64,000 nucleotides of DNA from Ilex aquifolium (taxonomy: Eukaryota > Streptophyta > Magnoliopsida > Aquifoliales > Aquifoliaceae), in contig OX637395.1 in the NCBI GenBank assembly GCA_951799425.1, forward strand, positions 2,270,001-2,334,000. The letters are read 5' to 3'. Position 1 is the first letter of the stretch. Each line of letters starts with the position of its first letter. A program made the position numbers and the translations under genes. The notes under the pieces are model-generated. The model saw only the letters and a list, made by a program, of their open reading frames with translations, searched no databases and was not told the origin of the DNA. This document shows positions 1-64,000 of the stretch, in pieces.

Positions 1-630
1 CTTAGATGACTTTTTTTTTATTTTTTCGAGCCTAAATACTTGTATTATTGGTTTTCTCAGATGTTCTCGTTCAATTCAAAGTAATTTATATAATACTATA
101 TCTAGAAATAAAAAACCACATAATAGTTTTTTCCTTAAAATGCTAATTAAATGAATTATTCATGTCTAATATTAATTCAAATAATTTATTTTTTATATTT
201 ATTACTAAGTGCTTTTGTCGGAAGTCATGACTTATGATGAGTCCATTATAAAGATAATTGAAACTGCATAATTATGAAAAGCCCTGGACCTGAGGCCCTT
301 CTCGCAAAAACTTGGGACAAACAGTGTAAGCGGGCCGAGCCCACAACAAGTAAGCAACATACGAGCACCTTGCATATTCATATGGGATTTGGATCGGAGT
401 TTTCTAATCGGATTCGGATTTAAAATCGGAGAAGTCAAAACTTAACTTGAATCATATTCGTTAGAGTGAGATTTTCTCTAATATGTTTTTTCCTCCATTT
501 TTCTCTCTGGTAAATCACCGATCGTGAATTCAAGTGAAACTCATTGTATATAAGTGAATCACTTATAAATACACAATGAGTATTAGAAAAACAAAGAAAA
601 AACACTATTGGAAGAGTTTAGACCCCGAAT
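1..630. other. AT-rich intergenic DNA
   Basis: No gene, splice-supported exon or clear repeat boundary was found here. The short open frames have no recognisable domain. Confidence 0.6.
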
Positions 631-639
631 GGTTAAGAG

Positions 640-860
640 TTTTTTTTTTTTATTCAACCGTTAGAGGTGTTTAGTCTAACTTACGCGCACTTCGATTAAT
701 TTCTTCCCTGGTTTGGTCAAATTCAAACCATCTATGTTAGGACTAGGGTATTCACAAGGGATAAAATTCCTTATAGCTTGGCCCAAAAGGTTGTCAAGAT
801 TCGAACTCAAGACGTCGGAGTTTACAACTCGTATTTATTACCACTTCAACTACTTTGTGG
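640..860 (-). mobile_element. tRNA-derived SINE, family A, reverse orientation
   Basis: A run of T (the reversed poly-A tail) is followed by the reversed family-A 3' part, which contains TTACGCGCACTTCGATTAAT. At the far end is a tRNA-like head with a reversed B box (GATTCGAACTC, about 790-805) and an A-box-like stretch near 835-858. The same layout recurs at 12585-12819 and 50037-50270. Imperfect flanks GGTTAAGAG (631-639) and TTGGTAAGAG (861-870) look like a decayed target duplication. Confidence 0.75.
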
Positions 861-1454
861 TTGGTAAGAGATATAATTGCCAACATGTCATTGGAATAAT
901 ACCACAATACAAGCCACTTAAGGAAAAAATAAAAGGGTTGACTTAGAAATAATTTAAAGTTTCACGAAATACTATTTGTACCTAATTTACGAACTTAATT
1001 TCGGGACCTAATTTAATGCAATCATTGCATTAAAAGTAAGTTTCATTTAATTTTAGAACTCGCAACTAATCTAATGACTGAATTAAATCAGCTCTCTAAT
1101 TAAGTTTTCAAATTAGATCCTTATAGCATTACTCGTAAATTTAATAGGACAGTCAAATGGACTATAATTTGTTCTTACCATAACTAGATTTTTAAATTCA
1201 GATCCACCTCAAATCCGCATATTCGAATCAATGTCACAATCTTTTTTCTTAATCACAGCAGATTTCCTATATTTTTGTTACTAAAAAAAAAGGCTTGGGT
1301 CAATCATATCAATTAAAGAACTTAATCACTCTAAAAAAACCTATGCTTTCGTTCGATTAACAACAAATTTCAATACTAAAAAGGGGCACATCAACAATCC
1401 AACAGTTGAAGTAAATCAGATCAACAAATTAGGTTTGATTATCACTATTCTCAA

Positions 1455-1640
1455 CTAATTAGTCTAATCATTTCTCTGGTCTAGTAAAAGGCAAACTATC
1501 AATGCAGGGACTAGAGTATTCATGAGAGATAAATTCTTTATGGTCTAATTCCAAGTGATTACCAAAACTCAAGCTCAAAACGTCTGAGTTGACAGTTCGT
1601 CTAAATTGACAGTTCATCTTTGTTACTACGTTGGCTACCT
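1455..1640 (-). mobile_element. Decayed family-A SINE
   Basis: This resembles the copies at 640 and 12585 (CTGGTCTAGTAAAAGGCAAAC, AGGGACTAGAGTATTCATGAGAGATAAATTC, then a reversed B-box-like AACTCAAGCTC). It has lost its T-run, and part of the head (GACAGTTCGTCTAAATT / GACAGTTCATCTTTGTT) is duplicated. Boundaries are approximate. Confidence 0.55.
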
Positions 1641-1644
1641 TGAT

Positions 1645-2526
1645 ATGCTGAATTTATTTTTTTAAGATATGAAAATTGTGAGGATTAAATTACATAATCA
1701 AAAGAGTGAGTTAATTATTCGTATAGAGAAAGCTATTCTCCACCGTATGCATAATGAAATTATCACACGTCTTTAAAATATGAAAACTCATCGAAATCAA
1801 TTGAAAATAAGTATAATTAGCCTCTTTTCATTATTTTTTCTGCTACATTCTATGCCTGTTGAATTATTTTGTATCTAATAATTGTTTGAATATTAAATAT
1901 AATATAATAAATTTAAATGTATTATGTTACTTTTATCAAGTGAAAAAAAAATTAAATTTATAATTATGGTGCCCCCACCCTGAATAAAATTTGTGGCTCC
2001 GCCACTGCAAACACGACAATGTATGATTTGTACAAAATATAAATAAAAAATGATGTGAACATGAATATATGCAATTATAAATAAATTATATATTATATTT
2101 TAACATTATACTATTTAAACACCACATAAATTAAATATTAAATACGTCGCAATCCATTACCAAACGGTCCAAACCTCTGGATGGAGTAGGAGGGATAAGG
2201 TATTAAGAGAAATAGAAGGGGCACTTTTATATATTCCCATAAATCCTATGCTATGTGCATTTATAATAACTTTAGTTATGGGCAAAGGGGAGTAGGACAC
2301 GTAAATGCAAAGCTATTCTTTAGAAAGTCCAGCCAAACAACAGTGCATGCAAAGCCATTGAACTTTTTTATGTCTCACCAAATCCTAGTATGGTAGTGGG
2401 ACCCACACTGGACCCAAAACTAATATCTTTATGGTAACTGGTAAGCTATTTTTTGTGGACCTATTTATGTATTTATTTATTATTTCTTAAAAGTTTCTAG
2501 ATTCTTACAACTTACCTTTTGTTTTA
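1645..2526. other. AT-rich intergenic DNA
   Basis: Nothing recognisable was seen: no coding potential and no bounded repeat. Confidence 0.5.
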
Positions 2527-2886
2527 GGGAAAGTCTACGGTACTGTCTTGGGGATCGTACCACTACTTACAACTTTTATGGTAAAATTATAATTAAAAAA
2601 TGAGAAGTTACAATTGTTCAAGGAAAGTTCATGATTGATGAAGGAGATCATGATCGATCACATATATATATATATATATAATTGATCATGGACTTCTCCT
2701 GAGCAGTTGTAATTTCTTCCTTATGAATCGTAACTTGACTTTTAAAAATTGTAACTTCGTTATCAATCTCAATCTATCATGATCGATCATGACTTTTAAT
2801 AACTTATACTTCAAAAAAGTTATAACTTAACCTTAAATGATTGTAAGTTTCGATACGATACCACCTTCAGTACCGTAACCTTTCCC
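2527..2886. mobile_element. Mutator-like MITE with perfect 9-bp target duplication
   Basis: The left end GGGAAAGTCTACGGTACTG matches the reverse complement of the right end, GGGAAAGGTTACGGTACTG, at 17 of 19 positions. The element is flanked by a perfect 9-bp direct repeat TTTGTTTTA (2518-2526 and 2887-2895). A 9-bp duplication with these ends fits the Mutator superfamily. The interior is 360 bp, non-coding, with an AT dinucleotide run and GATC-rich palindromes. A decayed relative lies near 46460-46681. Confidence 0.85.
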
Positions 2887-2968
2887 TTTGTTTTAAATGA
2901 CTGACTTTATTGTTTTTTGGTTTTTGGGTTTTTTATTAACATAAGATATATAGTAGCTGTATAAGATA

Positions 2969-3069
2969 GATGAGTAATGGCCACCATAGCTTCGACCATT
3001 AGGTGACGGGTTCGAACCTCAGCGCTCCTTTTCTAGTAAAAGTTCAAAATAATGACAAAAAAAAAAAAT
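2969..3069 (+). mobile_element. Short tRNA-like retroposon
   Basis: The stretch GGTGACGGGTTCGAACCTC carries a consensus RNA polymerase III B box (GGTTCGAACC). An A-box-like sequence lies upstream and the segment ends in an A-run at about 3057-3068. It does not fold as a complete tRNA, so it is read as a SINE fragment. Confidence 0.45.
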
Positions 3070-3211
3070 TCTATACTCAACTCAATTCATATATATTTAA
3101 CTCATGTTTAATTTGAATTCGAAATAATCTTAACTCTATTACCTTGGTTTTGTTTTTGTACATGTTTTCAATCTCAAGTTAAAGCTTACATTGTATAATC
3201 GGAAATCCTTA

Positions 3212-3405
3212 GGGGTGGTTCAGTAGTTACTGTCATCTAATAATTCAAATGTTTCAAGTTCGACACTTCTCATATACTCCGTAAGGGTCAACCACCCTTA
3301 TTCTTTAGAGGACATATTCTAAACTTGTTCAGGCTACGATGACCATTATCTAAACTCGAACAAGTAGTCGGTGTAAGTCTAAACACCCTATAGTAAAAAA
3401 ATAAT
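3212..3405 (+). mobile_element. SINE-like retroposon
   Basis: An A-box-like GGTGGTTCAGTAGTTA is followed by a B-box-like TTTCAAGTTCGACACTT about 35 bp later. The segment ends in an A-rich tail near 3395-3405. No target duplication was found, so the limits are approximate. Confidence 0.5.
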
Positions 3406-3698
3406 AATTCAATCAATGATGAATTTGAGTTTTATACGAGGGACATGTAGTATCTAAGATCGAGAATAATTAAAAAAATGCAATAAAAAATTATTACCAT
3501 CCATTGGACTATTATGGGTTATACTCATAGTAGTTAGTTGTATCTTGGAATCTTCAATTCCTTCTTCACCTACCACATATGAGAAGGGTAGTTCATATGG
3601 TGGCTTCAAAGTTTGCCTAATGTAATACAAAAGGTCCACATCAAAATTAAAAAATCCCCACACAACCACATCACATACACCAATAGCTTACCCAAAAA

Positions 3699-4332
3699 GG
3701 TAAATATAAAATTTATACCCTTAAAGTTATGTACGTAATTCTTATTTAGTCCTTAAAGTTTTAATTGAATTTCAATTTAATCTTTATACCAAAATTTTAT
3801 TAATTTATTATGACATAATGGTCTTTCGTGACCAACACACGACTTGAGGAAAATGGTATATTTGTCTAATAAACTCTTCCATAGTTCTCCCTCTAAGGTT
3901 AGACAACGGAATATAATGGCCCACTATCATTGGGAATATCAAAATCCTAAGCTTCGTAGTAAGGCACATGCTCGAAAAAGTTGAAATCGTGAAAAATTTG
4001 TTACATGTAGGCTAAAAAAACTTATTTTATTTCATTTGATTTTGAGAATAATAATAATAAATCCAAAAATAAAAGATAGAGGGAAAATTTGAGAGATATT
4101 GTGAGACATTGAGAAATACAGTTATATTTGAAATAAATATTTTTTTGCTGGACACATATACTCTTATGGGCAAGCTATGTGACGTGTTTAGGTCGGAACA
4201 AATTAATAGATCTGATTGAAATAATTGGATTGAAACTCACTTAAAATTTTAAGGATATAATTGTATCAATTGAAACTTCATGGACCAAATATAAATTACG
4301 TACATACTTTAAAGGTATTATTGTAAATTACC
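3699..4332. mobile_element. MITE with long terminal inverted repeats
   Basis: The left 75 bp (from GGTAAATATAAAATTTATAC) and the reverse complement of the right 75 bp share ATACC(C/T)TTAAAG, ATGTACGTAATT and a common TTTAGTCC/TTTGGTCC block. The interior, 634 bp overall, has no coding sequence. No convincing target duplication is visible, so the superfamily is left open. Confidence 0.65.
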
Positions 4333-4490
4333 TCACAAATAATAAAAATAAACATCAAAATAAATGAGTAATATTATTCTCTAGAAGTCACATGATTTTA
4401 ATGGTGGTAGCAAGTAACATCAAAGGTAGAGTGCAAGAATATTTTATATTAAACATCTTTTATTAGTTAGTATTTGTGTAAATATATTTA

Positions 4491-4650
4491 GTGGGCGGGA
4501 ATTGACATAACAGTAAATTTGTTTCATTGTGACTTAGAGGTTGCAGGTTCAAGTCGTGAAAATAGTCTCTCTGCTTGCTGGGGTAAGACTGCGTTTATCT
4601 AACTCTCCCTAAACCCCACAATAACGGGAATCTCGTGCACTAGGTACGTC
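4491..4650 (+). mobile_element. Au-type SINE with 20-bp target duplication
   Basis: The body carries a B box (GCAGGTTCAAGTCGTG), then TGCTGGGGTAAGACTGCGT and ACGGGAATCTCGTGCACTAGG. This is the order I associate with the widespread plant Au SINE family. It is bounded by TATTTGTGTAAATATATTTA (4471-4490) and the same 20-mer with one change at 4651-4670, a textbook target-primed insertion. Confidence 0.85.
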
Positions 4651-4670
4651 TATTTGTGTAAATACATTTA

Positions 4671-5553
4671 TTATATGTTGTGCTTGGATTTTTAATTTCA
4701 ATTCACTTGAAAAGTTTATGATGCAAACATGAATGTGACCTTACAATTCATATAACCAATGTTTTTGTCCTATTAGATGTAGCCTAGTTTTTAAAGGCAT
4801 TTTACATAGGGTCACATGTGATAAATATGGTGGGTTATTTTTTTTTTTTTGGTCTGTCAAGAAACAAAGATATATCAAACTATACAAATATGGTGGGTTC
4901 ATGATAGGTACTTTAGTGATCATATTTGAATTAAGACTTAATTACAATTTGTCGTCTTCAACTATGTCTATTGTTGCAATCAGTTCTCAATTTTAAATGC
5001 TTCAATTTGCTCCCTCCAAGTTTTAGGCAGAGTAAATTAATTGATAACAGTGGTTGAAACATGAAAATATCATTATACACTCTATCTTGTATATTATTTT
5101 CTATATATTTTTTTAGACATCAATTATATCCCTAAAAAATAAGAAAACGGAAAAACCAAGAAAAAAAAAACATTGTTCAACTCAACACTACACAACACCA
5201 TGTTCGTTTTCACCTCCATCCAACACCAACACCAACACCAACACCAACACACTCGAGCGTGCGCGTGCGCATGCACACACACACACACACTCATTATCAT
5301 ATGTATCGATTAAACATAAAAATTATTAATGAGAGTCGAATACAAGATATTTAAATTTACGATTTGTTTGAAATTGATACGATTGTCACTCCAAATATAA
5401 TTTGGAGGGCCCTCACATATGATACATTAATACTTGATTTATTATTTACAGAAGTTGCTACTATAGCCAACTCAATTTTCCCAAGTCCAACTTTAAAAAA
5501 AAAAACTCATTTCTTTAATTTCACCAAAAAAAAAAAGTTAATTATAATTTTTT
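4671..5553. repeat. Intergenic DNA with CA-rich microsatellite
   Basis: Positions 5218-5291 hold repeated CAACAC units, then an alternating purine-pyrimidine stretch (GTGCGCGTGCGCATGC) and a CA dinucleotide run. The alternating GC/CA stretch could form Z-DNA. No gene was seen in the rest. Confidence 0.6.
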
Positions 5554-5857
5554 GGGCAAAAATTATAGTTGGTCTTTGAATTTTATCTCCGATTTTAATT
5601 TGGCTCATGAACTTTTTCAATTGTTGCAATTTAATCTCTTAGTTATTAATTTTGTCTTAATTAAGTCATTATGTTCATTTTCACCGTTATATCAAACCTG
5701 AAATAAATCAAATTGAACTAGTCTCAGTTGATCTAATGGTAAAAATTAATAGAAATACTTAATTAAGATGAAATTGATAGGTAAATGATTAAATTGGGAC
5801 AATTGGAAGTTTAAGGGTTAAATTAAAATCAAAGACAAAATTCCAGAAATTTTACCC
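5554..5857. mobile_element. Mutator-like MITE, 304 bp
   Basis: The ends are inverted repeats: GGGCAAAAATTATAG against the reversed right end GGGTAAAATTTCTGG. They are followed on both sides by TTTTAATTT and a CAATTTAAT block. Direct repeats of TAATTTTTT (5545-5553 and 5858-5866) give a 9-bp duplication, although its low complexity weakens it. Confidence 0.65.
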
Positions 5858-6018
5858 TAATTTTTTTTTGTAATATAAAAGGTTAATTGCACTGGAGGTT
5901 CTCAAAGTATAGGATTTGTTTTTATTTTGGTCTCCAATATTTCAATAGTATCATTTTAATCTTTGAAGTATTGAATATATTTATATGTAATCCCTTAAAT
6001 AGAAAACGTCTAGATTAT

Positions 6019-6272
6019 TAATGGTTTTTTATTATAAACTTGTCACGTCATACTTAAATATGAGTAAAAATAATAATTTGAATACCTCTTGATCAAATTT
6101 TTACCCAAATTTTGGTCAAAAAACTGCTCAAATTATACAATTTTGATCTCGAGTTATTCAAATTTTGGTCAATAGCTACCCATATTACACATTTTTGGTC
6201 AAGAGTTTACCAAATTATTTTTTATCCATATTTAAGTATCACGTGACAAATTTGTGATAAAAAATTATTAGT
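6019..6272. repeat. Imperfect hairpin (MITE-like)
   Basis: The left arm AATGGTTTTTTATTATAAACTTGTCACGTCATACTTAAATATG (6019-6062) is complementary to the right arm near 6225-6272, with CATATTTAAGTATCACGTGACAA as the best block. It sits in a TTTGGTC-rich AT-rich region about 130 bp upstream of the UTR2-like leader, so it could affect that promoter. Confidence 0.55.
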
Positions 6273-6759
6273 AATTTGAATATTATTTACTTGAGGACCA
6301 CATAAAGATCAAAATAAAATATTAAAATATTAAAAAAAATAATATAGATTCTATGCTTTGAGTAACTCCGGAGCAATTAAACCTAAAATAAAATCCTTTA
6401 TTAAGTCCTGGCTCTCTCTCTCTCCAATTCGTAACCCAAGGGGCAAGGGGCAAGGGGCAAGACCAGCGGAGCCCGGGCAGACTCCTTCTCTTCTCTCTCT
6501 GTTTCTCTCCCCTCCAAAGTCTTTCTCATCTCTCTCCAAACTTCCCTTGCTTTCTTGATATATGTGTATATCTGTATATGTATGGTTAGCGTAATCTAAC
6601 AGATACGGTTTCCTCAAGTTCCTTCTGATTCTTTCAATCTAAAGTCAACATGCAAGTATTGAATCAACCAAGTTGATTCAGAATCGAGGTAGCGAGAACT
6701 TTGAAGCTTTGGGGGCAGCACACAAATCGATTGAAACAGAGTTTGGGAGGGAAAAAAAA

Positions 6760-9553
6760 ATGAAGAATGAAGAGCAAGCTCGGTCTCTGTTTGGAATCTC
6801 TATTTCTCACAGACCCACATGGCAACAGTTCCTCATTTGTTCTTCTGGGTTCTTCTTTGGTTATCTCGTGAATGGCATCTGTGAGGTATTATTTTCAAAA
6901 CCCTCTTGTTTGGGTCCCGAGAAAATTGAAGAAAATGATTTCAAGTATCTGACTCTCTTACATTTTCTGGTGTATTGTTAGTTGTTTCCCTGGGAAAAAA
7001 GCTTGTTCTTTTGATTTTTTTTCCCTCTCTGGTTACTTTTTCTTTTTGTGGTTTCAGTTTAGATTTGTTTTTTTTTCTTTTTCTTCCATATTGGTTTCTT
7101 AGCAACCAAACAAAACAAGCCTATAGGTTTAATTCTCATTGAAATAGTTGCTTTAACGGCTGCTTTCATGAGTCTTTGGCAACTTTTAATGGTCTTATGA
7201 CATATGAGTTTCTTGATGTTAATGCTTTATATTTATTGCATTTCTTGGTGGATGATGTCAGATTTCTTGCCATGTATTATTGTCTTGATCCTGCATGGGT
7301 TTGTTCATGTTTTTTCAATGTAATTACTAAATCTTCACTACTGGGATTTTTGTTAGTGATTATACTAAATAATAACAATGTCTTCACAAATTAGGCTATT
7401 TGGATCCTGAATTGTTTGATTATTTCTTCCAATTTGCTGTCCCTTTATAGCATTTTGATCATCTTGGTATAGTCATTTGATTTGGGTAGCATGCTTGAAT
7501 TTTATGGGTAATTTCTTCTTTGTATTGTTTATATCATTTTTAAATTAATAAAGTTTTCATGTTTCCAATCAAAAAAATTTTATGGGTAATTTCAGTTTTT
7601 GGGGGTAAAGGATCTCAACAGCTCATATTGCATCTGCTTTTTTTTTTCTCTGATTAGTGAGTGATTTTAATCCTAAATGTTATTTCAGGAATATGTGTAC
7701 AATAGGCTCCAATTCAGGTTAGTTTGCTTCTGCATTCTGTTTTTTATTTGCAATTGCATTCTGTTTTTTATTTGCAATGTGTAATTTCTTGTTTGATTTT
7801 CGGATTTATATATCGATTTGATGAATTTGTATGGATGTTTTTCCTTGTAGTTATGGTTGGTACTTCACATTTGTACAAGGGTGGGTTTATCTTTTTCTGA
7901 TTTACTGTCAAGGCTTCACCCCCAAGCAAATGGTGAACCCCTGGAAGACTTATGTGAAGCTCTCTGCAGTGCTTATGGGTTCACATGGACTTACCAAAGG
8001 GTCTTTGGCTTTTCTTAATTACCCAGCGCAGCTCATGTTTAAATCCACCAAGGTGAGTGACATTTTCCATTGCTTATATCTATTGTTCATGACCTACTCC
8101 AGGTTAAAATAATTCTTATATTTGTTTGTTCTGTTTGTTGGTTTGTCTCGCGGCTTCCTCTTCCTAAGAGTTGCCTATATTTAAATTTTGCTTCTAAAAC
8201 CAAAGGTGAAATAATATCTACAAATTTTCATTTGGGCCACTACACGAACGTTACTTAAGTTGGTGGAATCTGTAGACAGATTCTTTTATGTTTCTTGCTT
8301 GTGCCTCTAAAGCAGCTAGTTTTGAGCTAAAAAGTTAATTAATCTATGAAATTTATGTGATATACCTCGATTCAGTTGATATTTTTGTGTGTTAATGTTT
8401 AGGATTCAGTGATATGCATGCACTGAATTTTACTTTTTGATTAGTAAGGTGACTTCCCAGATTTTTAAACTCTGTAACTCCAATGTTTCAGGTTCTGCCA
8501 GTGATGATAATGGGGGCCTTTATACCCGGTTTGAGGCGGAAGTACCCACCTCATGAATACTTATCTGCCATACTTTTAGTAGTGGGCTTGATCCTTTTCA
8601 CTTTAGCTGATGCACAAACTTCGCCAAATTTCAGCATAATCGGTGTTTTAATGGTATCTGGTGCGCTAATTATGGATGCGTTTCTTGGTAATTTGCAAGA
8701 AGCAATCTTTACCATGAATCCTGAAACCACACAGGTGAGTTGCATGTGACCAGATTTCCGGGTGCTTCCTTCCATGTGAAAAAAGTATCATACGGAAATT
8801 ATGACTATTAACTTCTGGGTTGTATGTTGTTTAATGTGTTTTGTCAGATGGAGATGCTATTTTGCTCTACCGTTGTAGGTTTGCCTTTCTTGATCCCACC
8901 GATGCTTTTGACAGGTGAATTATTCAGGGCATGGAGTTCATGTTCTCAGGTAAAGATTGAAAAACAGCTTTTTTACAGTTTTCCTGTTTACACCCTCACC
9001 AATTACGTTTCTTAAGTAATTTCCATTGGTAATGCAGCATCTTTATGTGTATGGTGTGTTGATCTTTGAAGCCATGGCCACCTTTATAGGCCAAATCTCT
9101 GTACTTTCCCTCATTGCCTTATTTGGTGCAGCCACCACTGCTATGGTACACTCCAATCACAAGCTTTTCATACTTCCTAAGCTTTTCAGCTTCTTTGAAC
9201 ACATCACACGCTCATTGAATGAACAAAATCATCGTTTTGAATTTTGTTTTCGAACTTAGTCTTGCCATTGAACTTTGTCACAGGTGACAACAGCGAGGAA
9301 GGCCGTTACATTACTGCTATCGTATTTGATATTTACAAAGCCATTAACTGAACAGCATGGGACTGGACTGCTGCTGATATCAATGGGGATTATAATGAAG
9401 CTGTTGCCCGAAACCAAGCTGCCCAAGAGGTCAACAACAACAACAACCTCATCTTCCATCCCCAAGATTGAAAAACCTTCATATGATGAAGAAAACAGAA
9501 TTCAAATAGATATTGAAGAGGAGGAAGAAAATCGACCGTTGGTCTCAAAATAA
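6760..9553 (+). CDS. UTR2: UDP-galactose/UDP-glucose transporter 2-like (SLC35B family)
   Basis: Seven coding exons: 6760-6885, 7689-7717, 7851-8052, 8492-8734, 8848-8949, 9038-9145 and 9284-9553. All have GT-AG junctions and consistent phases and give 359 aa. The protein is a multi-pass nucleotide-sugar transporter of the drug/metabolite transporter superfamily, acting in Golgi or ER membrane and importing UDP-sugars into the lumen for glycosylation. Visible marks: near residue 20 [20 protein letters not shown], then [10 protein letters not shown] across the exon 1/2 join, [16 protein letters not shown], and [19 protein letters not shown] in the last exon. The C-terminal tail is acidic ([10 protein letters not shown]). 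The start follows a CT-rich leader (from about 6410) and gives the family's usual N-terminus. Closest remembered relative: Arabidopsis AT4G23010. Substrate is inferred from family; some relatives carry PAPS instead. Confidence 0.93.
7498..7593 (+). mobile_element. Retroposed mRNA 3' end with 18-bp target duplication (UTR2 intron 1)
   Basis: A 60-bp insert (7516-7575) contains AATAAA (7547-7552) followed about 18 nt later by an A-run. It is bracketed by the perfect 18-bp repeat AATTTTATGGGTAATTTC (7498-7515 and 7576-7593). The layout is that of a severely 5'-truncated polyadenylated transcript inserted by LINE machinery. The parent transcript is unknown. Confidence 0.75.
7731..7778 (+). repeat. 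24-bp tandem duplication in UTR2 intron 2
   Basis: Two adjacent copies of a unit beginning TGCATTCTGTTTTTTATTTG lie just downstream of exon 2. Confidence 0.85.
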
Positions 9554-9798
9554 GCTCTTATGTTTAAATGTCATTTCCTTTTTTTCTTGTCTGATTTTGC
9601 TGTTTTTTTATAAGTATTTGAAAGTAGTAGAAGTAGTAAGATGTCTACAGGTTCTTTATTTATATAAATATAAATAAAAAAGCGAGAGAGATAAAAAAGA
9701 TGCAGAGTCGTTTGTATGCTTTACTAGTCAAGTATGGGCTAATTTATAGATTTTTGGGTCCAGTGTATCATTAGTGTATGGTTTGGACTTTAGACAAC
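9554..9798 (+). other. 3' region of the UTR2-like gene
   Basis: AT-rich sequence after the stop codon contains several AATAAA-like signals (about 9667-9680) suited to polyadenylation. No other feature was seen. Confidence 0.45.
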
Positions 9799-10287
9799 GG
9801 GCTCGTTTGGAATTAGCTTAAAACTTCAGTTTTTTTTTTTGGTTTTAGAGGAAAACAAGTATGGTTCATTTTGGACTTGGGTTAATTGGGCAGTTTTTTT
9901 ATTAGTTTTTTGGGCAAAAATAATTTTTATTAGCATCAAGGAAAAACTGAAAAAAAAAAATTATTCAAGGGTTTCTAAGGAAAAGTCGGTTTTTAAGTCT
10001 ATGACATTGCTCTTCTCGAAAACAATACAAATGGTTGACTTGATAGATCATTAACATTAAATAGATAGTGGGTCTCAATATATTTTAGAATTTATGGCTA
10101 AATTAATGACAAATATAATCGTCACATCATCAAATCAGGTTTTTAAGTTAATTTTTTAAGTATATGGCATTGCTCTTCTCGAAAACAATACAAATGGCTT
10201 CAAAAGGCTTTTTAAACTTTTTAATTTTATTTTTTGAACTTTTATTTTGTTGTTTTGCACCGAAAGAAATCAGTTTCAAATAGGCCC
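9799..10287. mobile_element. Possible MITE with weak inverted ends
   Basis: The left end GGGCTCGTTTGGAATTAGCTT partly matches the reversed right end GGGCCTATTTGAAACTGATTT. A direct repeat of about 45 bp inside, at 9990-10034 and 10153-10197, shares ATTGCTCTTCTCGAAAACAA. No target duplication was found, so both limits and class are uncertain. Confidence 0.4.
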
Positions 10288-10289
10288 AA

Positions 10290-11700
10290 TATGTATTAAT
10301 TTGAATCAGACCCAAAGTCTAACTCAATATATATGTGTAATAATTGAACATGTTAAGTATTTGGGTCAAGTTATGGGCAATACTTAGATGGAGGTTTCGA
10401 ACTGAATTTGACTCGAAATTCAACTTTGAGTTGTGTAACACAAGAAATAAATTTAAAACTCAACCCGAGATTTAATTTAATTATTGTGCATATCACTATT
10501 AATCGAGACTTGCTAAGTAATTAATTATATTTTATTATTTGATTGTGAATGAATTTCACTATTAATTGAGATTTAATGATTACGATTCGTTAAGTCAACA
10601 AATAAAACTATTAAATTAAATTAAAATAGTTTTTTTTTTTTTAAAAAGAGAGATTTGGAGGTCGGTCCTTAAACCCAATAGGATTCCAAAAAAAATTCAT
10701 CGCCAATTTTATTTTTGGTTTAGGTCCTATTGAAAAGTCAAAACAGTTGACATAACTAATGTCCTTTACAATTGCAAAAAATAACGACAATGATATCACC
10801 TAATTTAAACACCTATTCTAAAAAGTTACGTTATTATAATGCACATTTTTTTTCCATAAACATAAATCATAAGACAGATACGCTAAAAAAATTAAGTAAC
10901 TAATTTATATTTATACTTTCGAGCCAAAAAATAACATGTACGCAATAAAAAAAATAACAAATACACAATAAAAAAAAAAAGTACGCAATAATCGTCATAT
11001 ACACTAAAACACAAATCGTTAATGTATCTTATTTTCCATAAATACAGATCGTTAGACATGTACACTAAAACACAGATTGTCAGATGTCATCATAATGTCC
11101 AAATTACTTGGTTCACGAGTTTGAATTTCAGAACTGATAGACAACACCACAAAAACCTCAATAATGAACGCAAAAAAAAAAAAAAAAACTAACTATGTTT
11201 TAGGCTGAAATCATGTGATGAGAGTAAAATGGATAATGAAAATCAGTAATTAACAAATCTCTTAATATTCGTGTCAATACAGGGACCATATGCAAGTTTT
11301 TTCAAAAATCGGAGAATTTTTTTTTTATATACTAAAAATTCGATAAGATTAAAATTAATTTACACACTAAATGATTGTAGCCTAATTTAGTAAAAAAATT
11401 AAAGATAACCCGTATCTAAAAATTAAACATAAACCAACTAATTAATTTAAAAAAAATTATTTTAATTTTCTTAAATTATAGATTATTAAGAGGAATCTTG
11501 ATGGACATTGAATCAGTCTATTTGAGAAAGTTATTAAAATCGGTGTTATTTTATATATTGTAGGTGATTAGGGTGGACTGATACAACGATGAATGACATT
11601 CCAACACCTGGACTCATCATCTACATGCATGCTGACACCAATAAACCTTTTACCTCCCCCCGGGGGGCCTTTTCTCTGTGTGTGTGTTACTTGAACCAAA
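10290..11700. other. AT-rich intergenic DNA
   Basis: No gene was found. At 10900-11080 there are repeated short motifs of the type ACGCAATAAAAA and ACACTAAAACACAGAT, suggesting a decayed repeat. A near-perfect C6G6 palindrome at 11656-11667 lies about 100 bp before the next start codon. Confidence 0.45.
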
Positions 11701-11761
11701 ATGGTGAAAATGAATAAATGATATAAGCAGAGTGGCAAGTAAGAGAGATTAAGGTGACAAA

Positions 11762-14482
11762 ATGGCTGAAAACAACGGTGGTGCCACCACAGTCCCCTTG
11801 CTCCGATCAGTTGATGGTGGAGAAACGGAGAAGGGTAGTAGAAGCAGAAATGAAAGACCCAGAGAACCATGGAAAGGAGAGTTTGTGAAAAGCATTGTGT
11901 ATGCTGGTCTTGACGCCATTGTTACTTCTTTCTCTCTCATTTCCTCCATCTCCGCCGGTCACCTTTCTTCCGGTAACTCTTTCTTTACACATTATTCTTT
12001 CATTTTGACTATAATTTCTGTGGGATTCGGAACTTTCGTTTAGTATTTGATAGGTTTCAATTCAAGATGATAATCAACGACAGCCATCTCTTTTTTCCTT
12101 CTTTGCACTTGGCATGAGTTTTTTCGTTCAGAACTTTCAACAAGCAGTTTCAGCTCAGGAATTTAGCATCTGCATGACCCGGATATCTCTATGGACACAC
12201 ACACACTTGGGTTCTGTTGTTTTGGTTGCAAGTCAAATAATTAGACAACCGGATTCAGATACTGGCCAATATATTAATTTTTCCTCAATTTAGATCGTAT
12301 ATGGTTGAGAGATGTACTTATAAATAATGAATCCGACTTGTATTAATAGTAGATGATGTAGAGGGTCTGGTCTAATCAATATAGCCCAAAGCATTGAAGG
12401 GCATACCCCCCAACCCACTCACCAACCAACCGCCACCACCACCACCACCTTAAAAAAAATAAAGAATGACCCATAAACCCTAAGCATGATTTAGGATCCA
12501 CCCGAAAAAAGTGCCCAGAGTCCATCACTCAAAGCCCTCAAAAAAAGAAATTTCATTACAATAGATTGAAAAACATTAGGTCATCAACTCCCAAAGGTAG
12601 CTCAAGTGGTAACTGAGGCGATCTCTAAATTTAGACGTTCTGAATTCGAATCTTGGCAACCCTTTGAAGCGCGGCCATAAGAGATTTATCATTCATGAAT
12701 AACCCTAGTCCCGGCGTGGATGAATTGCATTTGACCACACCAGAGAGGAGATTAGTCGAGTTGCGCATAAGTTAGTTCAGACATTCATGACCGTTGAACC
12801 ACAAAAAAAAAGATAAAGAAAACATTATGTCATTACTCATCTTTTTATAGATCTCCACATCAAAGGAATTGACAGAAATCATGGTGTAAGGGTGTTGGAG
12901 CACTAGTTCATATCCTCTGTTAAGTTGAGCCAAGCTTCAATTAGCGTAGTTTAACCTAACATAGTGACACCTTGAAAATCACGCATTCAAGATTCGATCA
13001 CATCAGCTATATAGAAAAATAGACCTCAAAATTCATGTGGGTGATGAAGTAGAAACTTGGCTGCATGATTCGCCCTTACGCATTGGAGCGCCTACTCCTA
13101 TCGTCTACCCTTGCCTTTAGATTAGAAGGCCAGGTGATGGAGGCATATATTCTGTATACCGTTTTGCATTTGATTTCTCAGATGTAATGGTCATTTTATA
13201 ATATGATGAGTTTCAATTGGTAGATCACATGTTGCAGCAAATGTTGTCATCTTAAGTGCTCATATGTATGTGAATATCTTCTTGGGTTCTTGGGATTTAG
13301 ATGCTTATTACCATGCTATTGCCTTTGTAGGCGATGTGTTGGTGCTGGGATTTGCAAATCTGGTCGCCGATGGAATATCTATGGGGTTCGGAGATTTTGT
13401 GTCAAGCAGCACAGAGAGGGACGTGGCTGCCAAGGAAAGGCTGGTTACTGAGTGGGAGGTCACTAACCATCGAAGGCCCCAGCAGCAAGAGTTAATCCGT
13501 CAATATCAAGCTCTTGGAATGAATGTCGAAGATGCAACCATGGTATGCTTCATTGTTTTTTTGTGGTCTATAGGCTATAACTTCTGCTAAATCTTGATCT
13601 TGATCATGATTGAAATCACTCGAAACACATAATTACAAAGCAAAGACATACTAAAAGAAAATTGGAAGTAAAAAAATCTATCAATAAGAAATTTTATGGG
13701 TTGACCATAGCAGTGATGGCCGTACTGGTTGGGTGATGGGTCTGATGGCACAGTATGCAGGACCCTTGTATGAAAGCCCACTGAGCTTTCTTGCACTATG
13801 TGGAACGGACTATTATCGGATTGGACACACCTATAGCTAAAGGAAGGTACAGTGAGCCATAGCGAGAGGACAATGTCCCGTCAGATACCACAGTCAAGCC
13901 AGCGACCTTCACCTCCCGCAGGTCATAGGCACTAAAAGTTAATATTGGAGAATAAGAACGAACTGCCATGATGTATTATGGAGTTGGAAAACAAAGAGAA
14001 AAACAGAGAATGATTACACATAATAAGATGTGATGCTGTGTTTGCAATTTTGTCTAATGCCCTACTCTTACAAGCAAGTGCTAACTATTTGGTGCTAGGT
14101 GGTGAGCATTTTTGAAAAGTACAAGGACATACTGGTGGATGAAAAGATGGCAATTGAAAAAGGATTGCAACCACAAGACCAAACAGAGAAGCCATGGAAG
14201 AATGGCCTCGTTACGTTTTCGGTCTTCCTCGTGTTCGGCTCTGCTCCGCTCCTCGCTTTCATCATCCTCATGCCGTTCACCGACAACGACACACACAAGT
14301 TTGTTGGTGCCTGTGTATTGTCTGCACTGGCACTTGCATTTCTTGGGATAGCAAAGGCCAAGATTGCCGGTCAGAACTATGCACTCTCTGTGGCTATCAC
14401 CCTCTTCAATGGTGCAATTGCTGGTGCTGCTGCTTATGCCATCGGGTGGACACTTCGCAATGTTGCTGGCTTAGAAGACTGA
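11762..14482 (+). CDS. VIT/CCC1-family vacuolar iron transporter-like protein
   Basis: Three exons (11762-11972, 13331-13542, 14099-14482) with GT-AG borders and phases 1 and 0 give 268 aa. VIT/CCC1 proteins move Fe2+ (or Mn2+) from cytosol into vacuole in exchange for protons. A polar N-terminus of about 40 residues precedes helix 1 (VKSIVYAGLDAIVTSFSLIS), which carries an aspartate at residue 51 in the position of the family's transport aspartate. Helix 2 (VLVLGFANLVADGISMGF) has the conserved methionine at 88. The following cytoplasmic segment is rich in glutamate (E99, E106, E111, E113, then FEKYKDILVDEKM), as expected for the metal-binding domain. Three further helices end the protein (APLLAFIILMPF, FVGACVLSALALAFLGIAKA, NGAIAGAAAYAIGW). 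It is not a close match to remembered Arabidopsis VIT1, and some databases call similar proteins 'membrane protein of ER body-like'. The metal is inferred. Confidence 0.88.
12585..12819 (+). mobile_element. Full-length family-A SINE with 14-bp target duplication
   Basis: It lies in intron 1 of the VIT-like gene. The head has an A box (GGTAGCTCAAGTGGTAACTG) and a B box (CTGAATTCGAATCTTGG). The body has the family-A block GAGATTAGTCGAGTTGCGC and a tail CCGTTGAACCAC followed by A9. It is flanked by AAACATTAGGTCAT (12571-12584) and AAACATTATGTCAT (12820-12833). This is the best reference copy of the family in the window. Confidence 0.9.
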
Positions 14483-15347
14483 AATTAACTCGATTGTTGC
14501 GACGCAAGAAGTAGGATCCATACCACTCCAATACTTTTCCCCTTAATTCTCTTCAAATGGTCCCTACTTATAAATAACCCACAAATGGTGACTGATCTAG
14601 TCAGCCCCCCTAATATTTATTTTCTAATTTGCAAAATCAGAATCAAGAAAGACAATTGATTGTTAAAATCATGTGATACCAGCACCAACGTCATTCATTG
14701 GTTAACTCCACGGTGAATTTGGGGTCGTGGTTTGTGGTGGTTTTGAGAGGTGGTTATCGTGATGGTGGGTGGTGGTGATCTGTTAATGGGAGTATTTGGA
14801 TATGCAGTGGCGTGGTGGCACCTATCAAACCATGGATGTAGGGTGGTAGCAGTGCACTGGAGAGGATGCTTTCGCGGCTATGGCATGTGGTGGCGACATG
14901 ATTTGCCATGAGTATGTGGTGGCATCCTTCTGCACATTTGCTCATGTGTACCCTTCACCCTTAATGCTGTGTGGTGGTGTGGTGGTTGCTTGGGTTTTTG
15001 CAGATGTGGCTCGGTGGTAGATTTGGGTTATGGTTGTGCTCTTGGTTATGGGTTGTCATGATGCCAATGGGTCTATGGTGTAATAGGGGCTCAACTTGGC
15101 TGAGCTAATCGGATTTAACTCGAACTCAGCCCAAAAAAATAAAGCTCGTCTTTAAATTTTTAAAACTTGGGTCTTCGGTTGAAAAATTTCAACCCGAATT
15201 AGATTCAGATGAAGTTCATGAATCCAACCCGAGTTAACTAAAATCGAGCTCAACCCAAATTTACAATTTTCATAATATCCATTATAAAATACACTGCTCA
15301 TTATAAAAAATTCTAATTGGTCAACCAAAATACACTGCTCATTTGTA

Positions 15348-15395
<48 letters not shown>

Positions 15396-15830
15396 TGTGA
15401 AATATAAAATTTAAAAATCTCAAATTAGGAATTGTTTTTTATTTGTATTACGAAAAATATACCCAAAGTTTTTGATTTTTTGTTAAATTTAAAAAATTAA
15501 AATCAGTAGACTATAATTGTTTAAAATAAAAAGATTTTTTTTAAAATTAAAATTGATAAAATATTCTCTAAGATCGACTATCACAAGAAAAATTAAAGGA
15601 TTAGTGATACTATCAATATAAAAAGATATGGTAACGAAACTTATTAAACATCAAAATTATAGTACTTTTAATCTAAAAAAAACAAAAAGAATATATTTTA
15701 AATAAAAAATTATGAATATTAAAAATAAAAAACTACACTTTTAGTTGCCACTTTAGTCCTAAAATAGTCTTGGGCCGCCCGTGGTGGTGGTGGTGGTGGT
15801 GGACTGCCGCGTCAGCTTCAAGGGCGCCCA
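14483..15830. other. Intergenic region: GTGG-rich tract and CT microsatellite
   Basis: Positions 14700-15060 are rich in GTGGTGG and ATGGTGG words with no conserved frame, probably a decayed minisatellite. A CT dinucleotide run occupies 15352-15392 and a GGT trinucleotide run about 15780-15801. The segment separates two genes transcribed toward each other. Confidence 0.5.
15084..15260 (+). mobile_element. Truncated hAT-like MITE (TAGGGGYKCAA family)
   Basis: Starts with TAGGGGCTCAACTTGGCTGAGC and continues with the TCAGCCCAAAAAAAT, AACTTGGGT and CAACCCGA blocks seen in the complete copies at 44689-45268 and 47588-48307. No right end was found, so this copy is truncated or decayed. Confidence 0.55.
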
Positions 15831-15831
15831 T

Positions 15832-18800
15832 CTAGGTCTCCTCATTCAACGCTAACTGCAAGGCATGCTCTGCTTCCTTGAGGAAAAGACGGGCGAGTTG
15901 CTTTTGCCCTCGTCGATATACTATGCTACACCACCTGTTTCTACTCATCATCTGGTGCTGAACAGAGCCATTTGCCTCGGCGCTGCAGCACACAAAAAAC
16001 TGATAAATGGCAGTCCCGGATGAACTGAAATCCAGAATAGGTGCAATTTTTATAGTACACACGAAGCGAAATCAGGAAGAAATGGTCAACAATAGAAGAC
16101 ATGCAAGGTCTTAGCAATCTTTTTTCAATGAGAACTGAAAGCAACCCATTTCATCTAGAAACAATTTTAAGAACCTTATCATTATACCTTGTGGAGTCTT
16201 CTGGAATCTCTGTGAAGTGGGCCTGTTCAAGTAGTTTAGTGTCACTCTCCTCTGGTCCCGAACCCTCCTCAAGATCCATCATTCTTGCATAAACAAACAT
16301 CAAGCCACTCAGCAGATTTTGAGATATTTTAAGTGAATTTAAGATATGATATGAAATTCTGAAACATATATAGAATCCCCTTTAACCTGTTTAATTTTTC
16401 AGGCTGTTTATACTGAATGAGTATCAAATTGTGACCATACCAATTTCAACAAGAGAAATAGCAACAAAAAATCTCCAAAAACTAGAATGATGTCGGTTAA
16501 ATGGAAAGAGAAATGGACAATATTTATAACCCATCTAATTGAGACACTTCTTTTGAATGAAGAAACATGATTTGTCTGCATGGTCTCTAAACCATCTGTA
16601 GTACAAGCCGTTAACAAATCATGTGCCTCCACCCCTAAAGATGAAGAAAAAGGGGGCAAGGCGTATGTTAGAATCTAACTTAAATAGCAGAAATAGACAT
16701 GGGAACCACATGGGAAAAGAGATGATTCTAACAATCATCCAAACAAGTTGCTCTCTCTCAATGGGAGCTCCCCACTCTTTCCATAGAGTTTTCTCAATGA
16801 GCAGAGAGTCTCGGGTAGGGTAAAGGAGTCCTGAAGTCGTATGCCAAGGAAAGGAGAGGAGATGCTTGTCAACATCACCAGGTAACAATCTTTACACCCT
16901 AGAAATCTTCCTTTAACAAAACCATATTCTACCTTCTCAGCCTTACTCCTGTTTTCAACCCGTGAAACCCAGTCAGTCTACAAACCAACCTAACAGCCAC
17001 CCAGAAAACCATATCCCAACAATCCCCAAGGAAACAGAGCAATGAACCAAACCCAAAAAACTAAACCAGATTAACTCAATCTTGTCCCAGCCCAAGGCAG
17101 TCATCCATAGCCCCCCCCCCCCCTCCCCAAAAAAAAAAAAAAAAAAACCAAAGACCTTCTAATGCACAAACCTTTCAGCTACCACACCAGCCACCTTAGA
17201 CTTGAGACTATGAGGATCAGGAACAAAATTCTCAAAAGATAACCACTCTAGAATCTCCCTTTTCTGTAACCCCTCAACCACAAAGGAAGTCCAACAATAC
17301 GGTTTAATGGGAAAAATCATCTTGGAGACTGCTCTGAGTAAGCAAGAAGTATGTAATGTTCTAATGGGCACTTGGAAAACAGGGGATGGCTTCTCCATAT
17401 CCTACTGGGAGAGAAACACATATCAGTTTATGCTTAAAATGGAAGAAGACAGAGATAGGATCCTTTCCGAAGGACCATGGTCAGTAATGGGTTCTCTAAT
17501 GGTCTTCAAGAAATGCTCCCCTCAATCTACAGTCCGGGGCTATGAATTCACCACCACTGAATTCTAGATTCAAATATGGGGACTCCCTTTTGATGTGATG
17601 ACCAAAAAAACCTCATGGAGAATCGGGCAAATAGGGGGAGAACCTACGGAGCTGGAGGATTTGGAGTCTGAACCAAACATCAAACGGAGCTATTTAAGGG
17701 TCCGTTGGGCGATTGACATTACAAAGCCCCTTCTGAAGGGCTTCTAACTGACGGGTGAAGGCCTAGATGATGTTTTGATAAGTCTAAAGTATGAGAGACT
17801 ATTGGATTTCTACTACCAGTGCAGCAGAATTGGCCATTCTAATTCTACTGCCCGGAGAAAAGGTCCGAACAGAGTTCTATGGAATTTGGTCCAGATTTGT
17901 GGGCTTTGGAAGTTATCATCTACAAAGGAAACAAAGAGTCCCAAGATGCAAATCAGATGGAACCAATACTTCATCATCGAATCCATCAAAAGATAAAGCA
18001 AAGAGTTCCACCCAAGAGACGAATAAGAAAGGTCTCTACCCACAACATTTACTTCATCATCAAATCCATCAAAAGATAAAGCAAAGAGTTCCACCCAAGA
18101 GAGGAATAAGAAAGGTCTCTACCCCACAACATTTACTTCATCATCAAATCCATCGAAAGATAAAGCAAAGAGTTCCACCCACGAGAGGAAGAAGAAAGGT
18201 CTCTACCCCACAACATCAAGCTTTTCTGGTAGATGATATCAACCTGGGTGATGTTGAAGTAGTGCAGAAAGATATAGCTCAAGAGGGGGAAGATGGAGAA
18301 GGCAGACAAGGCGAAAACAACATGGATGTGTGTCTCTCAGTGGTCGTCTCAGACCCCAATTCCTGTCCTGAATCAACACATGGACGAGACTGCTGAATGG
18401 GCGGTGGTGGCTGGCCCCAAACAGCCACAACCTCCATACTAGTGGTATCCTAGACTGTCCGCACATTGCGAGGGATGATAAACACTCATCGCCCCAAAAT
18501 GATTTTCCTTATGGAAATCAAAAATAAGGAGTACCTAGAAAGACTTAGAAGATCTCATCGGTTTCCCAATGGCACATACGTAGCTCCTTAGGGATTATCT
18601 GGGGGATTGGCTCTATGGTGGAATGATGACCACAAGGCAACCATTGATTTCCAGAATAAAAATATTATCAATACTTTCTACTCGACGAAGAACCCTCCAA
18701 ATCGATGGCAAACAACTTTCATATGTGGATGTGGACCAAGGCTTTGGCATCTAACACTACTATCCCTTGCGTGATTTCTGGGGATTTCAATATTATAGGA

Positions 18801-21800
18801 TCGGTATTGGAAAAATAAAGGGGAAGCAGGAAGAGTATCAAACAAACATAGGAAGTACAGGGTTTGCTGAATAGCTGCAATTTGATAGAAATGGAGATTT
18901 CAAAGGCCCAAGGTTCACGTGGTCAAACAAAAGGCCAGGAAGATCGAATGTTCAAGAGATGATTGGCCAGGTTCTGGCTAACCCAGAGTGGCGTACGGCA
19001 TTTCCTTATGCCCAAGTTATTCATGAAATCAGGATGGGGTCAGATCATAGCCCCATAGTCATTGATTTTGGTTTGGCCCAAAAGAGGACAAGACGTCAGT
19101 TCAAATTTGAGTTTATGTGGTTGGAATCAACCCAGTGTGAGGAAACAATCAAATCAACTTGGCTACATAGCGCAAGGGGTTCCAATATATTCAAGGTTTC
19201 TAGAAAGCTACAGTTTTGCTGTCAAAATCTAAAAGCTTGGAGTAAGAACAACTTTGGGAATAACAGGGGGAAGCTAGCTGAACTTAAAAAACAACTAGCC
19301 GTGATCCAATCAAAATTCAAGGAGTGAATTACTGACAGGAGGAGAGAAAAGGAGAAGCTCTTCATAAATAGATTTCAGAGCAAGAGCCTTGAAATGTTTC
19401 AGATATGCCAATCAGAAATTTTTCCATTAGCACAGCTAATATCAGAAACAATGACAATCAAGAGACAGCTGAAATTATGACATTTAATGAGCTATTTTCC
19501 AGAGGTTACTTCATGTTAAGAAGATCGACAAGAAGTTGCAGAGCTCCAGAATCCCCGCATGCCTCCCATGTTGCTGCTCGAACTTCTGAATCAGATGGCT
19601 GCCTCTCCCCTCCAGAACCAGTAAGCTTTAAGAAAAAAAAATGGGTGCAATTAGGACTAAATAGCTGAAAGAAGTTGAACAATTCATAACAAACTAATGG
19701 TTGGTATTTGGCTTTGAGGAGAAACTAAGTGCATTTATACAAATAAGTACATTATAGCTAAGAATGAAACTGGTCAAAGAACCACTAAAAGAAAAAGCAA
19801 GAGCAAGATTTTTCAACTATATTTGATTCCTCTAAATAAATGAGTACGCTGTATCTCCAATTTGAACAATGCAAATGTCCTTTTCATTCAATCCATTGGA
19901 GTTATTTACCGGAGTGCAGCACTTTTGAAACAAATTTACGAGAATACGGCAATTTTAAACTTAATTACCAAACTACGACACTTTGTAAAAGTGGGGTTAC
20001 TCATTCCGCTTTTCAAAAAAAAAGGTCAACAAATCCGCTTTTACATGAGCCTATAGTATTTTTGAGAGAATCTGGTGAAAAAAAAAATTGTAATCTCATT
20101 GAAAGCGGGGTCAATATCCCCGTGTTTATAGAAAACAATAAATAGTTCTGCACTAGATCTTTGCTGCCTATTGCCTGAGGCCCTGAGTACTCCTATTGCC
20201 TTATGTAGTGGGGACACTGTCCTCTGCATTCTCTGTGCTCTCCTGCTGGTCCTCCACACAATTGACTGCAATCACTAACCACATGTATAGAAAGTGGGGT
20301 CAATAACCTGGTTTTCTTGAAAAAACGTAGTCAATGACCCGCTTTTAACAGTTAACAAATTTTATTTAAAAGTCTCATTCTCAAAAACGGGGTTGACTCC
20401 GCTTTCTAGTAAAAATGGAGTTATTGACCCCACTTTTAAAAAGTGTTGTAGTTTGGCAAATAAGTTCAAAATTGCCATATTGTGGTAAATTTGTTTCAAA
20501 AGTGCTGCACTCCGGTAAATAACTTGTTTTGCATTGAAATATAGTCTTTGATTTTCTACTACTCCATTGGCAACTTTTCTATGCTGTGACCATCACTTTT
20601 TGGCAGACTAACTCCCTTAAAATATAAGCTAATATTTTACTAGAGAGCTTCCTCATCTACTTCAGCTTGCTTTTCACTTTCCCCTGGGTTAGAAATACAT
20701 ATTGCATATCACTTAAACAGATCATGCATGTAATGAGATATCAACAGTCTCACTTTTTCAACATGAATCTTAATTAAGATAAGAAGATACGGTGGAACAT
20801 AATTGAACATTGATGACACAGCTGAAAGTACTATACCGAAGTAGAAAAAGAAAGGGCAAAAAAGGTAGTGCTGCAAATGATGGTCACACCTCTTCGAGTA
20901 ATGATGAAACCCGACAAAGCTCATCTTCCTGCATGGCTATTGTCCTCAAGGCAGTCAAGAAATCCTCAGGAAAAACAAGATTATTCAAGTAGGGGGGTGT
21001 CTTGCGCTGACCGCACCAACTATAGTTGCAAACTCGAGGCTCTGTGCACTTATTGTTGCTTTTGGTTTGCGGCTTGCATGCTGGAAAAAAGCCATGATCT
21101 AGCAAACTTCTTGGTAAAAGACACCTTAACTCAGCTTTCTGTGAACACCAAACAAGTACATCAACAAAGCTACTGCAAAGACGTTTAAAGAAAAAATATA
21201 CACCCATGCATGCATACCTAAGTAAAAGACCTATACCTAAACAGGTAAAAATGAAGTCATATGCATGCAATAAAACTTGCATTACTCCACTAGAGACATT
21301 AACTACGCTTTTGGAAGAGTTAATTTTGATAATAAAAAAAATTACATGAAAATGCATGATAAGAACACATAAATGGCTGACCTGTGCTTCAAGAATCTGA
21401 AATTTGGAGTCAGAAAAAGGAATACCCTGGATAGCCTCTATTGGGTAATGAACCTGTGGAATTTGTTGAAGTCAGAAAATGTTACAAATCCTAAGGTTGT
21501 TTGAATTCACTTTTATAAATCAACCCATGATTTAATAGAAGATATTGCCTTATCACGAAAGAGAATGCATCAACACCAATTTTTAAGCATACACATTATA
21601 TGGTCGCTGAAGGTGAAAATAAGTAACGGACAATAGAACATACACAAGTAGTAGATACTAAGTTTTCCATTAATAAATTACCATGAGATAGTCATCTGGG
21701 TTGTTGTTCATGACAAATCCATATAGGTACAGCAGTTCCTGCATCCAATGGGGAATGATTTTCACATTTAAAAGGCAGATAAAAGTTTTCAGTTGATTAT

Positions 21801-24800
21801 GAAGTCCTGTTTAGATTAATTTACATGCTTCAACCATAAATCTTTCCTTCATAATATCAAATTCATAAATCATAATGCATTACTATAAAGTCTATAATTC
21901 AGTTGATAAGCCTTTTTGCTGCTAACAGCCAAGAGTAATATGGTTCCAGACTTCCAGTTGAAGGCACTAGTAACAAAGTAGTTAATGGAAAAACACCTGA
22001 CCACGGCAGATAGCTAGAATAAGACTTAGCGGAATCTTTAAAAGAAATTCACGGCCAACTTATAACAATTGTTTGAAGACTAAACAAAACCAAAATATAG
22101 CTATTATCCAACTCATTTCATATGTCAATGAGAACCAGGAATGTGAATTGGACAAAAGTTGGCGCAATGCAAAAGGTGCTCCATGCATCTTGCCAAAATG
22201 CATTGGAATATGCACACACCCATAAACATATATATGTCGGATTACAAGGGTGTCTGGACCTCTTCCGTCAACCAATTAATCCCCTAAGTACATATTCACA
22301 CCACAAGAATCAGTTACTGGGCAAGCTTAGACCATATTCTGTGCTTGTAATCCCAATGGGGAGACTCAAAGTCAGCATCTCCAGCTTCTTGAGTGGGACC
22401 CTGTCTGTCTTGAATAGACACATATATTAGTGGTCATGGACTCATGGCATTAACCATAAATATTACATGTTTACGCATAATGTTGAAGGTGACCGTACAG
22501 AAATACCCTATACTTTAAATAGGATTAGAATGCTGGCACCAGTACCAAACTTCTACATAGCTATTTACTATATAATGTGGCCTCCCACATTCCAATGACA
22601 AGAGAAAGTACCTCATTTCCTTTGTTACCATAACTGATGGATATCTCTTTCTCGATTTGGAAGGGACTTTGTTCAGCTTTCCAATTGGGAAACAAAAAAC
22701 ATCATGAGATATCCCGGCAACTTAAAGGAACAACGCTTTAAACTTCATTAAACTAACCTCGGGTTAGATCAAAATAAAAAAAAGGTCAACACCTGCATAA
22801 TGGACATATTCACATGACATCAGGGAGAGGATAGTACCAGAAAGAAGGTACATAGAGAAAGAAACTCCAGTTGTCGATCCCGTTCCATCAACTTCCCACG
22901 TTGCTGCAGCCTTTAAATCTATGCAACAATGTTTGCAGAAAGAGAGACAAATATAAATATGAATTCTTCAAAGTCCAATTTGAATAAAAAATGAATCATT
23001 GCACAAGCATAATATAAATCCAAGAAAATAGTTAGCCCTTAAGTGGGCACCTCTAAATATTATGTGAAAGATATTTCCAACAGAGAAACAAATTCCTAGT
23101 GATAATCAACAGAAATGAAAAGGTCATATTTTATCATCCATAATATAACATATTACGTACTTCAAGAACCACCAAAAAATCATCTTAGGATATTCTTATT
23201 AAACAGATATAAAAGCTCCTAGGAGCAACAAATTGCATACAAGCAAGATTGGTCTCAAATTATAAACATCAAAGCAGGGCATATAACTCAAATCTATACA
23301 TAACAGCAAATTATCATTATAAAGAATCATAATACAACTATGAAGGGTGCACACATAGAACTAACGACTACAGGTGTGTGTAAAGTGTAAACCAAAACAA
23401 ATAAATAAACAAAGCATTATCTTGGTTTGCACCAGTCTAAGCAAAAAAACTTTAAATGAAAAGGATGTAACAGTTATATCTTTGAGCAAGAGGATACGGA
23501 AAAGAAGAAAAGCAAGAAAATAGCCAAATTCTTCCAAATGATAAAATATGGCTACATTACTTTCAGCAACAACAGAATAAAAAGAAATTATTATCGTAAG
23601 CAATTTGACTACCATGGTTGCAAAAATCAATGCCAGGGACAAGCCCCTCTACCCATACAGTCTCTCCTTTTTGCGAAGTTGATGCGATTCCTGAAACTTG
23701 AATTTCAACCCCATCAACCTCAAATCCTGAAATAAATAGGCACTGATCTCAAGTCAACCAGACACATATGACTTAAGTAATCAACAGACAGCACATCATG
23801 GCATCTGTAGTCTACATCAGGAAACGAAAGGGACATTTCATGGAAAACTAGTGAAGGAAAAATGACCTCACTTCTTCCACCCTCTCTGTTGGCCAATTCT
23901 TCATTGGAATTAACATCGGAAGAGGACCAAGGTCTTCTGGGGCTTGAAAAAGTGCTATCTTGCTCCACTGAAACTTGTGGAAATACATAAGAATGTGGAA
24001 GAGGAATATTCAGAGCTCGTGTCCAAAATATGGAATTTGCCCTATGATGATGTCAATTGTGCAACATTAGGTACTTTCCACAAAAGAATCCACCAAGAAA
24101 AGGAAACATGGAGAACAAAAAAACACTTTTGAGAGAAAGAAGCGTACCAAAGAAAGTCTTCGAAACACACTTCACTGGCAAAAGCAACAACAGAAATTGC
24201 ATACATTAACCGATGATCATAGGAAATTAAAATTAGAAACAAAAATGATGACAGTAACTTCATAATTTTGAAACGATTTAACATGTAAAGTTGGCACAAG
24301 ACTTTCTTAAGTTGAGTTGAATATTTGGGTACCGTGTTACCAAATTATGTTTTTAGCCAACGAGAAAAAGGAAAGAAAAATTGAGAGAATGTGCCACACC
24401 ATATGCAACTCAACAATATACAATTACAAAACACCACTTTTTTAGTTAAAGCCCCGTGAAGTTTCAAATGGTTGCCCTTGTTGGATATACAACGGAGTTG
24501 GAATGCGGTTCTCCTTTAGTTTTTTGCTTTTATTTTTTTCTCTTTTTTCTGTATTTGGCTTTTCAACGATATCTTCTCCTCAACATTATATTTAGTTCCT
24601 CTATTTTCTTCCATAAAAAATTTCTTATTTTATCTAAAAGAAAAATGGCACTTTATCTACGCTTATATGTTATTGTGTCAGACTATGTTCAATTTCAATC
24701 AGCATGATTTTTCAAATTTAGAGATTCCATTAATTGTGTATCCTATCATAACATTGCTAATAATTTATAATTAAGCACAATATCAAGCATGAGGGAAATA

Positions 24801-27800
24801 TCTAAGCATAATAAAAGCATGAGGGAAATATCTAAGCACAATATCAAGCGTCCATTAATTGTGTATCATATCATGACATTGCTAATAATTTATAATTAAG
24901 CACAATATCAAGCATGAGGGAAATATCTAAGCATAATATCAATCATGAGGAAAATCTCTAAGCACAATATCAAGCGAACACCGGAACATGTTGACCAAAA
25001 CTTCAACATCGACCTCAAAGCTAAGTAGCATAGACATGGAACTAGGACAAGAAAATGACATGACATAGAAAAACCGGTACGACAAATTTCAGAGAAGTTA
25101 GATACAGACGTGTCAAATACAATAGCATATAAAGTATACATCTCTCCTATTGGTATAACAATATGTGGAACAAATACATTATTCCTTGGAACTCTTCAAA
25201 TTTCTATATCAACATTTGCATGAATTGGAAGATAAGCTAACAAACATTACATGCATTATTTCTAGTGTTTGCTGTAACTCTACTTCTGCCACTTAAAAAT
25301 CCTTCATTCAATGTTTTTTTTCAATACTAAAAGAATGGTTGCATGCTTGATGGGTTGGACAACTACACAGTGTATGATATGTTTCTAGCAGTTTCAAAGT
25401 GCCACGTTTGAAACACTGTCGAGCACGGACAAAACTAACCCTAGAACTTGTCTGAGATCTCTTGGAAAAATCATGTCTCACTTGTGCGCTGAGAACAATC
25501 AAATATTTTGTTTTCCCCATTTGATCTAAATATAGTGCAGCGCACCATATAGTGCTGCACAAACAATTGCTCCCTTGGTTTACTGATACTGAGATCATAT
25601 ACTATTCAAAAGAATTGACTAACAACACCGTAACTTAACTATGAGAATTTTGCTACATGCTACATGGATTCCTTGACATATGTTGCATGTGGGCATAAGT
25701 CTAACTTCCAGGTTCAACTAATCTTCAACTCTCAAGGAACATATTCAGATCTAGTAATATAGAAATATGTTGCTCTCACTTTTAGCAGGTGTATTCAACA
25801 GATATGCCATGTTCTATTACCCAAATTATCTCATGTTCATCATGAATACTAAGTGCCTATCAACCATGGGTTTCACCTTTGGTGAACACTTCAGTTCTAT
25901 CGCTTTGACCGCCACTCAAATCGTGGCTCATGATATTGGTAGAGAAGCCCTAATACAATTCAATAAAGGAATCCAATACCAGCACACATATAATAGATCT
26001 GTAAAATCTTTTAATGCCTCAACAAACTTTGGGAAATACTAAATACGTATGTATTGGCCCAATTTCTACTATACTTTATAGTTTTCATCAACTTCTATTG
26101 ATAAAAAACATCAATTAATGGGTGCAAATAATCTTAGATAAATTTTTGCATTGCAGTTCTAAGAAATATACTGGTAACTGAGTTTTCGTTTCTCAAGTCC
26201 AGGGATGCATGAAGCTACTCAGATAGTTTTTTTTTTCTAAATTATATGAAATTAGGGACAATTGGTGGATGGATAACCCAAGATTGCCAATACTTTCCTC
26301 AAAATCAAACAACATTTTCAATTTTCAAAACCAATACATGGATCACCTACTTATTGCACATTTTACTGTGCATCAACAGTAACAAAACAGAGAGTTCAAT
26401 AGGCAGAATGCTGGATGAAAAACGTGTTCACATGATACATGCAGATATATAAATATGTATACAGAAAAGCACAGATGGGGTACAAACATAATAATTCAAT
26501 ATTCCCAAGTAGGTTTTCAAAAAGATTTGCATGTGGATTTCCACATGAAAAGTAGTAAACAACTCCTTCATGTATACCTGTCTGAATCCCCACCAAGAGT
26601 CAAAAGCTTTTCCGCCAACTTCTTCACTTTATCATCATAAAGGGACTGCAAATTTTTCTTCTGTAACATACACCTGCCTTCAGTCACATGTGCTGTACAG
26701 TGAATTTTAGAAAGCAAAATTTCCAAAAGGTAACATGTATAAAATATATCCTGAATTAGACTTATAACTCATATCTGGATCTAGAATGAAATAATGAATA
26801 AGCAAAAAGATGCAATTCCATAATCACAAATCATTCTTAGTTTTAGTTTTAGTCTATAATGGCTATATAAGTACAACTACACAATTCAAACAACCCATAC
26901 TTAAAGAAGCCAATTATCTAGACACAATACCTGCAACTCTGTAGCACGATACAACGAGGTCCCTTTCAGCTCTAAAAGCTCATCATCAGAAAACCAAAGT
27001 GGATTTCCAAATGTGATTGGAAGCATATCAAGATACCTAACATTATTTTCCACAAGCTATTATTATAACCAACATAAAAGCTTAAAACAAGTAATACAGG
27101 AACCAACCCAATGAAAGACACACATACGGCTTCCATGAAGAGTTCTTCCGCCGACGTTCCACCATCAGAAACAAAATCATCAAGAACCTGTCGTCTACTT
27201 CGCCTTCCTCAAACATTGCTCTACAATCAGGTCCCAATAAAGGATCTTGCAGCACCCTCATGGGAGTGATAGCTAAATCTAGCGGAACAACTAGTAGAAT
27301 CCCTGATATTTTCCCAAAATTAGCCAATCAACAAGAAATCCAATCCCTGTTTATTTTTATATATTCTATTCAAATTTGGGGGAAGTAAAGTAAAATCTGA
27401 ACATGATAATGATATTTACTATTTAGGTTTAATCAGGACACTGTTGAGTATTTGTAGTCGATTCCTTGGACCCCCATTATTCAATTTCTGGATTTGATAT
27501 TCAACACTAATTGCCAACCAAACAACCCGTGTATAAAGAGAAAGATAGCAAGTCCAACAAATATTTCCAGATTTTCAATTTGTTTACCCCAAAGATTGAG
27601 TAAATTGAGAGCAAATATAGTTTTCAACTTCACATTTTCATGTGTTGTTTTCACCTACAGTGGACATATTAAATCAAAAAGGGACATTGACAAATTAAAT
27701 ATCTGTTAAAAAAATAATAAATTAAATCAAATACCTTTCTCTTAACCCCCCTTCTTCTAGCATCTTTTTCCTGCTTTTTTCCATGGCAACTAAACAAGAT

Positions 27801-28259
27801 ACAATATTTCCTGCACATCTCTTTTCCCGCCCCCTAAATCCATGAACTACTCGAGTATTTTTCTTAGGTCTCACAGAGTAAAACGCATTCATTCAGTAAC
27901 TAAATTACTTTTCTTCACCCACCTTTCTTTACCCACTTCTTTCCTCATCAACCAATAGACCACACAAAGACAAACGTAAATGGTTCAAAAAGATTAAAAG
28001 ATAAGAAAACTTACCATCCGAAACATCATTAGATGAAAAGAGACCAAACCCTTTATTCGAATCACAGTACTTGATGTTGCAACCACGTAGTTCCACTCTG
28101 TTCAACTGGGTTACAAATTGGAGCGTCGGGATTTAGTCAGCAAATCATAATGAAACAAATTCAAAATAAAAAACAAAGGACAATAAGGGTTTTAAAGAGT
28201 TTTGGGACCTGTAACCACTGGAGGAACCGTTCGAGTTTCACTTCTTCTGGGCTCGCCAT
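15832..28259 (-). CDS. SET-domain protein methyltransferase (SETD3/Rubisco-LSMT type)
   Basis: Sixteen exons on the minus strand (5' to 3'): 28259-28209, 28105-28015, 27302-27128, 27036-26931, 26660-26578, 24174-24148, 24041-23872, 23726-23613, 22918-22838, 22676-22612, 21738-21682, 21453-21382, 21138-20890, 19625-19510, 16283-16188, 15982-15832. Phases agree throughout and give 567 aa. A split SET domain is visible: NKGFGLFSS near residue 34 (SAM-binding GxG strand), a helical insert, GIDFCNH at about 266-272 (catalytic NH motif), and ISISYGNKGNEELLYLYGF at about 311-329. A helical C-terminal substrate-binding region ends in RRGQKQLARLFLKEAEHALQLAL. The family methylates lysine or histidine of non-histone proteins. 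Arabidopsis AT1G01920 is the closest I recall. Substrate unknown. The exon 7 donor (GTGAGG) was chosen by phase; exon 6 is only 27 nt. Confidence 0.88.
17100..19335 (+). mobile_element. Antisense LINE (plant L1) fragment, ORF1 and endonuclease, no reverse transcriptase
   Basis: It lies in intron 14 of the SET gene, opposite in strand. ORF1 remnants include a DUF4283-like core (17307-17567, FMLKMEEDRDRILSEGPWSV) and a damaged zinc knuckle (FYYQCSRIGHSN, near 17810). A second region from about 18500 resembles the endonuclease: GGLALWWNDD near 18600, then GSDHSPIVIDFG (about 19035-19072), which matches the catalytic SDH motif, followed by a post-endonuclease helical segment to 19327. Frames are broken by stops and shifts, and no reverse-transcriptase motif is present. 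Both ends are approximate; the left could begin as early as 16620, where a basic frame lies. Confidence 0.8.
17971..18221 (+). repeat. Three tandem copies of an 83-84 bp unit inside LINE ORF1
   Basis: Copies begin near 17971, 18054 and 18138. Each contains AAAGATAAAGCAAAGAGTTC and AGAAAGGTCTCTACC. The second and third carry an extra C that shifts the frame. The unit encodes a lysine/serine-rich basic linker after the zinc knuckle. Confidence 0.85.
19901..20523. repeat. Long-armed inverted repeat (probable non-autonomous DNA transposon)
   Basis: The left arm from GTTATTTACCGGAGTGCAGC (19901) and the reverse complement of the right arm ending at 20523 share about 145 bp, including GAGTGCAGCACTTTTGAAAC and AAAGTGGGGT. 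A central loop of about 330 bp separates them. It lies in intron 13 of the SET gene. Arms of this length suggest a Mutator-type element, but I found no clean target duplication. Confidence 0.75.
24725..24975. repeat. Tandem duplication of about 125 bp in SET-gene intron 5
   Basis: Two copies of a unit starting near CCATTAATTGTGTATC(C/A)TATC (24727 and 24852) share GACATTGCTAATAATTTATA-like and AAGCATGAGGGAAATATCTA blocks. Inside each, shorter units with AAGCAYAATATCAA are repeated again. Confidence 0.75.
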
Positions 28260-28498
28260 TGCTGCTCAAACTCGCACTCTAGGGAGGCTGACGAGGGGTT
28301 TAAGAATGAGAGAGTTTCTTTTTGGTAAGTAATAAATAGTTACAATAAGTTGAAGAATTTGGGAAGTCTCATATGCGGTATAAATAGGAAAGTAAATTAA
28401 TTACACCAAGGACCATAAGACTTTTCTTTAAACAAAGTAATCTCTAGTAAATTATACTATCACTACTCCACTAAGTTTTTTTTTTTTTTCAACGTTAA

Positions 28499-29425
28499 GA
28501 GCTTCTTCAATCATAACTCAAATTTAGACTCAAATTTAAATCTAAATTTGAGTAAAAAAGCTTGATTTGGTATAGAATACTCCAATGAGCAAACTCAAAT
28601 ATTTTAAAAAATTTCTTTATTATCTCAAAACTCATTTTTTTGTGACATTCAAATCATAATATTTGATAAAATAAATGAAACTTTCATTTCTCCACAAATG
28701 GGTAATTCAAAAAAAAATTAATATGTATATAACACTATATGAAAATAAAGAAACCACCCCATAATTCTAAGATTGTTCTAATTTCTTATTATTTTTTATA
28801 AATTCAGATAAAGAAAAAGAAAAAAATATAACTATTTTGACATGGGGCTGATCTGAAAAACAAAAAAACATACGTTTTTAAGAAAAATGAAAAATTGAAG
28901 GAATAAAATAACGAATTTTCTAAATTTGTAGGTAGCGAAGGCTTAAAATTTCAGGAATAATAGGTGACTTAAAATTGTACTATCGATAGTATTTAACTCA
29001 AAAAAATTTAAAAAAAAAAATTTGATGGGTAGGCTTATGGTTTATATGGTATGAAAGATGAATGAAATTAGGGTTTTAAAAAATATAAGAAATTAATAAG
29101 ATGGAATATGAAAAGTAAAAAATTTACTTACAAACCTTCAAATGATTTGTGAAAGTTTTAATGGTGGTCGGCGATAGAAGTAACGTAATAAAAAAGGCAA
29201 GGAGAGATTGACAACAAGTAGTTGAATAAGTCTTTTAGTTTTGAATATGTTAAAAAGTTACCGTTAAAAATTTGGTATAAAATTTGAGTCTGCTTCAATT
29301 TGGGTCCAGAATAAGTTTTGTCTTGATTTGGTATAGGTTTGAGTATGAGGTTTGCGAAAATTTTTAAGCCATTTTGACTTAAATTTAAATTTGAATCTAT
29401 ATTTGAGTCAAGATTAGAGATGCTC
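28499..29425. mobile_element. Harbinger-like MITE, 927 bp, TAA target duplication
   Basis: The left end GAGCTTCTTCAATCATAACT and the reversed right end GAGCATCTCTAATCTTGACT are inverted repeats that continue for about 45 bp (CTCAAAT-TAGA-TCAAATTTAAA). TAA flanks both sides (28496-28498 and 29426-29428), as expected for PIF/Harbinger. It lies about 240 bp upstream of the SET-gene start codon. No transposase frame is present. Confidence 0.75.
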
Positions 29426-29484
29426 TAAGAGGTATCCATATCAGTTTACACACATTTCGACTAATCTCCTACTCGTCCGATCAA

Positions 29485-31342
29485 TGATGAGCACAAAATA
29501 TTGTATATTTCAAGGCCTCATTACATGCATTTTAACTCAACTTTTGCATCTAAGTGCTTAGAGTTAGCCGATTTTATGAATAATGTTGAATTCTCGATGT
29601 TGCATGTTTTTATAGCTTAAATCATGTATTTTAGGACCTTGCAACTATGTTGGATGTGTGGTGAGGGCATTGACACATTACATGAAGATTTGGAGGCTTA
29701 AAAGTGAAGAAATCAAGGAGGTATTGGTGTTTGGTAACAAAGGCGCCAGCAACCACACCACTGGTTTGAAGAGCCTCAGTTTTCCTCCATTTTGACCATG
29801 ATCCACTTCGAATATGAAAAAGTTCAAAACATGAAAGTTGTAGATCTGGATGTTTTTCTATATTGTGTCAAAATTTCAGCTCAATCCAACGGTTAGATCA
29901 AAAGTTATGCCGATTCTACGAAAAGTGGTCCGGAGTAGAAAACAGTACCGGTACTATACCGTTCCGGTACTGCGTACCGGTACTTCGAACTCCAGAAGGT
30001 TTAGAGTACCGGTACACAGTACCGGTACGCTCCCAGAACACCTGCAAACTCTTCTCCACTTGCTTGGGGGTCCCACCATTGATTCTCCCACACCTAGCCC
30101 GACATTTTATCCCTACAAACCATGCCTCCTACACCCTACTTGAAGACATTTGGAGGCAATGGCATTAATGAAGAGGGGATTGAAGGGGGCTGCCAGGGGA
30201 GTTGCAGGCTAATCTTCTCCTAGCCTGTCCAAGCTTCAACTTAGCCTCCTATTGATGGGAGGCATGCACACAGCTAGGGGGGACCACCATGTACGAAAAT
30301 TGAAGGCTAACTCTCCATTATATTCAGCATTTTACACATTGTAAAGGGGTGGCTACCTAAGCTTAGTTTTAATTCCAAGGAAGAAGACAATGAATAGTGC
30401 TAGAAATTTATGTTTTTGCATTCTCTTCTCCATTTCAATTGTAGTAAGCTTTTAGATATCATGTAATCTTTATTTCTTGCACTTTAATCTTATTTATTTC
30501 AAGTCTATTGCAAGTTTAGTTTCGTACTCTTGAATCTACCATTGTTGTATTAAGTTTTTCTTCATTTCAAGCTTAAAATGGGTATTTCATATTTGTCTTC
30601 TTAGTTTACGTTTTCTTGTATTAGTTCAAGTTTCATGCTCCATTTCATTATGTCCATTTACATTATGCTTGTCTTTCCTTTATGCATGACTAGCTAGATT
30701 TTTAAGTTGGTTAATCCAAGGGAGAATTCCACTTGGGTATGCCATTCCAACTCTCTTTCATTCCTTCTCTCGGTGTATGATGGCTCGGTTTGACTGGGTT
30801 GGGGTGAGGACATGGTTTGTGAGTTCTTGATACACCGTAGGCATCGTCACGGGGTATGCTTGAATCCTCACCTCCATTTTAGTCCCGAGCTTCCCACGAA
30901 TCAATCGTACTTCTAAGCACCATTGGAGGAAGGCTTTGAGTTGGCTTGACATTCCCATTGGAGTGAACCTTTGTGATTAGCCAACAATTGTTTTCTTGCA
31001 TTTTCATTCAAAAACTTCACTCACAAAACACAAACAAAAGATTTTTCATTTTTTGTACCTTTTGCAAAATCAATTTCACACACTCGAACTTTTCTTCCCT
31101 GAGGAGACGACCTTGGAATACTTTTCCAAGTAAAACACCGACACACAAAAGACTCTTTGCGATTGGGGAGCACTTTTGTTCACACACCCGCATTTCATTT
31201 CACATTTCATTCATTCCATCCTCCAATCCGTTGTTGTCTAATCTCTTGCATCACCCCGAGGGAGAGTGACACTCCCTTAGTCCTATAAGCCATACACACA
31301 TTGAGGGATGATGTTAAGAGGTTAGGAACTACAACATTTTCA
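29485..31342 (+). mobile_element. Probable Ty3/gypsy solo LTR, 1858 bp
   Basis: Starts TGATGAGCACAAAATATTGT and ends ATTTTCA, bracketed by a 5-bp repeat ATCAA (29480-29484, 31343-31347). Inside are blocks I associate with gypsy LTR retrotransposons: AGCTCAATCCAACGGTTAGA with AAAAGTTATGCC near 29878, and CCCTGAGGAGACGACCTTGG near 31098. No gag-pol, primer site or second LTR follows. The right boundary is weaker because ATCAATCAATCAA is itself repetitive. Also inside, at 29948-30030, are several ACCGGTAC words forming a palindrome-rich patch. Confidence 0.6.
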
Positions 31343-31347
31343 ATCAA

Positions 31348-32984
31348 TCAATCAACCACTTTGGAATTAAATCCCTCATAACTTGATCCTAAAATATTTT
31401 ATCACGATTCGAACTTGTTATGTTTAAATTTACAGTTTGTACCTATTATTATTTAAACTATTCCTCGAATTACTCTAAATCTCTAACAGTGATGGTTAGT
31501 GAATACACTTTCAAAATAACAAAATAACAATTTTACTTTTACCAAATTAAAACCAACTCAACACCAAACCTAACTACCATATCCAATTCATGATTGTAAT
31601 TCTAAAAATATCTCCACCACTCTCTCTTCTTTCCACCCTCTCACCCAAGCAGTGGGAGAAGTCCCGACCTCTAAATGTGTGTTGAGGAATGAGCCGATAA
31701 CTCATAAAATAGTGACTTGGTTAAGGGAATCTTTCCATGCCCCACCCTGACCTCCCACAACCACGACTTTTTTACGTATATGTGTCATCTTTTCATTCAT
31801 ATGTATATAATAAAACACAATACAATTCAAATCTTAAAATATAAACAAACTGACTTTTGTTATTCGCAATTGAGATTTCTTTCAATTTTATTTTAAAGTT
31901 AATCCAATGATTAATGTTAACATTCCAAATTTAATAGGGAAAATAAACCCCTAAGGTGTGTTTTGAGTAACTTATTAAAAATATTTTTAATACTCATAAT
32001 TTCTCGTAAATACTTTTTAAAAAAAAAGGTAGTGTTTGAAACCACCCCACCACCACCATTACCACCATCAGCCCCATCGCCCCACCACCATCACCACTAC
32101 CCCCCCCACCAAACTACCCCCATCATCACCACTACCACTACCACCACCATCGCCCGACCACCACCATCCCCATTACACCCACCACCACCACCCCACCATC
32201 ACCTCTACCACAACAACTACCATTACCACAACTGCCTCTACTATTACCACCGTTGCTATTACTACTGCCGCCACCCCACCACTACCACCATCCTTATCGC
32301 TCGACCACCACCATCCTCATTACCCCCCACCACCACCAACGTCACCTCCACTCTACCACCACCGCCACTGTCAAACTATCACCACTACCCCTATCGCCTC
32401 ATCACCACCCCTCACGACCACCACCACTATTATCGCTCACTCCCACTATAATCAGTGCTTAAATTCCTTTCTCTTTCTTCTATATTTGTGATTTGATTTT
32501 AGATGTGAATACAAATATATTTATTGTTGATTATTTTTTTTATTACTCTATGTCTTCAGGTACAGACAATAACTAGTATATTAATAAAATAGAGTTTGTA
32601 AGTTACAGTGAGGATAGAGAACCTATCGAAAATGTTTAGTGTGTGAATATATATTTTGGTGGATCAATTTGGATATAATAGCACATGGGCATTTTTTTTA
32701 AGTATATTAATATATATATATTTGTGCACGTGTTTTTTGGGAAATATGGTTGGTGATGGCAATGATAGGTGGTGGCTATTGGTATAATTGTGGTGGTGAC
32801 AGCAACAGCGGTGGTGGTATTGGTGCAACAGTGGTGGTGGTACCGATAAATATAAATTTAAGAAGTATTTTACATAAAAATGTATTTAGAGAAATATATT
32901 TTTATTTTCCTTGTGTTTTATTTTTACTTTCATTTATAGACGTCGCGAGCAGAAAATCACCGACAACAGGTCATTGGTGTACGG
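31348..32984. repeat. Intergenic DNA with CAC-rich and GGT-rich low-complexity tracts
   Basis: Positions 32040-32450 are dominated by CCACCACCAT-type repeats and open in several frames only because of composition. A GGTGGTGG tract, the complementary type, lies at 32756-32842. The two may be arms of a decayed element. No gene was seen. Confidence 0.55.
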
Positions 32985-32990
32985 TATAAA
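32985..32990 (+). promoter_or_regulatory. Putative TATA box of the ZFWD gene
   Basis: TATAAA lies in GTACGGTATAAATTC, about 30 bp before a CT-rich leader (33017-33038). A non-coding exon probably ends at CTCAG|GTTTGC (33193/33194), with the leader intron closing before the ATG at 33854. Inferred, not tested. Confidence 0.5.
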
Positions 32991-33853
32991 TTCACACAAA
33001 CACGGCTTTAGAAGCACCTCTCTCTCTCTCTCTCTCTCTTTCTTTCTCTATAGACAGTCATTGATCTCTGCCCAGACTCCAAACCCTAGGCATCACCACA
33101 ACGTCCTCCCTTTGATCAAATTGATTCATCAAGAATCGCACTTGTCGGTGTTGGCGTTTTGGAAGAGAGCTCGATCGGAGTTTTGATATCTCAGGTTTGC
33201 TACTTCTAAACGTTTATATGCATAAAAGTCTCTGCAATCGATAATTACTAATTTAGTGTTAGAAAGAGCGATCAAGTAATCACCACCCATCGAATCCATG
33301 GACATATCTACGACGATGATCAGATTTCATCCCGTCAAATTTCCATGGTGGCTTTTTATGGTTTCTCTTTTTAGGGGTTTTCTGTTTAGGGTTTCAATCG
33401 CGTGGCTTCTGTTTTGTATCTGTGCTGCCGAAACAACGGAGAGGAATCATGGGAAAGTTTATTTGGAACAGAAGGAATCAGATGTTGTAGGAATATGGTT
33501 TTGATTGATGCATTGATTGGGGGTTTTTTCTGTGGAATTAATCGATTCAGCCATAGTGATGATCGGTCTGATTCTTATGTTTCTCCATGGCGGCTCTTTA
33601 TGCTTACATTTTTGGATTTTCTGTTTATTTGTCTTTAATTTCTGGATTTGTCATAGTTTGAGGCAAGAGAATAAAGGCAGATATCCTTTTGGAAATGAGA
33701 ATATTGGGGATCAGAGATTTAGCTTGGAATTGGGATTTGATTAAGCGGGTTTCGTATGTTGAAGAAAGAATGATATTGGTTTAGATCAGCATTGTCTCTC
33801 TCCTTCCTCTTTATTGATTGTAGCTCTACATACGTTTTGTATATAGCATTACT

Positions 33854-36800
33854 ATGGATATAAAGGCAGCCAGAAGAGTATCAGTGTATAAGCAATTAGG
33901 CGGAGAACGTCATGGACATGTTATGAAAAACAACAAAGTATGTTCCTATTGGCTTCAGGGCAGATGCAGCAGGAACCCATGCAGGTTCTTGCACCCAGAA
34001 TTGTCGCCAATCCCACAACCATTTGTACAGTCCCATTCCACATACGAAGATCACAGTGTTACGTCCAGATTGACTTGGAGGAATCCAAACTTCTCTAGCT
34101 CCAAGAATGTACCAAAGTGTGGAGCTGGTTCTGGAGGAAAAAGTAGCTATCAAGAAGGTCAGCCAAATGTTTCAAAAATTGAAAGAGATGGAGGCAAAAG
34201 TACTCAAAAAACCCAACAAAAGTTGTGCAAGTTCTGGGTTATGGGCAACTGTGTCAAGGGTGATAATTGTGGAGACTTGCATTCGTGGTTTTATGGCAAT
34301 GGTCTTACGATGTTGGCCAAGTTAGAAGGGCACAATAAGGTACTTGTTTGATAAGTGTTCTTGTTTTTGGCTTGTGTAATGGTTGACGCACAGCTGTATG
34401 CATGTATTATAGATTTATTAGAAAAATTATGACTAATTTGTGCATTAATGGGAGTTTGGTAATAGGCTGTCATTGGGATCTCCCTCCCTTCTTGCTGTGA
34501 TAAGCTCTTCTCGGTTAGCAACGATAAATCTGTGAGAATTTGGGACTGCAATACTGGTCAGGTTGGTGCTATGAGTTCAGTTGTTATTTTCTCGTGGATT
34601 AGATCTCTGGGTTCTCACAAAAATGATGATGTATGGTGTAATTTTTTCTGTGCAATGCAGTGTGCTGAGGTTGTTAAGCTTGAGGGCACAATTGGGACTT
34701 TGGTCAGTGAAGGTCCATGGGTGTTTGTGGGATTGCCAAATGCTGTTAAGGTAGTTTCTTTGGACTTGATAACATTAAACTGTTTTCACTGTCAAGTGAT
34801 TTTGATTAAGATTGTCAACATAAGTAACATTTTTTTCAATTGCCATGTGATCTTGATTCAGTTGTTTTAGTTGCATTGTTAATGGTACGTTTCATTCATT
34901 GGGCCTCTGTTGGTGATTTTGTTAGGCATGGAACATTCAATCTAATGGTGAACTCACTCTTAATGGACCAGTTGGGCAAGTTTACGCCTTGGTTGTGGGT
35001 AATGACATGCTTTTTGCCGGGACAGAGGTAACAACCATTAGAACTGTTGAATTGCTTCACTTCTTAACAGTTCATATTTGTTTGTTGAAAGAGTTAAATG
35101 ACTTGTGCATTTATTTATTTTCTTTATATCTTTGGCTTCAGGATGGCACCATACTAGCCTGGAAATCCAGTTGTGAAACTGGTTGCCCTGAGGTGGCTGC
35201 AACTCTGAAGGGCCATAGTCGTGTTGTCCTCTCGCTCTTTGTTGGAGCCAATCGGCTCTACTCTGGTTCCATGGACAAGACAATAAGAGTATGTTGTTGT
35301 TATTCTGAAAATTGTTTCTGCTAATATGCCTTCATTTTGTTAGTTGTGTGAGAAAACCATCAACCAGTACCCATCTGTGTGTGTGTCTCTGTCTGTTAAG
35401 TCCTCTTGGTTTATATGACGGAACTATCATCATCATGGCATTTTTTGGATTGTTGGTGCTCGATGCACTTGGTGCACATTATATATTCATGCAATTGGTG
35501 CACATTATTTTGGCACAATGTTCAGAGTCTTGTTTTATTTGAGTGATCCATGCCAATTTGGTGCGGATTTCAAATCACGTTTATCGGAGCGATTGAAATC
35601 GAGGAATACAAGGATAAAATTTGATCGCAGAGAAAGAATGAATATAAATATATAAGAGCACTTTTTAGATCAACCTGGCAACTCCATAATATCTTTGCTT
35701 GTGTTTGTTAATTTGATAGTTCAGAAATTGGGTTTCCAAGGGCTCGTTTGGTTTTTGATTTTCTTAAAAACGAAAAACAGAATCTATTTTAAATTTTTGT
35801 TAGCAAAAAATGAAAACAAAAAACGTGTTTGGTTGCTTTTATAGTTGTAAAAAATTTTAAAATAAAAATAGAAAACTCGTTTGGTTGTGACATTTTTTTT
35901 TTTTTGTGTGACTAACTTGTATACATTAACATAATTCCATGCTATTAAAAAATTAGAACAACAATCCATAACTGATCATCCCATAATTTTCAAATATACT
36001 ATAAATATATCCCATAGTTTTCAAATATACTACAAATATATCCCATAATTTTCAAACATTCCATATAAGTTTTTTTTTAAACAAAATAAAATTTTTTATT
36101 TATGAACAAAACATCATTACAAGAAGCAAAAAAGGATAAGCCACAAGTCAGCTTTAATCCTTCAAAACAACCCACTGCCTAAGACATTACAACCAAGAAA
36201 CTAATTCCAACAAACAACAGCAATCTCACACTGGCCCAAAAAAACTTCACTTCAGCAGCGTCACCGTCGATGACCTTCTTCTAAGCTTCAAAAAAGACAC
36301 TAAGTTTCAAACAAGTTCCATACTTAAAGCCAGATAACCCATATAATCAAAAACCACACCCTTTCTCTTTCTCAACACTGGCAAACCCCTCTGATCACCA
36401 AGCAAAGCCATCTTCACTTCACAAGGCAACTGCAAATCCCCAGAAAAATCGCAAGACCTTTAGTGCTTAATTGCATCATTGGCTAATCTGTCAGCCACAG
36501 TATTAGCCTCTCGGAAAGCATGACTGATCTGAAACTCCATACCACTTAAGACCTGTCTAATCTTACTCAACTCATTCAGAAAAGGCCATGGACATTCACA
36601 AAGACCCAACACTACATTTAGAATCACCAAAGAATCACATTCAATCAATATTTTATAAACAAACAAACCATAATTCTGAACCAACTACAGGCCATCCAAC
36701 AAAGCTCTAAATTCAATAGTCACATTCGAGCCCTCATCATAAAAGAAACAAGCAGCTAAAACTAAACCCCCATATTCATTCCACAAAAAAAAAAAAAAAT

Positions 36801-37167
36801 CAACAATACAACTGTATAGCAAAAAAAAAAATTAAAATTAAGCAGCTATATAGAGAGAAAAAAGAAGACGACATCAGCAACTAGAGAGCAAAAAAAAAAT
36901 CAGTAAATAGAGCCTGATTTGATCAGGCCTATAACCATATTCTAGATCAGACCTATAATCATATTCTAGATCAGACCTATAATCATATTCTAGATCATAT
37001 CTATAACCATATTCTAAATTAGATCTATAACCATATTCTAGATCAGATCTATAATAACCATAAACAATCACAGACGAAGAAGATGAAGATAGTTTAGGTT
37101 TACCTTGATGGAGATGTATCTTCATCGACGAAGAATGGATCAACTATCAATGTCTTCGTTGGGCTGT

Positions 37168-37202
<35 letters not shown>

Positions 37203-39171
37203 GGGTCTAGCGATGAAGGGAAGGGAAGAGGCGAGGCCAGAGGTTTGAGGGGTTAGGATTTGAGCATGGTTCTGAATAACGGTAACGTTGTAACGGACAC
37301 GGGTCATATCGGGCGTTACGTAACGGTAACGGAAATCGAATATGTGAATTTTTTTTTTCAACTCACACCTCACTTAAAAATACATTTTTGTATTTTTCTA
37401 CTCTAAAATCAAGTCAATATGAATATTTAATGATCACTAAAATGATATAGACATGTTTTTATTGATGGTATCATTATATAATCTTTAAAAAATGATCAAA
37501 GTCGGTAATATTTTTACTATGGGCTGTGTAAAATAAAAACTTTAAGAAAGGAAGAATATTGTTAGCCCATTTACTCAAAAGACAATTAGCCCATTAATGA
37601 TGGGCCTTGAATAAAATACTAATATAGTAGCTCAATGGCCAGATGGAGAAAAAAACAAAAAACAAAAAACAGAGAACCCAGTCGGTTCTTCGTCTTCTCC
37701 GCCCAGGCTTCCCCACTCCTCTCTATTTACTCCAATTCAAATTTCTACCTCTTTCTCTTCTCCTCTATCTCCTCAAAACTCTTGAAATTCCATTCTCCCA
37801 TGGCAACTCCATTAACAGTGGAAGTCCCAATATCAGTTCGGTGACTGGCCTTGCAAATCATGGTCTTCATCGGCTCCGGCGAAGCCGACGTGGACCTCGA
37901 AACCTTGAAGGACATTGCCATTGTCATCGGTGAAGTGAGACTCCTTCGGTAGGTGCTCAATCTGATTATTGTGTTGAAACGGAGGTGAAAAATTCTGTAG
38001 ATCTGGTGCTTGCTATTCACAGGGCTTCTCAGGTTGTAACAGCCCGTATCGGTCAGATTTGACCCTTATCGGCCGTTACAGATGTGAAATCCATTCTTAC
38101 CGAAAAATCGGGGTGTAACGGAATCGTTGGCCTTCGTTACCGTTACGTAACGGCCGATTTTCAAAACCCTGGGTTTGAGAGATCTTAACTTATTGCTATT
38201 TATATGGGTGCCCAATAAATGTGTCTTTTTGGTGCTAACAAGGTTCGATTTCTTGACCTCATTAATAAGAAACGCGCGTTAAACGTTTTTGGTTTTTAGA
38301 AAACGTCTTTTTCTTGTATTTTAAAATCGCCCCTCGTTTACAAAACGATGACAGAAAAAAAAAAAAAAAACGTTTATCAAATTAGTTTTTTTTTCTTGTT
38401 TTCTCTAAATATCAAAATAAAAACGAGAAACGAAAAACATAAACGTTACCAAACGGGACCCAATATGTTGGTTCTTCAATTGTCAGGTATGTTTTACTAC
38501 TTAATTTGTCGAGGGATTATATATCTTCGTATTTTCTTTCTCCAGGTCTGGGATCTCCAAACTTTGCAGTGCATCCAGACGCTGCATGGGCATGCTAATG
38601 CTGTTATGTCTGTCCTTTGCTGGGATAGCTACTTAATATCTGGTTCCCTGGACAGTACAATTAAGGTTTGGGCCGCAACTGAAAGTGGGACATTGGAAGT
38701 AGTATATGAACGTATGGAAGATCATGTAAGTAATGTGACAACACTTCCTCATGTATAGATTTGCAATTTACATTGTATCTATCTAACACATGTTACCTCT
38801 TGGTTATCAATTTTTTTTTTATGCATGATACAGGGTGTTCTTGCATTGTGTGGGATATACGATGCTGATGCTAAGCCAATTCTTCTCTGCTCATGTAATG
38901 ACAACGCTGTCCGCCTCTATGACTTGCCAACGTGAGTATTGCATATTACTCTTGTTTTTTTCGATCCTCACCCTGAAAAGGTTAGGTCCTCTAGGTCTGC
39001 TGGTTAACATATTGTGTTGGTTCTAGATTTATTGAAAGGGGAAGAATATTTGCAAAGCGGGAAGTTCGTGCTATTCAAATAGGCCCTGGGGGGGTCTTTT
39101 TCACTGGAGATGCCGCCGGGCAGGTGTTTGTTTGGAAATTGCTTGGAGACCAAAGTGCAGCGGCATCATGA
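33854..39171 (+). CDS. ZFWD: Zinc finger CCCH domain and WD40 repeat protein (ZFWD family)
   Basis: Eight coding exons (33854-34339, 34466-34561, 34661-34750, 34926-35027, 35142-35288, 38546-38725, 38834-38931, 39027-39171) with consistent phases give 447 aa. Two CCCH fingers flank a serine-rich linker: C30-C38-C43-H47 and C125-C133-C139-H143. Seven WD-like blades follow, with KLEGHNKAVIGI at the first, DKSVRIWD, DGTILAWK, ATLKGHSRVVLSLF, DKTIRVWD, TLHGHANAVMSV, DSTIKVWA and the final FVWKLL. CCCH fingers of this kind bind RNA and the propeller is a protein-interaction platform. The family is plant-specific (Arabidopsis ZFWD1-4; ZFWD1 is AT4G25440 from memory) and its molecular role is poorly defined. 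Length is close to the usual 420-450 aa. Intron 5 is expanded to 3.26 kb by nested transposons. Confidence 0.93.
36069..36720 (-). mobile_element. LINE 3' fragment with RNase H-like domain
   Basis: Reading leftward, a damaged frame (36684-36460) encodes ILIECDSLVILNVV and ISHAFREANTVADRLANDA, the hallmark end of the plant LINE RNase H domain. The element then runs to an A-tail, seen as T9 at 36070-36078. It is 5'-truncated, so the right limit is approximate. Confidence 0.75.
36921..37056. repeat. 24-bp minisatellite, about 5.7 units
   Basis: Units begin at 36921, 36945, 36969, 36993, 37017 and 37041, consensus GATCAGACCTATAA(T/C)CATATTCTA. The unit length is a multiple of three, so the minus strand stays open and would encode an eight-residue repeat (D-L-E-Y-x-Y-R-S). 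No sign of expression. Confidence 0.9.
37170..37205. repeat. GA dinucleotide run followed by G homopolymer
   Basis: A GAGAGA tract runs directly into about 14 G residues, a possible assembly or replication slippage site. Confidence 0.9.
37265..38171. mobile_element. hAT-like element, 907 bp, 8-bp target duplication, gene-like cargo
   Basis: The left end CATGGTTCTGAATAACGG and the reversed right end CAGGGTTTTGAAAATCGG are inverted repeats, and subterminal GTAACGG/CCGTTAC words recur on both sides. Direct repeats GATTTGAG (37257-37264) and GGTTTGAG (38172-38179) match at 7 of 8 positions, fitting hAT. The middle (about 37630-38020) is less AT-rich and looks like a CT-rich leader plus the first coding exon of a host gene (ATG at 37801, MATPLTVEVPISVR then stop). 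Confidence 0.75.
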
Positions 39172-40650
39172 AAACATATCTGCATAAAGAGTGTCCTTGT
39201 AAATTAATTAAATATTTTTGCGAATTAGAAGCGAAATGAAGGGTTCAGCCAAGGTGCATGTGTAACACTTTAACTCAGTTTTACTGGAAGCGATTTATTT
39301 GAGAATTCCAATCTTACCATTTTATTTTTTCGCCTGAGTTGCTGCCTGCTTGTTTATTGGGGTTTTAAGTTACTTTGTATTGGTAGAACTAAGGATAAAA
39401 TGCGATGAATATCATTGTGTAAGCCTCTTGGATCCTCCTGTCTATGTAATGTATTATGTTGTGTTCTTGTACCATTTAAGTCGTGTTGTGTTAAAATTTG
39501 TTTAATCAATACTCGATTTATAGCTCCAATCTATTTATAGTTATAGTCGGAACTGTGTTGTTGATGAGCCATGGGCCGTGATTTGTTAGGTTTGTGTTAT
39601 GTTTAGTCGCTTCTCTTAAATAACTTGAACTTGACCCGTGGTAGTACACAGTCTATCCCTCAGATTTTACGCCAAGAATAGATCCACAGTTGAAGGTTCA
39701 CATATTTTCCTCTACTTTGTGCATTGATTATGGTCTAGTTTGTAACACATCATGAGTTGCTTGAAAACAAAAGTAAGATTTTTTTCTCCAATCCACTGAG
39801 AGGTAGATAGTTGTTCTCAATGATGATGAAAATCTTGGGAAATTTCCTTAAGTGAATTGACTACTGTTCTTGATGGCTACTCTTGATGGCAAAGGTATGC
39901 TAAGTGCACACAATTTGCAAATAATGCCCCATGCTTCTTATCTTTAATCAACCCAATAATGATGGCCACGTTTAATTTTTAAGCCCAAATAGGAGCCAGG
40001 GTGGAGGTAACTGCTGCCCCTGCCCCTGCCCCTGAATAAGTTACAAAAAAATTCTTAAAATTTATAGAATATTTGTTACGCGTAACTATATTGATCTTGA
40101 TCTCTTCGGACTATATTAAGAGGACAAAAATAACATACCAACCACGCTTAACTTGTATAGGTCATTAGTATCCGATTCACCTTCCCTGTTGTTTTGTCCC
40201 CTCCAATTCACTAAAAATCAGGTTTTAGTACCCTCTAGAGGAGATGACAAGTTCTTGTCTTGATCTCTAAATTGTTCTTCCAATTGGTTTTGAGAAGTAA
40301 GACCCCGATCAAGGAACCAACCTTACCTGTTCATTTCTCATGATATTGACGTGACATAACTAAAATTGTTAGATGATTAGCGAAATCTAGTGAGATTATT
40401 AATCTAACATGTTGACATCGAGCTAATACTTCCATTAGTTTTTGAGGAATTTTCTTCACTTTGACTCTCCATACGACCAAACTCTTAAACATATAATCAA
40501 GTTTCAAAATTTTAAGGCTGAAAAAGAATGATACACAGAGTCGTTTTTGGCAGTTTGCTCCAAAAAGGAATGTAACTCACGTAACACTATCGTGGCCCCT
40601 TAAAATCTGCCACAACTGAACCTCAACACACCAACCTCTTCCCCTTCAAA

Positions 40651-40660
<10 letters not shown>
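39172..40660. other. ZFWD 3' region and intergenic DNA
   Basis: 3' flanking sequence of ZFWD followed by plain intergenic DNA. A short CTGCCC repeat lies at 40011-40034. No gene was seen. Confidence 0.5.

Positions 40661-40663
<3 letters not shown>

Positions 40664-40694
<31 letters not shown>
40664..40694 (+). repeat. CT microsatellite abutting the ancestral LysM start codon
   Basis: A C-run passes into a CT dinucleotide run that ends exactly at the ATG at 40695. The paralogous pseudogene has the same arrangement (44351-44389), so the tract is probably an inherited leader element. Confidence 0.85.
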
Positions 40695-40696
<2 letters not shown>

Positions 40697-40725
40697 GGCT
40701 TCCAAACCCACAAAAAGGCCAATTA
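40695..40725 (+). pseudogene. Detached 5' coding end of the LysM gene
   Basis: The ATG after the CT tract opens a frame MASKPTKRPI whose last codon is interrupted at TTA (40723-40725), where a transposon begins. Continuing from the base after the second TTA (42999) keeps the same frame (T-T-S-I-S) and enters the intact LysM frame at 43013. The two parts are best read as one gene split by insertion. Confidence 0.75.
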
Positions 40726-42995
40726 GAGCATCTCCAACCACACTCAGCAAAGTAGCTACCCAAAATATATTTAAATATTCAATTCACTACTTTAGCTAGC
40801 AACTTTTTAAAATTCACTCCAACCACGCTCTCTATTTTAGCTAACTACTTCAACTAACTTTAACTAACTTTCAATAATATAATTCAAAAATGCCACGTGG
40901 CATAACACGTAAGCGCCATAATGATGACGTGTCGTGCCATGTCATCAAATTTTAAATTTTAAATTTTAAATTTTAAAATTTTCTAACGGTAATTTGGATT
41001 GTTCAAGTACTGCTGCAAAAACATTGCCTTCTTTAAATAACAACTTCTGTAGAAAACAGTAAGCCTAGGAAAAGAAAAGAAAATAAAATTGTTTCAAATA
41101 TGCTTTAGAAAGGCACAAGCTCAAGCATTGGAAACCCTTACCTGCTTAACTAGCTTATGATTGCTTTAGTCACATATTAATAAGCATGAGAAGAAATGAC
41201 AAAAGATAAAGATTTCCACATATAGTAAACAAGGATAGCCCATGGAAACTAGAGCTGGAAGAACACTTTCCCTTTGCAAAGAGGGCTATCCAAATTATAG
41301 TTTTGCTTCTCCTTATATGATGAAAGACAAAATGGAAAGATCCATTCCAGTAACAAGTCCAAATTCTCAACAAAATGTAATTAACATCTCAATCAATGTT
41401 CTCAATAAGTGATGTAATATATTGTGATAAAACATCCAATAATAGGTCCAAGGTCTCAATAATCTGTTGGACGACATTCATATGTAATTGAGCAAAGAAC
41501 AAAACAGGATCTTATAAAAGAATTAAGGAGCAATGCGAGCATTGGGCAAAATTTTAGCAAAAAAGGCCAATTCCAATGAACTTGCTATATAAATATCAGA
41601 AAATTAAACTAGTGGACTTATTTTTCTCTTATCTTAGGATACTAAACACATCCATCAAGTTAAGAGCTTCACCAGACATTCCATTAAAGACACGAAGATT
41701 AATCCAGAAAAATGCAGCCACAAAAACAATTTACATATTCTTTTTTTTTTTTTTTTTGGGTTCAACGGTCTAGGGGTGTCCGAGCGAGGTTACGCGCCCT
41801 TCGACTAATCTCCAACAATTTACATATTCCCCTCTAAAAGGGTATAAACTCAACTGGTGCCCTGGACTGAGTTAAATTGGGCTACCAAGGTGTGGGTGTC
41901 TTCCAATCTCATCATATTGGGTTTTGCATAAGAAGAAGAAAGATGACAAAGGTTCGAATTTCTTTCTCATACTTAAATCTTATGTGTTCAATGATAACTT
42001 GCAAAAAACCAAGACAGAAATAACCAGTAACTCTGCTTATTACAAGGAGGTCTTTCTTTTCTTGTGCAGGGGTACCAAGTGTTCTTGATATAACTATCAT
42101 CACTCCATATGAAACTCAAGTTATACTAAAGGTACTGAATTGATTCTTTAGTAAGAGGACCTGAACTTTGTGGAAATACTAATTTTGCATCATATAAACT
42201 ATGTAATTAACGTGAATCTATGGTAATGAAGGGTATCTCAACTGACAAGATCCTTGATGTAAAGAGGCTACTAGCTGCCCATGTTCAAACATGCCATCTT
42301 ATACAAACTATTCTTTATCCCATGAGGTAAGTTATAATTATGCACATAACTCCAAGTTCCCTTTAAACATGCTGGTGTATCAGTTGTAGGAATTTCACCT
42401 TTCTATCAAACATATAAGGTCCATAGTTCACACACCCATGTTTTCAACACATCTCAGAAAATACATATCTCATTGAGGCAATACATCAAACATATTGTGA
42501 ATAATGAAAAGAAACACATCTCAAACAATTGGGTAGAAATGCACTCGATTGACCAAAAAATTGAGCAGAAACACATCTCAAAATATTGAGCAAAAATTGA
42601 GCAGGAGATGAGAATACCAACTCAATTTAAGCCCTTTGTTTGGTTCCCGAAAAAAGCAGAGAAGAAGCAAAGAAACATGTTTTCTTTCATTTTCTCTCTA
42701 CTGCCCAGCAACCAAATGGAAAGCCAAAAACAGAGATTAGAAACCCATCTTTGAAACTTCAATACCTGATCTGGCTAGGATGAAGGAGGAAATGGAAGGA
42801 ACCAATTTGTCGTTGTGCAGAAATGGAGGGAAGGCAGCAACTGGCGAGCTGGTAAACCCTCACCAGATCTAGCTAGCAGGATAGCCCTCAGCTATTTGGC
42901 GAGCTGGAATAGCTAGGGCGTTGGAGCTGGGATTTGGAATTTTGCTCGCTAAAATGGTGTAGAGGCAGCAATTGGCGAGGGCGTTGGAGTTGCTC
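40726..42995. mobile_element. Harbinger-like element, 2270 bp, inserted in the LysM gene
   Basis: The left end GAGCATCTCCAACCACACTC and the reversed right end GAGCAACTCCAACGCCCTCG are inverted repeats flanked by TTA (40723-40725 and 42996-42998), the TWA target of PIF/Harbinger elements. Subterminal words (ACTCCAACCACGCTC, ATTTTAGC) recur inside both ends. No transposase frame was found, so it is non-autonomous or carries unrelated filler. A family-A SINE tail lies inside at about 41740-41812. Confidence 0.75.
41740..41812 (-). mobile_element. Family-A SINE 3' fragment
   Basis: A T-run then GGGTTCAACGGTCTAGGGGTG and TTACGCGCCCTTCGACTAATC match the reversed tail of the copies at 640 and 12585. 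The tRNA-like head is missing. Confidence 0.65.
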
Positions 42996-43012
42996 TTACA
43001 ACCTCCATATCC

Positions 43013-43321
43013 ATGGCTGATGTAGCTTCATGGTACTGTGCTATTGCCCTTGTGTCCCTCATCTTCTTGAGCTCTTTCAGGGAAGAGTATTTCCTCACAT
43101 ATGAGCCTTTCAGAGGGAATTATAAGCAGCTGGTAAACCGAGCCTGTGACGAAATCTACATCGTCGGAGAAGGAGAAACTCTTCACACCATAAGTGACAA
43201 GTGTGGTGACCCTTTTATAGTTGAGCAGAACCCTCATATTCATGACCCTGATGATGTTTTTCCTGGCCTTGTTATCAAGATCACCCCTTCAAAGTCCACC
43301 AAGTTTTATGCACTATCTTGA
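43013..43321 (+). CDS. Small single-LysM membrane or secreted protein (5'-truncated by a transposon)
   Basis: The surviving frame gives 102 aa: a hydrophobic segment (WYCAIALVSLIFLSSF, residues 7-22) that is a signal anchor or signal peptide, a short linker, then one LysM domain at about residues 47-92 (DEIYIVGEGETLHTISDKC, QNPHIHDPDDVFPGLVIKI). LysM domains bind N-acetylglucosamine polymers such as chitin or peptidoglycan. Plants have a group of about 100-residue single-LysM proteins of unknown function, and Arabidopsis AT4G25433 is the one I recall. The start at 43013 is the first ATG left in frame. The original start is probably 40695, cut off by the 2.27 kb element. No TATA box is evident just upstream of 43013, so expression is in doubt. 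Confidence 0.75.
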   Translation: MADVASWYCAIALVSLIFLSSFREEYFLTYEPFRGNYKQLVNRACDEIYIVGEGETLHTISDKCGDPFIVEQNPHIHDPDDVFPGLVIKITPSKSTKFYALS

Positions 43322-43391
43322 ATTTTTTTTTTAATTAGGTTATTATGTTGTTTTTCCTCTTTTTTAGATTAATATAGTGTTTGGTTTATCA

Positions 43392-43418
43392 GTCTCTCTC
43401 TCTCTCTCTCTCTCTCTG
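43392..43418 (+). repeat. CT microsatellite
   Basis: A CT dinucleotide run about 70 bp after the LysM stop codon. Confidence 0.9.
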
Positions 43419-43560
43419 ACACTTAATTTTGAACAAACATGTGAATCGTGGTAGCTTAAAACTGGAAGGGATCATCATAAATTTGTCTTTCAATCTCTGG
43501 ATCAAAAAGGGTTAGTAAATATTAAGAGGGGTTCATTGAATGCATGTTTGAAGTACTGAC

Positions 43561-43682
43561 TTTGTGTCTATTCCCCCAAAACTACGAGGCTATTTAGCCG
43601 AGTTCCTTAGTGAGTGTTGTCTGACAGTCCTACAAGTATTCTTTATTTACTCACCTGCGTCTGTTTCGGATGCATGTACCTT
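43561..43682 (-). pseudogene. Fragment of organellar large-subunit rRNA gene
   Basis: The plus strand reads ACTACGAGGCTATTTAGCCG, AGTTCCTTAGTGAG and CACCTGCGTCTGTTTCGGAT. The reverse complement, with CCGAAACAGACGCAGGTGAG and CTAAGGAACTCGGCTAAAT, closely follows the conserved bacterial-type 23S stretch CCGAAACCGACACAGGT...AAGGAACTCGGCAAA. It is therefore an old nuclear insertion of plastid or mitochondrial DNA. I cannot tell which organelle, and the ends are approximate. Confidence 0.65.
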
Positions 43683-44296
43683 TTTTTAGGGTCATTCGAC
43701 AAAGAGTAATGACATTAACACTTAAAATTTTCACTTATTTTGTTAACTTCTCCTACAAGTACAAGCTATATTAAGGGGATGAAAATCAATGCGCCATCCC
43801 TATCTAACTTGACTTTCTTTATCATTTGTTGCAAGATGCATGACCCGAAGTCTCTTAAGCAAAAAAGGGTTACATTTATCCAAGTGATGCGTCACTGATT
43901 CAGATCTAGCATCACCCTCACCCACAAAAGGGGTATCATTGTCTGTCATTTACTTCTTTCAGATCGTGTCATAGACATCAACCTTATTGTCGGTTTTTTT
44001 TTGGTCATAGGGAATTCTACAAGTACAACGGTTAAAAGATAGATGAGAATGCATATAGGGTTGTAGAACGGTGCCTAAATTAGCAACATTAGAGAAAATC
44101 ATATTAACTTTCAGTATATTTTTGTTCAATTGGATGATCAAATTTGTATCCAGATCCCCACTAATATGTTTTATTCTTAATTCCCTTCTTGACGGATCAT
44201 TTATCATTAACTAATCATCTATCCTCTTTAGTTCATACTGCATCATCAATGTGATATTAACGTCCAAAAAAAACCCAACAAGTAGACAAGTCAACC

Positions 44297-44303
44297 TATA
44301 AAA
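44297..44303 (+). promoter_or_regulatory. TATA box upstream of LysM pseudogene
   Basis: TATAAAA in CAACCTATAAAAACATC lies about 95 bp before the pseudogene ATG and before the CT-rich leader. It marks this as a genomic duplicate with its promoter, not a processed copy. Confidence 0.5.
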
Positions 44304-44347
44304 ACATCAATACCCAAAGCACACACACCCCCACCCCTTCCTAAACT

Positions 44348-44389
<42 letters not shown>

Positions 44390-44391
<2 letters not shown>

Positions 44392-44636
44392 GGCCTCTTT
44401 TTGGCTTATTTAGGAGGAGAATATGTATTGATTGTCTCAGAGCATGTGATGAAACTTGTTAGGGAAGGAGAAAGTCTTGAGTCAATATCACAGAAAAGTG
44501 TGGCAGCCCATTTATAAGGGAGAATAACCCTCATATCAATGGTCTAGATGAAATGTTCCCTGGTGTGATTCGCAACATTTTTCCAACCATTGTTCCACTT
44601 CCACCCAGCATGTCTAGGAAGTTTTTGAAGCAATGA
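44390..44636 (+). pseudogene. Decayed LysM-protein paralogue
   Basis: The ATG follows a CT dinucleotide run (44351-44389) as in the intact gene, but the frame stops at codon 8 (MASFWLI-stop). A second frame then encodes LVREGESLESISQK. After a one-base shift near 44495, the rest of the LysM domain follows (CGSPFIRENNPHINGLDEMF) and reaches a stop at 44636. The membrane segment is lost. It lies 1.07 kb after the LysM gene, so it arose by tandem duplication. Confidence 0.8.
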
Positions 44637-44688
44637 GTTGTATGTTATTGTTAGTAGAATTTTACAACTAGGTTTGGTTCACTGACAT

Positions 44689-45268
44689 TAGGGGTGCAAC
44701 TTGGGTAGGCCAACTCGAATTTAACCCGAGCTCAACCCAAAAAAAAACAGGGCTTAGGTTAAAATTTTTAATATTTGGTTGAGCCTGGACAAAAAAATAC
44801 AACCCGAATTGAATTTGAACAAGCCTCGGATTGAGGCTTTGAGTTGTCAAGTTCAACCCGAATATTAAAATTGGATTGAACCCGAATATTAAAATCGGAT
44901 TGAACTCGATTATTAAATCGGGTTGAACATAAATATATAAATATATTTAACTAAGGTTAGTATTTATCTTCACTTTTAAGAGTCCAGACTTTCACTTCAT
45001 TTCAAGTCTTCACCCTTGCGCCTTCATCACTTTCAAATCCTTCTCTCACTCGTCACTCGTTTCTCATCTGGTCTTAGACTCTCAGTCTCCCTCTCTCACT
45101 CGTCTGAGTCTCTCTTTTATCAATTTGATTTCAACCCGAGTCCGCCTGAATTAAATTCGGGCAATACTCGAGTTTAGTACTTCGGGTAGAGGTCGGGTTA
45201 GAGTTGAAGATTATATACCTAGGGTTGGGATATAGTTGATCTCTCAACCCGCCCGAATTGCACCACTA
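44689..45268. mobile_element. hAT-like MITE, 580 bp, perfect 8-bp target duplication
   Basis: The left end TAGGGGTGCAACTTGGGTAG and the reversed right end TAGTGGTGCAATTCGGGCGG are inverted repeats. The element is flanked by ACTGACAT on both sides (44681-44688 and 45269-45276). The interior is built from CAACCCGAAT-type words. It sits just after the LysM pseudogene. Confidence 0.88.
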
Positions 45269-46125
45269 ACTGACATCCCTTTATTTGTTATGAGTTTCTT
45301 TTTTTCAGTAATAAGATGATTTATATTAATCGAAACATATCCATGTACAAAATCACAATAACTTAAGAGTTGTGTTAGATTATACAAATGCGGCTTTTAT
45401 TAGGGTTTCACAGTTCGGTTTGGTTCGGTTCATCTTTTTTTATTTTCCTAGTTTTGAGATCTAGAAGATGTTTTTTATTAGGGTTTTACAGTTTGGTTCG
45501 GTTCATACAATAGCCTTATACATATGATTGTCTGTATATTTGTACTCATATATGCAAGAGACTATGAATTATGGATCCAATAAGTGCATATTTGTTTGAA
45601 AATTGATACATACACACATACAAGGAGTAAAATTCTGTTTTGTGTCTGTCGAAACGACCGAAACATTTCAAGCTCTAAGGAAATCGAAATGAATTAATGA
45701 CGCAAAATCAAAATTTTCATATTTCGGGTTTGTTTCGACCAATGTTCAAAATATATTTCCGAGCTCACCAAAACTCAGTGTCCGGCACAGTCACTCTTAC
45801 GAGATATAGAGATAGTCAAATGTAAATTTCATTTTACCCTCTCGAGACTTTGCAATTACAGGAACGTCGAGAAATGAAAAGCAAAATAAAAAAAAAAACT
45901 AAAAAGACTTTTTAAATTGATTCAGGAAAAAAATGGAGTTTGAAAATCACATTCACATATTTATTCTCATGCCCACTTGACATGGCCATTGTTTTCACTT
46001 GCTTTGTGACCACACTCCAAGAATTTCCCTATCCATGGAGTAGCAATTGCTTTGGAATAAAAAACAGAGCAAAACAAGAACAGGGCAGAGCAAAACATCA
46101 ATGTCATACCATCCTCTTGTGTATT
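45269..46125. other. Intergenic DNA
   Basis: Includes a duplicated ATTAGGGTTT(C/T)ACAG(T/)T(C/T)GGTT-type motif at about 45401 and 45477, about 76 bp apart. No gene was seen. Confidence 0.5.
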
Positions 46126-46260
46126 CACTACAAGAATTTTGAGATTAGCCGGCATTATAAACGCCAGTAATGTCCTAATAAATACTGGGATTTGTCACTG
46201 CTGGTGTTTCTCTTAAACGTCGTTGTTTTCACCGTCGGTAAAACATAATTACGTTTAGTA
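46126..46260 (+). mobile_element. CACTA (En/Spm-like) transposon end
   Basis: CACTACAAGAATTTTGAGAT is the canonical CACTA terminus (CACTACAAGAA). It is followed by subterminal words with ATAAACGCC, AAATACTGGGA and AAATACTGCGG. No matching right end was found, so it is a relic or solo end. Confidence 0.6.
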
Positions 46261-46459
46261 AATACTGCGGAAAGTAACAAAAATAATGCACCTTTTAGGT
46301 ACCAAAACACAAAATTTAAGACAAAAATATTGAGTGTCCAAGTCTTGATATGACAGAGTGGTTAGCTTGGTGGGATTTCAGGTAGAGGAGATAGGATAAG
46401 ATTGAAGAGGAGAATCTTGATGCAGGACCTTGCACTTTAGGACAATAAGGTACCCAAAA

Positions 46460-46681
46460 AAAAAAAAAATAGGTACTGTACTAAGAGTTACTATTTTTCA
46501 AGATTAAGTTACACATTTCAACGCTAAAATTACAACTATTTAAGATAATTCATGTTCGATCACAACTTTTTGCGACCGACCATACCTTTTAGAGTTGTAA
46601 ATTGCAACCCAAGGTGTAATTTGCCCTTAAGATATTATAAGTTTTGGTACGGTACCTCATTCGATTCCATAGTCTTTCTCT
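46460..46681. mobile_element. Decayed relative of the 2527-2886 Mutator-like MITE
   Basis: The right end (GGTACGGTACCTCATTC, CCATAGTCTTTCTCTG) resembles the reversed terminus of the 2527 element. The interior shares the TGTTCGATCACAACTTTTTG and TTGTAAATTGCAACC style of sequence. The left end is damaged by an A-run. Boundaries are approximate. Confidence 0.45.
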
Positions 46682-46689
46682 GCACTCAA

Positions 46690-47587
46690 AACCCACATTG
46701 TTTCTGGAATTAATCATAACATGTTTGTCTTCAAATCAACAGTAAAGCACTTGCTTCATAAGTTTTGTTAGTTCATTCTATCCAAAACCAACATTCAGCA
46801 AACTTCTTATATCAGACAAAATAAAAGCATATAAGACTATTCATAAAGAGAGGATTAGTCTATATCAAATAGGTCTTTTCCACAACACTCTCATGTTTTT
46901 TACATCCCTTCTTCTCTTAATGGATTCAATTATCACGATGGTGAATTCCGTACTTTATAACCGATAAGTCTTGCATAATGAAAATTTACCCAATTGAATT
47001 AAATAAAGAAGTGGACTCAGATCAACATAAGCATTTCATTTGTGTGGTGGTCCCGCAAAGTACTATTCTTTTTTGTAAATAAATATATTTTATTTTCGGA
47101 AAAAAATACAAAGTTCTTACAACGAAACTCGAAATTGCCCAAACAAATAACCATGTTCCTCCATAATATATATTTCTGTCTTTAGACAAGATAACAAATT
47201 AAAGGAAAGCTTTCCTAGTGGCATGATGTTGTACCAGTCCCACCCATTTATCTCTTATGTCCCTAGCAAAATTGAGTAATGGCTTGTCAAAGTGGTGTTG
47301 ACTGTTGACAAAGATATGATTTTGACACTTACCTATATGAACAATTATTCTTGTACTGGTAGTTGCAACTGTCCTAGTTGATTTACTGTCCCAACCTTAT
47401 GATTATGAAAAACTTAAACTATCTCCAATTGGTTTTATGGGCAATGGGGTATGTGGGTCTTACCCCTAACAAAATATTGTCGATAACATACATAAATGAT
47501 AAAATATGTATGAGTACAATAAAATTGAATGAGAAAGATGTACTATAATGTATTATGGTACTTTTGGGTTGATACATTATGGTAAAA
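46690..47587. other. Intergenic DNA
   Basis: No gene or bounded repeat was recognised. Confidence 0.5.
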
Positions 47588-48307
47588 TAGGGGTTCAATT
47601 TGGACGGGCCAACCCGAATTCAACCCGAAAAAAATAGGGCTTGGGTTATAATTTTTAATACTTGGGTTGGGCCTGTACAAAAAAATCCCAACCTGAATTG
47701 AATTTGGGCAAGTATTGGGTTGTCGGGTTCAATCCGAATATTAAAATCGGGTTGAACCTGATTATTAAATTGGGTTGAACCTGAATATACATAAATATAT
47801 TTAACTAGGGTTAGTATTTATCTTCACTCTTTAGAATCCAGACTTTCACTTCACTTCAAATCTTCATCCCTGCGCTTCCATCACTCTAGATCCTTCTCTC
47901 ACTCGTCACTCTTTCCTCTCTCAGCCTCCCTCTCTCAATCGTCACTCGTCTGAGTCGTCATAAACGCTCAGCCTCCCTCTCTCACTCATCACTCCTCATT
48001 CTCTCTTCATCTGCGTCTCGCCCTTCATCTCAGATCACTTAAAAAAATTAGATCTACATTTGAAAAAATCAAATCTACACTTTAAAAAATTAACCTGAAT
48101 TAAGTAACTCAAGTCAAACCCGATTTTTAATCCGAAATCAGCCTGAATTCAACCCGAGCCCGTCCGAATTAAACTCGGACAGTACTCGGGTTGAGTACCT
48201 CGGGTTGAGATAGGGTTAGGGTTAAGGTTAGGGTTGAAAATTATATACGTAGAGTTGGGTTAGAGTTGACCGCTCAACCCGCTCAACCCGCCCGAGTTGC
48301 ACCCCTA
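47588..48307. mobile_element. hAT-like MITE, 720 bp, second full copy
   Basis: The left end TAGGGGTTCAATTTGGACGG and the reversed right end TAGGGGTGCAACTCGGGCGG match the element at 44689-45268. Flanks TGGTAAAA (47580-47587) and TGATAAAA (48308-48315) agree at 7 of 8 positions. Inside is a patch of CCTCCCTCTCTCACTC-type repeats also present in the 580-bp copy. Confidence 0.85.
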
Positions 48308-48315
48308 TGATAAAA

Positions 48316-48804
48316 AGGAAGACGCGGGTCATGGTGTTTTATAATATTGCTTGGTATATGCACAATAGATGAATTACATGTTTTCTTATTTTATTTTATT
48401 ATATGGTGTTCAGACTTTGAACGCAGAACCGAAGTACCCATCAAAAGCTAATATTTCTCACTTTATAATGGTTGATTAAGAATTCTTCACTTATTAATAG
48501 GGCTGTTAATCAAGCCAAACTTGAACATTTTTTCAGGCTCGTTTATATGTAAATAGTCAAATAAGTCAGCTCGTTTATGTGTAAATTAGACTTGAATTAG
48601 ACTCGAATTCAGCTCGATTATCACCCCTATTTATTAATGGTGATACGCAAAAGTTACCTTTTTGATTATTTATTCCCCCCCTTTTTTTTTTTTTTTTTTT
48701 TGCATTGGTTCCAACATGTACAAGTGTCACCTTCTTATGGTCTGATGAATCACTTGCTCTGGCTGGTGGCCACAGTATATGGCCCTTGCCATGCCCATAG
48801 GACA

Positions 48805-48843
<39 letters not shown>

Positions 48844-50036
48844 CTTCCTATATATTGGTTCTCAATTTTGACGGCAGTATGGTTTTGTTGTCAGACAAAG
48901 ATCGAAAGCCCACTACTTCTCAGCACTTCAAGTCAAAAAGCTCAAGCTGTAAGTCATCAACCTCCTCTCTGCATGTAGTTTTCCACTGGTTGTATACACA
49001 CACACACACTTGTATAATCACCAAAGGCTAATGCTATGAAGAGAGAGAGAGAGAGAGAGTTGATATTCTCACTACTTTTCAATCAATTTATCTTCTTTTT
49101 TTTATACTGCTACCAGTGTTTTGAAATTTTGTATATCCTGAGTTTACCTAACGATTATAATACATAATGTGTATAGTTGAGACGGCTATCATTTAATTAA
49201 AAAAATATTCTTACATTAAGAAAACTACTCATTGGTTTTAATACTGGGGATCTGTCTTTCCAACTAAATAATTAAGAAAACTCAATTTTATAAATTGGCA
49301 TCTCGACTATCATGTCAAAACTGTTATAGTACGGCGCTGGTTAAATGTCAACATGACATCTTAATATAGAGAGAAGATCGAGAGGGTCAGAGATTCAAAA
49401 CTTTTCGCTTCTAATAAGAAAATCTCAATTGTTACTGTAATCTCCGACAAAAAAAAAATACACCATTATGCCAACTACATCTAAATTATTAAAACTTGGT
49501 CAAAAAATTTCAAAAAGATATCTTATAAAATTCCATAAATAAACTTGAGTCGGTCTAAAAAAAGGGATTCAAAGTCACAGTAGAATCCAAATTCTTCAAC
49601 TTCGTGTTCATTATGATTTATTATCACGAAAAGTTTGACAAATTTTACAATAATTATCAACTATACAACACAACTCTTCTTTTTTACTTGGACTTGGACC
49701 CGATTGTGTTTAAAGTTGATGCTATAAGCCTGAAGTGTTCTTTGGAATTTCTAGAAGGGAAGTTTGGGAAGATATTTATTAATAGAGAAAGGAAAAGTAG
49801 AGGCTTTAAACAGTCCATCTCCATCTCCATCTCCATCCAAAACCAAAAGAAAGAGAAAAAGTTGATTCCACCACAATCTGTTCTTGGCATTGAGGTAATC
49901 ATAACCAAATATTCGGTGGATCCCACTTGATGAAAGGTGTAATGACCAATTGTCTCAAATAGTTATAACTTCTATTTTTTTTAATAGAAGTTATAACTTT
50001 TAATATGATATATATATTTTTTTTTTTAATATTGTA
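48316..50036. other. Intergenic DNA with CT and GA microsatellites
   Basis: A CT run at 48808-48838 is followed by CTATATATTGG (about 48848) and a short open frame from an ATG at 48879, reminiscent of a gene start but with no recognised protein. A GA run lies at 49039-49059. No exon chain was found. Confidence 0.45.
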
Positions 50037-50270
50037 ATTTTTTTTTTTTTGTTCAACAATCATGGGTGTAAGAGTCAGTGTACGACTTTACGCGCACCTC
50101 TATTAATGTTCTTTCCGGTCTGATCAAAGACAGATTATCCATATCAGGATTATGGTATTCATAATAAATAAATTTATCATTATCTAACCCCAAATAATTG
50201 TCAAAATTCAAATTCAGAATGTCTGAATTTACAACTCTGTTTTTATTACTACTTAAACTATCATTGAGAT
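50037..50270 (-). mobile_element. Family-A SINE, reverse orientation
   Basis: The reversed tail (T-run, GTTCAACAATCATGGGTG, TTTACGCGCACCTCTATTAA) leads to a reversed tRNA-like head near 50205-50260. It is flanked by TAATATTGTA (50027-50036) and TAATACTGTA (50271-50280), a 10-bp target duplication with one change. Confidence 0.85.
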
Positions 50271-50280
50271 TAATACTGTA

Positions 50281-50925
50281 GTATTATCCATTTGTAAATA
50301 GTGGCTTTACAGGCCCATAACTTGGTTATCCAAAAAACACAATGTTAAAATAAGATGGACCATGTGACCCAACTTAATGGGAAGTAAGGGTTTGCCAATG
50401 GGTTAGTCCAGGCCGGGCTCATCAACCAATGAGCTGGATCAGTTCTGAGAGGTCCGAGACCACTGATTGGTCAATGGGCTGAATTAATTGGGGTAACTGG
50501 TGTTGTCCATGATAGCCCAAAAAAATCCGAACAATAGGGCTGGGCTTGAATTGGGCCTGGGCCAATATCAGATTGGGTGTCTACGCCACATCCCAACCTA
50601 ATTTGATTGGCCCATTGACTGATTTTTAATTTTTTTTATCAGAGAATATTAGGGGACGATCAGGTACGTGACCTTAAAGTTTAACAACGGGGCTGTAGGA
50701 CCACCGAGTGGGGTGGTCCAGTGGGATGTCGACCGAATTTTTCACATTAAGGTGAATTTTGGAGTCAACATTGAAACTCGATGATTGACCGCTATACTAG
50801 CCTAATTAAGTTCATTCCTGAGAGGAGTAATGGACGCGATCAAGGACCTCATAATCTACTAGTGAGGATGTATGAGGGTGGTGTCTAGACGCTCTTTTTT
50901 GTCCCGAGCAAAAAAAAAACACAAC
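50281..50925. other. Intergenic DNA
   Basis: The stretch 50390-50640 is rich in GGGCTGG and TTGGGCC words, but I could not bound an element. No gene was seen. Confidence 0.45.
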
Positions 50926-51882
50926 GGGTGTGTTTGGATAATCGGCAAGGATAGGAATGGATTGGTTTTTTTGTATCCTAACCCATCCCACCCAAACCCA
51001 TTCAGGCACTTAATTAGATGGGTTATGTATCCCATCCAACCCAAACCATTGTTTGGCAAGAAACAATTGAATGGGATGGACTCTACTTGACTTTTGTAGA
51101 TATTTACCATTGTACCCATTAATGAATCAGACCTGCATAGTTTTTCACCCAACGCCACCACCACTGCCACAATCGAACACCCAACACCACCATTACTGCC
51201 ACAATCGAACACCCAACGCCATCACCACTGCCCCAACGCCACCACCACTGCCACAATTGAACACCCAACGCCACCACCACTGTCACAACAGAACCACCAC
51301 TGCCACAATCGAACACCCAACGCCACCACCACTGCCACAACACCACCACCACTGCCACAATCGAACACCCCACGCCACCACCACTGCCACAATCGAACAC
51401 CCAACGCCACCACCACTGCCACAATCGAACACCCAACGCCACCATTAAACCCACCACCACCGCCATCTGAACTCACAGCAGAGCCACCATCACCCAAACC
51501 CATTCGGTCCACTCCGGCACCCAAACCCATCCGGCAGATAACAGAGGCTTTGGCTTTGTCGCCTTCTCAAACCGCGAGAGAGAGAGAGAGGAGACAAACA
51601 GACAGAGCAAGAGAGAGAGAGCTGAAGAGAGGAAGATGGGGGTAAATATGTCATTACATTTGTAACCCTTCGGCTGGGATTGAAACCCAGGGTGGAGGTG
51701 GGTTAACTTTAACCCGTGTATGAGGGTTACAAAGCACTGTAGCAACCGGGTCATGGCTAGACCCGGGATTTGTATCCTGTCTCAAATTTTAGTTCCCAAA
51801 CAAAGAATTTGTGGGACCCACCGTCTAATTAACCTATCCATGTGGGTGTTAACCCACTTTATCCCACAATCCAAACACACCC
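50926..51882. mobile_element. TIR element with perfect 14-bp ends carrying a minisatellite
   Basis: The left end GGGTGTGTTTGGAT and the reversed right end are identical over 14 bp. AAC immediately precedes the left end and follows the right end. Subterminal stretches on both sides carry CCCATCCAACCC and TAACCCACTTTATCCC-type words. The interior holds a 32-bp minisatellite and a GA-rich patch (51573-51637). No transposase was seen, and the superfamily is uncertain. Confidence 0.65.
51146..51450. repeat. 32-bp minisatellite
   Basis: The unit reads CACCCAACGCCACCACCACT followed by GCCACAATCGAA. About nine full or shortened copies are present, some lacking half the unit. The long open frames on both strands here come from the repeat and are not genes. 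Confidence 0.9.
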
Positions 51883-52216
51883 AACGGGGCAGTGGGTATA
51901 AGGCAACTTGTTAACCTCCATTGATTGTTTGCACTCCAAAAGATCTAAGAACTCACACTTTCTATTGTTAAAGATTAGATTTATCGTATTGAACCCTTAA
52001 TATATTAAAAATATTATAATGTGGTACTACCGCTAACTTTCATTATTCATTCTATCAAAAATCATCCTATTAACGTTGACAAAATAAACAACGAAAATAA
52101 AAATTAACGATCGAATCACATCGTAATATTAACAGTGTCATATAAAAAATATAATATTTAAAAATATAAAGTGAGAATTTTTAAATTTTTTGCAATTTGC
52201 CCTTAATTAGTTTCCC

Positions 52217-52225
52217 TATATATAA
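52217..52225 (+). promoter_or_regulatory. Putative TATA box of the SPX-MFS gene
   Basis: TATATATAA in TTCCCTATATATAATCC is followed about 30 bp later by a pyrimidine-rich start region and then CT and CA microsatellites (52300-52350), typical of a plant leader. Transcription would begin near 52250, two kilobases before the first coding ATG, so a leader intron is implied. Confidence 0.5.
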
Positions 52226-52530
52226 TCCATTAATTAAGCTGTCTTTCTCACTCATCTTCTTGTGTATACTTTCCGAACTCTTCATGTCAATATAACTCTC
52301 TTACTCTCTCTCTCACACACGCACGCACACACACACACACTCACACTCACTGACACATACACACAAAGACTCACAGTCTCTCTCCATGTGTAGATGGATA
52401 CAAACATTATATTCTTGTTTTCTGGTAGAAGATTTGTTTTTCATGAACAGAACAGAGAATTTGAATTTGGTTTTGTTTCTTAGTATAACTGGGAATTGAT
52501 ATTCACTTCTGGTGGGTGGCCATGCATGTT

Positions 52531-53698
52531 GGGTTTCAAAGGTTAGCTTTCTGTGTTTCTTCTCTGTTTAGTATACTACATTTCTCATTCTTTCTTGGGT
52601 ATATTAATGTTTGGTTCCTTAAAAGACTTCATCTTTATGCTTCATTAGATTCTCATCTGCAGTCTGTGTGACATTCTTGTTTGTTTTCTGTGAAAATGCA
52701 GGAAAAGAAAGGAAACCAAAATCTTGATCATTAGCGTTTTCGTTGTTTGGGACCCAAGAAAGGTAAAAAAACTTCCACTCAGTGTTGAATTTGGGATTTT
52801 TAGAGTCATGCTTCCTAGATTCTTTATCTGCATGTGGGTGATTGCTTGGTTTTTGAGAGAATATTAGAAAATACAAGAAAGATAAATCTTGAAGATTGGG
52901 TTTTCTGATTGTTTGGTACCCAATAAATCAATTAGAATTTTGATTCAACCTTGTAATTTGAGCTTTGCACCTAGTTACATCACTTTTGTTTGTGATGTGT
53001 CCGCTTGGTTTATGAGAAAATGTAGGAAAAAAAAAAACTTCTAATCCGCAAATAAGTCATACTTCTATTGGGTTTCAGAGGTTAGGTTTCTATGTTTCTG
53101 TGCTTCATATACTATGTTTCTCATTCTTGCTTGGGTACATTAATGTTTGGTTCTTTAAAAGATTTCGTCCTTAATTTATTCTTCGTTAGATTCTCATCTG
53201 CAGTCTGTGTGACATTGTTGTTTGTTATCTGAGAAAATGTAGGAAAAGAAAAGAAACCAAAATCTTGACAATTAGGTCTTGCATTGTTTGGGACCAAAGA
53301 AAGGTCAAAAACTTTCACTCAGAGTTGAATTTGGGCTTTTTATAGTTAGAATTTTTATTTTTTATTTTTTTTTTTGGGAGGGAGAGGTGAAGGGGGACTT
53401 GAACTCTTGACGTCAAGAAGACAAAGTTTTCACAAGAAGTACCATTAGACCAAAGGCCCGTTGGTCAGAAACTTTATCTGGATGTGGGTGATTGCTTGGT
53501 TTCCGAGAGAATATTGGAAAATACAAGAAAGATAAATCTTGAAGATTGGGTTTTCAAATTGTTTGGTACCCAAGAAAACAATGAAATTTTAAAGTCAACC
53601 TTGAAATTTTGGTTCTGCACTTAGTTACATTCACCTTTGCTTGTGATGTGTCTGCTTGGTTTATGAGAAAATGTAGGAAAAGTAAACTTCTAATTATT
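52531..53698 (+). repeat. Tandem duplication of about 515 bp in the SPX-MFS leader
   Basis: Copy 1 (52531-53045) and copy 2 (53070-53698) align end to end, from GGGTTTCARAGGTTAG to TTTATGAGAAAATGTAGGAAAA...AACTTCTAAT, sharing GATTCTCATCTGCAGTCTGT and AAATCTTGAAGATTGGGTTT. Copy 2 is longer only because of a SINE at 53352-53463. Each copy contains possible splice signals (ATGCAG|G, AATGTAG|G). Confidence 0.9.
53352..53463 (-). mobile_element. tRNA-derived SINE inside leader copy 2
   Basis: A T-run is followed by the reversed B box (GGACTTGAACTCTTGAC) and reversed A-box region (AGTACCATTAGACCAAAGG). Flanks GTTAGAA (53345-53351) and GTCAGAA (53464-53470) are a 7-bp target duplication with one change. 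Copy 1 of the leader lacks it, so insertion followed the duplication. Confidence 0.8.
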
Positions 53699-54253
53699 GA
53701 TCGGTGGAAAATCGATCTCATACAACAAAAGATAGATCATTTGCAAGAAGGAAATCACAGGGATTATATACAATCCCAATTGGCACCGGCCGGTACTTCA
53801 TTGTTTCTAAACACATTTTTGTTGCTCAAATAAGCCTTACAGTGACAGATTAGATACTAGGCTTAAAGGGAAAATCTTATCGATAAGTCGGATCACCAAG
53901 AAAGGATAAAAAAACCTCCCAAGTAAGGTCACATACAAAATACTATATAACAACAAGATCACCTTTGGATGAGGTACTTTAGTTTTAGAAACTGAGATCA
54001 TAAGACTAAGATTTAGCATTTTCTTTCCTCTTTCATTTTTTTGGCCGTAATAGGATTGATACCAGAGTAGATCTTGGATTAGACATGGTTATTTAGGGGG
54101 AAGCAAACATTATTATGCAGATGTATTAGAGATGGTAGCTATTGTTTTGAAATCTTGGAAAATTGCTTCAAAAAGTTTATTACTTTGTAATCTATAGTGT
54201 TGTATCACATTTAATGTTTTTTTTTTGTAGAACATTGAAACTTTGGCCGAAAG

Positions 54254-57200
54254 ATGGTTGCTTTTGGGAAAAAGTTGAAAGAAACACAAATTGAAGAATG
54301 GCAGGGGTAGGCTTGAGTAACTCTGAACCATTCTTCCTCATTTAAATGCTTTTTGATAAGAAATTAGTTTCCTCGGTGTACAATACTTGGAATGTAAGCA
54401 AATATGTATTGTATTTGACACGGTGTTTGCAAATTCTATCAGCATGCTTATAACTTGATTCCTTCCAGGTACTACATTAACTACAAGTTGATGAAGAAGA
54501 AAGTGAAGCAATATGTTCAGCAAATTGAGGTTTCAGCTCAAAATCGCCAGTATGTTCTTAAGGACTTCTCGAGAATTCTGGACCAACAGGTTGAGAAATA
54601 TTTTCTTTAGACTTCCCATCTCTGCTTTTTATTCCTTTTGCTGTTACTCATTTTTCCCCTGAGCTTCATAGGAATATAATGATTTTCCATCTTGTGCGCC
54701 AACACATCCAAGAGCTCGTCTACAGTTCCCTCCTTGGAGATTCTATCACACTCTACTTTAACATCAATTACGATTCTGAAAGCACTTCTCTTTTTGAATT
54801 TTACATCTTTTAAAAAAAAAAAAATCAACACTATGTGTAATATTAGTTTCTATTTGATATCATTCCACTCAAATGTGGCTGTCATTGTTTTACTAAGTTT
54901 TGCAACTGCAAGATTCCTTATTGCAGCACTGCTAGTAATATATTTTTGAGGTATTCATTTTTTATGTAATTATGTTACCAATTCTAGAACTCGATGCTTT
55001 AGTATGGAAGGGCATTTTGTGTTCAATCTTTTCAAGTTACTCTATTTCACAATGATTGGTAATTGAACTGCTGGGGCATCGGATAGATCTACTATAAAAG
55101 ACTTCTGCATACGTCGTCCTAGTGTCCTGTTATCATTTTTTTTGTTTTTTAAATTTCAGATTGAAAAGATTGTCCTTTTTTTGTTGGAACAACAAGGCCA
55201 GCTTTCAAGCAGGTTGTCTAGCCTTCGAGAACAGCATGATGCCTTTATACAGCAAGCAGATGATTCAAAATTATCTGAACTAAAAGAAGCATACAGAGAT
55301 GTGGGACGGGATCTTTTAAGGCTTCTATTTTTCGTTGAAATGAATGCCATTGGTCTGCGTAAGATACTGAAGAAGTTCGACAAGCGCTTTGGATATAAGT
55401 TCACTAATTACTATGTCAAAACCAGAGCAAATCATCCTTATTCCCAGCTGAGACAAGTTTTCAAGCATGTGGTAAAAAACTAAAACTATGAGTACTTCTT
55501 TTGTGGTAGCATAACACATCTAGAATGATTGAATGAATTAGCTTTAAGTTCTTTGTACTTTAATGAAATCTTAATCAATATAGCTGAACAAGTCGCATGC
55601 AGGGTATTTCAGCAGTTGCAGGAACCATATCTCGCAATATTGCAGATCTCCAGGACCATCAGGGGAGCCATGTTTCAATTTATGATGGACTCACCATGCC
55701 TCTCCCGGTTTTGTTATACTTCCATTTACATAATTCAAATTACTGTAATTATTGTCGTTTTCTTATTCATTATTTTTTTGACATTACATTCCATTATCGA
55801 AAATGCTAATAAAATTGCCATTGAAATCTTTCACATCTAACTTGATGATAAATGTAGACCTTATCTAAATCCATAAAATCTGAATTCACAGAGTTTGTTG
55901 TTAATGTACATGAAAGCGACTAGTAGCACTTTGAGAATTTAATAAACATGCCTCCTGAATTCCGAGTTTCCGACCTATAATGAGAAGAACAGCTAATTTG
56001 TTTTGCACCTAAGTTTCCTCATAAACTTTTGTTTCTTAGAGTCCAACTCCATAGAAAATTCCTCCGAGATGGCCTCTGAAATCAATTTCCTTTCTTATCA
56101 TCCAAACAGCTAAGGGTGGTTAGATGGGCTATTGTCACATGCACCTTGTAGATGACTACTAGAGGTTGTACCTGGAGCAATTGTAATTGCTCATCTACTC
56201 AAGTGATATGTCGCTAGTTGAATTGTGGAATTAGCTTCTCTAAAATGGGGGTAAAGTTGCCTCCTACTTACCTCTTCCAAACCGCCTATAGGCGAAGCCT
56301 TGAACAATATGTATGGCCCTTTTTTTAACGCTCTAAATTAGTGGCTCATGATTGCTATTTGTCAAGATAAGTAAAATGAGTAACATTGTGTGACAAAGGA
56401 AACCTTGAGTCATTTAAGCTCTCAAGCCAATTTTTTGTTTTAAAAGTAAAGTAGTTAATTAACATATTGGCCAACTAAAAGTGATATAATTTTCATTACT
56501 AGAGCACAAAGTTTTAAAGAGATAGGGTGGTAGCCATTATCTGTATAGTTATGCTATATAACTGTTTTGATCAGAATTACTTTTTGACCCAAAGGAGGGT
56601 TGATACTCTACTCTTTCAGGACCCCACCTCTGCGATATAAAAAAGAAAACAGAAGCATAGTGATAATTCTTGTTGGTTAATAACTCGAAAATAAGTTACT
56701 GATTCCAAGAGATTTTTAAAAATCCACTCGGCTTTGAAAAATCATGTGTAGCTTATTAGACTTGTAGATTATGTAGCATAATCAAAATTGGAAATGCGAA
56801 AGGGGAAACCATATTTACAAGAGGTAATTGCTCAATTAGGCTGTATTGATATTTGCTTGATATTTGTTTAGTCGGCGGAGTCTTGGCATATATTGTCAAA
56901 TAGTTCAAAATTTTTGAGATTGTATCTCATTTGTCCCAAGAACATAAACTACTTTTTTCGTTTAGTTTATATGATGTGACCTGTGTAACAAAGCTTGGTT
57001 TTAGTTATTTAGAAATTGGTGGTCTTCTTTTTTCCAGCCCCATTTGTTATCTGTATCTGTTGGGTGTCTCAATCTGTTAAGGCTGTACCCTAAAAATCCT
57101 TTCTCTTGCTTATCACGAGACTATAAACAATAAGGAAAAAAATTGTCTACTCCTATAAGATCTATAATTGTCCCAGCCTATAATTTCATTGCGAAACTTA

Positions 57201-60200
57201 ATTTATGTGACATCTACTTCACAATCAGATCAATAAAGCTTGCAATACGAAATTCTTACTGTATTTTCATTAAATCTGATTTTAGTAAATTCCCTCTACT
57301 GTTATTATTTGCAGGACCCTATAATTGAATCTATCTGCGCAGCTGTTGACCGGTTGACAAATTCAACAAATTTTCTAGAATATTTGGGAAAACATGCACT
57401 TATTATGCAAGAGGAGTTACCAACTGTGTTGGAGGATCATGTTGTTGACGAGAGATATCATTTCATGTCCCTTACCTTGAACTTGGCAAGTACATTTTTG
57501 TACATGGCCAACACGTATATTATTGTCCCAACAGCAGATAACTACTCACTGAACCTTGGAGCTGCAGCAACTGTCTGTGGTGCTGTAATTGGGTCAATGG
57601 CTGTTGCACAGGTGTTCTCTTCGGTATATTTTAGTGCATGGTCAAATAAATCATACATGAGACCTCTTTTATTTAGCAGCATTGTTCTTCTTGTGGGAAA
57701 CACCTTATACGCCCTGGCTTATGATCTTAACTCGATATATGTTCTTCTAATTGGTCGTCTATTATGTGGGTAAGTGATTGCATTCTCTTTCTTAGTACAT
57801 GACTTGTCAAGCTTACAAATGAATCATTGATCTTTATATTACAGTACTACTTGTATTTTAGTCTGAATAGACTCTGTTATAGATAGTTTTCTGCCTGAAA
57901 TTGCACATATGCAAGTTTTTTTATGCTCTTTCATATTTAGGTTCAGCAGGCATCTGAATACTTACCCGAATTTCAGATTCAAATTCCAGTGCGAACTACT
58001 CTTGAGCTATGCAATGCAATGCTTCTCTTTTTGGTTACAGAGAGGCAACATAGTGGCCTACTGCCTGTGAGTCGAAAAGGATCCTCTGAAATATAAACAG
58101 AGATTTGATGGAGCAAATGTCTAATCAATCTAGGATTTAGAAAAGGACAAGTAATTTATCTCAAAAGAAACCTAAGTTCCTAAGTATGTGGAAGTTATAA
58201 AAGCCACTTGATGTGGCAATCACCAAGTATGTATTGTTTTCTCGTTTACATTTTCCTTTCAGCTTGACCTAATAGTATATTTTCACAAACGTACTTAGTA
58301 ATTTGACTATAATAGTTTCATTAAAGTGATCATATCTTTATGAATTTTTCGAATCTATGGATAAAATAAGACAAAAAACAATATTATAAAGACAATAAAT
58401 CCATTCTTACATTTCCACATCAAAGTGAAATATAGTACTCAGTTCTTTTTTCTTTCATTTAATCCCTATTGGTGTTCCAAAAGTACCTTTTCGAAGTCCT
58501 AGAGAAGAAGATGCATCTTGGGTTGATGTATAGTGCGACTTCTCAGAAATATTGAGTCATATGGGATTTCCCCCGTTATCTCCCCCGATCGAGATATCCT
58601 TGGTTTCGCCCAAGAAAGATTAATTGAATCATCAAATCCATTTTTTTTGGGGGGGGGAGGGGGAGATTTCAGATTACTATTATCAATTAGAATGATTTAT
58701 GGTTGAGTTGGTTGGACTAATAAAATAAAGTATCCAAACTCCATTTAGAGAAACCCAATTGATAATATATCTATGATTACTACTTGTATCATAAATAATT
58801 CCTATTTGTAAAGAGATCCCGTTTGGAAAGAGAAACGGTCTCAATTAATCAATGTTAATCAATCGAATGGATGAATACATCAAATATTTGGCGGGCGGCA
58901 TGAAATGGATTGAAAAAAAAAAAAAAAAAAAGTCGTAACAAAAAGAAATGGTAATGAGAACATTCGTCCTATATGTGCAAATTGAAATCGGTCGGATCTT
59001 TACCCAGAGTAGAACATAAACCTAAAAATTTATTATAACCGTCCCTCATTGGCTGTCCACGGATTCTATTATCAAGAAGTGTATCCACGGCTTCTTGTGC
59101 CAATTTCTCCTTACACATTACTAATTCTCTTGATGTAGATCTACTTGTTGTTAATAGATCGGTAAGAGTATTGTTCCGATAGATTACTCTTCTAAAGGGT
59201 TCATTAATATCTGAACTCATTAGTTTGGCCCTATCTATTTGAATAACCGGTCTTAACTCGAGAGGAAGAACTCGTAATAGACACAAAACTATCGGTTATG
59301 GTTCTATATTAGTTCGAATAAAATACTTAACTAATTCCATATGTCTAACCAAAAAATCCTTTATTCTTCCAACTTTTCGATCTTCCCAATCATTCCCTGT
59401 GGACCATTCTTCCCCTAATTCTTTCCATTCTACTAATGAATAATCTATAATAATTTATAAATCTAGATTGGCTAACGGCTCTAGTAGAGATCACACGATT
59501 TCGAAATGTATCGAAGCCTTGGGTAGTAAAAAAAAAGAAGTGAGATGCTTTATTTCCAGGATTATATTTCATATTCGACTAAACCTTATAATAGTAAGAA
59601 AGTGGGTTTTTTAGCTACGGGCCTAGCAAAAGAAAAATTGGGATAGGATCTTACTGGAGCTCCCCCACTTCAAAATTGGACGTGTAAGTTTCCTTTCATC
59701 TAGCTCAAGTAGGTATGCCAAATAAAGAAAGGAGTTCTCACTTCAAGTTCTAGAACCCCACCCCCAAAAAAAAAAAAAAGATCTACTTCTTACTCAAGTT
59801 CCGAGCAAAGACCAAGCAAGATTTCATTGATTCCGTCTTTCTTTTTTATTCGATTTTCTGAATTCTTTATTCAATTATGACATAAATGAAATGTGAATAG
59901 GTTTTTCAATTTAAAGCTCAATTGATTACCAATAAAAACTTAATCGACCATAATTACCTCTTTCTGCAGAGTACAAATTTAATTGACAATTAAACACAGA
60001 TTGCATAAGAAAAGAGAATAATTTTTTCCACATAGCTACTTTTTATGTCTTCTTTTTTCTAATTCTACTCTTAGGCATTCTCTCACATAATGTTAATCCA
60101 AATAATATTTGTTTTGGCTGCTATATTGCAATTGGACTTGTTTATGTGGTTAATGGTTATTGATATATTCTAGTTTGAGAGAAGCAATTCCTTGCCTGAA

Positions 60201-63200
60201 GATTCACTTTTATAGTAGTTTATTACATTCTACCCCTTTCCCCCCGAAGATACACATTTATAGTAGTTTATTCATTGGTGCAATCATATGGATGAATTAG
60301 GCATGTCTAACAAATTGCAATATTTACCAATGTTTCAGGTTGGGTTCCGTAAGGGCTGTTAACAGGCGTTATATCAGCGATTGTGTGCCTCTCAGAATGA
60401 GAATGAAAGCTTCTGCTGGTTTTGTTAGTGCCAGTGCACTTGGAATGGCATCTGGTCCTGCACTCGCCTTCTTACTTCAAACTGAATTCAAGATATTTAA
60501 AATCACTTTTAATGAAGACACTTTACCAGGATGGTTTATGTCTCTTGCATGGTTTATCTATCTATTGTGGTTGTGGTTTTCATTTAGAGAGCCTCCACGT
60601 GAGGACAACGAGAATATTGTGACACGACCAGCCAACACTGGTATGTTAATTGGAAAGTCGCTATGGTTTCAAATATCTGGATTATGGTGTTTTGTAATGT
60701 TTTCTAGTGGTTCAGTTTATGCATATTAGTCCACAAGTTTGTGCTTATATGTCCTTAAAGTTAGATGGCAATGAAACCACTTTAGAATAGAGATTTGTTA
60801 GACATCCATTCTCAATCATTTATATCATTTCAAGTTGTCGTTGAGGTTCATTCATCAAACCAATTCCAAGTCGTAATTCTTCAGGAGATTTTATATGTGT
60901 CTGCAACTTTAATCGTTTATTTAATAGATAAACTATGTCAAATCTTTACTCGACTCCTTTCATGGATAACATCTTTTGTCTTGTCATCAATGCTGCATTA
61001 TGATAACCACGGAGACTTATCCATGTCAATCTTGTAAGTTCGAGAAATTTTGCTAAACCTGGAATTAATTGAACCGGATCTTCTACTCTCTTCTCCCTCC
61101 TACATTGCTCAAGCTCAATTGACAGATTGTAGTTCAGGATGTAAAGGTCCTCCTTCCAAGGTCTAATTATATGAAAAATTTTGAATGTCCTGAACCCTCA
61201 AAGTCTCTGCAGTATTCTAGCTGCTTCAAGCTCAATCTATATTAGTGATCATAAAATCTCCCTACAGTTATTCAGACACACCAACTTTGAGACTAGAGAT
61301 ATTTCATAATCATTTGAAATTTAAGTTAAATATAGTATCTCAGGTGCCATAAAGGATTTTAGAGTCTTGCAGGATCGTGGCACTAATCGTTCTTAAGTTT
61401 CTTCAAACTAGCACGTACAAGTAAACAACAGAATCTGGATTTTGTTCCTTTTCCTGCCAAACTAAAGGGAGGCATATGGAGAATAATTATCTGAATGTGC
61501 CAAATCCTCTAACATGTTGTCTACTCCAAAATTCATGTTGTTACTCTGATTTCCACAAGTTCAACTACCAATTCCTATTTAAAGCCAGTATTGAAAATAC
61601 GGATTGTCTTACTTTCCGGAAAATACTGATTGTCTTGTCTGACACAACCAGCCTAACATCGAGTCCTGATGTTGCATTCTAAGGGAAACAAACTCTAAAA
61701 CTGGAAGCCGACCTTAAATCATTGTATCATAATTTCATCTACTACAAACTTGATGAAAAATATCATCACCTTTCGATGTGTAATCTCTAATGCTAATACT
61801 TGGAGCAGTCCAGCCTTCTGAACCCAAAGAAACTGACATTCCTATTGGCATGTGACTTTTGGACAGGTGTATGGAGGTGTAAAATTCTTTAAAGGTCTTA
61901 TCATTATTCATGGCTGAACAATGCATAAAAGTAGAATGTCTTATGTTTCACTTAGATGCAATAGGCTTCAATGTCATGAATGCCTTGTAGGAACTCCATT
62001 TGATCGGCTTTTATTGTAAATTTATTTATTTTTTCGGTAAGTATTGTAAATTTATTTTTGCAACTATAGAATTCATAATTCTGGCGTCTATTTGAGTAAG
62101 GGATTTCGTATGTTATTTCTCATTTTAGGGATGATAGAAACTAGTGCATTAGAGAATGGGCTTAGCCAATCATTGCTATTAAGCACAACAGAGAACCAAC
62201 CAGGTGAAGATGAAGACCATGAATGTGATATTAGGGAAGAAAATTCTGAGGAGATCCACAAACCTGTCACTTCAATTGTGTCTGCATACAGACTGCTTAC
62301 ACCATCTGTAAAGGTATGTATTTTATTCTGAGGAGATCATTTAACTTCATGATGATCCTATCCTTGTTTCCTAGGTTGTTTTATTGATATGCAAAGAGAA
62401 CACTCTCGTTGTGTAATGCATACTTCTGGGAAACTGTATAATCTACTTTCATAGGAAGTGAGTTTATGTTCTCATAACCTATCACTTCGAGAGAGATTGA
62501 GTTTGGATGTGGGATCATCATATACCCTTTCGGGATCATCATATACCCTTTCTACTTCTCAATGTTATTGAACAACTATCTCGCTGATAAATTTGGGTAT
62601 GCCATGAAACACGACATCTCATGATATCCCCAATATTGAAAATCTGACATGACTGCCTTAAAACGAGAAGTACTAAGCTTGGCACAATAGCCATCTTAAC
62701 TTGCTACTCTTTCGGTACGAGCATGCATATCAGATATAACCCTTGATGATCAAACAACCCATTTAAATTTTTTGAAACTGGCTGAGGTCCATATTATGTT
62801 GTTCTTATTTTCGTGTAACCTAGAAGATTCTAACAAAAATTTGTGATAGTACCTTCCAGTTTTATGCTGATGCCAACTTTTCCATTTCTCATTTTCCAAT
62901 TATTGAAATTGCAAATTAATGTCATACGTTTTGTATGGATATTTCTTATCTATAACACTACTGATTTAGATTTGACTACAATGAACAGGTTCAGTTATTC
63001 GTATATTTCATGCTCAAATATGCTATGGAGGTTTTACTTGCTGAGTCAAGTGTCATCACCTCATTCTATTTTGTCTGGTCAACAAGCAAAGTGGCAATTT
63101 TCCTTGCATTTCTTGGTCTGACTGTCCTTCCTGTTAACATATTTGTTGGAAGTTACATCAGTAACATGTTTGAGGAAAGGTAAGCATTTGGACCTTAGAG

Positions 63201-64000
63201 AAGCATTTATTAAATTCATATGTAATTTTCCATGTTAAGAGGCATACCACCCCCCTTCCCAATACACAAAATAAAATGAAAAAGAACCCTTCCCCCCAAA
63301 GCCAATTTTTATTGAATAGACTATCTGCCGGTGAGGGTCTCTAAAGTGTTGGTCACCTCGGTGTTGCAACAATAAAACGACTTGGATGAGGTTAAATACT
63401 TGACTCGGATATTATGAAATAGGGTGATTATTTTTCTCTCGTGACTAGAAAAGTTACTTATTCGTCATTTGATGCTGATGAACACTCATTTGACGCTTAT
63501 ATCTTGTTCATCTAAAACACCCGACCCTGGGAGTGCTCAGCTTGTTAAATGAAAACCCACAGATTTGAGCTTGATATCACTTTCAATTGATTCCTTTAAT
63601 AGACGGAATGTCATCAACTCATCATCCTCTTGCAAGAAGAACTTCCAACTTGTGTCGGTACCTAAAGTAGTCTCAAAGAATAGTTACCGTTATGGTTTCC
63701 ACTTAATATATACTTATGTTGACATCATATCAGAGTGACAGAATGAGCTATGTATTGGGTCATATGGCCAGTCTTGGTAGAATTCCCAGAACAATTAACA
63801 TAATACTAATTTGTTTACAACTGCCAGAAACCCGGATACGTTGTTGACCAAGCTCCCCAGTGCTCTGAGTAGTTACTATAGGGTGTATGTGCAGTACAAT
63901 GTCTCATTTTCTATACCAATCCACCATATTGATTGGGTCGTCTATACAGTTGGTTTCATTCCATGACTTGGACATGCTAAGAATCCAATCTATCATTAAC
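54254..64000 (+). CDS. PHT5: SPX-MFS vacuolar phosphate transporter (PHT5/VPT type), 3' end outside window
   Basis: Coding exons: 54254-54306, 54469-54589, 55160-55471, 55603-55707, 57315-57769, 60339-60640, 62129-62313 and 62989-63179, with consistent phases, giving 574 complete codons so far; about 125 more are expected past the edge. The N-terminus is an SPX domain (start [30 protein letters not shown] and [17 protein letters not shown] supply the basic inositol-pyrophosphate surface). An MFS membrane half follows ([79 protein letters not shown]), then an acidic loop ([17 protein letters not shown]) and [20 protein letters not shown]. The family loads phosphate into the vacuole under inositol-pyrophosphate control. 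Likely relatives are Arabidopsis AT4G22990 and AT1G63010. Introns 4, 5 and 6 are large, and intron 5 contains plastid DNA. Confidence 0.93.
58462..58640 (+). pseudogene. clpP: Plastid clpP exon 1 and start of intron 1
   Basis: Positions 58462-58532 (71 bp) encode [20 protein letters not shown], the N-terminus of the plastid Clp protease subunit. The start codon has become ATC. The following GTGCGACTTCTCAGAAATAT is the beginning of the group II clpP intron 1. It breaks off near 58640 and cannot be functional. Confidence 0.85.
59030..59670 (-). pseudogene. rpoC1: Plastid rpoC1 fragment
   Basis: Reading leftward from about 59650, the frame gives [55 protein letters not shown], then [40 protein letters not shown] and [10 protein letters not shown], in the order of the plastid RNA polymerase beta-prime subunit. 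Several stops and a deletion break it, and it ends at MRDGYNKF near 59030. Sequence just upstream of the exon (59670-59890) is probably the rpoC1 intron. Confidence 0.88.
62509..62552 (+). repeat. 21-bp tandem duplication in intron 7
   Basis: Two adjacent copies of GGGATCATCATATACCCTTT(C) lie between coding exons 7 and 8 of the SPX-MFS gene. Confidence 0.85.

Follow-up and report, generated by a model that had tools for sequence, protein, structure and literature searches.

The question raised by this locus is whether a short LysM reading frame is complete as it stands or is the larger part of a gene that a mobile element has cut in two, and what such a gene could still do. The window is the whole stretch of 64,000 nucleotides of Ilex aquifolium DNA that was analysed (C5:2270001-2334000), and the genome searched comprises 800 Mb in 103 contigs. 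Our best explanation of the structure and its origin, to which we give a probability of about 0.9, is that a young Pack-type PIF/Harbinger element was inserted at a TTA within codons 10-11 of a gene that has one exon and codes for a small LysM protein.

The split LysM gene

On the forward strand a CT run lies directly 5' of an ATG at 40695. The stretch 40599..40694 presumably contains the former core promoter of the LysM gene and its CT-rich 5' leader; the leader is read directly from the sequence, and the TATA-like TTAAAA would suit a promoter role. Codons 1-10 (MASKPTKRPI) and the first base of codon 11 follow at 40695..40725 on the same strand, with the left TTA (40723-40725) included, and both the MAS start and the length of this head are common to paralogues. 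The right TTA (42996-42998) and the rest of the gene occupy 42996..43321, also on the forward strand, where an ATG at 43013 opens an ORF of 102 codons. The two TTA copies flank an insert of 2270 bp. Joined with a single TTA, the flanks form one frame of 117 codons that passes into the ATG at 43013 and ends at 43321. The split and the 3-bp duplication are therefore plain in the DNA itself, and all the positions and lengths proposed by the sequence-only reading of this locus hold, from the CT leader to the shared frame.

The 43013 ORF contains a LysM domain (PF01476), which scored 23.5 bits against a cut-off of 20.9 in a single-protein Pfam search. The gene is absent from the 23 places listed by a genome-wide PF01476 search at E 0.001. 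A PDB search with the protein gave an unrelated protein as the best match (E 0.23), and SafA, which we take to be a LysM protein, appeared at E 0.45. The earlier description of the product as receptor-like is not supported by the ORF itself, which encodes a protein of about 100 residues with a single LysM domain, one hydrophobic stretch (YCAIALVSLIFLSSF) and no kinase.

A protein search of the genome with the 102-residue ORF gave eight matches, namely the window itself, five intact paralogues (L010-L014; 59-74% identity) and two copies with internal stops. In each of the five the frame is unbroken from its own ATG through the LysM domain. A motif reading WYC, replaced by RYY in L012 and by WHC in L013, is found at residue 22 of the joined gene; in the paralogues it is at residues 22, 22, 23, 16 and 16. 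Three of the five begin with MAS and have the motif at residue 22-23, and a CT-rich leader stands just before the ATG in L010, L011 and L012 and not in L013 or L014. The last two have a shorter head, showing that such heads occur in this family, and carry a methionine at the position equal to 43013, yet their start codon is upstream of it. The sequence-only reading had named two findings that would speak against a split gene, orthologues starting at the 43013 methionine and a conserved intron with GT-AG borders at this position; both were looked for among the paralogues, where all five start upstream and none has such an intron. The upstream starts, together with the matching motif residue and leaders, indicate that the ATG at 40695 is very probably the ancestral start and the 117-codon frame the ancestral one. 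The paralogues are distant from the window gene (dS 1.2 or more where computable, and beyond computation for several pairs). For the three of five pairs in which it could be computed, dN/dS of the LysM part is 0.04-0.09.

The inserted element

The insert, at 40726..42995 on the forward strand, is a non-autonomous element of Pack type derived from the PIF/Harbinger superfamily. Read inward, its ends are GAGCATCTCCAAC and GAGCAACTCCAAC, identical at 12 of 13 positions, so that the element opens with GAGCATCTCCAAC and closes with the complement of GAGCAACTCCAAC. A 3-bp TWA target duplication is a trait of PIF/Harbinger elements. In the genome as a whole, TWA followed by GAGCATCTCCAAC occurs 1446 times (734+712), against a single occurrence (0+1) of the reversed-pattern control.

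The element belongs to a family. A genome search with it yielded 1495 first-look candidates, of which 40 were scored. Among the other copies listed, TTA or TAA abuts every 5' boundary (27 of 27) and every 3' boundary (14 of 14); as some loci overlap, these boundaries represent 24 and 11 distinct places, and the window itself (L017) was skipped. In the nine copies that could be read at both ends, the flanking triplets agree within each copy. The 5' end of the window element is 99-100% identical over 236-243 bp to four copies (L029, L030, L031 and L033), and its 3' terminal inverted repeat differs by one substitution from the 14 other 3' ends listed. The window element thus shares its terminal inverted repeats with the family, as well as the TWA duplication.

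The assignment to PIF/Harbinger rests further on a relative with the same ends that encodes proteins of its own. This 6.6-kb copy on C2 (L077, C2:10896183-10902815), found by pairing two end matches, is bordered by TAA on both sides. Its 5' end matches the 5' end of the window element (40726..40978, forward strand) at 96.8% over 253 bp, and its 3' end matches the 3' end (42371..42995, forward strand) at 97.6% over 626 columns; the two ends alone match, and the ORF region does not. Its ORFs match Plant_tran (PF04827; 1.7e-16 and 7.5e-38), DDE_Tnp_4 (PF13359; 2.5e-6) and NAM-associated (PF14303; 1.5e-17), so that a DDE transposase and a second ORF of Myb/NAM type occur in one element, as in PIF/Harbinger elements generally. 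The proposal of a Harbinger-like element is in this way supported by the TTA on both sides, the family-shared ends and the coding relative on C2. A transposase from a relative such as this one would have moved the window element in trans. The C2 copy may itself be defective and inactive, since its transposase is spread over two separate ORFs about 2 kb apart. The gap between them is perhaps due to a nested insertion. The second ORF is read from the other strand.

A search from the transposase side gave a different picture. Of 932 candidates for PF13359, 150 were scored and 30 taken as loci, and at none of the 30 was TWA with the terminal inverted repeat found within 1.5 kb. Two of these loci, L047 and L051, gave three weak matches in all, to inner parts of the element ends. 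This result makes it harder to tie the element to most of the DDE_Tnp_4 copies in the genome.

Captured sequence

Between its ends the element holds two internal blocks that are shared with other places in the genome. Block A (40975..41933, forward strand; element 250-1208) is also found at C15:30460635-30461592, as one block with 97.6% identity over 961 aligned columns. It contains a short repeat with a poly-A tail at 41741..41813 on the minus strand, bounded by 16-bp direct repeats (41725-41740 and 41814-41829), which is SINE-like. In the cargo copy search, which scored 40 of 127 candidates, the repeat was seen at 28 of the genome places listed at 80-86% identity, and 28 of the 42 listed rows match the repeat only. 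As the C15 place has the repeat too, it was probably carried along with block A.

We also considered whether the C15 block could be a Yippee gene, as an ORF beside it (MGRLFVITLEGNIYS...) presumably resembles Yippee exon 1. This idea was rejected, as PF03226 matched four other places, none of them on C15, and the 32-residue piece had no Pfam match. The ORF adjoining the block lies at L019 2606-2700 on the minus strand and reads MGRLFVITLEGNIYSCTYCQTHLALYEDLISR; its Yippee-like look was not confirmed by PF03226.

Block B (41928..42366; element 1203-1641) lies on the forward strand, in sense to the LysM gene. It corresponds to part of a CLU-type gene, of which it has the final portion of exon 1, exons 2-3 and introns, and is 95.2% identical to C20:18859270-18859697. 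The exons as read at the C20 place match CLU_N (PF15044, E 1.6e-6), and the place is the beginning of a CLU-type gene; the window exons, which are shorter, matched no Pfam family by themselves. Four further places match block B at 74-79%, as members of a gene family would. Because inferred introns are included in the block, its template was DNA and not RNA. Its exon 3 has two extra bases relative to the donor, which shift the frame.

Blocks A and B overlap by ATAAGA, a microhomology of 6 bp. At the C15 (L019) and C20 (L026) places the internal blocks alone match, and no element ends were found in the 1.5-kb flanks examined. Capture probably went from C15 and C20 into the element. Fragments of a host gene within an element that has terminal inverted repeats and no transposase of its own are what defines a Pack-type element.

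Spread and age of the insertion

Copies on C9, C19, C5 and C1 carry parts of the CLU block, so the loaded element has multiplied. Two of the copies (L020 508-2494, C19:17223851-17225837, and L021 508-2494, C5:41252442-41254428) are identical over 1987 bp and have different flanks, which points to recent movement. These two hold 340 bp of the CLU block of the window and, in addition, about 700 bp of internal sequence without assigned origin.

The window copy is itself young. Substitutions private to it number 1 in 730 sites in block A, 0 in 403 in block B, 4 in 624 in the 3' end and 0 in 236 in the 5' end, giving 5 in 1993, a composite from which gap columns are left out and for which the comparison copies, picked by length and completeness, differ by stretch. 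When the 3' end is compared with the C2 relative and the C12 copy, the private changes are 6 in 622 rather than 4 in 624. Plant substitution rates are 5e-9 to 1.5e-8 per site per year, and the insertion would date to roughly 0.2-0.5 million years ago. This estimate is nearer an upper bound, since some private changes may predate the insertion. The recent insertion suggested by the sequence-only reading is therefore well supported, and with the paralogues, the conserved target duplication and inverted repeats and the transposase-encoding relative all in agreement, so is its central proposal that one gene of 117 codons was split by a Harbinger-like element.

Consequences for the LysM gene

Three fates had been proposed for the split gene: dead, restarted at 43013, or transcribed with the element as leader or intron. 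We consider it likely that this is a null allele or one with strongly reduced expression. Transcription begun at the old promoter would now continue into the element, and translation from 40695 would end where this ORF now stops, after 34 codons, so that the LysM ORF would not be delivered. The interval 40695-43013 contains 44 ATGs inclusive, 43 of them ahead of 43013.

A promoter swap, in which the 43013 ORF is expressed from a start in the 3' end of the element as a functional, N-terminally shortened protein, is an unlikely outcome that still deserves consideration. A transcript begun within the last stretch of the element could yield a near-complete protein, minus 15 N-terminal residues, and the 102-codon ORF retains both the hydrophobic stretch and the LysM domain. 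The short heads of L013 and L014, with their methionine at the equivalent position, would agree with this, as would the low dN/dS of the LysM part. These ratios, however, describe mostly the time before the insertion, and in so young a copy an intact ORF is no evidence of retained function. Furthermore, the second ORF of the C2 relative is on the opposite strand, and a promoter there, if any, would point away from the LysM gene.

The disrupted allele might also be reversible, since PMC4561436 reports precise repair of mPing excision sites. The locus could then act as a live switch: in some plants the young, mobile element would bring splice-competent CLU exons into the LysM transcription unit and so give rise to a chimeric transcript, whereas in others precise excision at the TTA would restore an intact LysM gene. 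We regard this as quite improbable.

Of the three proposed fates the intron is the weakest, and that the element serves as or adds an intron or leader from which LysM protein is still made by splicing is highly improbable. The captured CLU exons do bring splice signals in sense, with an acceptor ending at 42069 (10 of 11 pyrimidines) and a donor at 42327 (8/9), and further acceptors in the element lie at 42708 (9/11 pyrimidines) and 42820 (8/11). A donor at 40752 and an acceptor at 42964 are in phase by arithmetic, and PMC8903248 reports that a Pack-PIF element contributes an exon in maize. Against this, the sole GT in the first ORF matches the donor consensus at 6 of 9 positions, no AG beyond the final in-frame stop (42950) has more than 4 of 11 pyrimidines, and no good in-frame pair of splice sites emerged from this crude count of consensus matches; nor does any of the five paralogues have an intron here. 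Finally, that 43013 was always the start of the LysM gene, and the upstream ATG and ten codons a matter of chance, is scarcely credible. The methionine of L013 and L014 would allow it, but all five paralogues begin upstream, the motif falls on residue 22 in two of them as in the joined gene, and three have CT-rich leaders.

Comparison with known systems

The nearest parallel known to us from these sources is in maize. PMC8903248 covers a survey of gene capture by Harbinger-PIF elements in maize and rice, and describes Zm-Pack-PIF-686, which supplies an exon of the gene model Zm00001d036443. Like it, the window element is of Harbinger type, carries host DNA and is inserted in a gene. It differs in genome and in cargo (CLU-type exons and the C15 block), and, whereas the maize element as described there gives an exon to a gene model, the window element breaks a coding exon and is known from DNA alone. 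The family of the window element resembles PIF/Harbinger elements and MITEs of the Tourist type, mPing among them (PMC2836001, PMC4561436), in its very many non-autonomous copies, and its C2 relative does so in having a transposase ORF and a second ORF. The 3-bp TWA duplication is a further likeness to the superfamily. The locus is thus an ordinary but clear case of natural gene disruption, a Pack-PIF insertion having already been described in maize. It documents, outside maize, a recently active Pack-Harbinger lineage that captured CLU-type exons and spread them again.

For the gene itself, the sequence-only reading had proposed a link to AT4G25433 and similar proteins. According to PMC8121149, AT3G52790, AT4G25433 and AT5G62150 are the closest homologues of three flax receptor-protein-type lectins and have unknown functions. 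Like the window protein, they are small LysM proteins. For a LysM gene of such a type, this disruption, which is clean, young and perhaps polymorphic, could be of use as a natural allele.

A second LysM copy lies in tandem downstream. This relic, at 44392..44640 on the forward strand with an approximate end, has its own CT leader and an ATG at 44392, and its protein match at 44436-44588 holds one TGA and one TAG. The leader of the window LysM gene aligns weakly to the leader before 44392. Both copies of the tandem LysM pair, the split gene and the relic, are damaged.
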